The notes under the pieces: generated by a model
Databases searched by the model: none
Seen by the model: only the letters and a program-made list of their open reading frames with translations
Told to the model about the DNA's origin: nothing
NCBI RefSeq assembly: GCF_015500095.1
Contig: NZ_CP062983.1
Span: forward strand, 62,001 to 126,000
DNA length: 64,000 nt
Origin: Phototrophicus methaneseepsis
GTDB taxonomy: Bacteria > Chloroflexota > Anaerolineae > Aggregatilineales > Phototrophicaceae
Direction: 5' to 3'
Position numbers and translations under genes: made by a program
Shown: piece after piece, positions 1 to 64,000 of the stretch
Position numbering within the stretch: position 1 is the first letter of the stretch
Layout: every line of letters begins with the position of its first letter

Positions 1-1
1 C

Positions 2-313
2 GACTTTAATATGCCGGACCAGAGCGAAGACTATGCCGAGATCACACGCCAGTACCAGGATGCTTACCATGAAGTCGGTTGGGGGATGGGCTGGACCTTC
101 CCGGATAAAAACGGCGGCACGCCCGGCGTATACAACGTGACATCTCTAGCAGACCTTATCCCGATCTTCCCTATTCTGAGGTTGGATTACGTCTTCTACC
201 GGGGCAGTATCCAGGCGCTACAGGCCGAAGTCTGGCCGACATCTGGCACCAGCGACCATCATCCCTTATGGGTGCAGTTAGAAATCAATCCGCCGCCAGA
301 TCAGGCGCAATAA
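2..313 (+). CDS. Endonuclease/exonuclease/phosphatase family protein, C-terminal part (5' cut by window edge)
   Basis: The reading frame is open from the first bases of the window and starts with Asp-Phe-Asn, which fits the GDFN motif of the endonuclease/exonuclease/phosphatase (DNase I-like) fold. The end of the protein carries LDYVFYRG followed by TSDHHPLWVQLEI. This matches the family's C-terminal signature, in which an Asp and an SDHxP element supply metal-binding and catalytic His residues. About 104 residues are visible and the rest lies upstream. The substrate (DNA, phosphoinositide or sphingolipid) cannot be told from this fragment. Family confidence is high; the start is not in the window. 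Confidence 0.8.
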   Translation, partial: DFNMPDQSEDYAEITRQYQDAYHEVGWGMGWTFPDKNGGTPGVYNVTSLADLIPIFPILRLDYVFYRGSIQALQAEVWPTSGTSDHHPLWVQLEINPPPDQAQ

Positions 314-347
314 GCGCCTGTGACAGCGATCCACCACTTATCGTAAT

Positions 348-376
348 TTGTGACGCAAGGGTTTTACGCTTACGAT
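348..376 (+). promoter_or_regulatory. Putative sigma-70 promoter of fbp
   Basis: TTGTGA (348-353) and TACGAT (371-376) are separated by 17 bases and lie about 65 bases upstream of the fructose bisphosphatase start. Each box matches four of six consensus positions. This is a prediction only. Confidence 0.35.
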
Positions 377-440
377 AGAGGCATCCGTAAAACTAAATTT
401 ATGAACAGCTTGCTGTTAATAACTTCCAGAGGATGCCTCC

Positions 441-1538
441 ATGTCACAAAAGTTGATTACGATTGAACGCCACATTCAAGAACAGCAAAGAGCATATCCG
501 AATGCGACGGGCGTCTTCACCAGTATGCTGCAAGATATGGCCCTGGCTGCCAAGCTCATCTCACGAGAGACAAACCGCGCGGGATTAACGAGCATGCTCG
601 GCGCGACGGATAGCGAAAACCCCACAGGCGACCGCCAACAAAAGCTGGATATGTTCGCGGATGAGGTCATCTTCCATATGAACGATCATACCGGGCGTTG
701 TGCCGCTATGGTCAGCGAAGAGCACGACGAACTCATCGACATCCCGATGAACTACGATACAGGTAACTATGTGCTGCTCTATGATCCCCTGGATGGGTCG
801 TCCAACATTGATGTAAACGTCTCTATCGGGACGATATTCAGCATTCATCGCAAGTTCACACGCGGCGAGCGCGGCACGATAGAAGATGTGCTGCAACGGG
901 GTAAGCGGCTGGTGGCAGCGGGCTATGTCGTCTATGGTAGCAGCACGATGATGGTCTATACAGCCGGGAACGGTGTACATGGCTTCACGCTTGATATGGG
1001 CGTCGGGGAGTTCATCCTCAGCCATCCCAACATCACCATACCGCCCTACGCGCGCTATTACACGGTTAATCATGGTTATGAGCGTTACTGGACATCCGGC
1101 GTCAAGCAATATGTGGAATGGTTGCAAAACCAGGAGGATGACAGCAGCAAACCGTTAGGGCACCGCTATATTGGCTCGCTGGTGGCGGATTTCCATCGTA
1201 ATTTACTGAAGGGCGGCGTTTTCCTGTACCCTGGCGACCTGCGCGACGCAGATAAGCCCTATGGCAAAATCCGGCTGATGTACGAAGCCCAGGCGCTGGC
1301 CTTCATTGCAGAACAAGCTGGCGGCTATGCCAGTGATGGTGTTGGCGACATCCTGGAAGTGCGCCCACACAGCCTGCACCAGCGCGTACCGATCTTCATC
1401 GGCAACAAGGACCTTGTGCAGCAAGCAGAGTCCTTCATCCATACACACGACCAGGATTGGATCTCGGCCTATTTGCCATATCGCAATCGCAAAATCACGA
1501 TGGAGCAAGAACAGTCAAACGGCTCATCGGAGAGTTAG
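441..1538 (+). CDS. fbp: Fructose-1,6-bisphosphatase class I
   Basis: Hydrolyses fructose 1,6-bisphosphate to fructose 6-phosphate, the committed step of gluconeogenesis, in the cytoplasm. The 365-residue protein has the class I hallmarks: GDRQQKLD near residue 63, the metal-binding VSEEHDE at 91-97, the DPLDGSSN motif at about 115-122, and a C-terminal [17 protein letters not shown] segment that contributes the sugar-phosphate site. Length is typical, with a short C-terminal tail rich in Glu, Asn and Ser. An AGAGGATG stretch 5-12 bases before the ATG serves as ribosome binding site. It is monocistronic, ending at a strong hairpin. No AMP-site assignment is attempted. Confidence 0.97.
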
Positions 1539-1571
1539 CCAGCAAGCCCACGGACTAAAATCACAGACTAA

Positions 1572-1598
1572 AAAAGCCGCCCTTCGTGGGCGGCTTTT
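1572..1598. terminator. Bidirectional rho-independent terminator
   Basis: An 11-bp stem (AAAAGCCGCCC / GGGCGGCTTTT) with a five-base loop sits between the convergent fbp and GH99-like genes, with A and T runs on both sides. Confidence 0.85.
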
Positions 1599-1622
1599 CT
1601 GATGCAATCTGGCTAAGGGAGG

Positions 1623-2825
1623 TTATTGGCGAACCTGGACGTAATCGCCTGAGACATAGCCTTCCTGGCCGTTATAGCTGATGACATACCAGCCATTTTC
1701 TTCGCGGATGAGGGCATACCAGCGCCCAGGGGAGATCGCGCCCATGACATCGTAATCCGTACCGGGGCCATAACGCACATTCAAGCGCGAGTTAGCCTGC
1801 ACTGCCGGACCTTCAATATCGGGGGCGGCTTCTTCTGCTGGGGCGGATGTGCCGCCTGTGCTGCGCCATTCTTCAATCAGCGGACGCAGGACATCGAGCG
1901 ACTGCGTGCCATACTGCTGGCTCGGCTCGATGTGGGAGTTTTCCATATATTCGTTCCACGTGCCGACCAAGATAATATCCGCGCCAGAAGCCGCCGCACC
2001 ACGGAAGCTATTTGCGAGGAACTGCCCATCCTGGCGACCACGCGGTGATGTCGGGTTCGGACGACCATCACGAGCCGCAATCAGGGCTTCATCCCACCCT
2101 GGGTGCACTGTCGGGATGTAGATGCTGCCGCCTGCATTCAGGACGCGGCTGCGCTGGCCGGAATACGTGCCGCTGCTGCCGTTGGCCCATGCCAGATTGA
2201 ATGCATACATGCCATCCATCGCGCCACCATACAAACAGCATCCGTTCAGCCCTTCAGCAATCCAGTATGTATTGCGGTCTGGGTCAATGCTGTTGCGGAT
2301 TTCCTGCCATTCTGCGCTGGAAAGGCCCAGATTGCCCTGGAAGGCGAAGAAAATCACAGGCTTACCCTGATAACGCAAATAAGCCGGGTGATTCGCACGG
2401 TCATTCACCAGCCAGCTAATGGAGCTGATAAGCGTATCGCGGTTGCTGACGAATTCCGGGGTAAATGCATCGATGGCGGCACCAACCTGGAAACCACGTT
2501 CACCCGCACGGTCGAGCAAATTGTTTAAGACAGGGGTTGAGGTCCCCTGGTCGCCAAGGCCATTCCAGCTCACGACGAAGCCGTCGATACCTGCGCTCTT
2601 AGCCTGGTCGATCTGGGTCCCGGCAACACCACCATCACGAGAGTCATAATTACCAATGGCCGGATAATCTGTCAGGACATCCGCCTGCCAATCCCAGCTT
2701 GCGCCGCCAGCCCAAAAGCCCATATAAAAAGCCCATACGTGCTGCTCAGACTGAGCCTGTGACGGGGTAAAGCCAGCCACCATTAAGCTCATAACTGTAA
2801 TCAAAACAACGAAAAATTGTTTCAC
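1623..2825 (-). CDS. Exported GH99-like glycoside hydrolase with C-terminal SH3 domain
   Basis: The frame is open further upstream, but a GTG at 2825 preceded by GGAG makes a better start. It gives a 400-residue protein beginning VKQFFVVLIT, a signal peptide ending near PSQAQ. Next comes a TIM-barrel-like region resembling glycoside hydrolase family 99 / endo-alpha-mannosidase-like proteins: WAFYMGFW, GIDGFVVSWNG, then GTWNEYMENSHIEPSQQYG, the usual WNE...EP element. The last 60 residues form a bacterial SH3 domain (SRLNVRYGPGTDYDVMG), suggesting binding to cell wall or glycan. It probably acts outside the membrane on polysaccharide. Substrate and linkage are not known. Family assignment rests on motif resemblance only. 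Confidence 0.75.
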   Translation of the reverse strand: MKQFFVVLITVMSLMVAGFTPSQAQSEQHVWAFYMGFWAGGASWDWQADVLTDYPAIGNYDSRDGGVAGTQIDQAKSAGIDGFVVSWNGLGDQGTSTPVLNNLLDRAGERGFQVGAAIDAFTPEFVSNRDTLISSISWLVNDRANHPAYLRYQGKPVIFFAFQGNLGLSSAEWQEIRNSIDPDRNTYWIAEGLNGCCLYGGAMDGMYAFNLAWANGSSGTYSGQRSRVLNAGGSIYIPTVHPGWDEALIAARDGRPNPTSPRGRQDGQFLANSFRGAAASGADIILVGTWNEYMENSHIEPSQQYGTQSLDVLRPLIEEWRSTGGTSAPAEEAAPDIEGPAVQANSRLNVRYGPGTDYDVMGAISPGRWYALIREENGWYVISYNGQEGYVSGDYVQVRQ

Positions 2826-3099
2826 TGGATATCTCCAAAAACAACAAATCGCTTGCATTGTAATCTTGGAAGTGAATTTGATGATGGGGTAATGGTACTG
2901 AACTATGATATTTGCTGTAGGTAAATGGTCCTGCGATACTAGTATCAATAGGTCAACTGGCCCAGGTGTTTATACTTAGAAAACAAAGCCATTAATGTTC
3001 GGTCAATATGGCTCAAATCAGCCTTTAATCTCTTTTAATAGGCCTACGTGGATGTAGAAAACCTTTTGAAGCACTCTTTTAAATCCTTCTGCCTTCTCC

Positions 3100-3522
3100 T
3101 TAAATATCTTTCTCCCGATTGTACTGAGCAATGAAGGCATAGGCCTCTTGCAGGGAATAGACTATCTTCGTATGGTCGGATGTACGGTTGGCACGGCTCG
3201 CCATACGCACAAAAGCAGCATGTACCTCGTTTGCGATGATCATCGCCAGCGGCGGGATGATGGGGCCAGCCAGCACTTCGACCGATAAGCTCTGAGAATA
3301 CACTGCCCGCAGCGCGCCATCTTCAAAACGGGTCACGCCGGAAAAATCCCCAATGATGCCACGTATCTTACCCTCGGCTTCTTTAAACGCAGCCGCACAA
3401 TATTGATACGGCACGATGAAGGATGCCCTGTTGATGGGGCCACGCAAGACGAAGACGAAAACCCACTCATCCTCATCGACATAAACGTCCGTTTCATCAG
3501 AACGATAAAGTACGTTATCCAT
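3100..3522 (-). CDS. STAS-like small hypothetical protein
   Basis: A 140-residue protein of unknown function. Predicted order: strand (WVFVFVLRGPI), helix, strand ending IIGDFSG, helix, a strand-helix centred on IIANEVHAAFVRMASRA, and a final strand-helix KIVYSLQEAYAFI. This beta-alpha layout, with the central DF loop, is reminiscent of STAS/SpoIIAA-like domains. The same layout recurs in the gene at 30114-30509, so the two look like distant paralogues. The start ATG has AGGAGG about 15 bases upstream, which is long. No catalytic residues are evident. It lies divergently from the L,D-transpeptidase gene. Confidence 0.65.
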   Translation of the reverse strand: MDNVLYRSDETDVYVDEDEWVFVFVLRGPINRASFIVPYQYCAAAFKEAEGKIRGIIGDFSGVTRFEDGALRAVYSQSLSVEVLAGPIIPPLAMIIANEVHAAFVRMASRANRTSDHTKIVYSLQEAYAFIAQYNREKDI

Positions 3523-3711
3523 GTATGGTCAACCCCGCCTCCTAGATATAAATAATCTACTGTAATAATCGCTACAGGAAAATTAAGAATCGCTATGACA
3601 ATTCGTCCAGGCACTTGCATGACACCACCGATCGCCCTCTCAAAAGGGAACTGATTGCATGAACAGCGCGTCTTTTAATGTATAGTGCTATAAGGAAGCG
3701 GAACACAACTT

Positions 3712-5394
3712 ATGAAGGTTCAGAAATACCAGACGATGCCCAATTCTGCTACGCCACCACGCCAGCAATCATCCAGCCTGTTCCCGACGAAGCGGCCCAA
3801 ACGGTCGCAGCAGCAGGCGATGCCACCGCGTGCGGGCGTCCCGGCACGTCCCATGGCCCCCGCACCGCAGCCCAGGCCCTTGCCCCCGCGGGAATCAGCC
3901 CCAGTTTATCGTAAGCGAACGCGTAACCGTGCTGTTTGGATCATAGGCGCGGTGAGCGTGGGCGTTGTCTTTACGGCAGTCGCCCTGGTGATGCTCATCG
4001 TCGGGCTGTCGTTTATGCGCGGCATCTTGCCAGGTGTTCAGGTTGGGGATGTGTCCCTGGCGGGCCTGACAGTCAATGAAGCCGCAGCACGACTGCAAAA
4101 TGAATACAATACGCTCACGCTGCGCGATGGCATCCGCACGTGGGAGGTCAATGCTCAGACGATTGGCGTCGCATTGGATGCCCAACAAACGGCTGAACTG
4201 GCTTATGCCCAGGGGCGGCGCGATGGAAACGCAGGGCAAGCGCTCTTTGGCAAAATTAAGATCGATCCTGTCATCACAGTGGATGCCACAACGGCTGATG
4301 CAGAACTCACACGCATTGCCCAACAGGTGAATATTGCGCCGCAAAACGCAGGCGTCACCCTGCAAAATGGGAAAGCCGTCGCAACCCCGCCTGAATTGGG
4401 CCGTCAGCTTGATGTCGCGGCCATGCTACAACAACTCCAGAGCGACACGGCTTTCGTCGATGGGGACCTGGTATTGGTGATGCGCGACGTTGCCCCCGCT
4501 GTGACGGATAGCAGCGCCCTGGTTGCCAGCGCCAACGCCTTGCTGAATAACCCGCTGGATATTCGCATTTATGACGCCGTCACAGGGGATTCCATCTACT
4601 GGTCGCTGATGCCGGATACATGGGGCACGTGGCTTTCTGCGGAGCCTGATGAAAGCAGCGACATTGGCTTGGCACTCACCTTACAGGATGCCCCCCTGCG
4701 CGATTACCTACAGGCACAGGCGAACAATACATTCGACACCTCGCGGACAGTCAACATTGATGAAGGCGTGCTGGCGGTACAGAGCGCCCTCAAGCAAGGC
4801 CGCCCCGATGCCGCCGTACTCACTGTCGAGCATTTGGCCCGTACCCATACCGTACAAGCCGGAGAGAGCATTATCAGCATCGCCTGGGATTACGGCATCC
4901 CGTATCTATTCATTCAGCAGGCCAATAACAACATCCAGGGTGTAAGCGTCGGCCAGGAAATTACAATCCCACCCGCAGATGCCTTCCTGGAACTGCCCGT
5001 TGTGCCAGATAAGCGCATTGTGGTGAGCATCAGCCAGCAGCGCACATGGATTTACGAAAACGGCCAGCTTAAGTGGGAATGGCCCGTCAGTACAGGCATT
5101 GCCGATAGCCCCACATGGCCCGGTGTATATCAGATTCTCTCGCACGAGCCCAATGCTTATGCAGGCAATTGGGATTTATATATGCCTAATTTCATGGGGG
5201 TGTATCAGCCCATCCCCGGCAGCGACTTCACCAATGGGTTCCATGGCTTCCCTACACGCGGCGGAGGCCAGCTCTTGTGGGAGAACAGCTTGGGCACACG
5301 CGTCACCTATGGCTGTATTCTGCTATCCAATCAGAATATCAGGCTGCTGTACGATTGGGCAGAAGAAGGCGTCGTCGTGGAGATTAAAGCCTAG
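3712..5394 (+). CDS. Membrane-anchored L,D-transpeptidase (PG_binding_4, LysM, YkuD)
   Basis: Probable peptidoglycan cross-linking or protein-anchoring enzyme on the outer face of the membrane. Of 560 residues, 1-70 are a Pro/Gln/Arg-rich cytoplasmic tail and 74-101 a transmembrane helix. About 105-330 match PG_binding_4/VanW-type repeats (LPGVQVGDVSLAGLTVNEAAARL is the first). About 379-424 form a LysM domain (HTVQAGESIISIAWDYGI) and about 432-560 the YkuD catalytic domain. The likely catalytic pair is His511 (HGFPTRGG) and Cys535. The usual SHGCxR motif reads TYGCILLS here, so the second His is Tyr and the Arg is Leu. Activity is likely but unproven. The gene stands alone and ends at a hairpin. 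Confidence 0.9.
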   Translation: MKVQKYQTMPNSATPPRQQSSSLFPTKRPKRSQQQAMPPRAGVPARPMAPAPQPRPLPPRESAPVYRKRTRNRAVWIIGAVSVGVVFTAVALVMLIVGLSFMRGILPGVQVGDVSLAGLTVNEAAARLQNEYNTLTLRDGIRTWEVNAQTIGVALDAQQTAELAYAQGRRDGNAGQALFGKIKIDPVITVDATTADAELTRIAQQVNIAPQNAGVTLQNGKAVATPPELGRQLDVAAMLQQLQSDTAFVDGDLVLVMRDVAPAVTDSSALVASANALLNNPLDIRIYDAVTGDSIYWSLMPDTWGTWLSAEPDESSDIGLALTLQDAPLRDYLQAQANNTFDTSRTVNIDEGVLAVQSALKQGRPDAAVLTVEHLARTHTVQAGESIISIAWDYGIPYLFIQQANNNIQGVSVGQEITIPPADAFLELPVVPDKRIVVSISQQRTWIYENGQLKWEWPVSTGIADSPTWPGVYQILSHEPNAYAGNWDLYMPNFMGVYQPIPGSDFTNGFHGFPTRGGGQLLWENSLGTRVTYGCILLSNQNIRLLYDWAEEGVVVEIKA

Positions 5395-5440
5395 CCCTGG
5401 CAGGACTGTACATCGAACCATGCGTTAGAACCCCAAAGCC

Positions 5441-5466
5441 AAAGCAGCTCTTAAGAGAGCTGCTTT
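5441..5466 (+). terminator. Rho-independent terminator after the L,D-transpeptidase
   Basis: An 11-bp stem AAAGCAGCTCT / AGAGCTGCTTT with a four-base TAAG loop lies 46 bases after the stop codon. Confidence 0.75.
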
Positions 5467-5603
5467 GTATACTGAAAAACCGTTTTTACCCAATTCTTAA
5501 CCAGATTTCATAAAAAATAGACCAGAGCTTATATCCATGTGTTTTGTGTTTTTACCTGCGTGCGCTATCGTTAGGCATCGAACTGGTGAGAAAGGCACGT
5601 CCC

Positions 5604-6443
5604 ATGACACAAACGATTGGTATTCTGCACCCTGGCGAGATGGGCGCTTTTGTGGCGGCGAATGCGAAAAACAGTGGCAACACCGTCTACTGGGCGTCTG
5701 AAGGGCGTAGTGACCAAACCTTAGAACGTGCGAAATCCCAGGGCCTCAAAGATGCCAAAACCCTGCAAAAACTTTGCCAGAAGTGCGATGTGATTATTAG
5801 CGTGTGCCCGCCTTCAGCGGCGAAAGAAGTCGCCAAAGATGTGATTTCTGAAGGGTTCAAGGGGCTCTATATCGAAGCAAACGCTATCGCCCCACAGCGT
5901 GCCTTGCACATCAACGAGCTGATGACAGAAGCGGGTATCACGTTCGTCGATGGCAGCATTATAGGTGGCATCTCGTGGGAAACGGAACAGACTTGGCTTT
6001 ATCTTTCTGGCAAACAAGCCTCACAAGCGGCTGAAATATTCAAAGCTGGTCCAATCGGCGTCAGCATCATCAGCGACGAGATCGGGCAGGCTTCTGCATT
6101 GAAGATGTGCTTCGCCGCTTACACCAAGGGCAGTACGGCACTGCTGGCCGCTATCGTCGCCGCAGCGGAATCGCTTGATGTACTGGACGCCCTGACCATG
6201 CAATGGTCCCGCAATGACTCCACCTTCGCAGAAGACACGTTCCGGCGTGTGCGCGAAGTGACATCGAAGGCATGGCGATTTGAAGGCGAAATGCACGAAA
6301 TCGCCAAGACGCTCTATGACGCTGGCCTGCCGGGTGATTTCCACGTGGCTGCCGCAGAAGTCTATCGACGTATTGCGCCTTTCAAGGATGTACAGGATAC
6401 GCCGCCTTTGCAGGAAGTCACAGCCGCCCTGCTTGGTGAATAA
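5604..6443 (+). CDS. NAD(P)-dependent oxidoreductase, 6-phosphogluconate dehydrogenase-like (DUF1932)
   Basis: The chosen ATG at 5604 follows GAGAAAGG and gives 279 residues starting MTQTIGILHPGEMGAF. That is a Rossmann dinucleotide-binding beta-alpha turn in which HPGEMG replaces the usual GPGAMG. The N-terminal half resembles the NAD-binding domain of 3-hydroxyisobutyrate/6-phosphogluconate dehydrogenases (VIISVCPPSAAKEVA). The C-terminal half, with LKMCFAAYTKGSTALL, fits the DUF1932 helical domain. A frame extension to 5544 exists but lacks support. Substrate unknown. It is a single gene, with no operon partner closer than 150 bases. Confidence 0.85.
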   Translation: MTQTIGILHPGEMGAFVAANAKNSGNTVYWASEGRSDQTLERAKSQGLKDAKTLQKLCQKCDVIISVCPPSAAKEVAKDVISEGFKGLYIEANAIAPQRALHINELMTEAGITFVDGSIIGGISWETEQTWLYLSGKQASQAAEIFKAGPIGVSIISDEIGQASALKMCFAAYTKGSTALLAAIVAAAESLDVLDALTMQWSRNDSTFAEDTFRRVREVTSKAWRFEGEMHEIAKTLYDAGLPGDFHVAAAEVYRRIAPFKDVQDTPPLQEVTAALLGE

Positions 6444-6596
6444 GCTATTTCGCCCAGGCTTGTCTCTTGGTTTGTCTCTTTAAGAGAATGCGCCCAGCCC
6501 GAAGATGGCATTAGCTGGTCTCCGAAGGGAACGGTAAACTAGGTTATCCGTTTTGCTGGACCTGACCTTGTTGACTTACTCTTATGGAGAACGGCC

Positions 6597-8405
6597 ATGC
6601 TGAAACCCCTGAACGTATCTGCTGATGCCCCCTGGCGCGAGCGCTTCGAAGCAGCGCGCATCATTAGCAGCGAAATCGCGACCCGCAACCCCAATCGCGG
6701 CGTTGTCACCACAAATAAAGATGGCGTCTATCAATTGTATGCCTGGGATGTCCCCACCGGTGAGCTCACCCAGATGACGGACTACCCAACGGGTAAGCGT
6801 GGTGGCTTTATCTCAGCCGATGGCGAGCGCATTTATTACCTGCATGATCAAGGTGGCGACGAAATCGGCCATTATCACGCCAAGACGATCAACACAGGCG
6901 AAGCCGTCGACATCAGCCCCGACATGCCACCCTATGCCTCACATTACTTCACGGAGTGCTTCAGCGGGAATTATTATGGCTTCCAGGTCGCAAACCAGTA
7001 TGGGTTCTTCATCTACGTCATCGATAATGTTAAAGGCGGCGAGCCACTCTTTCGTTATGAATCTCAGGCGCTGAGCCTCGGCCCGCTGCTCTCTTACGAT
7101 GGCGAGATTGCCGTCATCGCCACCACGGAAAAAGCAAAGACCCTGCACTATAACCTGGAAGCCTATGATGTAAAGACGGGCGAAAAACTGGGTGAATTGT
7201 GGGATGGCGAGGGCACCAGCATCCAGCCAATTGGTTTTGCACGCCGCGCCGCCGATATGCGCTTTCTGGCGATTAGTAACGCCACGGGCTACAACCGCCC
7301 CTTCATTTGGAATACGCGCACCAATGAACGGACTGAACTGCCCATAGATGAGCTAGAGGGCGATGTTACCGCCTGGGATTGGTCCGAAGACGGCCAGTAT
7401 ATTCTGCTGCGCCAGATGTATATGGCTGAAAATAAGCTGTGGCTGTACAACACCCAGACCAAAGAAGTCACAGCCCTGAATCATCCATCAGGCACCTATA
7501 GTCATGCTTACTTCACACCGCAGGGCACCATTTACGCCCATATCAGCGACGCCACCAACCCGGAACGCATCATTGAACTGGGCGGACTGACGGGCGAGCT
7601 TAAAGGCGTGGTATTGGATGCCAGCAAAGACCAGGGCGGCATACGCCCGCGCAGCGTGACTTTTACGAGCGCAAACGGCGTTCCCATTCAGGCATGGCTG
7701 TATACGCCAGAAGGTGAAGGGCCCTTCCCGACGATTGTCCATACGCATGGTGGGCCAACAGCCGTAACGACGGAGAACTTCAGCCCGGATACACAAACCT
7801 GGCTGGACCATGGCTTTGCTTTCTTCAGCATCAATTACCAGGGCAGCGTGACATTCGGCAAGGATTTCCAGGATGCGATCATTGGCAACCTGGGTGACCT
7901 GGAAGTGCAGGACATCGAAGCAGGCGCGCACTGGCTCATCGATCAAGGCATTGCGGACCCGGATATGCTACTGATTACGGGCCGCAGCTATGGCGGCTAC
8001 CTGACCCTGCAAACCGTTGGCAAAGTGCCAGATTTATGGGCAGGGGGCATGGCAGGCGTCGCCATCGCGGATTGGGCGCTGATGTACGAAGACCAGGCCG
8101 AGACACTGCGTGGTTATCAACGCGCCCTCTTCGGCGGGACCCCACAGGAAAAGCCAGAAGCTCATCAGAAATCATCGCCGATCACCTATGCGGAACGGGT
8201 CAAAGCGCCGCTGCTGATTATCCAGGGCCGCAACGATACCCGCTGCCCGGAGCGCCAGATGCTCAAATATCTGGATAAAATGGATGGTCTGGGCAAACAG
8301 GTCGATGTCGATTGGTACGAAGCGGGACATGCTTCTATGGCGACGGATGAGCAAATCCGTCAGATGGAACTGATGCTGCGCTTTGCATACCGGGTATTAG
8401 GCTAA
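6597..8405 (+). CDS. S9 family peptidase (prolyl oligopeptidase / acylaminoacyl-peptidase type)
   Basis: A 602-residue cytoplasmic serine peptidase. Residues 1 to about 340 form a beta-propeller (repeated strands such as GVYQLYAWDVPTGELTQMTD and RFLAISNATGYNRP) that gates the active site. From about 350 there is an alpha/beta hydrolase domain. The nucleophile elbow GRSYGG places Ser464; Asp547 (GRNDTRCP) and His578 (AGHASM) complete the triad. It likely trims short peptides released by other proteases. No signal peptide is present. It stands alone between a 150-base leader and a strong hairpin. Exact peptide preference cannot be read from the sequence. Confidence 0.93.
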   Translation: MLKPLNVSADAPWRERFEAARIISSEIATRNPNRGVVTTNKDGVYQLYAWDVPTGELTQMTDYPTGKRGGFISADGERIYYLHDQGGDEIGHYHAKTINTGEAVDISPDMPPYASHYFTECFSGNYYGFQVANQYGFFIYVIDNVKGGEPLFRYESQALSLGPLLSYDGEIAVIATTEKAKTLHYNLEAYDVKTGEKLGELWDGEGTSIQPIGFARRAADMRFLAISNATGYNRPFIWNTRTNERTELPIDELEGDVTAWDWSEDGQYILLRQMYMAENKLWLYNTQTKEVTALNHPSGTYSHAYFTPQGTIYAHISDATNPERIIELGGLTGELKGVVLDASKDQGGIRPRSVTFTSANGVPIQAWLYTPEGEGPFPTIVHTHGGPTAVTTENFSPDTQTWLDHGFAFFSINYQGSVTFGKDFQDAIIGNLGDLEVQDIEAGAHWLIDQGIADPDMLLITGRSYGGYLTLQTVGKVPDLWAGGMAGVAIADWALMYEDQAETLRGYQRALFGGTPQEKPEAHQKSSPITYAERVKAPLLIIQGRNDTRCPERQMLKYLDKMDGLGKQVDVDWYEAGHASMATDEQIRQMELMLRFAYRVLG

Positions 8406-8428
8406 ACCCACATACGCCACAATATAAA

Positions 8429-8454
8429 AAAGGGCACAGAATTCTGTGCCCTTT
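8429..8454. terminator. Bidirectional terminator
   Basis: A perfect 26-base palindrome (AAAGGGCACAGAATTCTGTGCCCTTT at its core) with a minimal loop lies between the S9 peptidase and the convergent cyclase gene. Confidence 0.8.
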
Positions 8455-8490
8455 GCATATCGTCTTCTTCTACAGGTTATGTTTCTAGCG

Positions 8491-11400
8491 TTATGTTTCT
8501 TCTATTGTGCCGTCAGCAACAGTCTGGAATACAGAGCGAACCATCTCGCCCTGTAAAAAGGTATGTTTGAGGCCTGGATGCTCATTGAGGCTCTCTGCCA
8601 GCTTGGTGAGCACTTCCGCAGCCATAGTCATATAGCGCAGGCGATCTTGTGGCAGGGGGGAGAGTTCAGCCATGCCCACATAGCACTCCCATAAGCGCCG
8701 CCCGCCAGAAATTTCTTCCACAGACATCGCCGTTGCCATTTGCATACGGGCTTCTTCCAGACGACCTAACTTCTGGTATGCCTGGGCTTTACGATGCGTC
8801 GCACGGACTGCCATCAACTCGTTTGTATGGCGTACGGATTCAATAAAAATATCCGCGTTCTGGATGCACGCTTCGTAATCGCCTGTCAAAATCATGCCGC
8901 GCAAAGAAGCCAGTTGCAGCATCTGGTGCTGGTGCGTATCACCGGGCTGCATCTCCTGGGCAATCTGCAACTGAGCTGAACCTTCTTCCAGATGGCCCAA
9001 TTCCATCAATGTGAGGCCGCGGTAGGCTTGCAACAAAGGCCGATGCCCTCGATGCTGCTGAATGAGGAGTTCCGCTTCATCAAAGACCAGCAAGGCGCGT
9101 TCGTAACACTTCAGCCCCATATAGACTGTGCCAATATTGAACAGGTCTTTAATCATATAGTGGATGAAGTTGAACTCACTATTGCTTTCCAGCACTTGCT
9201 GGAAGGCCCGCAGCGCCAACCCCAGTTCACCCCGTTCAATGGCAATCAGGCCGCGCAGCGTCAGCGCGCCATTATAGGCAGAAATGCTCTGGCTATCTTT
9301 GCCGATTTTTTCCGAGCGGGCCTGATACGTAAGCGCTTCATCAATGTAGCCTCGGTAGAGCGCCAGAATACCGAAGCTCATCAACAGCTTGGAATACTGG
9401 ATGCCATTGTCTTTATCTATCGTTTCCAGGGCCATCTGCAACGCATCGAAGGATTTATCATAGCGGCCCATGCACCGATATGCGCTACCAAGCGTGCGCG
9501 CGGCAATCGTGCGCTGTTGGTTCAACACCTTACCGGGCATTTCGTCAAAGAGCATCAATGCGGATTCACACGCGGCGCTGGCCTGGGCGTGACGTCCCAA
9601 ACCATTGAGTGCGCGCCCCTGCAAGAGCCATAGTTGGCTGGCGACGGGGAGAGCTTCTTCCCGCGCGACCTTGCCTGTTAGAGCCAACCCGCGCTGGACA
9701 TGTGCCAGCGTCTCTTGCAGCATATTGCGCTCATAACGATTCTGGGCGACTTCTAGATAGGTGAATAATGCCGCCTCATGCCGGTTTGCCGCCTCGAAGT
9801 GCTCCGCCAGGGCTGTATATAGCTCTGGCCGGGTCGCTACGCGCAAGATCAACCATTGGGCGACCTGGTTATGATACGACTCTCGCAGCGCACGCGGGAC
9901 CATCTCATAGGCGACCTGACGATACAGAGATTGACGAAAGCTGTACTGGCGATCATCAGAGAAGGCACTGTCATCATTCAGCGTGATAAAGCCCCGCGCT
10001 TCCAACTCTTGCAGCGCCATACTGACGCTCTCTACCTTAAGCAGTTCTCGCACACACGCTTCCCAGAAGGTATCGCCAATGATGGCCGCAATCTGGATAA
10101 CAGCATAGGCCTCTGGCATCAGCTCATCGAGCCGCGCCTGCAAAATGCCCAGTAGGCCATGCGGCATGGCTGCAATGGCATCTTCATAGCGGGCAACATC
10201 GACGCGCCACAGGTCATCCTGCCCCTGCTGGAAGACGCCACTATCGAACAACATCGTCAGCGATTCCGTCACAAACAGAGGATTACCCTGGGAGCGTTCA
10301 CAAATACGCTCTGTAAGCTGGCGCGGCGCATTTTTGACGTGCTGGAGCACGGCATCAGCAATTTGTTTGATTTCCTCAACAGCCAGCGGTTTAAGAACCA
10401 CATTCTGGCGATCCTGTGTCTGTGCCAGGTTGTCCAGAGCATGATTGGCTTCGCCTGTGCGAATAGCGATGATCATACAGGTTGGCGAGTTTTTCAGGTA
10501 CATCAGCAAGTTACGTAGCCACTCGTAAGACTCCGCATCAGCCCACAGAATGTTATCAATCAGCAGCAAAATCGACTTATCCCCGGCTAGAACCTGTAAC
10601 CATTGTGCAACCCAGGAATACGCCTGCTGCTTAAAAGCCGGTTTGCGCGCCAGCATACGGATATGCTCGCTGTCCTCAAAGCCATAACCAGCCAGGTAAC
10701 CTATGGTCTCCGCTGCGATGATCGCTTCCGTTTCATGCAACCATACGCCCCCTATCTGGGAGCGAATATGCTCCTGGATAACTTCCAGCGGCATATCATC
10801 CGTGATATGACACTCCGACATCAACAGATGGCGCAGCAAATTACATTCCAAACCCCGCTTTTCGTAGGTGGCAATGATGGGGAAAGGTCGGACAGACTGG
10901 TCCTCACTGAGAGACTTCAATTCTTGTAGAAGGCGGCTTTTACCCAGGCCAGCATCGCCAATGAGCGTCACGAACTGCAACTCATTTTTCTGGCGGGCCT
11001 CGTCGCTGATGCGCTGCAAAGTCTCTATCGTGCCCTGACGTCCGACGAAAGGCAGCTCAATACCGTTGACGCTCGTCTCAACGAAGAGAATATCCTCAGG
11101 CGAGCGCTGACCGATCACCTGATAGGAGCGAATGGCTTCATCATAGCCTTTGACCTGGATCGGGCGTACAGCATCGCATATGAATTGACGACGTACCCGG
11201 CTAAAGGTCGTGGAATCAATCAGCACCTGCCCAGGCAAGGCAAAAGACTGTAGACGCGCGGCCAGGTTCGTCGCTGGTCCGAGCGCCAGCAGCGTTTGCC
11301 GATTTTCATAGCCGACCATCCCCACGACAAGCCGCCCGGTTGTCACACCAATGCGCGTGGTGAAGGTCACTTTATAATCGGTATAGACTGATTTAGCGTA

Positions 11401-11832
11401 GGCTTCTACCGTATTCTGGATAGCAAGGGCGCAGGCCACAGCGCGTGATGCGTCATCACCGCCGCTGCGCTGTGCGCCGAAGTAACACAGCAGCCCATCC
11501 CCCAGGTATTGGCCCACCTCGCCATCCCAGGCTGTGACGACATCAGCCACCTGTTGGTGGGCTTGCGCCAGCACGAGCTTCCAATCGCTGGCATCCATCT
11601 GGCGCGCAATCCGCGTTGAATCGCTCACATCCACGAACAAAACCGTCACCAACCGGATCGCATCCGGCGCGACGAGATTATTACGTGGCAGGGTCGCGGC
11701 CTTACGCAATGCCTGATTTAACGTTAAAACAAGAGGGCCTAATGCATCCGCGGTGAACTGATGGCGATTGGCATGAAGTTCTTCCAACGCTCGCCGATAT
11801 TTCACAATATGATCGATCTGTCGCTCAGCCAT
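8491..11832 (-). CDS. Adenylate/guanylate cyclase-domain protein with AAA ATPase and TPR repeats
   Basis: A 1113-residue regulator. Residues about 60-235 are a class III cyclase homology domain: Asp68 (LFVDVSD) and Asp112 (GDG) are the metal-binding pair, and GPATNLAARL supplies the Asn-Arg pair used in catalysis. At 262 (PFVGRQGTIETL) an AAA/STAND-type ATPase module begins, with Walker A GDAGLGKS at 292-299 and a Walker B-like LLLIDNILWAD. From about 650 to the end there are helical pairs of the tetratricopeptide type (YLEVAQNRYERNMLQETLAHV, ALRAFQQVLESNSE). Such proteins sense a ligand or partner through the TPR part. Whether the cyclase makes cAMP or cGMP is not known. The neighbouring histidine kinase gene has the same orientation but is separated by 337 bases and a hairpin. 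Confidence 0.9.
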   Translation of the reverse strand: MAERQIDHIVKYRRALEELHANRHQFTADALGPLVLTLNQALRKAATLPRNNLVAPDAIRLVTVLFVDVSDSTRIARQMDASDWKLVLAQAHQQVADVVTAWDGEVGQYLGDGLLCYFGAQRSGGDDASRAVACALAIQNTVEAYAKSVYTDYKVTFTTRIGVTTGRLVVGMVGYENRQTLLALGPATNLAARLQSFALPGQVLIDSTTFSRVRRQFICDAVRPIQVKGYDEAIRSYQVIGQRSPEDILFVETSVNGIELPFVGRQGTIETLQRISDEARQKNELQFVTLIGDAGLGKSRLLQELKSLSEDQSVRPFPIIATYEKRGLECNLLRHLLMSECHITDDMPLEVIQEHIRSQIGGVWLHETEAIIAAETIGYLAGYGFEDSEHIRMLARKPAFKQQAYSWVAQWLQVLAGDKSILLLIDNILWADAESYEWLRNLLMYLKNSPTCMIIAIRTGEANHALDNLAQTQDRQNVVLKPLAVEEIKQIADAVLQHVKNAPRQLTERICERSQGNPLFVTESLTMLFDSGVFQQGQDDLWRVDVARYEDAIAAMPHGLLGILQARLDELMPEAYAVIQIAAIIGDTFWEACVRELLKVESVSMALQELEARGFITLNDDSAFSDDRQYSFRQSLYRQVAYEMVPRALRESYHNQVAQWLILRVATRPELYTALAEHFEAANRHEAALFTYLEVAQNRYERNMLQETLAHVQRGLALTGKVAREEALPVASQLWLLQGRALNGLGRHAQASAACESALMLFDEMPGKVLNQQRTIAARTLGSAYRCMGRYDKSFDALQMALETIDKDNGIQYSKLLMSFGILALYRGYIDEALTYQARSEKIGKDSQSISAYNGALTLRGLIAIERGELGLALRAFQQVLESNSEFNFIHYMIKDLFNIGTVYMGLKCYERALLVFDEAELLIQQHRGHRPLLQAYRGLTLMELGHLEEGSAQLQIAQEMQPGDTHQHQMLQLASLRGMILTGDYEACIQNADIFIESVRHTNELMAVRATHRKAQAYQKLGRLEEARMQMATAMSVEEISGGRRLWECYVGMAELSPLPQDRLRYMTMAAEVLTKLAESLNEHPGLKHTFLQGEMVRSVFQTVADGTIEET

Positions 11833-12169
11833 GCTGCATTATCACTGAATAATGAACTAGAAACCGACGTTTAGACTTCAAGATTCTGGTTTTCATGACG
11901 CTTTCCAAACACATATCACCAGATAGCGCTGAACGTCTGGTGCTGGCCTGTGGTCAGTACAAAAATATACGACTGTGTTTGTGAGCTATTTGGTATGTTA
12001 TTAGAATCATACTTGATGGTTACTATTATGGCTACTTTATAGGCGCGGCCTAATGATCACAGGCTATCGTATCATCACCAAATATAGTAGCAAATATAGT
12101 AATAAACGAGCAGCACATGTAGGAGGTAACGTGCGGCTCGTTATAAAAATCATGTAGATGAATGAGAAG
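11833..12169. other. Intergenic region between cyclase and histidine kinase genes
   Basis: 337 bases, AT-rich for the window. It holds a hairpin at 12105-12142 behind the kinase gene, and the promoter of the cyclase gene must lie in its left half. No open frame with a ribosome site is seen. Confidence 0.5.
12105..12142 (-). terminator. Hairpin downstream of the histidine kinase
   Basis: Arms AACGAGC-AGCAC and GTGCG-GCTCGTT pair with one mismatch around a 14-base loop. On the minus strand it is followed by a T-containing stretch, TTTATTACTATATTT. Confidence 0.55.
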
Positions 12170-13840
12170 TTATGCGTCTTCCAACGCTATGAGTGGCAGC
12201 CAGAAACCAAAGGTGCTACCTTCACCGATTTTGCTCGTCACCCATATTTCGCCATGATGACGCGCAATCACATTATAGACGAGGCTTAAGCCCAGGCCGC
12301 TACCCCGTGGCTGATCGGCATTGTTCATCGATTCCACCCGATAAAAAGACTCAAACACATAAGGCAGATGTGTTTCTTCAATGCCAATGCCGTTATCCGT
12401 CACCGAAAAATAGAAGCGCTCTGCATCATAAGATGTTTCAACAGTGATTTGCCCACCTGTGGGCGTATACTTCACCGCGTTCGCGATGAGGTTTTCCATT
12501 GCCTGACGAACGAGAACAGGATCCGCCTTAATCCGGGGGATGCCTTCCAGCTCGCTCTTTAGCGAGAGCTTATGAGCTTTGGCCGCAGCCACGAGGCGCA
12601 TATTGACCATCACCACTTTCGTCAGTCCCGCCAGATCAATCTGCTCGTGCAACTCCAGCGGCGTCGTCCGGACGCGCTCGACACGCAGGACATCATCAAT
12701 CAAGGTCCCCATGCGCTCTACAGATGTCTTGATAATGCTCACATGTTCACGTATGGGCGATGAAGGATCTTCCAGATCAATATCAATCATATCGGCATAG
12801 CCAGCAATCAGCGCCAGGGGACTGCGCAAATCGTGAGAAGCAACGCGCAGCATTTCATCTTTAAAGCGGCCCAGGTCACGCATCATAGTGATGTCGTGTA
12901 TGACAATCACGTGGCCGTGCTCCTGGCCTGCATTATTTTGCCAATCCGTGATCGTGACCTGATAATCTTTTTGCATCCGCTCAGACCGCACTTCAAAATT
13001 TGAAGGCGGCACATCAAAATGACCGATTACCTCTGTGAACACAGAATCATGTTCTGCATATTCAGCCAGTGCCCGCCCTCTAAATTGAACTTGCTGTGGA
13101 TCCAGCAGAAGCTTGGCGGCTTCATTCACCAGCACAATGCGGTGCTCATGATCAACGACAATCAGAGCATCGGAAATGGCCTGGACCATCGCGTTAAGCT
13201 GGCGCTCGTGGGATTGCACATTATAGAAAAGCTGTGCATTGCGGATCGCGCTGGCGGCTTGGTTCGCTACAATCGTCACCAGCCGCAGATGAAATTCGTT
13301 AAAGTGATAGGGTTCTTCGTGCAGCAGCGTCACGACCGCGACGACTTCTCCATCCAGGATGAAGGGCACACATAACGCAGAGCGCACATTCGTCTTATCA
13401 TCTTCAAAGATAACCCAACGCGTGTCCGTCTGGGTATCTTCGATATAATCGCCTTTTTTATGCGCATGGACCCAGCCCGCAAAGCCCTTGTCCATGACAG
13501 TACTCACGACTTTAACGGCCTGTTCCCCCACAAGGCCGCGCATTGTCCGGAGATGATTCCAGTCAATGTGGGAGCCTTCTGTTAAGAACAAGCTCACAGC
13601 AGAAGCACCCACAGCTTTCGCTGCGAGTTCAATTACACGCTCGACGACACCCTCTAAATCGGTCAGCAGCAACAACTGGGAAACCTCAGCTAATAGCTGC
13701 AAGTCTTCAAATGTCGGCTGATTGGGAGTGGGACGCCCAGAATCTGGTTTTGTAACTGCCAGCTTAGTGCTCACTCGTAATCTATCCCATAAAGATGCTT
13801 GTTCTTCCTTAAGTGAAACACAATGTACCCAAAAGTACAA
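12170..13840 (-). CDS. Sensor histidine kinase with GAF and PAS domains
   Basis: A soluble two-component sensor of up to 556 residues. A GAF domain spans about 55-200 (VVERVIELAAKAVGASAVSLFLTEG), and a PAS domain about 212-320 (ISDALIVVDHEHRIVLVNEAA). The HisKA helix carries phospho-acceptor His336 (ASHDLRSPLALIAGYAD). The HATPase_c domain has an N-box NLIANAVKYTP, a G1 box DNGIGI and a G2 box GSGLGLSLV. No membrane segment is present, so the signal is probably cytoplasmic or redox/ligand-borne via GAF. The start is uncertain: the longest frame begins at a TTG (13840), while a GTG at 13774 would shorten it by 22 residues; neither has a good ribosome site. No response regulator gene is adjacent. 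Confidence 0.92.
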   Translation of the reverse strand: MYFWVHCVSLKEEQASLWDRLRVSTKLAVTKPDSGRPTPNQPTFEDLQLLAEVSQLLLLTDLEGVVERVIELAAKAVGASAVSLFLTEGSHIDWNHLRTMRGLVGEQAVKVVSTVMDKGFAGWVHAHKKGDYIEDTQTDTRWVIFEDDKTNVRSALCVPFILDGEVVAVVTLLHEEPYHFNEFHLRLVTIVANQAASAIRNAQLFYNVQSHERQLNAMVQAISDALIVVDHEHRIVLVNEAAKLLLDPQQVQFRGRALAEYAEHDSVFTEVIGHFDVPPSNFEVRSERMQKDYQVTITDWQNNAGQEHGHVIVIHDITMMRDLGRFKDEMLRVASHDLRSPLALIAGYADMIDIDLEDPSSPIREHVSIIKTSVERMGTLIDDVLRVERVRTTPLELHEQIDLAGLTKVVMVNMRLVAAAKAHKLSLKSELEGIPRIKADPVLVRQAMENLIANAVKYTPTGGQITVETSYDAERFYFSVTDNGIGIEETHLPYVFESFYRVESMNNADQPRGSGLGLSLVYNVIARHHGEIWVTSKIGEGSTFGFWLPLIALEDA

Positions 13841-13931
13841 CTTAAGAAGTGAATATTAGCTTCAAGATTACAACTTATCGGCGCTTTATAACGACTTTTG
13901 AGCCAAAAATAAAGAAATTGATATATGTTGC

Positions 13932-14450
13932 CTAAACAAAGACGCGTTCAAAAGCAACCAGTTGGCGCAGTTCATCAATTGGGATAAAAGCCCGTCTTTC
14001 ATAACCCAGGCGGTCGTAAAAAGCCAGCAGACGGGAATGATTCGCAACCGCGTCGAACCGTACCGCTTCAACCTCTTCTTCATGGCAGAGGCGGTCAACT
14101 TCGCCCATCAGCCATTTACCAACGCCTTGCCCCTGCTGAGAAGGCAACACCCCAACACCACCCAGATAAAAGGCTTTATGCGCTTCATCCGTCCACATTT
14201 CCATACGATAGTAAGAACGCGGCATTGTACTGAGGTTAAACGTTGCCACGAGTAAATCATCTGAATAAACAGCGTACAAGCGGCCCGTATCCGTCATTTC
14301 CAGGAAGCGATCATAGGTGCGGAACGGGTACCAATGCGCCAGGCCCAGCGTACGATGCATATGCTCCCCAGCAATTGCCAGGATGCCATAGAGTGCTTGC
14401 CAATCCCCTCGCTCAGCCAACTTCAGCGTCAATTGTTGTTTCTTAGCCAT
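13932..14450 (-). CDS. GNAT family N-acetyltransferase
   Basis: A 172-residue protein from the ATG at 14450, preferred over an in-frame TTG two codons upstream. The acetyl-CoA binding motif A is clear: YLGGVGVLPSQQGQGVGKWLM, with the Q/RxxGxG/A loop. It is followed by VRFDAVANHSRLLAFYDRLGY, the usual motif B with the catalytic-region Tyr. The acceptor is unknown. It is transcribed divergently from the membrane protein at 14714. Confidence 0.88.
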   Translation of the reverse strand: MAKKQQLTLKLAERGDWQALYGILAIAGEHMHRTLGLAHWYPFRTYDRFLEMTDTGRLYAVYSDDLLVATFNLSTMPRSYYRMEMWTDEAHKAFYLGGVGVLPSQQGQGVGKWLMGEVDRLCHEEEVEAVRFDAVANHSRLLAFYDRLGYERRAFIPIDELRQLVAFERVFV

Positions 14451-14713
14451 TGCCAAATTTACCTACATCATTGCATTCTCAAAATATAAACATCCTCCGA
14501 TTGATAGGCCCCGTTATATGGCTGATACACCTAGCGGATACAACACGGCTTATACAATTGCGGATTCCGGCTCAATCATCTAAAAGATCAAAATGAGCCT
14601 CTATTTATTATACGTCGACAGCCCCCCATGCGGTACATCATACAGCCTACAACATCCCCACGAACAACGCGTATACTGATTCATATCTTCCTTGGATGCC
14701 AGGAGCCAATACA

Positions 14714-15313
14714 TTGAAACGATCATTGTTCGTTGTCCTTTTCATCTTGCTTGTTATCATCGCCGTTGCTGTGATCTGGGCCATGCTGGCGGCACCCGAT
14801 ACGACGAATGTGGCTATACGTGGCTGCCTAACGGGCGCAGATGATGCCTGCCTCGCGCTGCCACAAATTGAGGGAGATAATCTCGACGGAGATGCAATTC
14901 GCCTGCCGGATGACATCGCGACCGAGTATGCTCTTATCGTCATGCCCTTCAGCCGGGAGCAGCAAGAAGAAGCCCAGGCATGGCTGCCGACATTCCAGGA
15001 AATCGCACAAGATGACCCTCGCCTGAGCTACTACAGTTTCGCTGTGCTGGTTGTCGAGCAGGCCTTTCGCCCATTAGTGGTCGGTGGGTTGAACCTGGGC
15101 GTCCGCGATCCAGAGATACGGCCCTCTGTGATCGTCGCATTTGTCGAAGAAGACAGTCAGGCGCGTGTGTTGGCCGCATTGAATACACCTACCAGGGACG
15201 AGATGCTCGTCCTGCTGGTTGATCAATCCGGGCAGGTGTTATGGCGCGAGACAGGCCCTTATGATGAGGCGTTAGCGGCCTCGTTACGAGCCGCGCTCCC
15301 AGCCAACGATTGA
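14714..15313 (+). CDS. Membrane-anchored thioredoxin-fold-like hypothetical protein
   Basis: A TTG at 14714 with AGGAG eight bases upstream is the best start; an ATG at 14696 would lie before that ribosome site. The 199-residue product begins with one transmembrane helix (SLFVVLFILLVIIAVAVIWAM), followed by an extracytoplasmic domain. The end, VLLVDQSGQVLWRETGPYDEAL, is typical of thioredoxin/peroxiredoxin-like folds. The middle, YALIVMPFSREQQEEAQ, would be the first strand and helix, but there is no CxxC motif. Two cysteines (GCLTGADDAC) lie near the membrane. A redox role is therefore doubtful. Fold assignment is tentative. Confidence 0.6.
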   Translation: MKRSLFVVLFILLVIIAVAVIWAMLAAPDTTNVAIRGCLTGADDACLALPQIEGDNLDGDAIRLPDDIATEYALIVMPFSREQQEEAQAWLPTFQEIAQDDPRLSYYSFAVLVVEQAFRPLVVGGLNLGVRDPEIRPSVIVAFVEEDSQARVLAALNTPTRDEMLVLLVDQSGQVLWRETGPYDEALAASLRAALPAND

Positions 15314-15346
15314 CGAAAACAACCCATACCATAAAAACGAGACGCT

Positions 15347-15377
15347 TTGACAATTTTTGGCGTGCATCTGGTATACT
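15347..15377 (+). promoter_or_regulatory. Sigma-70-type promoter of the Nif11-domain gene
   Basis: A perfect -35 box TTGACA (15347-15352) and -10 box TATACT (15372-15377) are separated by 19 bases, about 75 bases before the start codon. The spacer is slightly long. Confidence 0.55.
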
Positions 15378-15452
15378 GTGACGTAGTTTGAGTAAGATAT
15401 TTTGCGTGCCCTAGGCCTATGTGGCACGTCACACCCTGAGGAGAACTGCAAG

Positions 15453-15683
15453 ATGGCTTTGGAAACCGCCCTGAAATTTTTGCAACGGCTTGAAAAAGAA
15501 AATACGCTGCGTACACAGCTTTACATCAGCAAAGCCGATACGCTGGAGAAATTAGTGCAGTTTGCACATGGTAAGGGCTTCGTCGTCAGCCAGGATGACA
15601 TGAAAATTGCACTGAACGAATACCAGGAACAGTTCCCACAGGGGACCATCGAACCGTTGCGACAACTGCCAAGCGGCCAATAA
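15453..15683 (+). CDS. Stand-alone Nif11-domain small protein
   Basis: A 76-residue protein starting at the ATG that follows CTGAGGAGAACTG, a good ribosome site. The pattern ALKFLQRLEKENTLRTQLYI followed by EKLVQFAHGKGFVVSQDDMKIAL matches the Nif11 domain. That fold occurs in nitrogen-fixation-associated proteins and as leader peptides of some ribosomally made natural products. Here the tail (IEPLRQLPSGQ) has no double-Gly cleavage site and no core peptide, and no modifying enzyme lies nearby. A leader-peptide role is therefore unlikely, and its function is unknown. It has its own promoter and terminator, suggesting steady expression. Confidence 0.75.
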   Translation: MALETALKFLQRLEKENTLRTQLYISKADTLEKLVQFAHGKGFVVSQDDMKIALNEYQEQFPQGTIEPLRQLPSGQ

Positions 15684-15703
15684 GCCGCCCCTCGCACACA
15701 TTT

Positions 15704-15734
15704 AAAGGGGCACCCTGCACGGGCGTGCCCCTTT
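15704..15734 (+). terminator. Rho-independent terminator after the Nif11 gene
   Basis: A ten-base-pair stem AAAGGGGCAC / GTGCCCCTTT with an eleven-base loop, followed by CTGCTTTT. Confidence 0.85.
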
Positions 15735-16088
15735 CTGCTTTTAAGAGGCTGCTTTTAGGGGCAGTACTTTTAGAAGCAAGCTGTTCGCATTTTCTATTTA
15801 CACCAGATGATGCTGTTAAGCGATATCGCTGTAAAGCGGATGAACCCAAGCCTAAGCAAGGCGTTTGTTAGGCTGCAACGTTATAGTAGTAAATAAATTC
15901 ACTCAAAATAGCAAAGAATGAGCTAAAAAGGCCCCATCCATGGCCGTATTCCAGCTCATGGAAAAATCAATGCTTCATGATGAGCAGCAGCCCATTAAAG
16001 CTGTATATTAGGGTAGGCAAAAAGCTGTCCGCCATATCATGATCGTGTATAGTGACACCAAGCCAGCCAAACAAGATAGCGAAGCGGG
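15735..16088. other. Intergenic region before the Ser/Thr kinase
   Basis: 354 bases without a credible gene. A TATAGT hexamer at about 16049 could be the -10 box of the kinase promoter, but no convincing -35 box accompanies it. Confidence 0.4.
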
Positions 16089-18284
16089 ATGAATAATAAG
16101 GCCCTGGCCTGCCAGAACGAATATTATCACGTGGGTGCCATCATCGACGGTTTATATGAACTGACGGATTTCGTTGGTTCCGGGGGTATGGCCTGCGTTT
16201 ATCGTGCCGTTGAAATTGGCGCGCCTCATCCTTACGCCATTAAGTTCCTCAAGGCAGAATACCACAATCAGGCTTATCTTATTCGCTTCTTCCAGAACGA
16301 AGCCAGTAACATGCGCGACCTCGCGCACCCGAATATCGTGCGCTTCTACCGCTTCGTCAATAAAGAGCAGTACAGCTATATCATCATGGATTACATTGAT
16401 GGTTATGCGCTGTCTGAGATTATCAAGCGCATGTATGAGCAGCAGCGTCATATCCCACTCAATGAAGTGGTGCGTATCATGACGCAGGTAGCCCGTGCGC
16501 TGGATACCATCCACCGCGAAGGCTACGTCCATCGTGATATTAAGCCAGGGAACGTGCTCATCCAGAAAGAGGATGGCAAAGCTTATCTAACCGACCTCGG
16601 CATTACAACAGATGCCCAGACGATGGTCAGTGGAGCGGGCACGATTGCCTATATGTCGCCGGAACAGGCCGAAGACGGCATGAGCGACCATCGCGGCGAT
16701 ATTTACTCTTACGGCATTATGCTCTTTGAGATGTTGGCCCGGCAGCGGCCTTTCAGTGCGGCCCCTGGCAGCAGCGGGCGCGCAGCAGAGCAATCTCTCG
16801 TTGACCAGCACCGAGAAAGCCCTATCCCCAATATCACGGATTTCCGCGAAGGGCTGCCGCCAGAACTCAATGACATTATGAAGAAGGCGCTGGCGAAAAA
16901 AGCAGAAGATCGCTATGACAGCATTCTCAAGCTTGCTCAGGATGTGCACGAGGCCCTGCGCCCCCTGCTCAACCAGGATATGCAGGACTTCACCCAGATT
17001 ACGCACCTGGCGAAGCTGCAAACCCTGACGACGCCCGCTATTGATCTGGGCGGGAATGATCGCTCCGGGAGGATGTGGCGGATCATCGCGCTGGTGGCAA
17101 TGGTCGCACTGGCTGTGATGATAGGCGGCGTCGCCATTTTGAATAATAACTTCAGCAATGCTATGATGACGCCTGCCGGGGTCGCCTTCGTCGCAGAGAC
17201 ACAAGCCGCTACGACCACGTCTGTTCCACCGACAGAGACTGAAACCGCAACGGCTACACCGACATCGACCGAGACGCCTACGGCAACGCCCACACTAACC
17301 CAGACACCAACAGCAAGCCCAACGCCGACTGACATCCCCTCGTTGACGCCCACCGTGGATGACGCCGTTGCCGCGGCGACTGTCGCGCCATCCCCATCAC
17401 CTGTGCCCAACCTGGCGGCTGAGGCCGTGTCTTATAGCCTTGTGGAGGGTATGAATGCCCTGGCAGAGCCGGATAACTATGCTCAATTGATGCTGGATAC
17501 CTCCCCTGGTGATGAAATGCGCTATCTGCGGCTGGGGCTGGTCGATGGCTTCCGTATTGAGTTAGATATTGATAACGACGATATGGGTATGATCGAGCGT
17601 TATGGCATCGCGTTCCGTATGCGCGACCCGGATAATTACTATCTGCTGCGCATTGATCCGGTGCTGAATAGCTGGAGCGTGGATAAGATCATCGCCGGGG
17701 ATGAACGCCCAGAAGTACGCGAAGAAGGCAGTTTTACCACCAATGATGATTCTCACGTAACGTTGACGGGGCTGGGCAATATCTTCATGATTAAAATTGG
17801 GGATAGTGACCTGATTCCTTATGTCGACAGCGCCCTGCCACAAGGGAGTGCCGCCTTGTGGCTATCCGCAAGTGGGCCTATTAAGCTGGATGCACTTAAC
17901 GTCTCTCTGCTTGGGCAGGATGCAGATATAGCGCAGGCGATTGCGCCGACCCCGGCCCCTGGCATCGGGGACCCTTACCGCTACCTGCGAGAAGATGTTA
18001 ATCGCCTGCTGGCGACGAACAACGTGGCGACGAGTTCCGTTAACTGCCCGGAATACATCCCCGTCTATGAGCAGCTCACGCGTCATCAGCAAAGCCGCAG
18101 CGAAGATGTACAGTCGTTAGCCCAGCAGATCGCGGACGCGGGCCAATTCATCTATACGCGCTGCCAGGCCGAAAGCCCCAATGCGCCGCTGGCGTTCATC
18201 AACGAAGGCCAGGGTTACATTGATTGGGAAGCTACCCTGCGCGCTGTCCTCTCGCAAATCCAAAGCGATGACGAAACAACATAA
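16089..18284 (+). CDS. Transmembrane Ser/Thr protein kinase with external sensor domain
   Basis: A 731-residue Hanks-type kinase. Residues about 20-290 form the kinase domain: glycine loop VGSGGMACVYRA, Lys in YAIKFLK, catalytic loop HRDIKPGNVL, DLG instead of DFG, and APE-like SPEQAEDG. A transmembrane helix follows at about 331-352 (MWRIIALVAMVALAVMIGGV). Next is a Thr/Pro/Ala-rich linker (to about 425), then an external beta-rich domain about 430-610 resembling laminin-G/concanavalin-like folds (FRIELDIDNDDMGMIERYGI, YYLLRIDP). A helical tail has two Cys. The external part has no PASTA repeats, so the stimulus is probably not muropeptide. No phosphatase gene is adjacent. Confidence 0.92.
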   Translation: MNNKALACQNEYYHVGAIIDGLYELTDFVGSGGMACVYRAVEIGAPHPYAIKFLKAEYHNQAYLIRFFQNEASNMRDLAHPNIVRFYRFVNKEQYSYIIMDYIDGYALSEIIKRMYEQQRHIPLNEVVRIMTQVARALDTIHREGYVHRDIKPGNVLIQKEDGKAYLTDLGITTDAQTMVSGAGTIAYMSPEQAEDGMSDHRGDIYSYGIMLFEMLARQRPFSAAPGSSGRAAEQSLVDQHRESPIPNITDFREGLPPELNDIMKKALAKKAEDRYDSILKLAQDVHEALRPLLNQDMQDFTQITHLAKLQTLTTPAIDLGGNDRSGRMWRIIALVAMVALAVMIGGVAILNNNFSNAMMTPAGVAFVAETQAATTTSVPPTETETATATPTSTETPTATPTLTQTPTASPTPTDIPSLTPTVDDAVAAATVAPSPSPVPNLAAEAVSYSLVEGMNALAEPDNYAQLMLDTSPGDEMRYLRLGLVDGFRIELDIDNDDMGMIERYGIAFRMRDPDNYYLLRIDPVLNSWSVDKIIAGDERPEVREEGSFTTNDDSHVTLTGLGNIFMIKIGDSDLIPYVDSALPQGSAALWLSASGPIKLDALNVSLLGQDADIAQAIAPTPAPGIGDPYRYLREDVNRLLATNNVATSSVNCPEYIPVYEQLTRHQQSRSEDVQSLAQQIADAGQFIYTRCQAESPNAPLAFINEGQGYIDWEATLRAVLSQIQSDDETT

Positions 18285-18336
18285 CGCGTTCCAGAGCAAC
18301 TTATCAACGAACAATGCAACCTGAAAAATGCAAATG

Positions 18337-18370
18337 AAAAAGCCCTATCTACATGAGATAAGGGCTTTTT
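18337..18370 (+). terminator. Terminator after the Ser/Thr kinase
   Basis: Arms AAAAAGCCCT-ATCT and AGAT-AAGGGCTTTTT pair with a one-base bulge and end in a T run. Confidence 0.85.
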
Positions 18371-18426
18371 ACATCAACTCACAACAGCGATACACGCCTT
18401 CACGGGATTCTTTACGACTAGATGCC

Positions 18427-18618
18427 TCACTGACCACGTTTGCCAGGCTTACCGGGGCGTACAGGTGGCGCTGGCTTTGGCCCGATGCCCGGTTTAATAC
18501 CTGGCTTATGACCGTGACCAGGTTTTGGCCCTGGTTTTGGGGCAGGTTTTACGCCCGGCTGAAAACGCCGTTCTGTGGTACGGCCTCGACGATACATCTT
18601 ACCCGATGTTAGAGTCAT
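18427..18618 (-). CDS. Small basic Pro/Gly/Lys-repeat protein
   Basis: A 63-residue protein with an excellent ribosome site (GAGAGGAAACCCTT before ATG). The first 20 residues are Arg/Thr-rich (MTLTSGKMYRRGRTTERRF). The rest is a degenerate repeat of KPG/KPAP units (PKPGPKPGHGHKPGIKPGIG). It has no acidic stretch, no Cys and a very high predicted pI, so it should bind nucleic acid or acidic polymers. Function unknown. It is convergent with the kinase gene and separated from it by that gene's terminator. Composition could also arise from non-coding GC-rich repeats, but the ribosome site argues for a gene. Confidence 0.55.
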   Translation of the reverse strand: MTLTSGKMYRRGRTTERRFQPGVKPAPKPGPKPGHGHKPGIKPGIGPKPAPPVRPGKPGKRGQ

Positions 18619-18922
18619 AAGGGTTTCCTCTCACAAGTCGGTCATTACGCGCATTCTATGGCGAAATTGTTCATGTCCGCTTTGGTAGATGTAAAATAAC
18701 TGTAAACTGGCCTTTCTGCACTTCGACCCGATAAGCGCCCTGATTCAACCTCTTTTAACGATAAAATTGCTGGAAATTAGCTGGAAGTCGTAAGAAAAAG
18801 CATAAAAGTTGCGTCAGAAACTTGGCCGAAAATGATTCTCCCTCCGCAATTTTGCGATAGAGTGGTATAGTAATTTTAGCCAACGATCATGTAACACAGT
18901 CTCATTTACGAGGGCGAGATCT
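18619..18922. other. Intergenic region between divergent small genes
   Basis: 304 bases. It must hold the promoters of the basic repeat protein (leftward) and the FmdB-like gene (rightward); TATAGT at about 18866 is a possible -10 box for the latter. Nothing else is recognised. Confidence 0.4.
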
Positions 18923-19279
18923 ATGCCGATCTATACATATCGCCGCGAAGATGGCACGACATTCGAGATTCGTCAGAAGTTCACCGATGACGCGCTGCAG
19001 ATTGATCCACAAACAGGCCAGAAGGTCGTTCGTGTGGTCCATGCTGCGAATATTGTCTTCAAAGGCTCCGGTTTTTATGTGACGGATAACAAATCCGCAC
19101 ACAATGCCGCTGGTACGAACAACGAAAATGGCAAAGCCACTAGCAACGGCAATGGCGCCGCAAACGGCTCTTCATCTGAGGGTGCTTCAAGTAGCACCAA
19201 CGGCAGCGCCAAGGCGGAAGCCTCAACATCCAAGAGCAATGGCAGCAGCAGTGCCTCTGCACCTGCTGGTAGTGAATAG
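18923..19279 (+). CDS. FmdB-like protein lacking the zinc-ribbon cysteines
   Basis: The N-terminal 55 residues follow the FmdB/CxxC regulatory-protein pattern closely: MPIYTYRREDGTTFEI, then KVVRVVHAAN and FKGSGFYVTDNK. All four metal-binding Cys of that family are absent; the expected CxxC positions read Arg-Glu-Asp-Gly and Asp-Pro-Gln-Thr. The remaining 60 residues are a low-complexity Ser/Asn/Gly/Ala tail, probably disordered. The start ATG follows GAGGGCGAG. The fold may be kept without zinc. The role of FmdB-like proteins is poorly defined, and loss of zinc makes a DNA-binding function doubtful. Confidence 0.75.
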   Translation: MPIYTYRREDGTTFEIRQKFTDDALQIDPQTGQKVVRVVHAANIVFKGSGFYVTDNKSAHNAAGTNNENGKATSNGNGAANGSSSEGASSSTNGSAKAEASTSKSNGSSSASAPAGSE

Positions 19280-19341
19280 CTAGCCTATCTCGGCCAGCAC
19301 ATCAGGCTCTTGGGGCCTCATATTTAAGTCAATAAAATTCG

Positions 19342-19368
19342 ACACCCATCCCACCAGGTGATGGGTGT
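19342..19368. terminator. Terminator between convergent genes
   Basis: A nine-base-pair stem ACACCCATC / GATGGGTGT, followed by TTTTG on the plus strand. Confidence 0.75.
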
Positions 19369-19400
19369 TTTGCGTTCCATACAACATCAACGCGGTGACC

Positions 19401-20321
19401 TTAACCACCGGGTACGACAAAGCCGAGCGCCATAAATGAGAATATCAACACATCCTGCACAAAGTGGATGACCCACGGCCAGAAGATGCCCTCTGTTTCG
19501 ATCATGCTTTTGCTCAGCAGCCAGCCTAGGATCGTCGCCATGACCACGCCCAGGACGCCATAAGGCACGCCATAAAAATGCGCAATGCCAAAGAACAGCG
19601 CCGTCAGCACCACCGCCTGATGTGGACTGACCACTGCTTTCAGCGGCGCTAATAGCACAGCCCGGTAACTGACTTCTTCAGCAAAGGCATTCATCGCCGC
19701 AAAGAGCAAGTCGAAGGGCATCAGGGGCAGTAAATCCGTGAGTGCATCCGCTTGGAGCGTGCCATTTGCAAATAGGAACACCGCTGTACCGGCCCCAATC
19801 GCAAGCGCGGCCAACCAGCCAAAGCGCGCCCAGGTGATCTCCCCGGCTTTAATGCCCAACAAGGGGATGGGTTGGACTTCCGCATGCAAACGCCCAGGTT
19901 TGACGTAAACAAGGCCAGATTTACCCCGCCAGATGAATAACATCCCGATCATCAATAGCGCAGCCCCTACGCGCAAAAGCTGGTTACCCAGCATCCACTC
20001 CGTAAAGGTCGGGCTGCTGCCACCAAAATAGCCTTGCCAATCGGGTGATTCCAGGATCATGGCCCGCAGGCTTTCTATCAGCAGTAAAAGTACCAGAAAG
20101 ATGGTGAAGAATCGTGTTGGCTTCAACACATCCCAGATAAAGCTCCCGCCAATCGCCAGCAGCAATAACCCCAGCTTGATCCAGAGCAAATTCGGCAGCG
20201 ACAGCGTGAGGAATTCATTGAAGAGGATATCGGGCAGGATAGAAGCTGTTAGCATCAAGAGCCATACAGCAACAAGGGTTTCACTTGTCCGCCGTTGTGC
20301 ATGAGAAGCGATGTTTTCCAT
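19401..20321 (-). CDS. CPBP family intramembrane metalloprotease
   Basis: A 306-residue polytopic membrane protein with about eight hydrophobic segments. The CPBP (CAAX protease / bacteriocin-processing) motifs are in order: Glu215-Glu216 and Arg220 in FAEEVSYRA, His248 in GIAHFYG, and His286 in WVIHFVQD. These form a glutamate/histidine metal site inside the membrane. Such proteases cleave membrane-linked peptides; bacterial members are linked to immunity or maturation of exported peptides, but the substrate here is unknown. The start at ATG 20321 is two codons after a TTG. It lies downstream of the ribosomal operon but behind that operon's terminator. Confidence 0.88.
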   Translation of the reverse strand: MENIASHAQRRTSETLVAVWLLMLTASILPDILFNEFLTLSLPNLLWIKLGLLLLAIGGSFIWDVLKPTRFFTIFLVLLLLIESLRAMILESPDWQGYFGGSSPTFTEWMLGNQLLRVGAALLMIGMLFIWRGKSGLVYVKPGRLHAEVQPIPLLGIKAGEITWARFGWLAALAIGAGTAVFLFANGTLQADALTDLLPLMPFDLLFAAMNAFAEEVSYRAVLLAPLKAVVSPHQAVVLTALFFGIAHFYGVPYGVLGVVMATILGWLLSKSMIETEGIFWPWVIHFVQDVLIFSFMALGFVVPGG

Positions 20322-20520
20322 CTTCAAATCCAGTCATAAAAGAACGGGCAACATCTTGCAAATATATATTACCGTCAGTGCGAACAAGCACCAGATTGCT
20401 TATGACCTGTGCTGAAACGATGGATGTCATAATGGGAGTGAGCGAAAGCCATAGCGGGTCAATAACGCAGCGGAAGTATCAGAATGAGGCATTAAAAAAG
20501 GGCATTAAAAAGAGAAATCA

Positions 20521-20552
20521 AAAAGGGCCCAACCAACAGGTTGAGCCCTTTT
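20521..20552 (-). terminator. Terminator of the rplK-rplA unit
   Basis: Stem AAAAGGGC-CAACC / GGTTG-GCCCTTTT with a single mismatch and a four-base loop lies 19 bases after the rplA stop, with a T-rich run on the minus strand. Confidence 0.9.
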
Positions 20553-20571
20553 ACTATCCACATGGCGGTGC

Positions 20572-21261
20572 TTAGACGTTGACGCGGACGCCAGGTCCCA
20601 TGGTCGAGGTCACGACCATCTTGCGGATGTACAGGCCCTTCACGGTGGAAGGTTCCTGTGACTTCACAGCGTCGAGGGCTGCGGCTGCATTTTCTTGCAG
20701 CTTATCCAGGTCGAAGCTGGCTTTACCAATCGGCAGGTGCAGATTGGCGGTTTTGTCGTTGCGGAATTCCACACGACCAGCCTTCAGTTCTTCGATCACG
20801 CGGCCCATGTCATCTGGCTGAACCACGGTACCGGCCTTGGGGTTTGGCATCAAACCACGCGGGCCAAGGATACGAGCAATACGACCCACTTTACCCATCA
20901 TCTGCGGCACTGCAACCGCAGCGTCGAAGTCCAGCCAGCCTTCGTTCTGGATGCGGGCGATAATAGCATCGTCAGCGATGATATCCGCACCCGCTTCTTC
21001 AGCGGCTTTGGCGGCGTCGCCTTCTGCAAAGACCAGGATGCGCACGGAGCGGCCCAGGCCGTGGGGCAGCATCACTGTGCTACGGACCTGTTGATCTGCA
21101 TGGCGCGGGTCGATGCCAAGGCGGAAGTGCATTTCCACTGTTTCATCGAACTTAGCGGTCGCCATTTTCTTGACGAGCTCAATCGCTTCGTTAAGCGGAT
21201 ATTCTTCCATCTTGTCGTACTGCTTAACGGCTTCTACGTAACGTTTACCGTGACTACTCAT
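20572..21261 (-). CDS. rplA: 50S ribosomal protein L1
   Basis: Binds 23S rRNA at the L1 stalk, which moves with the E-site tRNA; in many bacteria it also represses its own operon by binding mRNA. The 229-residue length is typical. Recognisable segments are MSSHGKRYVEAVKQYD, ETVEMHFRLGIDPRHADQQVR, the L1 signature region GPRGLMPNPKAGTV and FRNDKTANLHLPIGKASF. A clear AGGAGGAAACAAC site precedes the ATG. It follows rplK by 129 bases. The usual next genes, rplJ and rplL, are not present; a terminator follows. Confidence 0.98.
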   Translation of the reverse strand: MSSHGKRYVEAVKQYDKMEEYPLNEAIELVKKMATAKFDETVEMHFRLGIDPRHADQQVRSTVMLPHGLGRSVRILVFAEGDAAKAAEEAGADIIADDAIIARIQNEGWLDFDAAVAVPQMMGKVGRIARILGPRGLMPNPKAGTVVQPDDMGRVIEELKAGRVEFRNDKTANLHLPIGKASFDLDKLQENAAAALDAVKSQEPSTVKGLYIRKMVVTSTMGPGVRVNV

Positions 21262-21390
21262 TTGTTGTTTCCTCCTGTGGTCCTGACGGGCATCATCTGC
21301 CCTGCCACTTCTGATTGTTCTAACTGTTATCTGTTTAAGTTAATCGGCATTCGCTAGAGATGGCGACCTTCAACAGGCCGTCAGCCCAGC

Positions 21391-21816
21391 TTAGTCGACA
21401 ACTTCGATACCCATATTACGGCAGGTACCTTCGACTTGCTTCATGGCGGCTTCGATGTCGAGCGCGTTCATGTCTTCGAACTTCTGCTCGGCAATCTCGC
21501 GCACCTGCTGGCGAGTCAGCTTACCGACGGTTTCCGTCACGGAGTTGCCTGCGCCTTTGGCCACGCCTGCGGCTTTCTTGATCAAGAAGGCAGTTGGCGG
21601 GCTCTTCAGAATGAAGCGGAACGAGCCATCCTGGAAGATGGTAATTTCTGCCGGGACGATTTCACCGATACGGTTTGCGGTACGGGCGTTGTAGTCCTTC
21701 ACAAACCCCATCAAGTTAACGCCATGCTGGGCCAAAGCAGGACCAATTGGCGGGGCCGGGTTGGCTTTACCTGCCGGGATTTGCAGCGTAACAATTGCTT
21801 TGATTTTCTTTGCCAT
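21391..21816 (-). CDS. rplK: 50S ribosomal protein L11
   Basis: Forms the GTPase-associated centre of the large subunit with 23S rRNA. The start is the ATG at 21816 ([20 protein letters not shown]), not the in-frame upstream codons. The 141 residues include the family signature [22 protein letters not shown] and the C-terminal rRNA-binding GTARNMGI-like end ([12 protein letters not shown]). Upstream, a hairpin at 21915-21939 separates it from nusG. rplK-rplA may therefore depend on partial read-through or its own promoter. Confidence 0.98.
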
Positions 21817-21914
21817 GTGGTTAAACCTCAATTCTGTGCGGCAGCGATCACTGCCACAGGATACTTTTTCAGGGGGTTTTGTAGGTCATGCGCTGACCAT
21901 AACAAAACAAACGA

Positions 21915-21939
21915 AAGGCGTAGCACGAGCCTACGCCTT
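21915..21939 (-). terminator. Terminator or attenuator between nusG and rplK
   Basis: A perfect nine-base-pair stem (AAGGCGTAG / CTACGCCTT) with a seven-base loop, followed on the minus strand by TCGTTTGTTTTGTT. Confidence 0.75.
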
Positions 21940-22065
21940 GTCTAATTATATGGCGTTTAGCCGCTGATACCAGGGTCAGCCTGGGTCGGCGCGGCCCAAT
22001 ATCAGGGTGTGATCGCGTTCGGCATACTGGTGCCTACGCAACCCGCTATCAAGCAAGCCTATATG

Positions 22066-22779
22066 CTAGACTTTTTCGACCTCTAAGAAGCCCAATTCAA
22101 CAGGCGTCTCGCGACCGAAGAAATCGACCATGACGCGGACCTTAAGCTTATCGGAGTCAATCGAGTTAACTGTGCCGATGAAGTCGTTAAACGGCCCACC
22201 CACGATACGCACCTTCTGGCCGATTTTGAAGTCGGCACGGACTGTCGGCCCGCTCGCATCGTCCATACGATCCATGATCGCTTTGACTTCTTCTTCGCGC
22301 AGGGGCGTGGGGTCGTTCCCCATACCGACGAAGCCCGTCACGCCAGGGGTGTTACGCACCACATACCAGCTATCTTCATCCAGGACCATCTCGACCAGGA
22401 TATAGCCAGGGAAAACGCGCTTTTCAACGGTCTTGCGCTTACCATCTTTGACTTCGATTTCTTCTTCCGTCGGAATAATGACATCGAAGATACGGTCGCG
22501 CATACCCATTGTTTCGATACGCTGCTCAATCGCGTGGCGCACCTTGTTTTCGTAGCCGCTGTAGCAATGCACCACGTACCAATTGCGCTGCTCGTCTTCC
22601 TGGGTGCCCGTACCGTCATCCAGCACGATGTTGACATCATCTGCCGGGTCGTTGCCGTCATCCATGAACACAGGCTGCGGATCATAATCCGTATCCTGGT
22701 TGAGCTGTGCCTCGGTATAGTTTTCTTGCTGCGCTGCTTCAGCGCCTTCCGGCATCGGGAAAATGTTCTCGTCTGCCAT
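22066..22779 (-). CDS. nusG: Transcription termination/antitermination factor NusG
   Basis: Binds RNA polymerase and couples it to Rho or the ribosome. The 237 residues comprise an unusually long acidic N-terminal extension (about residues 1-65, e.g. DTDYDPQPVFMDDGND). The NGN domain follows (NWYVVHCYSGYENKVRHAIE, ending in PGVTGFVGMG), then a linker with PTPLREEEV. The C-terminal KOW domain reads GQKVRIVGGPFNDFIGTV to the end. GAGAGGCAATT precedes the ATG. It is cotranscribed with secE 39 bases upstream, the conserved bacterial order. Confidence 0.98.
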   Translation of the reverse strand: MADENIFPMPEGAEAAQQENYTEAQLNQDTDYDPQPVFMDDGNDPADDVNIVLDDGTGTQEDEQRNWYVVHCYSGYENKVRHAIEQRIETMGMRDRIFDVIIPTEEEIEVKDGKRKTVEKRVFPGYILVEMVLDEDSWYVVRNTPGVTGFVGMGNDPTPLREEEVKAIMDRMDDASGPTVRADFKIGQKVRIVGGPFNDFIGTVNSIDSDKLKVRVMVDFFGRETPVELGFLEVEKV

Positions 22780-22818
22780 AATTGCCTCTCTTAACCTATG
22801 TGGTCGGATAGCAGGTTG

Positions 22819-23232
22819 TTACAGCAACCCGCGCCGCATCGCCACGAAAGCACCTGCAACAATCCCCACAAAGGCCACTACAAACACGATTTCATTCATT
22901 AAGCCGAAGTCGAGAAGCGCTGCAGCCAGGATACTCAGGCCACCCAGGACAATAGAGGACGCGACAGTGACGATTAGCACAATGCGTGCCAAACGCAGCG
23001 CCTCTTCCCGTGTCGGCCAGCTCACCTTATCCAGTTCCGCGCTGACGTCCTGGAAGTAATTCACCAGCGCCAGGAATGGGCGTGTGATGAAGTTGCCTTC
23101 CGTTTTTTCTTCGCTCTTATTACGACGGCCCGGCGTCACGCGCCCTTTGCCGAGGACTTCTTCTTCCTCTTCAGCCTGCCGGCGACGGCGGCGCTTGTTT
23201 TGCTTTTCTTCCACTGTTTTTTCAGCAGCCAT
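22819..23232 (-). CDS. secE: Preprotein translocase subunit SecE
   Basis: Essential membrane clamp of the SecYEG channel. The 137-residue protein has a long charged N-terminal extension (KRRRRRQAEEEEE at about 13-25, then GRVTPGRRNKSEEKTEG). The conserved amphipathic segment FLALVNYFQDVSAELDKVSWPTREEAL is followed by one or two hydrophobic helices (ARIVLIVTVASSIVLGGLSIL, then EIVFVVAFVGIVAGAFVAM). The second hydrophobic stretch goes beyond the single-helix minimal form. Position between tRNA-Trp and nusG is the standard one and confirms the call. Confidence 0.95.
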   Translation of the reverse strand: MAAEKTVEEKQNKRRRRRQAEEEEEVLGKGRVTPGRRNKSEEKTEGNFITRPFLALVNYFQDVSAELDKVSWPTREEALRLARIVLIVTVASSIVLGGLSILAAALLDFGLMNEIVFVVAFVGIVAGAFVAMRRGLL

Positions 23233-23655
23233 TCACATACTCCCTATTATTCGCGCTGTTTTAGGCTGGGATTGATTCTAATGATCAGATTTAAGGTGTA
23301 GCCTATGCGTTACCTATATGGGCCTATTGTAACGCATCTTTGCTTCAGAAATGAGGCGCAGTTCTGTAACCAGCCCATCAATCACATGTTTTTCTGCCAT
23401 TTTCTCGTCAGAAATCGCGCTTCTGGGGGTAACCAACCCGTTAGCCGCGCCTTCGGGGTTAGTTTAGCACAGCTTTGTAGACAGAGCATCAACAAATATT
23501 ATTGTTCCTCTGTATGCATGGCTGTGTAGCACCACAGGCTATAAACACAGCATGACCGCCTATACGGACAGGCCCACATCATGTGCATGTGTTGATCACA
23601 CCGTGTGTATATACGGAAACACCGCCCATATGGACGGTGTTTGTGGTGTTACAGA
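23233..23655. other. Intergenic region between tRNA-Trp and secE
   Basis: 423 bases with no credible gene. The right part holds several short inverted repeats (CCGTGTGTATATACGG region; terminator hairpin at 23617-23642). The left part should contain the secE-nusG promoter, which I could not place. Confidence 0.5.
23617..23642 (-). terminator. Terminator downstream of tRNA-Trp
   Basis: Arms AAACACCG and CGGTGTTT, extended inwards by CC/GG across a mismatch, lie just past the tRNA-Trp 3' end on the minus strand. Confidence 0.6.
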
Positions 23656-23728
23656 CAGGGGTGCGAGGACTTGAACCCCGAACCTACGGTTTTGGAGACC
23701 GTCGCTCTGCCAGTTGAGCTACACCCCT
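23656..23728 (-). tRNA. tRNA-Trp (anticodon CCA)
   Basis: A 73-base cloverleaf: acceptor AGGGGTG / CACCCCT, D-arm AGCTCAACTGGCAGAGC, anticodon loop CTCCAAA, T-arm GGTTCAAGTCC region and discriminator G. The 3' CCA is not encoded. Location just upstream of secE is conserved in bacteria. Confidence 0.97.
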
Positions 23729-23785
23729 AAGTGAGCGTGCACCCGGCGATGCGGACATCCAACCGGCGCACAGCTAAAACGCAGC

Positions 23786-23947
23786 TTATTTGGTCTCGCG
23801 ATAGACCACATGCTTGCGTACGATAGGATCATATTTGCGTAGTTCCAGGCGAGCCTGCGTGTTCATGCGGTTCTTGAATGTGTAATACATATGACCGCTT
23901 TCAGTGCTGCGCAGCTTCACCAGAATGCGACTACCTTTTTTTGCCAT
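23786..23947 (-). CDS. rpmG: 50S ribosomal protein L33
   Basis: A 53-residue protein starting [20 protein letters not shown] and ending KHVVYRETK, with the family core [20 protein letters not shown]. There is no cysteine at all, so this is the zinc-independent type of L33. It sits between tRNA-Thr(GGU) and tRNA-Trp in the conserved tRNA-rpmG-tRNA-secE-nusG arrangement, and is probably cotranscribed with them. Confidence 0.97.
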
Positions 23948-23988
23948 ATCACACCATATTCATTCACTAAATTGCCAGTTGAGGGAGA

Positions 23989-24060
23989 AGCCTCCGATGG
24001 GATTTGAACCCATGACCTCATTCTTACCAAGAATGCGCTCTACCCCTGAGCTACGGAGGC
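23989..24060 (-). tRNA. tRNA-Thr (anticodon GGU)
   Basis: A 72-base cloverleaf: acceptor GCCTCCG / CGGAGGC, anticodon stem CATTC / GAATG with loop TTGGTAA, T-arm ATGGG-TTCAAAT-CCCAT and discriminator T. No encoded CCA. Confidence 0.97.
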
Positions 24061-24066
24061 GAAAAG

Positions 24067-24149
24067 TGGGCCGGGTTGGATTCGAACCAACGTAAGCTTC
24101 CGCTAGCGGATTTACAGTCCGCCCCCTTTAGCCACTCGGGCACCGACCC
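24067..24149 (-). tRNA. tRNA-Tyr (anticodon GUA)
   Basis: An 83-base class II tRNA with a long variable arm (CTAGCGGAAGCTTAC region). Acceptor GGGTCGG / CCGGCCC has one G-U pair; anticodon stem GCGGA / TCCGC with loop CTGTAAA; T-arm GTTGG-TTCGAAT-CCAAC; discriminator A. Confidence 0.97.
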
Positions 24150-24178
24150 AGATATGTTTGTTAAGCTCCGTAGAGCAT

Positions 24179-24251
24179 AGCCACTGATGGGACTCGAACC
24201 CATAACCGCCCGCTTACAAGGCGGGTGCTCTGCCAATTGAGCTACAGTGGC
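24179..24251 (-). tRNA. tRNA-Thr (anticodon UGU)
   Basis: A 73-base cloverleaf: acceptor GCCACTG / CAGTGGC, anticodon stem CCCGC / GCGGG with loop CTTGTAA, T-arm ATGGG-TTCGAGT-CCCAT and discriminator T. It is the first gene of the leftward tRNA-rpmG-secE-nusG cluster. Confidence 0.96.
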
Positions 24252-24263
24252 GTGCCGCTGTGC

Positions 24264-24293
24264 AGTATACCATTAGGCCAATTGGCAATTCAA
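24264..24293 (-). promoter_or_regulatory. Promoter of the tRNA/rpmG cluster
   Basis: On the minus strand TTGAAT (24293-24288) and TATACT (24269-24264) are spaced by 18 bases. Initiation would fall a few bases before the first tRNA, as expected for a stable-RNA promoter. Confidence 0.6.
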
Positions 24294-24439
24294 GATCGGA
24301 ATCCGTTATTTTGGAATCCATCAGTCAGGCACAGGAGGCAAATTCTATACAATGACGCCCACAAAGTCAACGGTTGCCATAGAGGATATTGCAACAAATC
24401 GCTGCGACATGGCTTTTGGGCTTCAGGGCGTTGTTTCTG

Positions 24440-25012
24440 CTAATAAATCGTTTCTTTGGCGAGCAGCATAGCGAGGAACTTCGCCATATTGCGCTGGCGT
24501 GTTTCTTCTTTTTTGACTGTGGAGAGGCGGTAGAGAATAGCATATCGGTTGGTACTACTGAGCGTATCAAAAAATGCCTGTGCCTGAGGATGCTCGTCCA
24601 GCATCGCCTGGAAGTCCTCCGGCACGGTGATGCGGCTTGAGGATTCATAGGCAGCATCCCAACGACCATCTGCCCTGGCCTGTTCAACTTCGTTCAGGCC
24701 CGCTGTGTGCATCCGCCCTTCTGCCATCAAGACCTCGGCCTTTTCGCGGTTGATGCGCGACCACTTACTCTTAGGCCGCCGGGGCGTAAAACGCTGCAAA
24801 AAATAATTCTCATCGAGCTTATTCTTCACCCCATCAATCCAGCCATAGCACAACGCCAGCGTCAAAGCCTGCTGATAATCAATCGTTGAATAAGGCGAGG
24901 CCTTCTTAGCGATCTTCATCCACAGCGCTTTTGCATCCGCATGGTTCGACACCAACCATTGCTCAAAATCAGTTTCTGTTTCAAAGGCGATTATGGGCAC
25001 CTCATCTGTCAT
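24440..25012 (-). CDS. YdeI/OmpD-associated family protein
   Basis: A 190-residue cytoplasmic protein. Family features: FETETDFEQWLVSNHADAKA at the N-terminus, YQQALTLALCYGWIDGVKNKLDE, FTPRRPKSKWSRINREKAEVL, then VPEDFQAMLDEHPQAQAFFD and the closing YRLSTVKKEETRQRNMAKF. Proteins of this family have been loosely linked to bacteriocin or peptide tolerance, but no biochemical activity is settled. It is a single gene with no close operon partner. Confidence 0.88.
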   Translation of the reverse strand: MTDEVPIIAFETETDFEQWLVSNHADAKALWMKIAKKASPYSTIDYQQALTLALCYGWIDGVKNKLDENYFLQRFTPRRPKSKWSRINREKAEVLMAEGRMHTAGLNEVEQARADGRWDAAYESSSRITVPEDFQAMLDEHPQAQAFFDTLSSTNRYAILYRLSTVKKEETRQRNMAKFLAMLLAKETIY

Positions 25013-25103
25013 ACGTTGGCTCCCTCTCTTTTATGCATCACCACAGTCCTTTATTTTACCACAAAAATAGCTCATTTGTTCCAAATAATTTATTCCAAAT
25101 AAA

Positions 25104-25129
25104 AAGAGCCGACTTATGTATCGGCTCTT
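25104..25129 (-). terminator. Terminator after the dienelactone hydrolase gene
   Basis: A perfect nine-base-pair stem AAGAGCCGA / TCGGCTCTT with an eight-base loop, followed on the minus strand by TTTATTTGG. Confidence 0.85.
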
Positions 25130-25153
25130 GGTATAGGTTGGTCAACCAGGCAG

Positions 25154-25972
25154 CTAGAGCTTGCGACGGAAGTAACTGACCATCTCGTCAAAGGCACTCA
25201 TAGCGACTTCGTCGGTACGCAATTGCCCATCAACGAGCATAAAGCCGTGCGGCTCACCCTGATATACTTTGAGTTCGAACGATTTGCCTGCATCAGCCAG
25301 CGCTGTGGCGTAGCTGTAAATATCGGCAATAGGGCTGGGCTGATCTTCCGTACCATGGATGATGAGCATGGGCGATTCTAGCTGATCAACAAGGTCCATG
25401 CCGGAGGGGCTGCCCGCATTTGGGAAGCCATACCACGCCACACCCGCGCCAAAGGCCGCCATCTGGGGTAAATAGCGCATGGTATAGCGGCCACCCGCAC
25501 AAAAGCCCGTCAGGCCCAAACGCTCCGGGTCCACATCATCACGCGCCATGAGGAAAGCCACGCTATCATCAACGAGCTGCATCATGGTTTCGTCACTGGG
25601 CTCTCGTTCGAAGGTCTGCCAGCCGACTGCCAGCACCACAAAGCCCTCTGCTGCGAATTGATCCGTCATATCACGGTAGCCCTGTTCCAGGCCGTTAAAG
25701 GAGTGAATCAAGACAATACCGGGATACGTGCCGGGGACCGAGGGTGCCGCCAGATAAGATTCATAATCCTGGCCGCCGCTGGTAATGAGCACGTCACCAC
25801 CTTCAGAGGTCAGCATCGCGTCCATGACGACATCGTCATCCGTCATATCATCATCTGTATCATCCTGGGCTTGCAACGGCACCATAGCCCACATCAGCAG
25901 CAGGAAAACGACGAACCAACGAACATGCATCTTTGTATGAATCTTTTTATCCATCACTTTAAGATCAAACAT
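25154..25972 (-). CDS. Exported dienelactone hydrolase family protein
   Basis: A 272-residue alpha/beta hydrolase. AAGGA lies nine bases before the ATG. An N-terminal signal anchor (HVRWFVVFLLLMWAMVPLQAQ, about 16-36) is followed by an Asp-rich linker (DDTDDDMTDDD), then the catalytic domain. The dienelactone hydrolase triad is visible: Cys158 in GFCAGG, Asp210 in GTEDQPSP, and His242 in GEPHGF. It probably hydrolyses an ester or lactone outside the membrane. No aromatic degradation genes are nearby, so the name indicates fold, not pathway. Confidence 0.9.
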   Translation of the reverse strand: MFDLKVMDKKIHTKMHVRWFVVFLLLMWAMVPLQAQDDTDDDMTDDDVVMDAMLTSEGGDVLITSGGQDYESYLAAPSVPGTYPGIVLIHSFNGLEQGYRDMTDQFAAEGFVVLAVGWQTFEREPSDETMMQLVDDSVAFLMARDDVDPERLGLTGFCAGGRYTMRYLPQMAAFGAGVAWYGFPNAGSPSGMDLVDQLESPMLIIHGTEDQPSPIADIYSYATALADAGKSFELKVYQGEPHGFMLVDGQLRTDEVAMSAFDEMVSYFRRKL

Positions 25973-26129
25973 CGTGTCTTTTCCTTATGAACTTTGCGAT
26001 CGATTCAGCTTAAAGCCGGGTCACGCCATATGACACGCTAGCGGATACTTGTTTCGGAAAGATAACGACTGCCGCCAATAAATCGAGCCAGGACTTGCCC
26101 ATGTGGCAAACAAAGCTACAATCAGCGCT

Positions 26130-26933
26130 ATGATAAAACGACGATTCATCCTGCTGTGTCTCCTGTTTGTCGCTGCTATCCTGAGTGGATGCAACGCACG
26201 CAGCACAGCTATCCCAACCCTGATGGACATTGACGCCAGTTCAACCCAGGCAGTGCTGACGCAAAACGCGCCGCCCGCGGGCTTTGATACGGTCGATTTC
26301 ACAGATATTGACGCCAATCTCACACGATTGACGGGCTGGCGCTATGATGCTTCGCTGGTGTTCAGGGGGACGTATGCCAGCACCACGCGAGAAGCCAATG
26401 CCAGCACACGCGCCAGCGTCTGGTATAACCAGGTCGCTTCTGCACGGCGCGTGGTCGCGCACGTCAGTGGGGACTTGCAGGAGAATGAGCAGGATACGCG
26501 TTACGAAGCGGTGCGGCTCGGCCCGGATGCCTTCCTGGTGCGCGATGGCACCTGCCTGACCAATGCCGGAGAAGATGCAGCGGTCGCCGCAGACCTGACG
26601 GCTGGGGAACTGCTCGGCGGCATACGAACAGCACGTGTCGCGCCACAAAAAGCCACAATCAATGGCGAATCCGTCTGGCGGTATCAATTCAGTCAGGAGG
26701 ACCTCATCCTGCCCGCTATTTCGCTGACGGAAGACGGCAGTATCAACAGCGTCAGTGGCGAATTATGGGTCGCCCCAGAGTATCATGCTGTCGTGCGCTT
26801 TTACGCCAATATCAACGTCGAGAATGCCTTTATCCTGGGCAGCACGCTCCCACTGACAGGCACCATCTCTCTGCAATACGATCTCTACGATGTGGGCGAG
26901 GTACCGAATATCAGCGTGCCGTTTGGTTGCTAA
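26130..26933 (+). CDS. Hypothetical lipoprotein
   Basis: A 267-residue protein from the ATG at 26130. The N-terminus MIKRRFILLCLLFVAAILSGC is a lipoprotein signal with lipobox LSGC, so the mature protein should be tethered to the outer face of the membrane. The remaining part is beta-rich (VWYNQVASARRVVAHVSGDL, GELWVAPEYHAVVRFYANI) and ends in a Cys (VPFGC), with one other Cys in DGTCLTN. The pattern is compatible with LolA/LppX-like lipid-binding folds, but this is a guess. The threonine dehydratase gene follows after 30 bases, so the two may share a transcript. Confidence 0.7.
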   Translation: MIKRRFILLCLLFVAAILSGCNARSTAIPTLMDIDASSTQAVLTQNAPPAGFDTVDFTDIDANLTRLTGWRYDASLVFRGTYASTTREANASTRASVWYNQVASARRVVAHVSGDLQENEQDTRYEAVRLGPDAFLVRDGTCLTNAGEDAAVAADLTAGELLGGIRTARVAPQKATINGESVWRYQFSQEDLILPAISLTEDGSINSVSGELWVAPEYHAVVRFYANINVENAFILGSTLPLTGTISLQYDLYDVGEVPNISVPFGC

Positions 26934-26963
26934 AAGCTCATCATCCCCTCTGAAAGGCTACCC

Positions 26964-27899
26964 ATGCTGAAGTTGGCAGACATCATCCATGCAGAACGCC
27001 GCATTCGCCCCTATTTGCAGCCCACACCTCTGGAAGCCGCACCTGATCTCGGCAGCGAGGTCTACCTCAAGCTAGAAAATGCCAATAAGACGCATTCGTT
27101 CAAAGTACGGGGTGCGCTCAATGCGGTGCTGGCACTCGATGAAGCCGCCCGGTCACGCGGGTTAATCGCCGCGAGTTCTGGCAATCACGCCCAGGGGCTA
27201 GCTTATGCGGCACAACTTGTCGGCGCGCAAGCTACAATCCTGATGCCCAAACACACGCCCCAGAAGAAAGTCAACGGCGTGCGGCGTTTTGGCGCGCAGG
27301 CTGTGCTATTCGGCGATTATTATGACCAGACAGAAGCCGAAGCCCGCCGCCGTGAGCGCGACGAAGGTCTGACGTATGTCTCGCCCTATAACGATCCCTT
27401 TATCATTGCAGGGGCGGGGACCATCGGCCTTGAAATCGCCCGATCCTTACCGGAAGTCGCGCGTGTGGTGGTCCCGCTGAGCGGCGGCGGGCTGATGAGC
27501 GGCGTTGCCCTGGCGATTGACGCACTATGCCCGCAGGCTCAGATTATCGGCGTGAATGCCACATCTGCCCCCGCCTTTTACAATCGCCGCACTAACAGCG
27601 ACCTGCCGCAACAGTGGGATACCCTGGCAGAAGCGCTCTCCGGCGATATTGAAGCAGGCAGCATCACGATCCCCATGGTGGCAGATCTGGTTGATGACAT
27701 CGTGTTGGTGAGCGAAGCACAGATCGCGGGTGCGATGCGTTGGTTGCTCGATGTACAGGGCTGGCTGGTAGAAGGCGGCGGCGCGGTTGGCGTGGCAGCG
27801 ATGTTGCATGAGGTTATCCCCAACGATGGCCGACAAACAGCAATCGTCGTCAGCGGCGGCAACGTCGATATCACCACCCTACAGCAGATACTCACCTAA
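26964..27899 (+). CDS. PLP-dependent threonine/serine dehydratase
   Basis: Deaminates threonine to 2-oxobutyrate (or serine to pyruvate). The 311-residue length fits a catabolic-type or serine/threonine dehydratase without the C-terminal regulatory ACT domain. Lys47 in THSFKVRGA is the Schiff-base lysine. SSGNHAQGLAYAA binds the substrate carboxylate, and VVPLSGGGLMSGVA is the glycine-rich phosphate loop. The end, VVSGGNVDI, is also typical. Serine racemase activity cannot be excluded. Its stop codon overlaps the convergent acetyltransferase gene by four bases. Confidence 0.93.
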   Translation: MLKLADIIHAERRIRPYLQPTPLEAAPDLGSEVYLKLENANKTHSFKVRGALNAVLALDEAARSRGLIAASSGNHAQGLAYAAQLVGAQATILMPKHTPQKKVNGVRRFGAQAVLFGDYYDQTEAEARRRERDEGLTYVSPYNDPFIIAGAGTIGLEIARSLPEVARVVVPLSGGGLMSGVALAIDALCPQAQIIGVNATSAPAFYNRRTNSDLPQQWDTLAEALSGDIEAGSITIPMVADLVDDIVLVSEAQIAGAMRWLLDVQGWLVEGGGAVGVAAMLHEVIPNDGRQTAIVVSGGNVDITTLQQILT

Positions 27900-28504
27900 A
27901 TGAGCGCTGCCCCTGTTTCTTGGCTTTGCTGTATATATTCATCGCGCAGCAAGCCAAAATAATATTCGCCACAGAGCCGCCCATCGGCCAACTTGAGATT
28001 CTGACGCAGGTGTGCCTCCAGCACCAAGCCGCAGCGCTCAGCCACACGGGCACTACGCGGATTGGCATCACTGCACCGCAGCAGTACACGCTGCGCCTGT
28101 AGATGGTCGAAGATGAACGCCAGGGCACCCTGGGCCGCTTCTGTGACGTAGCCGCGCCCTTCGTGGTCAATATCCACAAAATAACCCAGTTCAAATTCCG
28201 GCAGGTCCCAATTTGACGCACCAACGTAAATCTGTGCGACGAAAGCGCCTGTCTCACGGTCCCACGCACCGAAGAAGAAGTGTTTACGCAGCGCCCATTG
28301 GGCCGCGAATTCACGCACGAGGCTTTCCGCTTCTTCTTCTGATTGCAAGGACCGAACCGGGTTATCCGCTTCGAAAGGAAAAAGGTGTTTCACATTGCGC
28401 CGGGCCATTTCCCAATAGGCGGCACCATCACCGGCCCGATAAGCTCTGACGATGAGCCGTTTTGTCTCATAACAAGTCGGGATTTCTAAAAGCATTCGAT
28501 GCAT
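27896..28504 (-). CDS. GNAT acetyltransferase, RimJ/RimL type
   Basis: The start is the ATG at 28504 with GGAGG seven bases upstream; the frame is open further but without a ribosome site. The 202 residues begin MHRMLLEIPTCYETKRLIVRAY, the usual RimJ-like opening (ETxRLxLR). They continue with FELGYFVDIDHEGRGYVTEAA, the acetyl-CoA binding region, and VLLRCSDANPRSARVAERCGLVLEA. It probably acetylates a protein N-terminus or a small amine; acceptor unknown. It is convergent with, and overlaps by four bases, the dehydratase gene. Confidence 0.9.
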   Translation of the reverse strand: MHRMLLEIPTCYETKRLIVRAYRAGDGAAYWEMARRNVKHLFPFEADNPVRSLQSEEEAESLVREFAAQWALRKHFFFGAWDRETGAFVAQIYVGASNWDLPEFELGYFVDIDHEGRGYVTEAAQGALAFIFDHLQAQRVLLRCSDANPRSARVAERCGLVLEAHLRQNLKLADGRLCGEYYFGLLRDEYIQQSQETGAALI

Positions 28505-28654
28505 CAGATGACCTCCATCCAAAGTGAACGCAAAAACATGCGCGCAGTATACGCCCGGATGCCCAGCAAGACGATACTGACCTGTATCACCCAGCACGAA
28601 GTGCGTCAAAACGGGTCAAAACAACCCATATCAAAACAACCCAGGCCCAAACAA

Positions 28655-28680
28655 AAGGGCCTGCCAACTGGCAAGCCCTT
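28655..28680 (-). terminator. Terminator after the PA14-SH3 gene
   Basis: Stem AAGGGC-TTGCC / GGCA-GGCCCTT on the minus strand, nearly perfect, followed by TTGTTTGGG. Confidence 0.75.
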
Positions 28681-28716
28681 CATCAAGTTTAAAGTGCGTG
28701 TTGCTAAGGTATACGG

Positions 28717-29766
28717 CTAAGGATTCACAACAGGCACGTTGTTCATATCGCCTTCCACCTGCTTAAGGTAGCCCGTGAAGACCCACCCCACGGTGCCCTT
28801 CCAGAGGACTTGGTACCAATCCCCGCCAGAAGTACGTGCCACAACCGGCAAGAAGCTACCCCAGGTAATGCGCCCTGTCTGCTCTGCGAAGACATTCGGC
28901 GCGGATCTCAGCTTCATACCAGCGAGGGCCTGGACCAGCACCCCGGTATCGCTGTAGCCAGAGGGCAAGCCATATAGCGTCGTCGCACTGCGAACAGGTG
29001 CCGTGAACTCGTTAAAGTTGAAGTAGAGATAGTAGCCATAAGCCCAGCCTGTGTAACCGCCAAGTTCCAGCAAGAACCATGTCGCGTCATCGTTGCGGCC
29101 CACAACCTGATACGTCTGCCCGCGCAAAATACGAGCAATGCGGCCACCACCGAGCGAAGGTGCATCGCGGATGTTCAACACGCTCGCACGGATGACTGTC
29201 GCCGTCAGGGCACCGGCAGGGATGGGCGGCAGGCCCGTGGCGGTCGGCGTCGGGCTGGGGCCAGCCGTCGGCGAAGCGATCAGCGCAGCAGGCTCCCAGA
29301 AAAATTGCACCATCGCCGCACCCGCACGGTCAGCATATTCCACAACGAGCGTAATTTCTGTTGTGGCATCGACGTAAACATCTGCCACCTGGGTTTGCTG
29401 TGTGCCTGTATTACTATAAAAATCAATAATAGTCGTGCCGTTAACGATGGCCCGCGCGCCATCATCAGCGCTCAGGTAAAAACGATAGTATCCCGGTGCG
29501 AGATATTCCTGCGTCGTCCAGCGGACACTGAAGCCATCAGCAGGGATACCTGTGTTGGGGATGGGGCTGCTATCGCCAAAGTTGAAGTTGACCTGTGTAT
29601 CAATTTTAGATAGATAGGGGCTGCCGCTCAGGTCAGGATTCGTAAAATACTGCCCAAGCCAGGTCGAACCGAATTGTTGCGCCTGAATCACGATTACAGA
29701 AAGGACCAGCAGCAAGGCCAGGCTCAGCACCAGTGCAGGTATGAATAAGCGTCGAGTCGTCCTCAT
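28717..29766 (-). CDS. Exported PA14-domain protein with SH3 domains
   Basis: The ATG at 29766, preceded by AGGGAG, gives 349 residues. A signal peptide comes first (FIPALVLSLALLLVLSVIVIQAQ). A PA14 carbohydrate-binding domain follows (WLGQYFTNPDLSGSP, RWTTQEYLAPGYYRFYLSADDGARAIVNG). Next are a Pro/Thr linker and two bacterial SH3 domains (VLNIRDAPSLGGGRIARIL and GMKLRSAPNVFAEQTGRI). It is predicted to sit outside the membrane and bind wall or environmental glycans. It has no catalytic domain, so an adhesion or substrate-capture role is likely. Related to the SH3 proteins at 1623, 31972 and 46967. Confidence 0.85.
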   Translation of the reverse strand: MRTTRRLFIPALVLSLALLLVLSVIVIQAQQFGSTWLGQYFTNPDLSGSPYLSKIDTQVNFNFGDSSPIPNTGIPADGFSVRWTTQEYLAPGYYRFYLSADDGARAIVNGTTIIDFYSNTGTQQTQVADVYVDATTEITLVVEYADRAGAAMVQFFWEPAALIASPTAGPSPTPTATGLPPIPAGALTATVIRASVLNIRDAPSLGGGRIARILRGQTYQVVGRNDDATWFLLELGGYTGWAYGYYLYFNFNEFTAPVRSATTLYGLPSGYSDTGVLVQALAGMKLRSAPNVFAEQTGRITWGSFLPVVARTSGGDWYQVLWKGTVGWVFTGYLKQVEGDMNNVPVVNP

Positions 29767-30113
29767 GAGAGCTGTCTCCCTAGCAAGTGGGTGAAAATTA
29801 CAGCGTTGCATTGGGCATGGCTTCCCCACCAGCACAACGCACACACCAATACGGCTTTAATACGAACGTCTTCTCGACGTTTTTATCCCAGTCTTTATCA
29901 TAGACTTTAATTTAGACCTTAACGCAACGTTTGAGACGAACGCCTTTTTGGATGGTCGCCGTAACGTCAACGTTAGTATACCACCGAGCTGTATTTCAGC
30001 ACCTTTATTATGGGGCAGGAATAGGAATAAGAGGCTAGTCATCGGGCATGATGATTGACCGCACAAGCCTGAAGACGTGCAATAAACGGTTGTTTATTTA
30101 GCTGGAGGGGGAT
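29767..30113. other. Intergenic region without a convincing gene
   Basis: 347 bases. A 69-codon leftward frame (29857-30066) lacks a ribosome site and protein-like composition. The region should carry the promoter of the PA14-SH3 gene. Confidence 0.45.
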
Positions 30114-30509
30114 TCAAAACGTCGGAGTGAGGATTTTTTCGCGTTCTTTTAAAAATTCATAACCCTCTTCAAAGGTAGCAAAAGCATAAACGCGCCGGGC
30201 TCTCTTCGGGAATAAACGCGCCATCACGCGACCAATAACTACCAATACGGGTTTCACCCCGACAACTACTGTCAGGTTGAGATTATCTTCCCGGCGTCGG
30301 GCAAGTCGGCGGATTTCTCGCGGGCTGTCAGGTGGCAAGCAGGTACTTTTTTCGAAGTCAAGCAATAGAGAAACGGGCTTTGGCGCGCTCTGAATCCATT
30401 GATAGCAAGTGGCATCCGCTTCATGAAACTGTGACCACGTCCACAGGCCCACAAACTGGAAAATAATTACGTGAGGCAGATCTTCTGCCCAATCGCAAAA
30501 TACCGACAT
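30114..30509 (-). CDS. STAS-like small hypothetical protein (second copy)
   Basis: A 131-residue protein with AGGAT seven bases before its ATG. Layout: strand HVIIFQFVGLW, helix around FHEADATCYQWI, strand VSLLLDFEKS, helix PREIRRLARRRED, strand-helix LTVVVGVKPVLVVIGRVMARLF, final strand-helix RVYAFATFEEGYEFL. The order and the central DF match the protein at 3100-3522, which I take as a distant paralogue. No enzyme motif is seen. A regulatory or partner-binding role, as for STAS domains, is possible. It is divergent from the DAO oxidoreductase gene. Confidence 0.65.
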   Translation of the reverse strand: MSVFCDWAEDLPHVIIFQFVGLWTWSQFHEADATCYQWIQSAPKPVSLLLDFEKSTCLPPDSPREIRRLARRREDNLNLTVVVGVKPVLVVIGRVMARLFPKRARRVYAFATFEEGYEFLKEREKILTPTF

Positions 30510-30718
30510 GATATTATCCTGATCCTATTGCATCACACCATCCCCTGAGCTTATTATCTCTCCATATCAAAAATTGTCTATCAGGTCTAACACGTAACTT
30601 TGTGTAATATTTGTATATACTAACGAGCATGGATGCTTGAGTTGTTTCTCTACTCAAGGAGGGCCATAATACGTAAACGCCGTTCAACCTGTTTAATTCA
30701 ACCCAATGGGCAGCCACG

Positions 30719-31864
30719 ATGACAGTCTCCTACTGGCAAATCAACAAAAATCGACAGATCCAGGAAGCCGATGTGCTCATTGTGGGTGCAGGTCTCATTG
30801 GCTGTGCGGCGGCTTACTTCGCCGCAGAGATGGGCCACAGCGTTACGATTGTCGATGCGCGCGACCTGGCGCAGGGCGCCAGTGGGCGCAACGCCGGATT
30901 CATGATTACGGGACTGGATAGCTATTATCATCGCGCTGTAGCGCATTATGGCGAAGCCGTGGTCAAAGAAATGTGGGCACTCTCTCGTGAGAGCATCGGC
31001 TTCTGGCGCAGTATTGTAGCGCGTACAGGCACTGTTCCCTATGAACAATGTGGGTCGCTGTTATTGGCAGAAAGTGCGGAAGAAGCGGCAGAATTGGCCC
31101 TGGCGGCAAAAGCACTGGAGCAAGCCGGGTTCGATATTGTCTATCATGAAAAGGACCCCTTAGGACGCGGCTATCATGCTGCCATCGAACAGCCACAGGA
31201 CGGGGCTGTGCAGCCTTACGAACTCGCACAAGCGGTGCTGAGTTTGAGCGGCGCGGAACTCATCAGCAGCAACCCGGTTTATGCCATCGGACAGACAGAA
31301 CCAGAAGTCGTCACCGTCTACACACAAAAGACGATCTATAGAGCGCGTTATGTGCTGCTGTGCACCAATGCCTATTCGCCCTTCCTGGACGCATTCTTCG
31401 TAGGCAAGGTCATCCCGACGCGGGCCCAGGCCCTCGTCACAGACCCACTGCCGGAGCGCGTATTGCACAGTTGCGGATACAGTCGCTACGGTTATATGTA
31501 TTATCGCTGCACATTTGATAACCGCTTCTTAATTGGGGGTGCGCGCGACCTGTATACAGACGAAGAAGCCAACACCAGCGAAGACCGCTTGAACGAGCAT
31601 GTTCAGGCCGCGCTCGATGCCTATATTCAGCGTTACTTCCCGGATGTGCAGGCCCCGGTCGCGCAGCGCTGGTCCGGGATTATGGGCTTCAGTGTCGATG
31701 GGTTGCCACAGGTGGGCACCCTGCCGGGTAAGCCCCGCGTCGGCTATGCGGTCGGCTTCACGGGGCATGGGCTTTCGCTCGGCGCAGGGACCGCCCAACG
31801 TGCCATCGACTATCTGCTAAAAGGCACTTCCCCCGGCGCAGTCGATGCAAAGCGGCTCAGCTAG
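30719..31864 (+). CDS. FAD-dependent oxidoreductase (DAO family)
   Basis: A 381-residue cytoplasmic flavoenzyme. The dinucleotide-binding motif GAGLIG lies at 23-28, followed by the acidic residue at the strand end (VTIVDAR) and ASGRNAGF, typical of D-amino acid oxidase/sarcosine oxidase/PuuB-like enzymes. The C-terminal half has RWSGIMGFSVDGLPQVG and GYAVGFTGHGLSLG, the FAD ribityl and substrate region. Likely substrates are amines or N-methyl/gamma-glutamyl amino compounds. No transporter or pathway gene nearby narrows this. Confidence 0.9.
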   Translation: MTVSYWQINKNRQIQEADVLIVGAGLIGCAAAYFAAEMGHSVTIVDARDLAQGASGRNAGFMITGLDSYYHRAVAHYGEAVVKEMWALSRESIGFWRSIVARTGTVPYEQCGSLLLAESAEEAAELALAAKALEQAGFDIVYHEKDPLGRGYHAAIEQPQDGAVQPYELAQAVLSLSGAELISSNPVYAIGQTEPEVVTVYTQKTIYRARYVLLCTNAYSPFLDAFFVGKVIPTRAQALVTDPLPERVLHSCGYSRYGYMYYRCTFDNRFLIGGARDLYTDEEANTSEDRLNEHVQAALDAYIQRYFPDVQAPVAQRWSGIMGFSVDGLPQVGTLPGKPRVGYAVGFTGHGLSLGAGTAQRAIDYLLKGTSPGAVDAKRLS

Positions 31865-31898
31865 AGCGAGCCATGCACCTTATTCGCTCAACACAAAA

Positions 31899-31923
31899 CA
31901 GGCCCACTCGATGAGCGGGCCTG
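31899..31923. terminator. Bidirectional terminator
   Basis: Stem CAGGCCC / GGGCCTG with additional partial pairing of CTC/GAG. It is flanked by AAAA and CTTTT between convergent genes. Confidence 0.75.
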
Positions 31924-31971
31924 CTTTTATCTTACTGTGTGACACGCTGTCACATTGAGCCGCTGTAGCGT

Positions 31972-33159
31972 TTAGCCACAGGTACCCTTTGCCAGTGTGT
32001 AGGTACGGGTGCGCGTGTTATCGCTCTCGTTCGTCTCAGGGACGACGTTACCACTATCAATCGTCACCAGGATTTCATGTTCCTCAGCATAGTACACGCT
32101 CACTGTCAACGGAATCAGGACCAGGAAGTTCTGCCCCGGTGCAAGTGACGGGACGGTTGAGGAATTGCTGGTCGTTACGGTACCGGATGACACATGGCGA
32201 TCACGAACAGTTACGGTGATGGGCGTCCCGGTGTTGCCGCTGCCATTGTTCAGGACATCGACAGCCACGTTAAAGGCGGTGGCACACGTCGGTGTTGCGG
32301 GCTGCAAGGCGGCACCGTTCACAGCCAGGTTAGAGACAGCCACAGGCGTATTGGTTGCGGGTGGCGTGGGTGTGAATGGCGGCGCGATCTGCGGCAAATT
32401 AGCGAGGTTACCCTCTGCACGCACAATCCCTGGAGAGATAAAGCCACGGCGGCCCGTGCTCAGTTGGACGTAATACCAACCATTGCCGCTGCTGCTAATG
32501 CCCACAATCGGGGCGCTTTCGCCTGTCAGCAAAGCACCTACGGTGTCGTAAGCGGTGCTATCACCCTGACGCACATTGGCATCGACAAGCGCGGTCACTG
32601 TCGGGCTTTGATCAAAGGCGGTTGGCGTCGCGGCCAATGTCGGGCGCGGCTGCACATTAACCTGTGTGGCGGTCGGGGTTGCTTGAGGGATTTCCACGAA
32701 TTCCGGCGGGTTATTTTCAATACGAATTGGGCTGACGCGGAAGAACTGCGGTTCACTACCCGTGATATTCACCGTCAGGCGGATTTCATAAAGGCCATCC
32801 GGGGCGGTGGTGGTGTTCCATTCACCCAATACATCATCTTGTACACTCGTTGCATTTGGCAATGTCGCGGGGAACCAGGGCTGTTCAGCCTGTGGGGTCG
32901 CTGTCGCACCATCGGCGCTAACAATCACAGGCTCTACCTGCAACGGGCGAAATTCAATGAAGTAATTCGCCATGCTGGGTAGGTTGGCTGTCCCACGGAC
33001 TTCCAGGCGATCGTGGACCACATAAACAGGGGGCGGGAAGGAAATATTGATGTTGGGATCTTCCGGCTCTCCGATAGGTTCAATGATGTTTTCCTGCGCA
33101 GTAACGGTCAAAACTGCCGTCAGCGCCAGGATGAGCACAATCAATAAGCGTCTTTTCAT
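31972..33159 (-). CDS. Exported protein with SH3 and CARDB domains
   Basis: 395 residues. A signal peptide (LLIVLILALTAVLTVTAQ) leads into a beta-sandwich N-terminal region (VYVVHDRLEVRGTANLPSMA). A Thr/Pro linker and an SH3 domain follow (VDANVRQGDSTAYDTVGALL, GWYYVQLSTGRRGFI). A CARDB-type adhesion domain forms the end (FNVAVDVLNNGSGNTGTPIT, ILVTIDSGNVVPETNESDN). CARDB domains are found in bacterial surface proteins. No enzyme domain is seen, so it likely serves in wall or surface binding. It is convergent with the DAO gene. Confidence 0.85.
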   Translation of the reverse strand: MKRRLLIVLILALTAVLTVTAQENIIEPIGEPEDPNINISFPPPVYVVHDRLEVRGTANLPSMANYFIEFRPLQVEPVIVSADGATATPQAEQPWFPATLPNATSVQDDVLGEWNTTTAPDGLYEIRLTVNITGSEPQFFRVSPIRIENNPPEFVEIPQATPTATQVNVQPRPTLAATPTAFDQSPTVTALVDANVRQGDSTAYDTVGALLTGESAPIVGISSSGNGWYYVQLSTGRRGFISPGIVRAEGNLANLPQIAPPFTPTPPATNTPVAVSNLAVNGAALQPATPTCATAFNVAVDVLNNGSGNTGTPITVTVRDRHVSSGTVTTSNSSTVPSLAPGQNFLVLIPLTVSVYYAEEHEILVTIDSGNVVPETNESDNTRTRTYTLAKGTCG

Positions 33160-33368
33160 CTCGGCAATCTCCAGGCTTCTTTTATCAATGACTACTGAAC
33201 TTAATGATACGCGAATTCAGAGTTGCTTGCTCTACGTCCAGCGTACGTTAAGCTAAGTATTACCTGATGATACGCCAAATAATGTGTTAGATGAGATAAA
33301 CGACTGATAAAAATCTGACAACGCAAGCCATCCGCCCCCTGGCCTTGCCTGGTGATGATGATGGCACG

Positions 33369-33830
33369 TTATGGCTTTTTCTTGAAATATTCACCCAGAT
33401 AATACTTGTACATGGCCCCCATATTATCGGGAATTTCCGTCGCCAGTTCATAGCTATAGAAGTGATTTTCATTGATGAGGATCGGCTGATTATCCGGCAC
33501 CTGGACGATGTAGCCAGTCGACAGGTCCTGACGATGATGCTCGGTTTTGAACTTGCCAACGAACTGCCCCAACAGCACCTTCTCGCTGGTGTCAATCTCC
33601 AGGCCAACCTCCGCCTTGGCGATACGCTGCAAGGTATCGTCGATACTCTCGCCTTTATACATGCGCAGCCCTGGCAAAGCCCATACATCCTTATAAGGCG
33701 CGATTTTGCGCCGCACGATGATGACGCCCTGGCCGCCATAAACCAGCACAAGGTCGAAGGTTGGAATCACCATCCATTCCAGCATGGATTCAAACACATC
33801 ACGAGGGGCATAACCAGGTGGGTTGCTCAT
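33369..33830 (-). CDS. NUDIX hydrolase
   Basis: A 153-residue protein from the ATG at 33830. The NUDIX signature is GLRMYKGESIDDTLQRIAK followed by AEVGL. The first Gly, the GE, the Arg and one metal-binding Glu are kept, but the REUxEE segment reads RIAKAE, so one Glu and the E after R are lost. This resembles the relaxed box of GDP-mannose mannosyl hydrolases. Start VIPTFDLVLVYGGQGVIIVRR and the WALPGLR strand fit the fold. The probable substrate is a nucleoside diphosphate derivative. Whether it is active with the degenerate box is open. Confidence 0.85.
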   Translation of the reverse strand: MSNPPGYAPRDVFESMLEWMVIPTFDLVLVYGGQGVIIVRRKIAPYKDVWALPGLRMYKGESIDDTLQRIAKAEVGLEIDTSEKVLLGQFVGKFKTEHHRQDLSTGYIVQVPDNQPILINENHFYSYELATEIPDNMGAMYKYYLGEYFKKKP

Positions 33831-33922
33831 CAACAGGGCCTTTCCTGCGTTCGTTCAAAAGCAAGCGATCAAAGAAGCGATTCAGGCAAGAATAAACCAC
33901 ATCATCGCGATGTGCAAAAGCC

Positions 33923-35158
33923 CTATCCCTGTGCGAATAAGCACTTCAGATAGGCCCCTTCCGGGAAGCCAATAGGATGGTCCAGGGCATGACCGGTACG
34001 CTCAATCTCTTGCAGTGGTCGCCCGGCCTGATTGGCTGTTTGCAAGACAGTGCGGTAAAAGTCCTCTGTGGTCACGCGGCTGGAGCAAGATGCCATCACC
34101 AGTAAGCCAGCCGGGGCCAACACGTCAAGCGCAAGGCGTGTCAGGTTAGCATAGGCACGTAAAGCCCCCGGCACCTCTGCCGTGCGCTTGGCAAATGATG
34201 GCGGGTCAACGATCACCATGCTGAATTGGCGGCCTGCTTCTGCCAGATCGCGCAGGCCTTCAAAGGCATCTGCGACGAGGATATCATGTGGCACATCAGC
34301 TAGCTGCGGGTTAAGGGCGAAGTTCGATTGTGCTGTTTCCAACGCCGGAGCGCTTACATCCAGGCTGAGCACGTTTTTGGCACCCCCTGCCGCCGCATGG
34401 ACTGAAAAAGCGCCCGCATAGGCGAAGATATCCAGCACCGTATGCCCCGCTGCCATCTCCTGCACGCGTTTGCGGTTCTCTCGATGGTCGAAGAAGAAGC
34501 CTGTTTTGTGCCCATGGACCACATCAGCGGCGAAGCGCAGGCCATATTCTTTAAAGACGACCGGACCAGCGGGGACATCGCCTAACAGAGCCTGACCATC
34601 CGCGAGGCCATATGTCTCGCCTTGCTGCATGTTCCGGCTCAGCCGCAGCACCACGCGCTGGCAGGGCTGTGCTTCAACAATCGTCGGCAGCAAGATGTTC
34701 AGATAGGGCAACCACGCCGCTGTATAGAGCTTCAGCACGAGAGTATCGGCATAGCGATCCAGGATGAGGCCGGGTAAGCCATCATTCTCGCCATGGATGA
34801 GGCGGCAACCATCTGTCTCTTGCAACATCAATATCTGGCGCAGGTTGACCGCAGCATACACACGCTGCTGAAAAAATGCCGTATCAATGGGGGCAGGCTT
34901 GCCCTGATGCAGCACGCGCACCCGCAAGGGCGAATCCGGGTCATAGAGGCCAATCGCTAAAAAGCGACGGTTGCTATCAAAGATCACGGCAAGATCACCG
35001 GGCGCACCTTCATGGCTCTGGTTATGGATGGCATCTGCAAACAGCCAGGGATGCCCACGCTTGAGGGCACGTTCCGCTGCGGCGGTGATATGCACTGCCA
35101 TGCGCTTTTCAGACGGTGCGGGGATGTGATTCAGTTGTTCAATAGAAGAATAAGTCAT
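33923..35158 (-). CDS. Class I SAM-dependent rRNA methyltransferase, RlmI-like
   Basis: A 411-residue protein with an N-terminal PUA RNA-binding domain (KRGHPWLFADAIHNQ, PGDLAVIFDSNRRFLAIGLY) and a Rossmann methyltransferase domain. Motifs: KTGFFFDHRENRKRV, SAM-binding VLDIFAYAGAFSVHAAAGGA, and catalytic-region VDPPSFAKR. It matches RlmI, which methylates C5 of a cytosine in 23S rRNA, and related enzymes. The target base cannot be assigned. The NUDIX gene follows 92 bases downstream and may be cotranscribed. Confidence 0.9.
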   Translation of the reverse strand: MTYSSIEQLNHIPAPSEKRMAVHITAAAERALKRGHPWLFADAIHNQSHEGAPGDLAVIFDSNRRFLAIGLYDPDSPLRVRVLHQGKPAPIDTAFFQQRVYAAVNLRQILMLQETDGCRLIHGENDGLPGLILDRYADTLVLKLYTAAWLPYLNILLPTIVEAQPCQRVVLRLSRNMQQGETYGLADGQALLGDVPAGPVVFKEYGLRFAADVVHGHKTGFFFDHRENRKRVQEMAAGHTVLDIFAYAGAFSVHAAAGGAKNVLSLDVSAPALETAQSNFALNPQLADVPHDILVADAFEGLRDLAEAGRQFSMVIVDPPSFAKRTAEVPGALRAYANLTRLALDVLAPAGLLVMASCSSRVTTEDFYRTVLQTANQAGRPLQEIERTGHALDHPIGFPEGAYLKCLFAQG

Positions 35159-35297
35159 TGGAGACGAATCGACACTCTAGTTATTCGTTACGCCTATGAT
35201 ACGGGATAGTATGCAGTGGTCGTAGGGCCGCTTCTCCCGTTTCGCGGGCCTGCGTTTATCAATCTTGTTATAACGGTGGCCCAGCCGGATTATACGT

Positions 35298-36125
35298 TCA
35301 ACGCTCGCGCGATGCTTCCAGCGGAATCCCGGCTTTCTGGAATTTGCGCACCACCTGGCGGCGAATATCCCGCATGTTCAGTTCCAGCAAGGGGAATGCC
35401 AGCCAGCCGCCCATAAACCCAAACAAGAAGCCCGTCGCTAACCTGAAGCCTGGCAGCGTCTCGCGGATAGGCAGCCACTCAAAAGGCGGATAGCTCAAAA
35501 GCTGGCTAAAGCCATCAATGCCAATAGGCCCTATACCCATAACCACAAAGAGCAAGAAGGGCAGCGGGCGTAAGCGTGGACGGACGAAAGGTAGTGTATA
35601 GACGATCATAAAGACCAGCATACCGGTATAGATAGCGACATCACGCTGGCATACAGCCGATTTATAGCCCATCTGCTCATTGCCAGGGAACGCCTTAGAA
35701 GCCAATTGCAGCGGCAGCGTGAAGGTTTCGACATCTTCTGCCACAAGGCCACGCTCAAGGGGCTGACGATAGCTAAATTCGTACCAGTAAGCATAATCTT
35801 CAGCGAATTCCGGGTCGTTCAGGACGTAATCTTCGTAGGGCTTGAGGCCAGAATGTGCATCTTCCCGCGGGTAAAAGACTTGATCGCCGCCGATGAAGAT
35901 CGAGCGGAAGCCAAATTGATGGCATAGGGGCGCATAAATCGTATAGAGGACTGTAGCAGGCCCTGTCAGGCCCAGGTTCATGAGGATGGGCGCGGCGAAA
36001 ACACCCGCCACCAGCAAACTCAAGAAGCCAATCACAAAGCGATGCCAGTTTTTGGCAAAGCGGTACAAAGCACGATTCAGGCGAATGCCAAGGCTGTTAC
36101 GGCGTTGGGGCTGCGTATCACTCAT
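35298..36125 (-). CDS. DUF2085 family membrane protein
   Basis: The ATG at 36125 gives 275 residues; a longer frame upstream lacks support. It has five or so hydrophobic segments and the DUF2085 features PLCHQFGFRSIFIGG and KSAVCQRDVAIYTGMLVF (the conserved CHQ...RS and C.RD..IY.G). Family members have no established function. It is divergent from the methyltransferase at 36361. Confidence 0.8.
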   Translation of the reverse strand: MSDTQPQRRNSLGIRLNRALYRFAKNWHRFVIGFLSLLVAGVFAAPILMNLGLTGPATVLYTIYAPLCHQFGFRSIFIGGDQVFYPREDAHSGLKPYEDYVLNDPEFAEDYAYWYEFSYRQPLERGLVAEDVETFTLPLQLASKAFPGNEQMGYKSAVCQRDVAIYTGMLVFMIVYTLPFVRPRLRPLPFLLFVVMGIGPIGIDGFSQLLSYPPFEWLPIRETLPGFRLATGFLFGFMGGWLAFPLLELNMRDIRRQVVRKFQKAGIPLEASRER

Positions 36126-36360
36126 AGAAGGTGTCCATCTTAAGTGGGATGATGCGCCCCAAGCATACAGGGCGATGCTAGAATTAGCAACGGAGCGCTT
36201 GTACAAAAGAGCGTGTCTCAATAGGCGCAACCCGGCCCACGGGGACGTTGCTGTGGAGATGACGGTTATGGTCGGGCGATTGGTGCTATACACTGCCGAG
36301 AAAGGCCATATAATGCCAGTAAGTTGATTTAACCATCAATATAGATGAGGTAATAAACGG

Positions 36361-37167
36361 ATGAGCGCACAAGACGACAGTATCAAATCGGCTGTCAGCC
36401 AGCAATTCGGGCAGGTCGCTGCCAATTATCGCACCAGTGCGGTGCACATCTCCGGGCCGGATTTAGAAGCCATGCTCATGGCGGCCAACCTCCCTGCTGA
36501 TGCGCTCGTGCTCGATGCGGGCTGTGGGGCTGGTCATACCGCTGTCGCTTTTGCGCCACATGTGGGGCGCGTCATCGCTTATGACCTGACGGAGGCGATG
36601 CTGCCGCAGGTAGAAGCTGTCGCCCAGGAAAAAGGCATCCTCAATGTCGCAACACAACATGGCGATGTCGAAGAACTGCCCTATGACGACGCGACCTTCG
36701 ACGCCATCGTCACGCGTTACAGCGCCCATCATTGGCCGCAGCCGCAGCGTGCTCTGGCGGAATTTGCTCGCGTGCTCAAACCAGGGGGCATCTTCTTAAT
36801 CAGCGATATCGTCGCCCCGCCGGATGCTGCCGCGGATTCCTTCTTACAAACAATCGAGGTGCTGCGCGACCCATCGCACGTGCGCGACCACAGCATCGCC
36901 CAATGGCAGGCCATGATGGCTGCCGCCGGGTTCAGCAGCGAAGCGATCTTCACGCACGATCTATCGCTGCATATGGGCCAATGGCTGACGCGCATCAATA
37001 CCGCTCCCGTCTATGCAGAAGCGATCCGCGCCCTGATGACAGGTGCTGCCCAGGCCCTGAAAGCGCGTTTCTCCCTACCGGGGCAAATCCCACCAGGGGA
37101 TGACTGTTACTTCACGATTCCTGGGGCTGTCCTGCATGGCGTCAAAGACTACGGTGACAATGTATAA
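36361..37167 (+). CDS. Class I SAM-dependent methyltransferase (UbiE/Methyltransf_11 type)
   Basis: A 268-residue small-molecule methyltransferase. Motif I is [16 protein letters not shown], then the acidic post-I residue in [11 protein letters not shown], motif II-like [16 protein letters not shown], and motif [18 protein letters not shown]. The substrate is not apparent; the family includes quinone, lipid and secondary-metabolite enzymes. A bidirectional hairpin separates it from the convergent sugar ABC operon. Confidence 0.9.
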
Positions 37168-37210
37168 CGCCCCCACCAACGCCCACGTCCTAATACAGCG
37201 CGATAAATAC

Positions 37211-37240
37211 AAAAGCGGCACCCAGATGGGTGCCGCTTTT
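37211..37240. terminator. Bidirectional terminator
   Basis: Stem AAAAGCGGCACCC / GGGTGCCGCTTTT around a four-base loop, a perfect palindrome between convergent transcripts. Confidence 0.9.
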
Positions 37241-37305
37241 GTTGACGCCGTTTGGCAGCTCGTTACGAGGACGGCGTTAAAACGTGTGACTTTAGCGAAC
37301 GTGGC

Positions 37306-38661
37306 TTACTGCTCAGCCAGGATTTCATTCGCTTCTTCGTTCAGTTCGTCCAGGCGTGCCTGAACGTCCATGCTGGAATCGCCCATGATTTCAGCCATGG
37401 CGGTTTCCATTGCATCACGGACGAAGTCGTAACCCGGGACGGGCGGTTCTGACTTGGAGTACTGCAGCAGGTCGAAACCAGCTTCGTAGCTCGGGTTGGC
37501 TTCGAAGTAATCAGCCAGGCCATCAGCAACGCTTGCGCGGACCGGGAAGTATTCGCTGGCCTGTGCCCATGTTGCCTGAGCGTCGGTGCTGGTGTAGTAC
37601 TTCACGAACAGCCATGCAGCAACTTCCTGTTCAGGTGTGCTGACAGGGATGCTGACAGAAGCGCCGTACAGGTTCATAACCGGTTCTTCTGTGGTGTAAG
37701 GAATAGCGCCAACGCTCCATTCATGGCCAGCGCCTTCGTCAACGGCGGTGCCGTAGAAGGGAGCACCGGAGGAGGAACCAACGGTGAAGAGGGTCACGCC
37801 CTGGCCGAAGTTGGTCTGGTCGCCGTAAGCTTCTTCGATGTCACGAGCGCAACCATCGGCATACAGACCCTGCAGGAAGGTCATAGCTTCGACAGCAGCC
37901 GGGCTGTTGACGGTGTACTGGTTGGCTTCGTAATCGTAGATATCGCCACCAAAAGCGAAGGTCCAGCTAGCGAAGCGGCTGGCATCGTAGCTCAGCTGAT
38001 AACCAATGCTGGTGCTGGGGTCGCCGGTCGCGGCACTGTACGGGTTCTCAACGGCTGCACAAGCAGCTTCCTTGAATTGATCTGGGGTGACAGGCGCACC
38101 TTCGAAGCTGATCGCGCCAGCTTCGTACAGTTCATTCAGCCAGCTGATGTTGTAGTACATCACTTCCAGGGAACGGTTGGGAGGGAAGCCCAGGCGTTCG
38201 TTGCCGAATGTGGGGAAGATATCCTGAGTGTAGAAGCCAGGGAAGAAGTCAGCCTTGTCTTCTTCGGTCAGGCCCCATGTCGGGCTCTCAACCAGAGGAC
38301 GCATATCAATCAGGCCATCAACCAGTTGGTAGGTCGCAGCCTGGTTCTGATAAGCAACAACCAGTTCTGGCAGGCTATCGCCGCCTTCGACCAGGCCGAG
38401 GTTCATCTTCTGGAAGATATCGCCGTAACCACCCTGATTGCTGGGAACAACGGTGATGCCCCATTCGTTGGTTGCATTGAATTCTTCGACGATTGCGTTC
38501 AGCGCTTCTTCGCGCTCGCCGCTGTGCTGGTGCCAGAATTCAACTGTTGCACCAGTCGGATCCACATCTTCATAAATCATTTCTACGTCGTCCTGGGCCA
38601 CGACTGGCAGAGCCAGCACGAGAGCCAGAACCAGAAGAGTAAAAGCTGCGAACTTCTTCAT
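37306..38661 (-). CDS. Sugar ABC transporter substrate-binding protein
   Basis: A 451-residue extracellular solute-binding protein family 1 member. AGGAGG precedes the ATG. The signal peptide (FAAFTLLVLALVLALPVVAQ) has no lipobox Cys, unusual for a single-membrane cell unless it is tethered otherwise. The mature part starts ATVEFWHQHSGEREEALNAI, contains LPPELVV-like LPELVVAYQNQ and FPPNRSLEVMYYN, and ends with an acidic helix. It belongs with UgpB/MalE-type binding proteins for glycerol-phosphate or oligosaccharides; the ligand is not known. It is the last gene of the leftward permease operon. Confidence 0.93.
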   Translation of the reverse strand: MKKFAAFTLLVLALVLALPVVAQDDVEMIYEDVDPTGATVEFWHQHSGEREEALNAIVEEFNATNEWGITVVPSNQGGYGDIFQKMNLGLVEGGDSLPELVVAYQNQAATYQLVDGLIDMRPLVESPTWGLTEEDKADFFPGFYTQDIFPTFGNERLGFPPNRSLEVMYYNISWLNELYEAGAISFEGAPVTPDQFKEAACAAVENPYSAATGDPSTSIGYQLSYDASRFASWTFAFGGDIYDYEANQYTVNSPAAVEAMTFLQGLYADGCARDIEEAYGDQTNFGQGVTLFTVGSSSGAPFYGTAVDEGAGHEWSVGAIPYTTEEPVMNLYGASVSIPVSTPEQEVAAWLFVKYYTSTDAQATWAQASEYFPVRASVADGLADYFEANPSYEAGFDLLQYSKSEPPVPGYDFVRDAMETAMAEIMGDSSMDVQARLDELNEEANEILAEQ

Positions 38662-38825
38662 ATTAAAAGTGTCCTCCTAGAGTTAGACATTATAGTGTTC
38701 GCTTCATGTTCCTGAGGTGCCAGCGGAAAATCCTCCCTCAAGGCAACATGTTCATAACCTGTTTTGTGCGATGCACTGCCACACCGAGCGTTATCAAAAC
38801 AGCCAGCAGGCGCGCATCATTTTGA

Positions 38826-40184
38826 TTAACCCTTTAAGCCGGATGTTGCGATGCCTTCCGTAAATGCTTTTTGTGTGGCGAAGTACAACAGCAAAATCGG
38901 GAAGATCGTAATGAATGACCCTGCCATCAAGAGATGTAACTGGGTTCCGGATTCCTGGGTAAAGTTATACAAGCCGACCATCAACGGGCGCCATTCATCG
39001 GTCCGCGTGACGATCAACGGCCAGATGAATGCATTCCAGGCGCTGATGAAGGTCAGCAAAGTGACCGTCAAAATAGCCGGACGCGCGATAGGCAGCACAA
39101 TTTGCAGCAAGAAGCGCAAATGACCGCCCCCATCAATGCGGCATGCTTCCCACAATTCATTCGGAATTGTGGAGAAGAACTGGCGTAACAAGAAAATTGA
39201 GAAGGCATTCGCCATAAACGGCAGCGTCAGTGCCGTAAGCGTGTCTAACCAGTTTCTGTCGAAGACAATGGCGAGACTATCATCCGCGAGGCTTGGAATC
39301 ACCGGGACATTACCGGTAATAATCAAAAAGTTCGGGATCATCGTCACGCTTTCAGGGATCATCAATGTGATGAGCAACAGCGTAAAGATGGTATTGCGCC
39401 CGATGAAGTCGATACGTGCAAAGGCATAGGCAGAAAGCACGGACGTCACCAACAGCCCCGTGATGGTAATGAGCGTAATCACGATACTATTGAAGAAATA
39501 GCGGCTGAAGTTGGCTTCATTCCAGGCTTCGACGTAGTTACAAACACCATTGACGGGATCCGCCGGGAGCAAAGCGCGGTTGAGGACTTCGCCAAGCGTC
39601 ATCAAAGAGTTCGTAATCATCCACAAGAAGGGGACCATCGCCACCACAGCGGCAAAAGTCAGCAAGACGTAGAGCACGAACTTACCAAGCGTGATACTTT
39701 GCAGCCAACCTGTGAAGACTTCTACCGGGCTGCGACGCCGCAGTGTGTCACTACCCCATGGCACCTCAATTTCATGAGCTTCTGGGCGGGGGATCACCGC
39801 CTGCACAATGAGGCCAGCAGCGGCAGCGCCAGCCAAAGCCAGCATACCATCCAGGTTTGGCTCTTCAAGGCTGCACGCATCAATGATATATGTCGCTGTG
39901 AAGACAAAGCTGAATAATCCCAGGATCATAACCCCTACGGAAAACAGGCGGCTGCGATCAGGATTCAGAATGCTCAGGATGCCCAGGACCACGGCGGCAA
40001 CGCCCGTGGCAAGCGGCAGTAACCACATGGCATCCACTGTAAAAGATACGCCCCCCGTCAGGATGCCGACTGTCATCAGCGCCAGCAAGCCGCCGAGGAA
40101 GATCGTCACCACATCGCCAATCGGGAAATCGCGAACTGTCGCGATGGTATTGCCCTGAGTGGGTGTTGTCGTCACGTTAGCCAT
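38826..40184 (-). CDS. Carbohydrate ABC transporter permease, MalG type, with N-terminal membrane extension
   Basis: A 452-residue inner-membrane permease, whereas the family is usually 270-300 residues. Residues about 20-135 add roughly four extra hydrophobic segments (VTIFLGGLLALMTVGILTGG, WLLPLATGVAAVVLGILSIL). The canonical domain starts around 150 (GKFVLYVLLTFAAVVAMVPF). The EAA loop that contacts the ATPase, EACRIDGGG...LPIARP, is intact. It overlaps the upstream MalF-type gene by eight bases, so translation is coupled. Confidence 0.93.
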   Translation of the reverse strand: MANVTTTPTQGNTIATVRDFPIGDVVTIFLGGLLALMTVGILTGGVSFTVDAMWLLPLATGVAAVVLGILSILNPDRSRLFSVGVMILGLFSFVFTATYIIDACSLEEPNLDGMLALAGAAAAGLIVQAVIPRPEAHEIEVPWGSDTLRRRSPVEVFTGWLQSITLGKFVLYVLLTFAAVVAMVPFLWMITNSLMTLGEVLNRALLPADPVNGVCNYVEAWNEANFSRYFFNSIVITLITITGLLVTSVLSAYAFARIDFIGRNTIFTLLLITLMIPESVTMIPNFLIITGNVPVIPSLADDSLAIVFDRNWLDTLTALTLPFMANAFSIFLLRQFFSTIPNELWEACRIDGGGHLRFLLQIVLPIARPAILTVTLLTFISAWNAFIWPLIVTRTDEWRPLMVGLYNFTQESGTQLHLLMAGSFITIFPILLLYFATQKAFTEGIATSGLKG

Positions 40185-41691
40185 AGAACACCCGCTTTTC
40201 CAGTACCGAGCGTTGGAACTGGGTAATTGCTAAGATAATCAGCAGCAGCAGAATCGCCTGGGCGGTTGCTTCGCCGTATCGACTGGCTTTGAAGAAGGTA
40301 TCAAAGACGACGATACTGGCTGTATCCGTTGTCCCAAGAGCTTGCGGCTGTCGCATCACATAAAGTGTGTTGAATGCTTTGAAGGTACCGATGAAGCCAA
40401 GTACGGAGAGGTAGAACGTCACGGGGGAGAGCAGCGGCAGCGTAATATATCGGAAAAGATGGAACTCATTCGCCCCATCTACGCGCGCGGCTTCATATAA
40501 ATCACCCGGAATACCGCCCATCCCTGCCAGGAAGATCACGGCGTTGTAGCCGACGTAAGTCCAGATGCCGAGCATGATTACACTGACGAGGGCCATACTA
40601 GGACCCGCGATAAAGCCTTCCAAATTCAGGCCAAAGAGTGCATTCACGAACGGGCGCGGTTCAGCCGTCCAGCTTTGCGCCTCAAAGCCAAAGAACTGAA
40701 TGACTGCGTTGGCCAGGGATGTTGCACGCGGGCTGAACACAATGCGGAACACGACCGCAGCCGCCACCGCAGGCGTCACATACGGCAGGAAGAAGATCAC
40801 ACGCCACAATTCTTTGCCCCAGATGTTGCGATAAAGCACATATGCCAAAATAAGGCCCAGCGCTAATTGCAAAGGGATGCTGCCAACGGCATAGTAGAAG
40901 GTATAGACGAGGCCTTGCAAGAAATCCTCATTACCTTCTGCGATCATCAAGCCCCAGCCATTGCTGACCCAATAGAGCGCGACCAGCAGCGGCACGAAGG
41001 CCGTCAGCGCCCGGACCAAGAAGTGATCGCCCCATTCCGGGTTGCGCACCACCAAAAAGGCCAGCACGAAGCATCCCAGGCCCAGGGCCAGGTTCGCAAT
41101 GCCAGCAGCGGAGCCAATCGCGATGTCTTCTATATAAGGGACAAAACGCGTGAAATCTGGCAGCGAGGCAAGGCCAAGCTGGTTCGCCCCAACGGCGGCA
41201 ACGAGCAAGCCAATGCCGATGAAGAACGCCGCAGAGAAGAAGCGTATCAGACGATTCTGCTGATTGCTCTCCTCACGGAAGACGCGCGTCCAGACAAAAT
41301 AGGCGAAGAACAACCCGGCAAAGCCGAGCAGCCACAACAAAACGCCCCACCAATCGCCGACTGTTTTAGTGTAGTTACTAAAACATGAGCCGAGATCGAA
41401 GTTCGGGACGACTTCCGACAGAAAATCCTTTTCCCATACGGGAGGTTCCGCACGCCAATTGGCCTCGAAGGCTGGCAGACAAAGCGTATAACGCCGCTGA
41501 ATCCGCCAGGAATGCAAGCTCATGTAAATGGCATAGCCAATTGGGAACAGGCCAAAGACACCAATAATCAGTGTCGCGGGCGTGACGAATAGCATGCCCG
41601 TAATCTGATCACGGAGTCGGTCCCCTCGTAGCGAACGCCACCGTGTCGTTGCTTGCCCAGTTGTCGATGCGGGTGGTGTGGTTGTCACCAT
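40177..41691 (-). CDS. Carbohydrate ABC transporter permease, MalF type, with membrane insertion
   Basis: A 504-residue permease, longer than the usual 290-330. After the first helix (GMLFVTPATLIIGVFGLFPIG) comes an insertion of about 190 residues with several hydrophobic stretches (VLLWLLGFAGLFFAYFVWTR, FFSAAFFIGIGLLVAAVGAN). The typical permease core then resumes at about residue 265 (LVYTFYYAVGSIPLQLALGL). The EAA loop EAARVDGAN...LPLLSP is intact. It is the first gene of the operon and has AGGATACCTCTGG before its ATG. No ATPase is encoded nearby; a shared MsiK-like ATPase elsewhere is assumed. Confidence 0.93.
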   Translation of the reverse strand: MVTTTPPASTTGQATTRWRSLRGDRLRDQITGMLFVTPATLIIGVFGLFPIGYAIYMSLHSWRIQRRYTLCLPAFEANWRAEPPVWEKDFLSEVVPNFDLGSCFSNYTKTVGDWWGVLLWLLGFAGLFFAYFVWTRVFREESNQQNRLIRFFSAAFFIGIGLLVAAVGANQLGLASLPDFTRFVPYIEDIAIGSAAGIANLALGLGCFVLAFLVVRNPEWGDHFLVRALTAFVPLLVALYWVSNGWGLMIAEGNEDFLQGLVYTFYYAVGSIPLQLALGLILAYVLYRNIWGKELWRVIFFLPYVTPAVAAAVVFRIVFSPRATSLANAVIQFFGFEAQSWTAEPRPFVNALFGLNLEGFIAGPSMALVSVIMLGIWTYVGYNAVIFLAGMGGIPGDLYEAARVDGANEFHLFRYITLPLLSPVTFYLSVLGFIGTFKAFNTLYVMRQPQALGTTDTASIVVFDTFFKASRYGEATAQAILLLLIILAITQFQRSVLEKRVFYG

Positions 41692-41962
41692 CCAGAGGTA
41701 TCCTCAGTATCAGGCTGATGGATTAAGAAAATGGGCAATAAAATTAGTTGGAAAACATATCCGAGCCAAATAGCCAAACGACTTATCTATCTCGCCCAGA
41801 CATGGCCTATAGTCTACCAGCGCCGCTGTTAATGCTCTACTTCTTTTCTTTAAGAAACTGTTAAGCGATTGGCTTTTTGAAAAGTTTTCGCCTGTAAATC
41901 TGCCAGAATGATCCTGAGAGCGGGTGAATATATCCATTGGCCGCCTATTCGCCTGTTACACG

Positions 41963-42517
41963 TCAAGTTTGCGCGGCCATGTCTTCCGCCATCGCCAGGA
42001 CTTTCAGGGTCGTGTTCCCATTGCGCGCCGTTGTCACAACCTTAAGGTGCCGCTCCATAAGCGCATTCGTCAATTTAGAGCGCCCCACGCCTTCGGCGTA
42101 AAAAACATACAGATGCCGCCCTTCAGGATAGATCGTTTCAGGGCCCGTATACGCCGCGAGTAGTTTCTCCATATGGGCCTTCGCCGGCTTCTGGTCCAAA
42201 AAGACAAATGTCGTCTTCTTCGGATCGTCCAGTTGTTCCGGCGTAAAGGGGGCTTCTTCGATGGCGGCTTTCAGGTCCTCCACGGTGAGCAGCATCATAT
42301 CAACATGGAAGCCATACGCATCTTCTATGGCCGTATCAATTTTCTTGAGCAGGGGATCGCTATCAAGATCGCTCTTGAAGATGACATTACCTGTCTGAAG
42401 ATAGGTCTTTGCAGCTGCAAGCCCAATCGACGCAAACAGATCGCGCAGTTCTGCCATTTTGATGCTCTTTGTGCCGCCGACATTGATACTACGCATCAAA
42501 CAGATATAAACAGGCAT
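41963..42517 (-). CDS. DUF1697 family protein
   Basis: A 184-residue cytoplasmic protein beginning MPVYICLMRSINVGG, with AGGAG six bases upstream. The family pattern is complete: KMAELRDLFASIGL, TYLQTGNVIFKSD, the middle DLKAAIEEAPF, and the C-terminal MERHLKVVTTARNGNTTLKVL. The biochemical role of DUF1697 is unknown. It is divergent from the sigma factor gene, with 327 bases between. Confidence 0.9.
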   Translation of the reverse strand: MPVYICLMRSINVGGTKSIKMAELRDLFASIGLAAAKTYLQTGNVIFKSDLDSDPLLKKIDTAIEDAYGFHVDMMLLTVEDLKAAIEEAPFTPEQLDDPKKTTFVFLDQKPAKAHMEKLLAAYTGPETIYPEGRHLYVFYAEGVGRSKLTNALMERHLKVVTTARNGNTTLKVLAMAEDMAAQT

Positions 42518-42704
42518 AATCAACTCCTATACTATACGGCTACCCGTGTACTCTGACGTGATGAAATAGACGAGCTTCATCTCCCTATTCTCTGTGCTTA
42601 TGGTAGCCTAAACGCCCAGATGCGCCATTAAGCGGATAACGTTAATACGGTTCTGACGGGAAATCCGCCACTTTTCGCGTATGATAGAGAAGATTCACAT
42701 AAGA

Positions 42705-42720
42705 GTTATCAAGTGATAAC
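42705..42720. promoter_or_regulatory. Palindromic operator candidate
   Basis: GTTATCA-AG-TGATAAC, a perfect inverted repeat with seven-base arms, lies about 125 bases upstream of the sigma factor start and overlaps the putative -35 box. This is a typical size for a dimeric helix-turn-helix regulator. Confidence 0.5.
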
Positions 42721-42735
42721 AATTCGCTGTACAAT
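42706..42735 (+). promoter_or_regulatory. Putative promoter of the sigma factor gene
   Basis: TTATCA (42706-42711) and TACAAT (42730-42735) with an 18-base spacer. The -35 box lies within the palindrome, implying control by the protein that binds it. Confidence 0.4.
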
Positions 42736-42844
42736 AAAATCAGCGACAGAAACAGAGACAGCAGCAACTACAATTCACCAATACCGATTCAAACAGCCGA
42801 TAAGTGCCCTGTTTGAAACCAGCACAAAGACCTAAAGAAGCATC

Positions 42845-43504
42845 ATGTCCGACCTAAGACAGCTCATACAACAAGCCAATAACAGCGATAAAGCCATCAG
42901 CGATGCAGCTTTTGATGCCCTCATGACGCGCTACTCTGGGATGGCCTTCCAGCGAGCTTATGCCTCCCTTGGGGATCGCTATATGGCGGAAGAAGCCGTT
43001 CAAGAAGCGTTCATCGTGGCTTATCTGCGGCTGGACCAGCTCAAAGACCCGGATGCCTTCCCGGCATGGCTGCGCCGCATCGTCCTGACCCAATGTGATC
43101 GCCTCATACGGGGCAAGCGCCCGACGTTGGAGCCTATCGAAAATCGCTATGATCTGGCGGAAGATACCCCCGACCCAGAAGCGCATCTCGTCTCCGAAGA
43201 AATGCTCAATCACATCCACAATGCAATTTCTGCCTTGCCGGAGCATGAGCGCGCCGTCACACAGGATTTTTACCTGGAAGGGGCTTCTCAAAAGGAAATC
43301 GCGGAGAAGTTGAATGTCCCCGTTACGACGGTTAAGAAGCGCTTACAGTATGCTCGGCAGCACCTGCGCGCCTTCTTCCAGGATTTGAACGCTGCTGTTG
43401 ACCTGGCGATTGACGATCTATTCAACGTCAACACGCCGGAACCTGCTCGCCAGCCCATTTACGCCCGCACGGATACCCACCCGCCGGATAGTGATTACGA
43501 ATAA
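42845..43504 (+). CDS. ECF-type RNA polymerase sigma-70 factor
   Basis: 219 residues. Region 2 spans about 25-95 (YMAEEAVQEAFIVAYLRLDQL, AFPAWLRRIVLTQCDRLIRG). Region 4 covers about 125-180 (LPEHERAVTQDFYLEGASQK, EIAEKLNVPVTTVKKRLQYAR), the helix-turn-helix that reads the -35 box. A C-terminal extension of about 40 residues ends in an Asp/Pro-rich tail (TDTHPPDSDYE). There is no anti-sigma factor gene next door; instead a DUF5946 gene starts 12 bases after its stop. Target promoters are unknown. Confidence 0.92.
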   Translation: MSDLRQLIQQANNSDKAISDAAFDALMTRYSGMAFQRAYASLGDRYMAEEAVQEAFIVAYLRLDQLKDPDAFPAWLRRIVLTQCDRLIRGKRPTLEPIENRYDLAEDTPDPEAHLVSEEMLNHIHNAISALPEHERAVTQDFYLEGASQKEIAEKLNVPVTTVKKRLQYARQHLRAFFQDLNAAVDLAIDDLFNVNTPEPARQPIYARTDTHPPDSDYE

Positions 43505-43515
43505 GCAGCCGATTG

Positions 43516-43965
43516 ATGCAAGCGCTCTGTGAAGCGTGCGGCGCGCCCATCAGCGACGAACGCACCTGCCAGGATGATTTTTATCAGATGCTTTATTGGG
43601 AGCATGAATTCCCGGCATTGGGCGTTGTCCATCACCTGATGGTGATTAGCTACCATCTCCAGCACCCACACCTCTACTCTCCCCAGGGGCTGAACGGCAT
43701 TCAGCAGCAGTTGAAGCAGTTTATCGAAACAGATATTACCCCTGAGCAGATGCGCCAGGGTATGCGTCAGGCTGTTGATTCTGGCAAGCGGGACTATGCC
43801 ATTACAGCCCGGCCTGGTTCATACGGCCAATATGACCACCCCATGCCCTGGACCCTGCATGCCTGCGATGTCGTGGCTGGCGGCGCGGAAAACTACATCC
43901 AAAATACCCACGCCTGGGCCCAATCGATCTATAGCGTACTCAAACAAACTGGCGAATTAACGTAG
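43516..43965 (+). CDS. DUF5946 family protein
   Basis: A 149-residue protein starting MQALCEACGAPI, a possible half zinc finger (CxxC), with a further Cys in RTCQDDF. The core LYWEHEFPALGVVHHLMVISYHLQHP and the later PWTLHACDVVAGG and ENYIQNTHAWA fit DUF5946, a family of unknown function. The His-rich centre may bind metal. Its 12-base distance to the sigma factor gene implies one transcript and a possible role with that factor. Confidence 0.75.
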   Translation: MQALCEACGAPISDERTCQDDFYQMLYWEHEFPALGVVHHLMVISYHLQHPHLYSPQGLNGIQQQLKQFIETDITPEQMRQGMRQAVDSGKRDYAITARPGSYGQYDHPMPWTLHACDVVAGGAENYIQNTHAWAQSIYSVLKQTGELT

Positions 43966-44020
43966 TCTGGCTTTCAGGAATTCATCATTTCTGGATATAC
44001 TCGTGTATATAATGAACAGG

Positions 44021-44038
44021 GTGTAAAACAAATTACAC
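44021..44038. promoter_or_regulatory. Inverted repeat upstream of the P450 gene
   Basis: GTGTAA-AACAAA-TTACAC is a perfect six-base inverted repeat ten bases upstream of a TATAAT hexamer (44048-44053). It could be an operator for the P450 gene. Confidence 0.4.
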
Positions 44039-44083
44039 GCTGTTGCGTATAATTCCTTAGAGAAGGTTATTTGAGGAACTGTC

Positions 44084-45301
44084 ATGGCAACCCATACGCA
44101 GATGCAATATCCCCTATTTTCTACAGCGACCCGCGCGAACCCACAAGCCGTTTATAATCAGATGCGTGAACACGACCCGATCTGGGCCGGGTATGGGCCG
44201 AATTCCGGCAACCGCATCTGGTTCTTCGTGGATTATGAAGATGTCGTCGCTGTCCTGAAGAACGACAAGCAGTTCATCAAAGATGCGCGCAACCTGCCGC
44301 CAGAAGTGGCACGTCGCTACACATCCGATACACCAGACCCTGTATTTGATGCGATTAATCGTCATTTGCTCGGCCTGGACGCCCCTGACCATACCCGCTT
44401 ACGCCGACTGGTGCATAAGGTCTTTACGCCCCGCGCCATCCAGGCGTTAATACCGCGCATTCAAGCTATCGCGGATGAATTGCTTGATCAGATGGCGGGA
44501 CAGAATGAGGCTGACCTCATCAATGCGTTTACCTTCCCCCTGCCGATTACCGTTATTGCGGAGATGCTCGGCGTCGAAGCCGCAAAGCGCGATCAGTTCA
44601 AAGAATGGACGACGGAACTCCTCTTTGGTACCGATTTTGAAAAATCGCGCATCGCGGCTATGTCCTTCGTGATGTATATCAATGAACTGATTGAAAGACG
44701 CGAGCATGAAGATACCGGCGACATCCTGAGTGGGCTGGTGCGCGCTGAGGAAGAAGGCGATAAGCTCAACCGAGAAGAACTCGTCTCAATGGTCTTTTTG
44801 CTGCTGGTGGCCGGGCACGAAACAACCGTCAACCTGATGGGCAACGGTATGCTGACCCTGATGCAGCATCCGCAGCAGTTCGAGATGCTCAAACAACAGC
44901 CCGACCTTATGAAAAGCGCTGTGGAAGAGATGCTGCGCTATAACGGCCCTGTCGAGACGCCGACAACGCGCCTCGCCCTGGAAACCATCGACTATAAAGG
45001 GCATCGTATTGAGTGCGGCGATGTGGTGCTGCCCTCTTTGCTCGGTGCCAATCGGGACCCCCTCGTTTTCGATGATCCCAACACCTTCGACATCACACGC
45101 AGTCAAAACCCGCATGTGGCCTTCGGTTTAGGGGTCCACTATTGTGTGGGTGCACCCCTGGCACGTCTGGAAGCAACCATCGCGCTCACATCCTTGATCG
45201 CTCGCTACCCGGATATGCAGTTGAATACACCTGTAGAAGCCCTGGAATGGAACCCCAGCCTGCTCATCCATGGTATGAAGGCGCTCCCGGTGAGGTACTA
45301 G
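44084..45301 (+). CDS. Cytochrome P450
   Basis: A 405-residue soluble bacterial P450 monooxygenase. The oxygen-activating I-helix reads VAGHETTVN, the ExxR motif EEMLR, and the haem-binding loop AFGLGVHYCVGAPLARLE with proximal Cys354. The N-terminal part (HLLGLDAPDHTRLRRLVHKVF) is the C-helix region. No ferredoxin or reductase gene is adjacent, so electrons must come from elsewhere. The substrate is unknown. An inverted repeat and a TATAAT box lie just upstream. Confidence 0.96.
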   Translation: MATHTQMQYPLFSTATRANPQAVYNQMREHDPIWAGYGPNSGNRIWFFVDYEDVVAVLKNDKQFIKDARNLPPEVARRYTSDTPDPVFDAINRHLLGLDAPDHTRLRRLVHKVFTPRAIQALIPRIQAIADELLDQMAGQNEADLINAFTFPLPITVIAEMLGVEAAKRDQFKEWTTELLFGTDFEKSRIAAMSFVMYINELIERREHEDTGDILSGLVRAEEEGDKLNREELVSMVFLLLVAGHETTVNLMGNGMLTLMQHPQQFEMLKQQPDLMKSAVEEMLRYNGPVETPTTRLALETIDYKGHRIECGDVVLPSLLGANRDPLVFDDPNTFDITRSQNPHVAFGLGVHYCVGAPLARLEATIALTSLIARYPDMQLNTPVEALEWNPSLLIHGMKALPVRY

Positions 45302-45338
45302 CCAGGTATAAAAACAATATCATGACTTCTATAAAAAA

Positions 45339-45365
45339 GGCCCCTTCGCCATTAACGGAGGGGCC
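45339..45365. terminator. Bidirectional terminator
   Basis: GGCCCCT...AGGGGCC stem with partial inner pairing (CG/CG) lies between the P450 gene and the convergent lipoprotein gene. A runs precede it and TTTG follows. Confidence 0.7.
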
Positions 45366-45419
45366 AATTTGTTTCTTGAGGGCATTCTTATCGCCTAGGG
45401 CTGCTAAACTTCAGCACTG

Positions 45420-46103
45420 CTAAGCTTTATGGATGTAATAGCTGGCATCGCCACAAACACTGATGCTCGCCCCTTCCAGCGCCATAGACGTAGCACCTGT
45501 GGCTTCGATGCTGTCGCCGATCTCGATCCCGGCGTCAATCGTACCCAGGCAGCCTTGCAGCGTCATGCCTTCTGACCAGATGACATTGACTTGACCCGCA
45601 TCTGTCTCCACCACATAGGCGCAAATACCATCAAAAGCACAGTCGCTAATTTGCTCAACGACCGTCCCAGTGATGTTTTGTACATCAGCAGCGCCCGTCG
45701 GCTCCTGTTGAGGCGTATCCTGAGCAGCGAGGCTGACGTAATAGCTGGCATCACCACAAATGCTGATGCTCTCACCATCCAGCCTTGTCGAAGATGCGCC
45801 ATAAGCTTCAATCGCATCTCCCGCGACTATGTTTGCTTCAACAAAGCCCTGGCAGGGTTCAATTGTGCGGCCCTCTGACCAGATGACGTTGATTTCTCCT
45901 GCGCCTGTATCGACCACATAAGCACAGATGCTATCAAAAGCACAGTCATCTATCGTACGGACGACCGTTCCTGCCACCATCACAGCTTCTTGGGGGACAG
46001 GCTCTTCCATAGGCTGGTCGATACCCAGCCACAGCCAACTACAGCCACTGCCGATAACCATCATCAGAAGCAGGGGGAACAAAAATTTCATACGTGCCAA
46101 CAT
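45420..46103 (-). CDS. Lipoprotein with two tandem cysteine-containing domains
   Basis: The ATG at 46103, with AAGGAGAGAGG upstream, gives 227 residues. The signal peptide ends in lipobox GSGC (FLFPLLLMMVIGSGC). Two copies of an about 85-residue domain follow. Each contains DCAFD.ICAYVV, then NVIWSEG, a lone Cys (PCQG or GCLG), GD.IEA.GA, and .ISICGDASYY. Each copy keeps four Cys in the same places, so disulfides are likely. Nothing in the repeat matches a family I know. It is probably tethered to the outer membrane face. Function unknown. Confidence 0.75.
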   Translation of the reverse strand: MLARMKFLFPLLLMMVIGSGCSWLWLGIDQPMEEPVPQEAVMVAGTVVRTIDDCAFDSICAYVVDTGAGEINVIWSEGRTIEPCQGFVEANIVAGDAIEAYGASSTRLDGESISICGDASYYVSLAAQDTPQQEPTGAADVQNITGTVVEQISDCAFDGICAYVVETDAGQVNVIWSEGMTLQGCLGTIDAGIEIGDSIEATGATSMALEGASISVCGDASYYIHKA

Positions 46104-46268
46104 AGACCTCTCTCCTTGAGTGTGCGTCATTGCTTGGATTTATCATGGTTTAAGATGCATCGTTTCATGATCTTCAGCATATATGACGCTATCCAGGTCC
46201 CTGGCGTTCCAGACTTTCATAAAATGCATGGCCGTTTGAATCAGAATAGCCGCAACAATCAACAGCGA

Positions 46269-46715
46269 TCAAGTCGCATCAGACTGACGCCAACGATTGG
46301 TGACGGTGTCGTTTTCGACATATTGCATGGAAAAAGCCTGCTGTACGCTCAATTCAAAGAGGATGTACTTTGTCCCGAATTCATGCTGGTTCCCAGGCCG
46401 GACGAGCTCCCAATCGGCGCTGTTGGTGTTTTGATGCGCTACACCACGTACATAAAATTCACCACCGCCGCCGGAATTATTTTCTACGCTGCAATGCAGG
46501 GCATAGTGCGAACCGCGCTGTAAATCATGAGCCTTGGGCGAGGTCGGATACATGAAGATAAACAGGCGATTCTCTCGCAATTGTGGGCTGACGGGATGGG
46601 CACGCGGATTGCCTTCTTTATCGACTGTTGCCAGATAAGCCACACGATCTGTGAAGCGCGTAACCCCATAAGCCGCCAGTTCTGGGTTGCCTTCGACAAG
46701 TGCTTGCCAACTCAT
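46269..46715 (-). CDS. Pyridoxamine 5'-phosphate oxidase-like (split-barrel) flavin-binding protein
   Basis: A 148-residue protein with AGGAGAAAA before its ATG. The split-barrel pattern is present: VAYLATVDKEGNPRAHPVSP (the strand-turn that contacts flavin phosphate), LFIFMYPTSPKAHDLQRGSHYALHC, and GEFYVRGVA. Such small proteins bind FMN or F420 or haem; true pyridoxine metabolism is unlikely given the length. The substrate is unknown. It is divergent from the large SH3/propeller gene. Confidence 0.85.
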   Translation of the reverse strand: MSWQALVEGNPELAAYGVTRFTDRVAYLATVDKEGNPRAHPVSPQLRENRLFIFMYPTSPKAHDLQRGSHYALHCSVENNSGGGGEFYVRGVAHQNTNSADWELVRPGNQHEFGTKYILFELSVQQAFSMQYVENDTVTNRWRQSDAT

Positions 46716-46966
46716 TCCATTTTCTCCTGGGATAGGTCATTACCTGGCTTCAGTATGACATGAATCCGACGCAACGGCATGCTACGTTTGTACAGATTAG
46801 GCACCAGCACCGCAGCGACAGGCTGCGCGCAAGCCGAGACTACCAAGCGTAGATCAGGCGTCAGGCAGGCGCACGGATAAGGTTGATTGTGTTGGGCGGC
46901 TATGTGGATTACGATGAATATGTTGATTCACATATGAATACCTGCACGCAACCTGGGGAGGTTAAC

Positions 46967-49237
46967 GTGAAGAAAAAAGTCATCTTGTTGGGGATAGTGG
47001 GGATGCTGCTGGCTCTATTTGCGGGCACCTCTGCCGCCCAGACGGCCCCTGACGCTGTGCGAGAAGCAGCCATTGTCGCGGCACAGAACGCACTGAACAC
47101 AACAGAACGCCCCTCAGACTGGCGATGGACCTTCTTAGCCAGCCAGAGCACCACCGCACTTGGATGCGGCCTCGTGACCGGCACACCTTTGCCAAACGCT
47201 ATGTCGGCCTATGCCTTTGATATTACCTTTACAACAGGCGTCTACCGGGTACACGTCAGCGCAGATGCGGAATACGTCCAGCTTTGTGACGAAAAATTCA
47301 GCGCCGCGCAGATCGAAAGCACGCCAGAAGGCACACCCACTGTGCCAAGCTGCATCGTAAATGTGTCCGCGGCCTTAGCCACCGTCTATCAACTGCCGAG
47401 CGAAGACGCTGCGGTCCTTGCGTCGGTGGGTTCCGGCAGCGCGATGATGGCTTATGGGCGCAGTTCTGATAGCACATGGTATCAGGTCGCTATCCCGAAC
47501 AGCGATAGCCTGGGCTGGGTTTCGCTCGATAGCATTACCGCACCCTTTGCCTGCCAGCAATTGCCCGTGAAGGCTTCCGTCGCTGGCGACAGCACCACCG
47601 GCAGTCAGGCTTGTTTCTTGGTACCTGCCAGCACCTATAGCAACGTGCGGACCCAACCCACCACAGATTCTGAGCAGGTGGGCAGCATCTTCGAAGGCAC
47701 CACCTGGCAGGTCTACGCCCGCAACGGCGAGAGCACCTGGTACTACATTGAACCGGGTTGGGTGGCGTCTTCCGTGGTGACGCTCCAGGGCAGTTGCAAC
47801 GCTATCCCCGTGAACGTCGAACTGGTTGGTGCCGGGACATCGCAGGCGGTCGCCACACCGATTTCCCCCACACCCCTGGCTGTTGGCCTGACAACAGGCA
47901 TTCCGACAGATGCCGTATGCCCTGCCAGCTTCACGGACTATATGGCACCGCGCATTCGCGTTGGGCAGGCCACAGCCCGCGTCGTCAGCGGCGGCATTCC
48001 GAACCGCCTGCGCGAACAACCCAATACACAGGGTAGCCAGATCGGGCAGGTGAACCCTGGCCGCACAATCGACCGCGTATTGAACGGTCCCGCTTGTGTC
48101 GATGGCTATGTATGGTGGTTGGTAGAAGTCGATGGCGTCACAGGTTGGACGGCGGAATCCAGTTTTGCTGATGAAGATTATTATCTGGAGCCAGTTGGCG
48201 GGGCCGCGACGCCCCAGGTCGCAGAGACACCCATCCCCGATGAGGTGCCGCATATGGCGCTGGAAATTAACGGGACGGGTATCGCCATGACAACCACCGA
48301 CAGCCGCGTGCTGGTCGCGCTATCAGCCCCCGTTGATGGTACGAGCACCCAACCGCCCCAACTCCTGTTATATGATGTACCTGAAGATATGGCTACTGAC
48401 CCTATCGTGCCAGAGGTCATCGAGAGCGAAGAAATAACCGCGCTCGGCACCTTGCCGAACGATGTCTTCGCAGTCGTCACAGCAGATGGCACCCTGAACA
48501 TCTACGATACCAGCTCGACGGCGCGGTTCGAGGGCATCGAAACAGATGCAGATGACCTTATTTCGGCGCTCTCTTTCAATAGCACGGGCTCGATCATGCT
48601 GTTACCTGCCTGCGCTACAACCGATGATGAAGGGACCTGTACACAGGGCCGCATTGATCTATGGGATGCGGTTGAAGGGACGGTCATCCGTCGCCAACCT
48701 GCTCACACCACTGTGCCAACGGTGTTATTCAGCCCCAATGACCAGGTAATCGCCAGCGTGGGGCCTGATGGCGTGCAATTCTGGGATTTGCAAACGGGGG
48801 GTTTCCTGGGGGCTGTCGCCAGCATGACCAACAGCGCCACCTACGACATCACCTTCAGCCCGGATGGCAGCCAACTGCTCTACGGCACTTGCCAGATCGA
48901 TGAAGAAGGGACCTGCATTGATGGCCGCGTCGTCACGATTGACCCCAACACCTTCGAAGCTACCGATACCACTTTTGCGGATCACAGCGATGCTGTCTCA
49001 GCCGTGGCATTCAGCCCGGATGGCGATTTATGGGCCAGCGCCAGCGTCGATGGCAGCATCTTCGTCTATGATGCTGCGACCAATGAGCGCCTTTACACGC
49101 TGGCAGAAGAAGGTGTTGTTCCGGTAGACATTGCCTTCACCGGGGCAGAGGGCCATACGCTCGCCGTGCTCGGTTTAAGCCTTGGCGATGCACCTATCAA
49201 CTACCTCACATTCTGGCAGTTGGACGTCATAGAATAG
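46967..49237 (+). CDS. Exported protein with three SH3 domains and a WD40-like propeller
   Basis: The GTG at 46967, preceded by GGGGAGG, begins a 756-residue protein with a signal peptide (KKVILLGIVGMLLALFAGTSAAQ). Three SH3-like domains follow at about 125-190 (LATVYQLPSEDAAVLASVG), 210-270 (YSNVRTQPTTDSEQVGSIF) and 325-400 (NRLREQPNTQGSQIGQV). Then comes a seven-bladed propeller-like region with WD40 strokes (VLFSPNDQVIASVGPDGVQFWD, AFSPDGDLWASASVDGSIF). It probably recognises a wall ligand and a partner outside the cell. No enzyme motif is seen. This is the largest of four exported SH3 proteins in the window. Confidence 0.87.
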   Translation: MKKKVILLGIVGMLLALFAGTSAAQTAPDAVREAAIVAAQNALNTTERPSDWRWTFLASQSTTALGCGLVTGTPLPNAMSAYAFDITFTTGVYRVHVSADAEYVQLCDEKFSAAQIESTPEGTPTVPSCIVNVSAALATVYQLPSEDAAVLASVGSGSAMMAYGRSSDSTWYQVAIPNSDSLGWVSLDSITAPFACQQLPVKASVAGDSTTGSQACFLVPASTYSNVRTQPTTDSEQVGSIFEGTTWQVYARNGESTWYYIEPGWVASSVVTLQGSCNAIPVNVELVGAGTSQAVATPISPTPLAVGLTTGIPTDAVCPASFTDYMAPRIRVGQATARVVSGGIPNRLREQPNTQGSQIGQVNPGRTIDRVLNGPACVDGYVWWLVEVDGVTGWTAESSFADEDYYLEPVGGAATPQVAETPIPDEVPHMALEINGTGIAMTTTDSRVLVALSAPVDGTSTQPPQLLLYDVPEDMATDPIVPEVIESEEITALGTLPNDVFAVVTADGTLNIYDTSSTARFEGIETDADDLISALSFNSTGSIMLLPACATTDDEGTCTQGRIDLWDAVEGTVIRRQPAHTTVPTVLFSPNDQVIASVGPDGVQFWDLQTGGFLGAVASMTNSATYDITFSPDGSQLLYGTCQIDEEGTCIDGRVVTIDPNTFEATDTTFADHSDAVSAVAFSPDGDLWASASVDGSIFVYDAATNERLYTLAEEGVVPVDIAFTGAEGHTLAVLGLSLGDAPINYLTFWQLDVIE

Positions 49238-49248
49238 TCCGTCCGATC

Positions 49249-49273
49249 AAGGGCACGGCATTCGTCGTGCCCT
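49249..49273. terminator. Bidirectional terminator
   Basis: Stem AAGGGCACG / CGTGCCCTT with a seven-base loop, then TCTTT on the plus strand. Confidence 0.85.
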
Positions 49274-49291
49274 TCTTTAACACCAGAGTTG

Positions 49292-50362
49292 CTAGCCTTC
49301 TGCGTCTAACGCTTCTAAAGCGCCCTTCGCTTCACTGAGCTGCCCCTTTGCCGCCTCACCGGGCACGCCTTCCAGCTTATGAATCACCATCTGCAATGCC
49401 AGTTTATAAGCTTCGTCAAAGGCCTCTTGCTGGGGCACGGAGACATCCGGCTCAATGCCTGTTCCCTCCCAATTGGTGCCACTAATCGGATTGATGGGAC
49501 GGCCCATCGGCACAAAGACACGGAAATGCGGCGTCACGGAAACATCTCGCCCAGGATGAGCACCGCCACCCGTTGTCTCCCCGATGATGGTAGCGCGCTT
49601 CATATTCTTGAGGTTGTATGTAAATTCTTCCGCGCCGGAAAAGGTGCGGCTGCTCGTCAAAACGTAAACAGGCATCTCCGGCATCCGGCGACCAGGCACA
49701 TACGGCAGCGTCCAGGATTGCATGGTATTGTCGCTGCTGCGGTCGTAAAAACTGTTGAGGTGAACGGATTCCGGCTTGAGTAAGTAGCTCATCAAGAGCG
49801 CCACCATCGAGGGTGAGCCGCCGCCATTCTGGCGCAGATCAATCAACATAGCATCCATATTCGCCAGGAAGGCCATCACGCCGGCAGCCGTTTCGCCAGC
49901 GCCCGCCCAACTCGCTTCCCAAAAGTTCCGCAAATCCAGGTAGCCGATGTTGCCTTCCAGCCGTTCTATCTTATAAAAGCCAAAGTTTTTACTACGCCCC
50001 ATGGCCGTCCAGCTGTCGATTTCTTCCGGCGTATAAGTATAATCCGTTGCCACAGGCAGGACCGGGCGCGGCTCCTCGTTGAAGCGCACACGAAGATGCT
50101 TATCCTGGCCGATCGCCTGTAAATCTTCAGTGAGCTTTTCACAAAAAGCTTCCGCCGTGGTGAAGCTATCATACGCGTCATCTGCCAGGGCAGCCTTAAG
50201 CGCATCGCTCATCTGCGTCCCTAATTCCGGGAAAACGTAATACTCGTGCAGCACATCCGCGATGGCTTCTACTACCTGCTGACGGGTATCTGCATCAACC
50301 TGAGCCTGCATCTCATCAACCAAGGACTCATCCTCCTGTTTATCGTATGGATTGTTCTTCAT
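49292..50362 (-). CDS. S41 family peptidase
   Basis: A 356-residue protein of the IRBP/tail-specific protease fold. An N-terminal helical domain (QQVVEAIADVLHEYYVFPELG) precedes the catalytic core: IGYLDLRNFW, LIDLRQNGGGSPSMVALLMS, and the nucleophile region LTSSRTFSGAEEFTYNLKN, placing Ser242. GETTGGGAHPG and VTPHFRVFVPMGR complete the core. No signal peptide and no obvious PDZ domain are present, unlike typical periplasmic CtpA. Cytoplasmic peptide or protein turnover is therefore likely, though the start might be elsewhere. Confidence 0.88.
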   Translation of the reverse strand: MKNNPYDKQEDESLVDEMQAQVDADTRQQVVEAIADVLHEYYVFPELGTQMSDALKAALADDAYDSFTTAEAFCEKLTEDLQAIGQDKHLRVRFNEEPRPVLPVATDYTYTPEEIDSWTAMGRSKNFGFYKIERLEGNIGYLDLRNFWEASWAGAGETAAGVMAFLANMDAMLIDLRQNGGGSPSMVALLMSYLLKPESVHLNSFYDRSSDNTMQSWTLPYVPGRRMPEMPVYVLTSSRTFSGAEEFTYNLKNMKRATIIGETTGGGAHPGRDVSVTPHFRVFVPMGRPINPISGTNWEGTGIEPDVSVPQQEAFDEAYKLALQMVIHKLEGVPGEAAKGQLSEAKGALEALDAEG

Positions 50363-50508
50363 GGATTAGCCTGCAACTGGATAGCGACAGTATACTCTCA
50401 GCCTTTGATCCCGTGTCAAGCTGGCCGCAATTGCCAGTCATCCCCCCAGGCCGATCATCTGCTATAATCGCCAGCGTTCACATCATCATTTCTTAAGGAA
50501 AATCACTT

Positions 50509-51342
50509 ATGAAACGTCGCCTCGCTGTTGTGACCCTACTCCTCCTCAGCCTGATAATAGGTGTCGCAAGTGCCCAACAAACCGCTATCGAAGTCCTGGT
50601 GCCGGAAGTGCTCAACGTTTACCCGCATGACACAGACGCCTTTACACAGGGGTTGCTGTGGCATGAGGGCACCCTCTACGAGAGCACGGGCCAGCGTGGC
50701 GAATCCACCTTGCGCGAAGTCGACATCGAAACAGGCGAGCCTGTTCGCGCGGTTGATGTCACGGCCCCGGCAGATGCCACAGCCGATACACCGCTTTACT
50801 TCGCGGAAGGGTTGGAACAGGTTGGCGATCAACTCATCCAGTTGACATGGACCTCCGGCGATGCGCTCGTCTATGATATGGCGAGCTTTGAACAGGTCGA
50901 TACCTACGAATACGAGGGTGAAGGCTGGGGCCTGTGCTACGATGATCGCTATCTGTTCATGAGCGATGGTTCGTCTTACATCAGCGTGCGCGATGCAGAT
51001 ACATTTGACCTGATCGTGCGCTTTGCCGTCACGCTGGAAGGCCAGGTTTTGCAAGCCAGTCTGCTTAACGAGCTGGAATGCGTCGGCGATGACATCTACG
51101 CCAATCTGTGGCAGACGGATTACATTGCCCGCATTGATAAATACAGTGGGCAGATCACGGGACTGATCGATGCATCAACGCTGTTGACCGAAGAAGAACG
51201 AGCCGAACTCGCGTCTGGCTCTGTGCTCAATGGCATTGCTTACAACCCGGAAAGCGACACCTTCTACATCACAGGCAAGCGCTGGCCCAAATTGTTTGAA
51301 GTGCAGTTCGTCCCCGCGCCAGAAACGGAGCCTGCTGGCTAA
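50509..51342 (+). CDS. Exported glutaminyl-peptide cyclotransferase
   Basis: A 277-residue protein of the plant/bacterial glutamine cyclotransferase family, a five-bladed propeller that converts N-terminal Gln to pyroglutamate. The signal peptide (LAVVTLLLLSLIIGVASAQ) sends it across the membrane. Signature parts: YPHDTDAFTQGLLWHEGTLYESTGQ, YFAEGLEQVGDQLIQLTW, GEGWGLCYDDRYLFMSDGS, LNELECVGDDIYANLWQTD and LNGIAYNPESDTFYITGKRWP. It may protect exported proteins from aminopeptidases. It is a single gene. Confidence 0.93.
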   Translation: MKRRLAVVTLLLLSLIIGVASAQQTAIEVLVPEVLNVYPHDTDAFTQGLLWHEGTLYESTGQRGESTLREVDIETGEPVRAVDVTAPADATADTPLYFAEGLEQVGDQLIQLTWTSGDALVYDMASFEQVDTYEYEGEGWGLCYDDRYLFMSDGSSYISVRDADTFDLIVRFAVTLEGQVLQASLLNELECVGDDIYANLWQTDYIARIDKYSGQITGLIDASTLLTEEERAELASGSVLNGIAYNPESDTFYITGKRWPKLFEVQFVPAPETEPAG

Positions 51343-51520
51343 CGTAAGCGTTGCGTCTATGTAGGGGAAACGTTGAGGTTTGTTACGGCTTTTTCTGTAT
51401 AATGAGGATAGCGAGTTGCTAATAAGCATTCGTACATGTCGTTAGATGAGCCATGAGCGAATCTCTTACAGGAGGCGTGATACACTGGCATCGTATCCGC
51501 TCATATCAAAAGAAACTTTT

Positions 51521-52003
51521 ATGAACCTGATGCTTCGTTCAATGAAATATATGAGTCTGCGCGGCCTCATCCTCGGCGTAGGATTCGGCGTGCTGATGGG
51601 GGTCATGTCCGCGATGATCCTCATCCTCGATATGGTCGGCGCGATCATCCTGGGAACGCTGCTTGGCGGCAGCTTTGGGGCTATCGCCGGGGTGACTATG
51701 GGGGCCATCCTGGGGGCGCTCTACAGCGTCATCACGCCGTCTCTTTATGAAACGCTGAGTGACGTCCTGTTCCGTGCAATACTGGTGCTGATCGGCGCAT
51801 TTGGGACGATTTTCATCGCCGTGGTGCCGCCGCTTTCCAGCTTGCTGCCCTTCTGGGGTTATGTCGTCATGGGTAGCTTAGCAGCGGGCATCGCCAGCTA
51901 TCAATATGCCAACTGGTACGATGACGAACAGCGCTATCGGGCTTATAAACGCAAATCCGCCGCACAAGCAGAAGCACAAACAGAAGCAGAGCAATCTCTT
52001 TAA
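51521..52003 (+). CDS. Small glycine-rich membrane protein (paralogue A)
   Basis: A 160-residue protein from the ATG at 51521; a longer frame begins at 51446 without better support. It has four hydrophobic segments rich in Gly and Met (ILGVGFGVLMGVMSAMILIL, GTLLGGSFGAIAGVTMGAIL) and a cytoplasmic basic tail, SYQYANWYDDEQRYRAYKRK. The protein at 52129 has the same plan and ending (SYRYATWFQDQQQ), so the two are tandem paralogues. No family is recognised; the Gly-zipper style helices suggest oligomerisation. Confidence 0.65.
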   Translation: MNLMLRSMKYMSLRGLILGVGFGVLMGVMSAMILILDMVGAIILGTLLGGSFGAIAGVTMGAILGALYSVITPSLYETLSDVLFRAILVLIGAFGTIFIAVVPPLSSLLPFWGYVVMGSLAAGIASYQYANWYDDEQRYRAYKRKSAAQAEAQTEAEQSL

Positions 52004-52128
52004 AAAGCTGACCATACAAAGCAGGTTCGCTCAAGCGCAAATAAAAAGTTAAAAAATGCCCTCTCTATGCATCCCTAAACGATGTTGATGATAGACTGAA
52101 TCAAATAAGCCTATTTTGAGGCGAGGCT

Positions 52129-52701
52129 ATGCACATCATTCAATCTATCTGGTATATGTTCCGGTATGGTGCTGTGCTCGGCACCGGCCTGGGGACCCTG
52201 GCTGGTTTTTTCACACTGCTTTTAGGCGGTGGTTTGCCAGAAATCTTCGGCATGATTACCTTAAGCCTCTTATTCGGGGGCGGGTTTGGGATGACTGCTG
52301 GTGCGATCATGGGCGGCATATTGGGGCTACTCTATGCCTTTGCTACGCCATTTCTTTATAAGCGCGTCGATTTCTCGACATATCGTATGACCCTGACGAT
52401 GTTCGGCGGCATCGGTGCGGCGGCACTGGCGACACGCGTCCCGGCACTGGCGGAACTCTTGCCTGCGTGGATTTACATCGTCATCGCAGGGCTGGCAGCG
52501 GGATTCGCCAGTTATCGCTATGCGACATGGTTTCAAGATCAGCAGCAAGTCCTCAAAAGCAAACGTAAGGCGGTCACAGCCGATGCAGCCGTTCATCAGC
52601 AGGCTCTCAGCGATGCCCAACACGCCTATGATATTCATGAGGCAGACGTGCTACACTATCAGCAAGCCTCAGAACAGAAGCAACATCAATCAGAGCGTTA
52701 G
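52129..52701 (+). CDS. Small glycine-rich membrane protein (paralogue B)
   Basis: A 190-residue protein with GAGGCGAGG before its ATG. Hydrophobic segments (GAVLGTGLGTLAGFFTLLLG, GAIMGGILGLLYAFATPFLY) are followed by SYRYATWFQDQQQVLKSKRK and a longer charged coiled-coil-like tail. It matches the preceding gene in layout (AYxxxTPxLY at the end of the second helix pair). Function unknown. The 125-base gap suggests separate or weakly coupled expression. Confidence 0.7.
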   Translation: MHIIQSIWYMFRYGAVLGTGLGTLAGFFTLLLGGGLPEIFGMITLSLLFGGGFGMTAGAIMGGILGLLYAFATPFLYKRVDFSTYRMTLTMFGGIGAAALATRVPALAELLPAWIYIVIAGLAAGFASYRYATWFQDQQQVLKSKRKAVTADAAVHQQALSDAQHAYDIHEADVLHYQQASEQKQHQSER

Positions 52702-52755
52702 TATGCTGATGAGGCCGCCTTTTTAACAGCCTTTTCGCCATCAGGGCTAAACGCC

Positions 52756-53211
52756 ATGCCAACAGAATCCTTTGATAAGCAGATGATCATCGCACAACCA
52801 CCGCAGCACATCTACGATTATCTCTGCCATCCAACGCACTTTGTGCGCTTGCAACCCCTCATCAAAGACATCTTCAATATCGAAGAAAGCCAGGATGACG
52901 ATGGGCATACGATCTATCGTTACGAAGCGACCGAGGCTATGAGCCTGTTTGGCTTTAAGCTGAATAATCACCTGCGAGCGGTGATGACGCTAGCCGAGCC
53001 AGGACGCGTTTTGATGCAGGTCGCACAGGCACCTATGGGCGTGCAGGTCAAGCAAGTGCTGACGCTCTCCCCCGTTCCGGAAGGCACCTCTGTCAACAAC
53101 CATATCGAAGTGACGGCCCCGCGCCCGCTGTTGGGGTTCAGCACCGCGACCGCCAAAGAGGCACATGCCGCCTTGCTAGAGGAATTAAAGCGGCGGATGG
53201 AAACAGCCTAA
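52756..53211 (+). CDS. SRPBCC family protein
   Basis: A 151-residue START-like/SRPBCC protein. It has the typical opening in which the first strand leads to a helix with a Pro before it (AQPPQHIYDYLCHPTHFVRL), the strands SLFGFKLNNHLRAVMTLAEPG and HIEVTAPRPLLGF, and a long C-terminal helix (KEAHAALLEELKRRM). The fold holds a hydrophobic ligand. Ligand unknown. It is convergent with the FAD oxidoreductase gene. Confidence 0.8.
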   Translation: MPTESFDKQMIIAQPPQHIYDYLCHPTHFVRLQPLIKDIFNIEESQDDDGHTIYRYEATEAMSLFGFKLNNHLRAVMTLAEPGRVLMQVAQAPMGVQVKQVLTLSPVPEGTSVNNHIEVTAPRPLLGFSTATAKEAHAALLEELKRRMETA

Positions 53212-53285
53212 CGTTATTTGTAGCCCAGGCAGTGACCTGACAAGCCATTCTTTTCAGCAGCCTGTGTTCGCTATATGGGAAGGCG

Positions 53286-54911
53286 TTATGAATGATCGCC
53301 TTCTTGACGACGCAGGCGGGCTAAGCGCCGGATAGGCCCGCCCAATAAGCGCCGCCCCCACCCGATGACTCGGTTCAAAATGCGCACCAAGAGTTCTGGC
53401 TGCGGCGGGAACAGCAGTGGGTACGGTTCCAGACCATAAGCTGTGAGCACTTCATTGGCTGCCGCAATGCCCGTCGTCGTGCTGCGCTCCATCCACATAG
53501 AAGGCGTCTCATGACGGACCCAATCCCCACAGGCGAAGACATCCTCCCATGGCGTGATCACCCCCAGCGTATGCGCATCTGGCACACGGAAGCGCGTTTG
53601 TACACCGATGTTGCGCTGCACCGTGCCATACAAGAATTGGCCTTTGAGCTCCGGCCAGGCTCGCAGCACCTCTGTCGTGCCCTCTACCATGAGGTTGGCA
53701 TCGGGCAGGTCGAGCACGGCTTTAGGGCCATAGACGTGCATTTCGATGGCACTGCCGCCCGTCGCCTCGTGCCATTGCCGGAAGTCATCATATAAGCGAT
53801 GCAGCCAGAAGAAGTTATCCGGCAAAAAGTCGCCCGTCAGCATGCCACCTGTATAATCCTGGTGTGGGGCACGTTTGAACCATAAACGAATCACCGCGTT
53901 GGATAAGCTCTCCGGGAAGATCATGCCCTGTGCTTGAGGGGCTGTATCGGCGCTTTTGAGCAGAAAGCGCTCCGCACTGGAGCCGTTGGTTGCGATGATG
54001 ACGTGCTGCGCATAAAACGACCGCACCTCGCCTGTACCGGCTTCCGCCACGACACGCCAGCCCTCCGGCGTGCGTTCCAGATGTTGGACCGTCATCCCAT
54101 CCAGCAGTTCGCCACCCGCCTGTTCAATGTGGTCCCTCAAGGGCTGAACGAGGCTCACATGGCTATCTGAGGGAAAGTAACGCATGATCCAGGCATCACG
54201 GCGCAGCATGGTATAGAAGCGCAAAGCCGCGATCCAACTCGCCAGATCAATATCTTCTTCGGAAGCCGCTAGCAGGTTCACAGCCAGCCCGGTAAAGGTC
54301 GCGCGCAAGTTAGGCGTCCATCCGCGGAAGAACAAGCTCATATCCAACCCATCCATTGGGCGTTCTTCTTTGATAGGGTCAATGCCAATCGTGAGCAAAA
54401 TGCTCAGCAGCAAGCCGGGCAGAGATAGAAAATCCCAGGGGGCAATATTGGCCCAGATCAGCGGATTGAACAGAAGCTGCAAATAGTGAAACGGGGCCGG
54501 GATGTACTTTGCACGAATCGCGTTGCCAGCTTCCATGCGGCGGACATGCTTGCCCCACCGATTGATCCATTCTTCGCCTGTGCTGAACTGCCATGTAGTC
54601 TCTGTAAAGCGCTCCAGGGTGGCGTGCATATTGACGTAGCCGCCCCACATGGCATGCACGCCATGATCCGGCGTGAAGGACCAATCGCGCCCTTCATGAT
54701 GCAAAACTTCAGCATCGCCACCGCCGAGCCGCCCACCCGGCCACAAGCTATCCGCTTCTAAGAGCAGCGGCGGCACTTCGCGGCCCGCCAGATGTGCCCC
54801 AGCGGCTAATCCCGCCAGTCCTGCGCCGATAATCACCACCGGGAATTGGTCCTCCGGCAGGGTCTTAATAGGTGTTTTGTTTGGAGAGGTCATTTTCTTT
54901 TGAGCAGCCAT
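53286..54911 (-). CDS. FAD-dependent oxidoreductase (amine oxidase/phytoene desaturase-like)
   Basis: A 541-residue flavoenzyme. The FAD-binding motif VVIIGAGLAGLAAGAHLAG lies at about 25-43, followed by LLLEADSLWPGGRLGG, the RxGG element of the amine oxidase superfamily. Further on are QHVIIATNGSSAERFLL and a C-terminal VFACGDWVRHETPSMWMERSTT, the usual second FAD-contact region. Similarity of layout to phytoene desaturase and other hydrocarbon desaturases suggests a lipid or isoprenoid substrate, but no carotenoid genes lie nearby. The basic C-terminal tail (RRLLGGPIRRLARLRR) may touch membranes. Confidence 0.87.
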   Translation of the reverse strand: MAAQKKMTSPNKTPIKTLPEDQFPVVIIGAGLAGLAAGAHLAGREVPPLLLEADSLWPGGRLGGGDAEVLHHEGRDWSFTPDHGVHAMWGGYVNMHATLERFTETTWQFSTGEEWINRWGKHVRRMEAGNAIRAKYIPAPFHYLQLLFNPLIWANIAPWDFLSLPGLLLSILLTIGIDPIKEERPMDGLDMSLFFRGWTPNLRATFTGLAVNLLAASEEDIDLASWIAALRFYTMLRRDAWIMRYFPSDSHVSLVQPLRDHIEQAGGELLDGMTVQHLERTPEGWRVVAEAGTGEVRSFYAQHVIIATNGSSAERFLLKSADTAPQAQGMIFPESLSNAVIRLWFKRAPHQDYTGGMLTGDFLPDNFFWLHRLYDDFRQWHEATGGSAIEMHVYGPKAVLDLPDANLMVEGTTEVLRAWPELKGQFLYGTVQRNIGVQTRFRVPDAHTLGVITPWEDVFACGDWVRHETPSMWMERSTTTGIAAANEVLTAYGLEPYPLLFPPQPELLVRILNRVIGWGRRLLGGPIRRLARLRRQEGDHS

Positions 54912-55069
54912 GTGAATCGGTAACGTGGTTCCATAGCTTCATTATGCCATGGATGCCTTTTGCGTATACTGTAGAAGTCTGTATGTAGGTGGGCGGGTCC
55001 TTTTATGGATGTATTGCGACGGGTCGAAGCGCTATACAATGAAACCCCTCCAGCGCAGGAAATATAAAA

Positions 55070-55088
55070 AGCCGCCTTTTGGGCGGCT
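55070..55088 (-). terminator. Terminator after the M42 peptidase gene
   Basis: Stem AGCCGCC / GGCGGCT with a five-base loop; the minus strand continues TTTTTATATTT. Confidence 0.8.
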
Positions 55089-55113
55089 CATTTGTTGATA
55101 GAGATTGTGCGGA

Positions 55114-56112
55114 TTAGTCCAGGTTGATCTCATTGCTGAGCAGAGCTGTTAACAAGTCGATGCAGGCGTTGACATCGCCCATATCGGCTGTTTCGCTGGT
55201 GGTATGGACGAAACGCAGCGGAATCGAGATGCAGCCAGTCGGCACACCGGCGCGTGCCACCTGTATCGCGCCGCCATCGGTGCCACCGCCGACCAGCAGT
55301 TCACGCTGATACGGGATGCCGTCCGCTTCGGCCCGCTCCACCATCCACTTGACAATCTGTGGTGGGACAATCAAGTTGGAATCGTGAACTTTGATAGCCG
55401 CCCCGCCACCCAGCTTAACCGCCATCTTACGACCGTGGATTTCGTCACCCGTGCCGGTGACGTCCAACGCGATGCCAATATCCGGGTTCACGCCATAAGC
55501 CGCTGCCCGTGCGCCACGAACGCCGACTTCTTCCTGAACTGTGAAGACGAATACACATTCATTGGGCGCTTGTTTATTGAGCTTACGCATGGTCTCAATG
55601 GCGACAACGCAGCTCAGACGATCATCCATGGCCTTGCCGACGATGCGCTGACCACGCTGGATCGTCTCACGCCACATAGAGGCCGGCTGGCCTTCTTTGA
55701 CGGCTTGATGGCCCGTTTCATCTTCTGTATCGACATAGAAGCTATCCACACCGGGCGTCGATGTGCGGCCCTTGCCAAACATATCTTCATTGCCGATAAC
55801 ACCAATAGTGCCGTCTTCAAACTGGACACGATGACCACCTAGGGTGCTGTAGATCAGGCCGCCAATATTGGTGAAGCGCAGATACCCGGTCTTTGGCTCG
55901 GTATAGTTCGCCATGATGCCGATTTCATCCATATGGGCCGCCATCATCACGCGCTTGCCACCAGAACCAACGCGGCAAATGAGGTTGCCCAGGCCATCAA
56001 CGGTCATGTCATCGCATAGATCGGCCACTTCTTCCTGGATGATGGCGCGGACACGATGTTCGTAGCCGGAAGGTCCCCAGGTTTCTGTTAATGTTTTGAT
56101 GAGATCGTACAC
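55114..56112 (-). CDS. M42 family metallopeptidase (glutamyl aminopeptidase type)
   Basis: A GTG at 56112 with AGGAG eight bases upstream is preferred over the ATG at 56151. The 332-residue cytoplasmic enzyme has all M42 metal-site motifs: AAHMDEIGIMANY, KAMDDRLSCVVAIE, FTVQEEVGVRGARAA, ALDVTGTGDE and HTTSETADMGD near the end. The catalytic Glu is the first of the EE pair. Such peptidases form large tetrahedral dodecamers and trim peptides from the proteasome or other proteases. It lies downstream of the acidic repeat genes but after their terminator. Confidence 0.94.
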   Translation of the reverse strand: MYDLIKTLTETWGPSGYEHRVRAIIQEEVADLCDDMTVDGLGNLICRVGSGGKRVMMAAHMDEIGIMANYTEPKTGYLRFTNIGGLIYSTLGGHRVQFEDGTIGVIGNEDMFGKGRTSTPGVDSFYVDTEDETGHQAVKEGQPASMWRETIQRGQRIVGKAMDDRLSCVVAIETMRKLNKQAPNECVFVFTVQEEVGVRGARAAAYGVNPDIGIALDVTGTGDEIHGRKMAVKLGGGAAIKVHDSNLIVPPQIVKWMVERAEADGIPYQRELLVGGGTDGGAIQVARAGVPTGCISIPLRFVHTTSETADMGDVNACIDLLTALLSNEINLD

Positions 56113-56296
56113 GTCGCTGCTCCTGCGTGGTATTCGTTTGATGGTATGCATTTGATCAAGCCAGGGGAATGCTATCGCAATTCAGCGGGAATGGTTCTCC
56201 TGAAGGGCCTATTCTGGCGTATCTGCTGCACTTTGACAACATCTGCGGACTGATAAATGGTCTGAGGCCGTCCACCCAGCAGGTCATTAAACACAA

Positions 56297-56318
56297 CAGG
56301 GGCACATCCGCGCCCCTG
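56297..56318 (-). terminator. Terminator after the acidic repeat genes
   Basis: Perfect seven-base stem CAGGGGC / GCCCCTG with an eight-base loop; the minus strand continues TTGTGTTTAA. Confidence 0.7.
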
Positions 56319-56348
56319 CCAGGTTGTTTAAGAGCAAAGTGATTCGCT

Positions 56349-59300
56349 TTAGAGCATCTTCAAAGCTTTGCGATAAGTTTCCAGGGCATCCTGCAATTTA
56401 CCCTGACGCATCAGGCCATCGCCTAACACGCGGAACACAGCCGGGTTCTTCTTCTGTTCCTGGCTTTCCGTCAATTTTTGCAGATCACCGACGACTTCAT
56501 CCAGGGCCGTATTGGCTCGTACAACCGTTTCATAATCGGTCAGGCTGCTATCGACATCACCTTCGCTGATTTTGCTACGGGCACTCTGCAAAATAGCAGC
56601 CACATCAATCTGAGAAGCGGCCACTGGCACAGGCGCAGGCGAACGGGGTTCCTGCACCGGGACGACTGCGGTAGGCTGTGGCGCCGGGGCCAGGGGGGCC
56701 ATTTCTTCGGCAGGTTCTTCTTCCTCGGTCATTTCCCATTCAGGCTCTGCCTCAGATGCAGTCGATGTCGCATCAATGGTGATGACTTCTTCGTCTTCAT
56801 CCATCGTTTCGCGCAGCCAATCTGGGATGTCTTCCAGATCAACTTCAGCATCTACATTGAGCCACTCCGGCAGGTCTTCGTCATCAACTGTTTCAACAGA
56901 ATCCGTCTTCAACCAATCCGGGATGTCGTCGCTGGTCTCGTCATCGGTCAACCAATTGGGCAAATTAGGCTCAACAAGATCTTCTGATTCAACCGGGGCA
57001 ACGAATTCCGGCTCTGTGGCGAATGGTTCAGCAGATACGGCTGCCGTCGATAACCAATCCGGCACGACTTCAGCCTCGCCCAATGGCACATTGCGCTCAA
57101 GGGGTAACTCTGCTGTTTGTAAGGCCGCCGGAGCCGCCCCATGGCTGCTCTGTTCGTACCATGCAACCAGTTCTTGCTGACGGACCGGGTCTGCTTCGAC
57201 CTCAAAGGCCTGTACCCAGGTATCATCCGTATCCTGCGGCATATCGAAGGTTTGGGCAGCAGGCGATAGGGCCGATGGCGTCGGTGATAGCGTGTCCTCT
57301 TCACTGGCAAAGATATCTGCAAGGTCTGCGCTGGTATCTTCGTCCATATCCTCGCGCAGCCAATCCGGCAAATCCTCATCGGAGAAATCGAGTTCATCGG
57401 CCTCTTTGAGGAAATCATCGGAGTAAATATCCAGCGTGAGGTCGCTCGTCGCCTCTGATTCCAGCGTGGCTTCTTCTTCAACCATGGACATTGCTTCATC
57501 CATGGTGAGCACGTCCTCATCGCTATCTATTGGCGATACGGCTTCTGTCTCGCCTGTACCAAAGAGGCTCTCCAGCATGGCGTTGGCTTCTTCTGCGGAC
57601 ATATCGCTAGAAATAGCTTCCGTCGTCTGGGTATCGTCTGCCATTTGGGCTTGCAGCCAATCCGGGATTTCTGCCGGGATAGCCTCCGACGGGAGCTCTT
57701 CATATTCTTCCACGTCGTATTCTTCATCCTGGTCAGCAAACTGCTCGGCCTGTCTGAACATGGTATCGAAGAAATCTTCCATCTCCTCCGGGGAGACGTC
57801 TTCACCCGCATTCAAACGCGACATCGTGTCCTGGTTCATAGCTTCGGCAGAGAGTTCCTCACCAACGAAGTCATCTTCTTCAGCATCTTCGAAGTCGTAG
57901 CCTTCATCATCCTGGGGGTAAGACCTTGCCCCACCAACGCCAGCAGCCAGAGAATCCAGCCATGCGCTGGGATCGCTCATATCAAGCGATTCAACTTCTT
58001 CTTCATCCAGATAGGTATCTGGTTCTTCTTCATCCTCTTCAACAATGGGTTTACCGCCTGTCTCAAAGGAATAGGGTTCGTAGCCCGGGCCATCTGGCGT
58101 GAAGTTGCGCGGTCGCTCAATTTCTATATCGGCGGATGTGCTGAGTTCTTCACTCGGCGCGCCCTGATCACGGGCAAGGCTTTCTATCCAGGCGATTGGG
58201 TTTTCACCTTCGTCATCCTGGCTAGTTGTCGAAGAAGCCAGTGCATCCAGGTCGCCCAGGTTGCTGCTAATATCGCCCAGATCGAGATTTTCCAGATCAG
58301 GGACTGCATCACCCTTTGTTTCTTCCGCCAGGGCCGCTAACCAGCTCATCGGGTCAATTGTAGCGGCGGGCTGCTCGTCAGAGATGCTCTCCAGAGCAGA
58401 AAGATCCAGTTCTTCGACTTCTTCATCCCCGGCCAGTTCCTGCAACCACGACATCGGGTTCGCTGCCGTCGCTGCGGCTTCGCTCTCGTCTTCGTCGTCG
58501 TAATAATCTTCCTCGTCCGTCGTCAGGTCCGCGAGGCTAAATTCTTCGCCCAATTCTTCATCGGGTGCGCCCACTGTCGACCAGAGCGGCTGAGGTTCTT
58601 CTTCGTATTCGTCAGCTTCTTCATCCATGAGGAACTCATCAGCGTCGACTTCCATAACCTGTTCATCCAGGTCAATCGCGTCTTCCTCATCAAAATCAGA
58701 CGGGAAGTCGTCATCATCGACGTCATAAGTCAGATCATCGTCATATTCGCTGACCAGTTCATAATCCTCATCAGCGCTTTCATAGTCGAGGTCGTCTATA
58801 TCTTCAAAGCTCGGCAGCAAATCATCATCCTGCTGCGATGTGACCTGCTTCGCCGCTTTATCAGCCGCTTCTTTCGCCAGGTGGGCCTGCCACTTCTCCG
58901 CAGTCCAACCATAGGGGATATACTCACCCGTTGCGCTCAGGCGCTCGTCGTCTTCGGCAACTTCTTCAACGTCCATGTCAGCTTCTGTCAAGAAGCTCGA
59001 CGGATCAGCCCCCTGGCGCTTAGCCAGCGATTCCATCCAGCGCATGGCTTCTTCCGGCGACATATCCTCAAAGTCGGGCATTTCTTCGCTGAGTTCATCG
59101 GGGATACGCTCCTCGAATTCGTCATCCAGCCCAGCGATAGGCTCCGGCGTATACATGGGCTTTGTATGTTCTTCATCGCGCGAGGTATCCGGGATGCTGG
59201 CGGGTGGTGTCGCGGCTTGCCGTGCTGCTTTCTCGGCAGCTTCCTGGGCGAGGTGCGCGTCCCACTTTTCTTTCGTCCAACCATATGGGATATATTCGCC

Positions 59301-59462
59301 TGTTTCTCCTAGACGTTCATCGTCTTCAGAGACTTCCTCGACTTCCATATCCGCATCAGTGGTCAGGCTGGATGGATCAACACCCTGGCGCTTAGCCAGC
59401 GATTCCATCCAGCGCATCATTTCCTCTGGCGACATGTTATCGAAATCGGGCGTATCGGACAT
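56349..59462 (-). CDS. Large acidic protein with repeated Trp-Leu motifs and a C-terminal TPR
   Basis: 1037 residues, extremely rich in Asp and Glu, with no signal peptide or membrane helix, so probably cytoplasmic. The N-terminus holds two about 77-residue near-identical copies (6-82 and 130-206; DFDNMSPEEMMRWMESLAKR in copy 1). Further on, related short modules recur (NPMSWLQELAGDEE, DPMSWLAALAEE, NPIAWIESLARDQG, DPSAWLDSLA). Then come seven [ILV]P[DNE]WL motifs (IPDWLQ, LPDWLRE, VPDWLS, LPNWL, IPDWLK, LPEWL, IPDWLRE). The last 80 residues form TPR-like helices (FRVLGDGLMRQGKLQDALETYRKALKML). A scaffold or docking role is inferred. It is 157 bases downstream of a similar giant gene in the same direction. 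Confidence 0.85.
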   Translation of the reverse strand: MSDTPDFDNMSPEEMMRWMESLAKRQGVDPSSLTTDADMEVEEVSEDDERLGETGEYIPYGWTKEKWDAHLAQEAAEKAARQAATPPASIPDTSRDEEHTKPMYTPEPIAGLDDEFEERIPDELSEEMPDFEDMSPEEAMRWMESLAKRQGADPSSFLTEADMDVEEVAEDDERLSATGEYIPYGWTAEKWQAHLAKEAADKAAKQVTSQQDDDLLPSFEDIDDLDYESADEDYELVSEYDDDLTYDVDDDDFPSDFDEEDAIDLDEQVMEVDADEFLMDEEADEYEEEPQPLWSTVGAPDEELGEEFSLADLTTDEEDYYDDEDESEAAATAANPMSWLQELAGDEEVEELDLSALESISDEQPAATIDPMSWLAALAEETKGDAVPDLENLDLGDISSNLGDLDALASSTTSQDDEGENPIAWIESLARDQGAPSEELSTSADIEIERPRNFTPDGPGYEPYSFETGGKPIVEEDEEEPDTYLDEEEVESLDMSDPSAWLDSLAAGVGGARSYPQDDEGYDFEDAEEDDFVGEELSAEAMNQDTMSRLNAGEDVSPEEMEDFFDTMFRQAEQFADQDEEYDVEEYEELPSEAIPAEIPDWLQAQMADDTQTTEAISSDMSAEEANAMLESLFGTGETEAVSPIDSDEDVLTMDEAMSMVEEEATLESEATSDLTLDIYSDDFLKEADELDFSDEDLPDWLREDMDEDTSADLADIFASEEDTLSPTPSALSPAAQTFDMPQDTDDTWVQAFEVEADPVRQQELVAWYEQSSHGAAPAALQTAELPLERNVPLGEAEVVPDWLSTAAVSAEPFATEPEFVAPVESEDLVEPNLPNWLTDDETSDDIPDWLKTDSVETVDDEDLPEWLNVDAEVDLEDIPDWLRETMDEDEEVITIDATSTASEAEPEWEMTEEEEPAEEMAPLAPAPQPTAVVPVQEPRSPAPVPVAASQIDVAAILQSARSKISEGDVDSSLTDYETVVRANTALDEVVGDLQKLTESQEQKKNPAVFRVLGDGLMRQGKLQDALETYRKALKML
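58845..59075 (-). repeat. Second copy of the 77-residue N-terminal module
   Basis: Encodes residues 130-206 of the acidic protein. By eye about 61 of 77 positions are identical to the first copy at 59217-59447. Both copies keep SPEE.MRWMESLAKRQG and TGEYIPYGW. Confidence 0.85.
59217..59447 (-). repeat. First copy of the 77-residue N-terminal module
   Basis: Encodes residues 6-82. It aligns without gaps to residues 130-206, indicating a recent tandem duplication with a 47-residue spacer. Confidence 0.85.
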
Positions 59463-59619
59463 ACTGCTTATCCTTCTCGTCGCTGTAATCTGCGGCCCCT
59501 GGGCAATCTACTCCCTTATAATAAGGGCATAGACGCACCCATGCACATTAAGTCTCTGGCGCGTATGACACACTCTGATGCCTATTTAACCACGAAGCGT
59601 TTTCGACTTGATCATCGCT

Positions 59620-62600
59620 TTAGTATTTATCATCATCGTCATCAAGATCATCAAAGTCGAAGTTATCCAGGTCAAGATCGAGGCCTAAGTCATCGAGCAA
59701 GTCATCAATCGTGCCTTCTGGCGCCAAATCGTCGTCATCTTCATACAGATCATCTTCAACTTCTTCTGTGAAGTCGGTCGGATCTTCAAAACGTATCTCA
59801 TTGGTATCATAGATGTCATAATCGTCATCGTCGTCGTATTCGTCGATGTCGACTGCATCTTCTGAGAACATTGAAGCATTGACGCTCGCCATCGTCCCCG
59901 TCACCAGCGGCCCGACCGAAGGCCGATCATCATCACGCGCCCAGGCTGGCAAATGACTAAATTGGAAGCGCGGTTGCTCAACAGTCTGCTGTTGTGGGCT
60001 TGTAGGCAGAGGTGGCGGTGCTCCGGCGCGCGTTTCTTCATCGACAATATCAACCAACCAGGCAAAATCATCTTCAGAAGGCACTTCGCCAACAGAGGCG
60101 CGGCGACGATGTTCACTTGTCGCTTCGCCATCTTCTTCAACATCTTCATCATCAACGCCACGAGCCTCAAAGTCCAGTTCTAGGCCCGGCACCAACTGGT
60201 TCAACCAATCCGGCGCATTATCTGCACCAATGACGGCGATCTGTTCATCATTGGATTCTTCGTCCAGGGCAGCAACGAGGTCTTCAACTGTCTCTGGGTC
60301 TTCTCCGAGGTTTTCGACTTCTGTCGCCGTCAGATGAGCCTCTTCTGGCGATTCCATATCCTCAGCACCCATATAAGGCGATTCGTCATAGATTTCTTCA
60401 TCCGACGCCTCGTCTTCAAGTTCCGCTAATGGGTCGTAGTCGTCATAATCCGCCTGTGCGAAGTCGTCCTCATCATCATCTTCATCCTGCACAGCGACCA
60501 TACCCAATGCAGCAACGCCAGCCGTTGTCCCGGCAGCCAGTTCGTCGTAATCTTCTTCGTCGTCTTCTTCACTCTGCGATGCCTGAACCGATTCTTCGTC
60601 CAGTTCACCCGTCAGGGCATCTTCAAGCTCTTGCATGAAGGCAGCTTCTGCGGCTGCGTCCGCTTCGGGGTCGGGCGGCTCCATATCGCTCAGCCAATCT
60701 GGTTCCGCCGAGTTTGCATAGACCGACTCATCAGATTCTTCTTCTGTTTCGTCCGTATCTTCGTCGCTAACGTCTTGCAACCAATCTGGCTCTGCTGCGA
60801 CCAGATCATCCGGCGTGAAGGCATCTTCATCAGCGCCGCTGTCTTCCATCTCCGTCAGCCAATCTGGTTCTGAGGAGGTTTCTCCAGCGTCTGTGGTGCC
60901 TTCTTCTTCGTCATCTTCATAGCCACCCTGGGAATAAATATCCTCCACGTCGGAAAGCCAGGAAGCATCTTCAAACTCAGCGGGGTCCACATCTTCTACC
61001 CACTCCGGCAGATCATCCATGGCATCCAGTTCACCACGTTGATGCTGAATGCTGGTGAGCAAGCCCGTCATGCCAACGGCGCTAGATGGCTCTTCATCCT
61101 CATCTTCGTCAGATTGATCCTGACCGAAGCGCATCGTCACACCTGGGGAGACGTTTTCCTCTTCTTCCTCGTCACCAAAATCCATATCGCTAAACGCGTT
61201 GTCGAAATCGCCAAAATTGTCCTCAGGTTCGGCGGTTTCATCCGTCTCATCCTCGTAGGACATATCCTGCAGCCAATCCGCATTGCCTGCGACGAGTTCA
61301 CTCGTATCATCGACCATCTCGACATCTTGCAATTCAGCATCTTCGTCATCGAAGTCGATCTCTTCAAGCTCTGATTCGTCGAAGCTGCTATCGTCGAAGT
61401 TGCTATCGCCAAAGGCATTATCGAAATCGGAAAACAGGTCTTCGACAGATTCTTCTGCGTCGATTTCCGCTTCAGGCTCACCAGATATCACGTCTTCAGA
61501 TTCTGGCTCTTCCTCGGATATGCCTTGCAGCCAGGTCGTATCACCAGCGACGAGGTCGCTCGTATCATCGACCATCTCGACATCTTCCGTCTCCGGCTCT
61601 TCTTCACTGCCGAAGCTGCCAAAGTCAATCTCGTCGTATTCGCTTTCGCTGTATTCGCTTTCATCAAAGCTACTATCATCGAAACTGCTATTGCCAAAGG
61701 CATTGTCGAAATCAGCAAACAGGTCCTCGACAGATTCATCGTCGGCATCGTCGGCGTCTTCTTCAGCATCTTCTTCCGACGAGAGTTCTTGCAGCCAATC
61801 TGTGTTACCACCGATCAGGTCGCCCATGTCTTCGGACATTTGGACGTCTTCTGGCTCTTCTTCACTGTCGAAGCTGCCAAAGTCGGTATCGCCATATGCA
61901 CTTTCGTCAAAAGTGCTGTCGAAGTCGGTGAACATATCCGCTTCAGACGCTTCAGAATCTGTCTCCTCTTCTGAGGAGAGGCCTTGCAGCCAATCTGAAT
62001 TACCCCCGATTAAATCGTCGGTGTCATCAACCATCTCGACATCAATTTCGACGACGTCATCACTTTCGTCACGCGCTTCGCTGCTGAGCCAATCCAGGCC
62101 GTCTAATTCGGCCATATCTTGCAGGGTTTCTTCATCCTGCATAGCTTCCTGATCTTGCAACTCAGCAGGCTCGTTTTCGTCTTCTTCGCTGAGCCAATCC
62201 ATATCCGCAGCAAGCAAGTCATCCTCGCCCTGTGCGTCGTCACCCTCATCCGAATCTTCATCCGAATCCAACTCTTGTAACCAGTCGGTATTCATGGAGA
62301 AGGGATCATCGCTGTCATCAGCATCATCAGAGAGCCAATCGCCGCTGCTATCCTCTGGATTATCCTCTGGCTCCAAATCTTCTGGTTCCCAGTCGTAGTC
62401 TGATCGATCGGGCATATCGTCCTGCCAATCTATAGTGTCGGATACAGGTTCGTCTAGCGGTTGATCTAGTATATCCTGAACAGAAATAGCTTCGTCCAGG
62501 GTTGTATCTTCATCTGTCGTATCGTTGAAGTCAAAGTCAAAATCATCGTCGTCAAAGTCATCATCGTCATCGCCACCCAGCAAACCTTCGAACAACTCAC

Positions 62601-64000
62601 CCGTATTGATGACGTCATCCGTGCCGGGTTCTTCGTCGATGAGTGCGTTATCACCTAGAGGCGTATCTTCTAATGGCGCTTCTCGTGTCGCTTCAGTATC
62701 AGCCTCTGCGCCGGGATCGAGTTCTTCGCCAAAGTCGATATTATCAAATGCATCGTCATCGTCGCTGCCGAACAAATCATCGTCGAATTCCTCAGCATTG
62801 AAAGTGTTGACGTCGAAAGAATCCGCGTCTAATGAATTCGCCTCGAACGAATCCACATCAAAGGCCTCTGCATCTATCGAATCCGCTTCGAAGGTGTGGA
62901 AATCAAATGCGCTGTCGTCAAATTCAGCGGCGTCTTCAGAAGTATCTTCGGCATCATCTTCAGCAGTCATGGCATCATTAAGCTCGAAGGGATCCGAGAA
63001 AGATTCCTGGTCAAAACCGAGGTCGTCGTAGCCGGTGTCGTCGGATTCTTCATCCATCAAAATGGCATCAAACGCCTGCTCGATGTCATCCACTGTGACA
63101 TCATCATCTTCCATCACATCGACATCTGAAAACCACTCGTCTTCAGTATCATCCTGCGCAGTGTCCAGCGCTTCTACCTGTAAACTATCCCCTGCGCTGG
63201 TACCTTCTTCAGCAGCTTCTTCATCCTGGGAATCAAAATCTTGAGAATCAAAATCTGCGCCCCATACTTCTTGAAGGTCATCTGGCAGAGAGCCTGTTTC
63301 CGTCAGGTTTTCCATGGCGAAGAATTCTGCTAGGGCGCTGTCGTCCCAGTCGGATTCCTCATCGTCATCAGATGCATATTCGTCAAAAAAGTTATCGTCC
63401 TCATCTGAGGCCGCCCCGCCATAGGGGTAATCGGCTTCAGAAGATTCGATAAGTTCGGCGCCACTATTCTCTAACCAGGCTAAGGGGTCGTCCGTATCGC
63501 TGGATTCTTCGCTGGCATCCAGGCGAGATGTCGGCGTGAAGTTCTGCGCAATCTCGTCATATTCTTCCTGGCTGAGCGCATCTTCATTGAGTTCGATGCC
63601 ACTTGCTTCTAGCCAAGCCAGGGCATCCTGTTCATCCGCATTAATGCCAACTTCATCGTCGGGGATGTCTTCAAAAAACCGCGGGACCTCACGCTCAGAT
63701 TCTTCTACCAATTCAATGCCACTTTGGTGCATCCAGGCTAAGGGGTCTTCATCGTCTATGATGGCATCTGCATCTTCAATATCCGCAAAATCCGACTCAT
63801 CAGATGCAGCAGGAGCCTCTACATCCTCATCTTGCAGGTCAAACCAACTCGTATCAATTTCCGCCCGTTCGCCCGCTGCAGATGATGCCTCGACGGACTC
63901 ATCAAACGACGACTCGCCAAACGACGATTCGTCAAAAGTCGTTTCATCAAAGTCCGCTTCATCATCGAAATGTGTCAGTTCAGCTTCAGAATATTCTGTC
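59620..64000 (-). CDS. Giant acidic repeat protein, 5' end beyond the window
   Basis: The reading frame is open from the stop at 59620 to the window edge (about 1460 codons), so the methionine at 63732 is probably internal. No transmembrane segment or signal is seen. Asp and Glu dominate. Repeated elements: DPLAWxxxSGxEL (three near the visible N-terminus); about 14 Trp-Leu motifs of the type DWLQELSSEED; four copies of a composite module (EDVEMVDDTSDLVAG...WLQ followed by FxDFDNAFGxSxFDDSSFDES); five-residue periodic stretches; and a C-terminal Asp-rich end. Pairs with the adjacent 1037-residue protein. Function unknown; a multivalent scaffold is inferred. Confidence 0.8.
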   Translation of the reverse strand, partial: TEYSEAELTHFDDEADFDETTFDESSFGESSFDESVEASSAAGERAEIDTSWFDLQDEDVEAPAASDESDFADIEDADAIIDDEDPLAWMHQSGIELVEESEREVPRFFEDIPDDEVGINADEQDALAWLEASGIELNEDALSQEEYDEIAQNFTPTSRLDASEESSDTDDPLAWLENSGAELIESSEADYPYGGAASDEDDNFFDEYASDDDEESDWDDSALAEFFAMENLTETGSLPDDLQEVWGADFDSQDFDSQDEEAAEEGTSAGDSLQVEALDTAQDDTEDEWFSDVDVMEDDDVTVDDIEQAFDAILMDEESDDTGYDDLGFDQESFSDPFELNDAMTAEDDAEDTSEDAAEFDDSAFDFHTFEADSIDAEAFDVDSFEANSLDADSFDVNTFNAEEFDDDLFGSDDDDAFDNIDFGEELDPGAEADTEATREAPLEDTPLGDNALIDEEPGTDDVINTGELFEGLLGGDDDDDFDDDDFDFDFNDTTDEDTTLDEAISVQDILDQPLDEPVSDTIDWQDDMPDRSDYDWEPEDLEPEDNPEDSSGDWLSDDADDSDDPFSMNTDWLQELDSDEDSDEGDDAQGEDDLLAADMDWLSEEDENEPAELQDQEAMQDEETLQDMAELDGLDWLSSEARDESDDVVEIDVEMVDDTDDLIGGNSDWLQGLSSEEETDSEASEADMFTDFDSTFDESAYGDTDFGSFDSEEEPEDVQMSEDMGDLIGGNTDWLQELSSEEDAEEDADDADDESVEDLFADFDNAFGNSSFDDSSFDESEYSESEYDEIDFGSFGSEEEPETEDVEMVDDTSDLVAGDTTWLQGISEEEPESEDVISGEPEAEIDAEESVEDLFSDFDNAFGDSNFDDSSFDESELEEIDFDDEDAELQDVEMVDDTSELVAGNADWLQDMSYEDETDETAEPEDNFGDFDNAFSDMDFGDEEEEENVSPGVTMRFGQDQSDEDEDEEPSSAVGMTGLLTSIQHQRGELDAMDDLPEWVEDVDPAEFEDASWLSDVEDIYSQGGYEDDEEEGTTDAGETSSEPDWLTEMEDSGADEDAFTPDDLVAAEPDWLQDVSDEDTDETEEESDESVYANSAEPDWLSDMEPPDPEADAAAEAAFMQELEDALTGELDEESVQASQSEEDDEEDYDELAAGTTAGVAALGMVAVQDEDDDEDDFAQADYDDYDPLAELEDEASDEEIYDESPYMGAEDMESPEEAHLTATEVENLGEDPETVEDLVAALDEESNDEQIAVIGADNAPDWLNQLVPGLELDFEARGVDDEDVEEDGEATSEHRRRASVGEVPSEDDFAWLVDIVDEETRAGAPPPLPTSPQQQTVEQPRFQFSHLPAWARDDDRPSVGPLVTGTMASVNASMFSEDAVDIDEYDDDDDYDIYDTNEIRFEDPTDFTEEVEDDLYEDDDDLAPEGTIDDLLDDLGLDLDLDNFDFDDLDDDDDKY
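61160..62060 (-). repeat. Four-copy composite module in the giant acidic protein
   Basis: Each copy encodes [ED]V.M..D..[DE]L..G...WLQ..S.E followed by a short acidic linker and a phenylalanine-rich pentad stretch. At the DNA level the phrase ATCGACCATCTCGACATC recurs at 61311 and 61567, with a one-base variant near 62026. Copies are roughly 70-95 codons long. Confidence 0.75.
62780..62904 (-). repeat. Five-residue periodic repeat (FDADS type)
   Basis: About eight successive units of the pattern [FIL][DEN][AV][DEN][STAE], e.g. SFEAN, SLDAD, SFDVN, TFNAE. Similar shorter stretches lie at about 61610-61700 and 63901-63990 (TFDES, SFGES, SFDES). Confidence 0.75.

Follow-up and report, generated by a model that had tools for sequence, protein, structure and literature searches.

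A divided TPR protein family of Chloroflexota with a repeated tryptophan motif and a candidate link to Ras-like GTPases

Two adjacent minus-strand genes, P1 and P2, at the end of the window (the whole stretch of 64,000 nucleotides of Phototrophicus methaneseepsis DNA analysed here) encode the C- and N-terminal halves of one family of Chloroflexota proteins, in which an N-terminal and a C-terminal TPR domain (N-TPR and C-TPR) flank a disordered tail studded with a tryptophan motif. One and the same motif is found on two unrelated proteins across the phylum, the scaffold and a membrane protein, and genomes that lack it tend to lack a Ras-like GTPase as well. We tentatively read the family as a multivalent, membrane-tethered TPR scaffold, SgmX-like in layout, that might be tied to an MglA/MglB-like GTPase module, and give this reading a probability of about 0.45. 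A hallmark of eukaryotic cell organisation is the disordered chain that carries many copies of a short docking motif; in bacteria, to our knowledge, such chains have rarely been described. If the GTPase link holds, it would provide a testable bacterial counterpart of scaffolding by Trp motifs, TPRs and small GTPases, and a first functional handle on an uncharacterised family that spans a phylum.

The P1 and P2 genes and their family

P1 (positions 56349-59462 of the window, minus strand like all features of the two genes given below) encodes 1037 residues, an acidic motif-bearing tail followed by a C-terminal TPR domain. P2, 1962 residues long when counted from its ATG, extends from position 59620 to about 65508, past the end of the window (to about 127508 on contig C1 of genome G000; 3721-9609 of L002). 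The part inside the window (59620-64000) covers residues ~504-1962, which form an acidic motif tail, while the first 503 residues including an N-terminal domain of seven TPRs lie beyond it. Asp and Glu make up 30% of P1 and about 37% of the P2 tail, and the calculated pI is 4.05 for both proteins. Judged by hydropathy alone, neither has a strong transmembrane segment or signal peptide (maximum 19-residue Kyte-Doolittle values of 1.10 and 1.23). The initial annotation, which had described two adjacent leftward genes for acidic, cytoplasmic-looking proteins rich in short W[LIM] elements, was right on these points. Its estimates of about 13 and 19 such elements compare with 13 in P1 and 21 in the P2 tail, against means of 2.96 (maximum 9) and 3.41 (maximum 11) in 3000 shuffles. 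The two motif flavours that it distinguished are both real but unequally distributed: P[DE]WL occurs six times in P1 and five times in P2, compared with 0.03 in shuffles of each, whereas [DN]PxxW[LIM]xxLA is confined to P1 (four copies versus 0.00 in shuffles; none in P2). The regular spacing that it saw has to be given up, since the coefficients of variation of the intervals, 0.74 for P1 and 1.03 for P2, are no more regular than random placement (0.89 and 0.93).

Within P1, the four [DN]PxxW[LIM]xxLA motifs lie in one block (57933-58448, residues 339-510) with a short helix predicted at each, and a second block (56793-57659, residues 602-890) contains eight W[LV] motifs, six of which have the P[DE]WL form. 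Close to the start of the protein a module of about 67 residues is present twice, at 59250-59450 (residues 5-71; SPEEMMRWMESLAKRQG ... EYIPYGWTKEKW) and at 58878-59078 (residues 129-195), the copies being 81% identical in amino acids and 75% in DNA; as both are also present in the relatives L055 and L059, the duplication is not recent. In P2, a trio of motifs, DPLAWMHQSG, DALAWLEASG and DPLAWLENSG, occupies 63439-63735 (residues 592-690), the densest DWL/PDWL region spans 60679-62337 (residues 1058-1610), and the C-terminal motifs NAPDWLNxxVPGL and [DS]DFxWLxDIVDEE at 59989-60207 (residues 1768-1840) keep their positions in order-level orthologues. Tandem Repeats Finder (TRF) detected no more than four short 15-bp arrays in the DNA of P1 and P2. 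We therefore rejected recent tandem duplication of DNA as the origin of the window's motifs, most copies of which must be old.

In most of the class the family is represented by a single gene encoding an N-TPR of about 230 residues, the motif tail and the C-TPR, and it is in the order to which the window belongs that two adjacent genes are found, so that the two separate giant proteins of the initial annotation are better described as the products of one split gene. The start of P2 matches Pfam TPR_19 (E=5e-15, 56 bits, cut-off 25), and in the model of its close orthologue in L055 the N-TPR is predicted with a mean pLDDT of 92.5 as 14 TPR helices, that is, seven TPRs. At the end of P1 (56355-56603, residues 954-1036) TPR_2 reaches 21.1 bits and thus stays under its cut-off of 27; the fold, five helices that make up the module conserved at the C-terminal end of family members, is nevertheless predicted confidently (pLDDT 85-94). 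The TPR already proposed for the end of one protein agrees with this, and the N-terminal TPR domain of P2, outside the window, comes in addition. Only generic TPR models in Pfam and NCBIfam match P1 and P2, with no curated family beyond TPR, in agreement with the earlier impression that no described system was recognisable. A match to 3-oxoacyl-ACP synthase (19.7 bits, cut-off 342) was dismissed as noise in an acidic region. Literature searches, including combinations of Chloroflexi with roadblock or tetratricopeptide, returned no paper on the Chloroflexota scaffold family, and we have filed it among the TPR scaffolds linked to bacterial Ras-like GTPases, as a variant which no described family covers in the libraries searched.

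With the last 93 residues of P1 as query, the C-TPR was detected in a single copy in each of 54 among 150 class genomes, typically at the end of long acidic W-motif proteins; since this query misses diverged scaffolds, presence judged from the C-TPR alone is misleading and was corrected by a search with an N-TPR consensus, which has matches in 89 of the 150. In the phylum as a whole the N-TPR was detected in 167 of 400 genomes at 1e-20, several genomes being incomplete MAGs and all presence calls depending on the E-value threshold. A contig search with a four-sequence alignment as query showed that the relatives include MAGs of Anaerolineae as well as isolates of Ktedonobacteria, for instance Dictyobacter aurantiacus and Tengunoibacter tsumagoiensis. 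An Anaerolineae-type locus is also carried by JAHHHY010000012.1 (L064), whose record is labelled Pleurocapsa minor, a cyanobacterium; it is probably a mislabelled or mis-binned MAG. As a separate observation, a divergently transcribed gene for a protein of about 390 residues (PPTLxDFWxGRAEWV...) is repeatedly found upstream of P2 (L002 9831-11000; L055 8095-9249). Its L055 copy had no match in Pfam, and it is also found 5′ of the P2 orthologues in L036, L057, L058 and L061-L063.

The tail motif and the membrane protein that shares it

The tryptophan of the motif is kept far better than its surroundings. In two orthologues of P1 it is retained in 14 of 14 motifs, and the residue after it in 13 of 14, at background identities of 60% and 36%; for P2 the figures are 20 of 22 and 18 of 22, compared with backgrounds of 36% and 25%. 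These values are somewhat inflated because the aligner favours Trp matches. In the same alignments, however, the more distant P1 pair keeps Phe and Tyr poorly (9 of 25 and 6 of 21). AlphaFold2 places 641 of the 1037 residues of P1 below a pLDDT of 50 and puts 12 of the 14 motif tryptophans in predicted helices, mostly in the first turn, while helix makes up 30% of the tail (p=2.7e-5). The model supports a disordered chain with short helices at the motifs for the tail of P1.

Two motif alphabets are in use in scaffold tails. Anaerolineae scaffolds are rich in P.W[LIMV]; the number of motifs varies from about 4 to 50 per class locus, and tandem units are plain to see in some orthologues, as with ELPAWLSEMGEE in L040. 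Ktedonobacteria scaffolds contain P.W[LIMV] in 2-7 copies, as opposed to about 0.4 in shuffles. These Ktedonobacteria orthologues have only 13-16% Asp and Glu, so that acidity is not the defining property of the family. In five families that we infer to be Chloroflexia (f64, f74, f100, f103 and f121; L122-L127 and L149-L153), P.W[LIMV] is nearly absent from the scaffold tails, which carry 7-32 copies of PF[ST][LFIM] with the consensus PFSL[ED][ED]LGL.

Searched by pattern, the window's genome yielded a third W-tail protein, unrelated to the scaffold and encoded outside the window (C1:826785-831338 of G000, minus strand; L163 2786-7339) next to genes for MutL (PF13941) and a DUF6754 protein. 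Its acidic N-terminal tail bears the DWL/PDWL motifs and is followed by a transmembrane segment, then by an outer domain and SH3_3 repeats. Arg and Lys precede the transmembrane segment (more before than after it in 45 of 58 orthologues), which suggests that the tail is cytoplasmic. Orthologues are present in 68 of 150 class genomes, and those that bear the motif have 1-13 copies with the same consensus and profile as in the scaffold; its counterparts in the PFSL families keep 12-26 PxWL motifs. Presence of the motif agrees between scaffold and membrane protein in all 46 genomes in which both could be read (35 with the motif on both, 11 on neither), and counting by taxonomic family gives the same picture (17 both, 5 neither, none discordant; Fisher 3.8e-5). 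The initial annotation had imagined a multivalent scaffold of regularly spaced hydrophobic beads on an acidic chain. The conserved motif tryptophans, the predicted disorder and helices and the motif on a membrane protein favour the multivalent part of that picture, while the regular spacing and the acidity as its hallmark fall away. A TG[LI]TG motif was also seen in both P2 (STGLTGML) and the third W-tail protein (ERTGLTGNLNW).

Gene neighbours and co-occurrence with a Ras-like GTPase

For 61 scaffold loci, same-strand neighbours within the 1.8 kb downstream were counted. The ndk gene was found there in 48 loci and a Roadblock/LC7 gene (Pfam Robl_LC7, E=1e-14) in 21, nearly always between scaffold and ndk and nearly always outside the class of the window: the Roadblock gene sits beside the scaffold in Ktedonobacteria and several other families of the phylum, but not at that position in the window's own class. 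Often rsfS is close as well. An adjacent ndk is absent in the window species, where it is located at C1:1361991, and in its close relative L055; being a housekeeping gene, ndk may be a passive neighbour.

The genome of the window encodes a Ras-like GTPase (C1:4949245-4949778; L161, 9243-10774 region) adjoining genes for an alpha/beta hydrolase, which is its neighbour in L053 too, and for a DUF4388 protein. The GTPase matches Thermus thermophilus MglA (3t12) over the full domain (residues 16-191, E=1.2e-6), and an Arf GTPase matches it slightly better, over part of the length. The same genome has three Roadblock proteins, and scaffold, Roadblocks and GTPase all lie at separate places. Among the 150 class genomes the GTPase was found in 71, in seven of which it is situated 322-680 bp from a Roadblock gene, a coupling that is not seen in the window's genome. 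It is far from the scaffold except in one genus (6-7 kb).

Across genomes, the presence of the motif tracks that of the GTPase. All 35 motif-positive genomes have the GTPase and 34 of them a Roadblock protein, whereas the 11 motif-negative genomes have neither. Eighteen further genomes, in which the membrane protein alone was read, comprise 14 with motif, GTPase and Roadblock, one without all three (G097), and three (G034, G044 and G091) in which the motif is present while GTPase and Roadblock went undetected, G044 being only 82% complete. Placed on the membrane-protein tree, the motif shows four changes, two of them on starred branches, and in nearly all cases the GTPase changes the same way. 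Shared descent confounds the co-occurrence, and with two to four independent events a pair test cannot reach significance; the link between motif and GTPase that may be drawn from the presence profiles is suggestive, not conclusive.

A candidate scaffold and its rivals

The closest known working model, by analogy, is SgmX of Myxococcus xanthus, a cytoplasmic protein of 1060 residues with five N-terminal and three C-terminal TPRs and no known domain between them, which binds MglA-GTP (PMC7519303). Our comparison with SgmX and its homologue Bd2492, both MglA effectors, is one of layout and not of sequence: TPRs at both ends, a middle part without known domains, about 1000 residues and a cytoplasmic location; the Chloroflexota concerned likewise have an MglA-like GTPase and Roadblock proteins. 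The one-gene orthologues possess both TPR blocks, which in the window are divided between P2 and P1. Unlike SgmX, the Chloroflexota scaffold has dense PxWLxxL (or PFSL) repeats, strong acidity in Anaerolineae, a gene that in the window's order is divided in two, and synteny with ndk and Roadblock. The Roadblock genes between scaffold and ndk and the GTPase-Roadblock pairs of the class resemble MglA/MglB modules; the unlinked genes of the window's genome depart from them.

On this basis we would propose the following mechanism. A long disordered tail, encoded in one gene or, in the order of the window, across two adjacent ones, joins the folded N-terminal seven-TPR domain to the short C-terminal one. 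Along it, the motif [acidic]-[LIV]-P-[DE]-W-L-x-x-L, predicted to form a helix of one to three turns, would serve as a low-affinity site, the many copies together gathering a common partner, while clients or assembly partners might be held by the TPR ends. Through its own copy of the motif tail, the membrane protein would recruit this common partner to the membrane. The pathway concerned would most likely be a Ras-like GTPase/Roadblock (MglA/MglB-like) module, and the scaffold could, like SgmX, link the GTPase to a membrane-associated machine and organise that machine in the cell, with a possible role in polarity or at the cell surface. A more specific version, which we regard as unlikely, makes PxWLxxL a linear-motif code, carried in many copies by at least two unrelated proteins and read by a Ras-like GTPase/Roadblock module, so that a multivalent assembly forms at the membrane; in one branch of the phylum the scaffold motif would then have been rewritten to PFSLxDLGL, with PxWL kept on the membrane protein.

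The main rival of the GTPase-module reading supposes that the reader is the family itself: the concave groove of its own N-TPR or C-TPR would bind the PxWLxxL peptides of the membrane protein and of further scaffold molecules, so that a network tethered to the membrane assembles itself, and the correlation with the GTPase would reflect shared ancestry only. There is a precedent in kinesin light chain, whose TPR grooves bind Trp-acidic motifs of cargo (PMC6224480) and where, as here, a TPR domain goes with a Trp motif that has acidic flanks and lies in a linear chain; that system is eukaryotic, its sequences are unrelated to the Chloroflexota scaffold, and for the latter motif-TPR binding is an analogy. 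Motif and TPR do occur within one protein, an N-TPR was present wherever the motifs were checked by the N-TPR search, and family f17, which has no N-TPR, also has no motifs on its membrane protein. Yet the N-TPR persists in f38, f24 and f42 (weakly in f40) where the motifs are gone from both proteins, which argues mildly against it as the sole reader, and the scaffold of the PFSL families is nearly devoid of the W motif that their membrane protein carries. The first motif after the N-TPR is not confidently placed in the AlphaFold2 model either (pLDDT 61-68), although these models come without interdomain confidence and placement of motifs on TPRs cannot be read from them. We consider self-reading rather unlikely, though less so than the other rivals.

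Two further explanations seem much harder to maintain. The scaffold might organise NDK together with the products of nearby genes, among them the ribosome silencing factor RsfS, in an assembly for nucleotide metabolism or translation, with no part for a signalling GTPase. That ndk is the most constant neighbour and rsfS often a close one would fit this proposal, but in the window species and its relatives ndk has moved away with no visible effect on motif conservation, and the motifs also occur on a membrane protein from an unrelated gene cluster; we hold it to be very unlikely. Finally, the acidic tail could be filler drifting neutrally, and the W motifs by-products of repeat expansion, as the widely varying motif number and the tandem units in L040 might suggest. 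This least probable of the readings is already disfavoured by the complete retention of the P1 motif tryptophans at a background of 36%, by the shortness of the 15-bp arrays, which makes most copies old, and by the presence of the same motif on two unrelated proteins.

Other TPR proteins share some features with the scaffold. FimV-type pole-organising proteins have, like the scaffold, an acidic region and a C-terminal TPR motif; they were ruled out because the LysM domain and transmembrane segment of FimV are absent from P1 and P2. The predicted N-TPR fold resembles many TPR structures and by itself carries no functional information. Among them is MamA, the magnetosome TPR scaffold, with a Z-score of 13.7 over 129 residues of the first TPRs (rmsd 1.9), a value tied with designed TPRs; MamA has no motif tail, and the match reflects the generic TPR fold.
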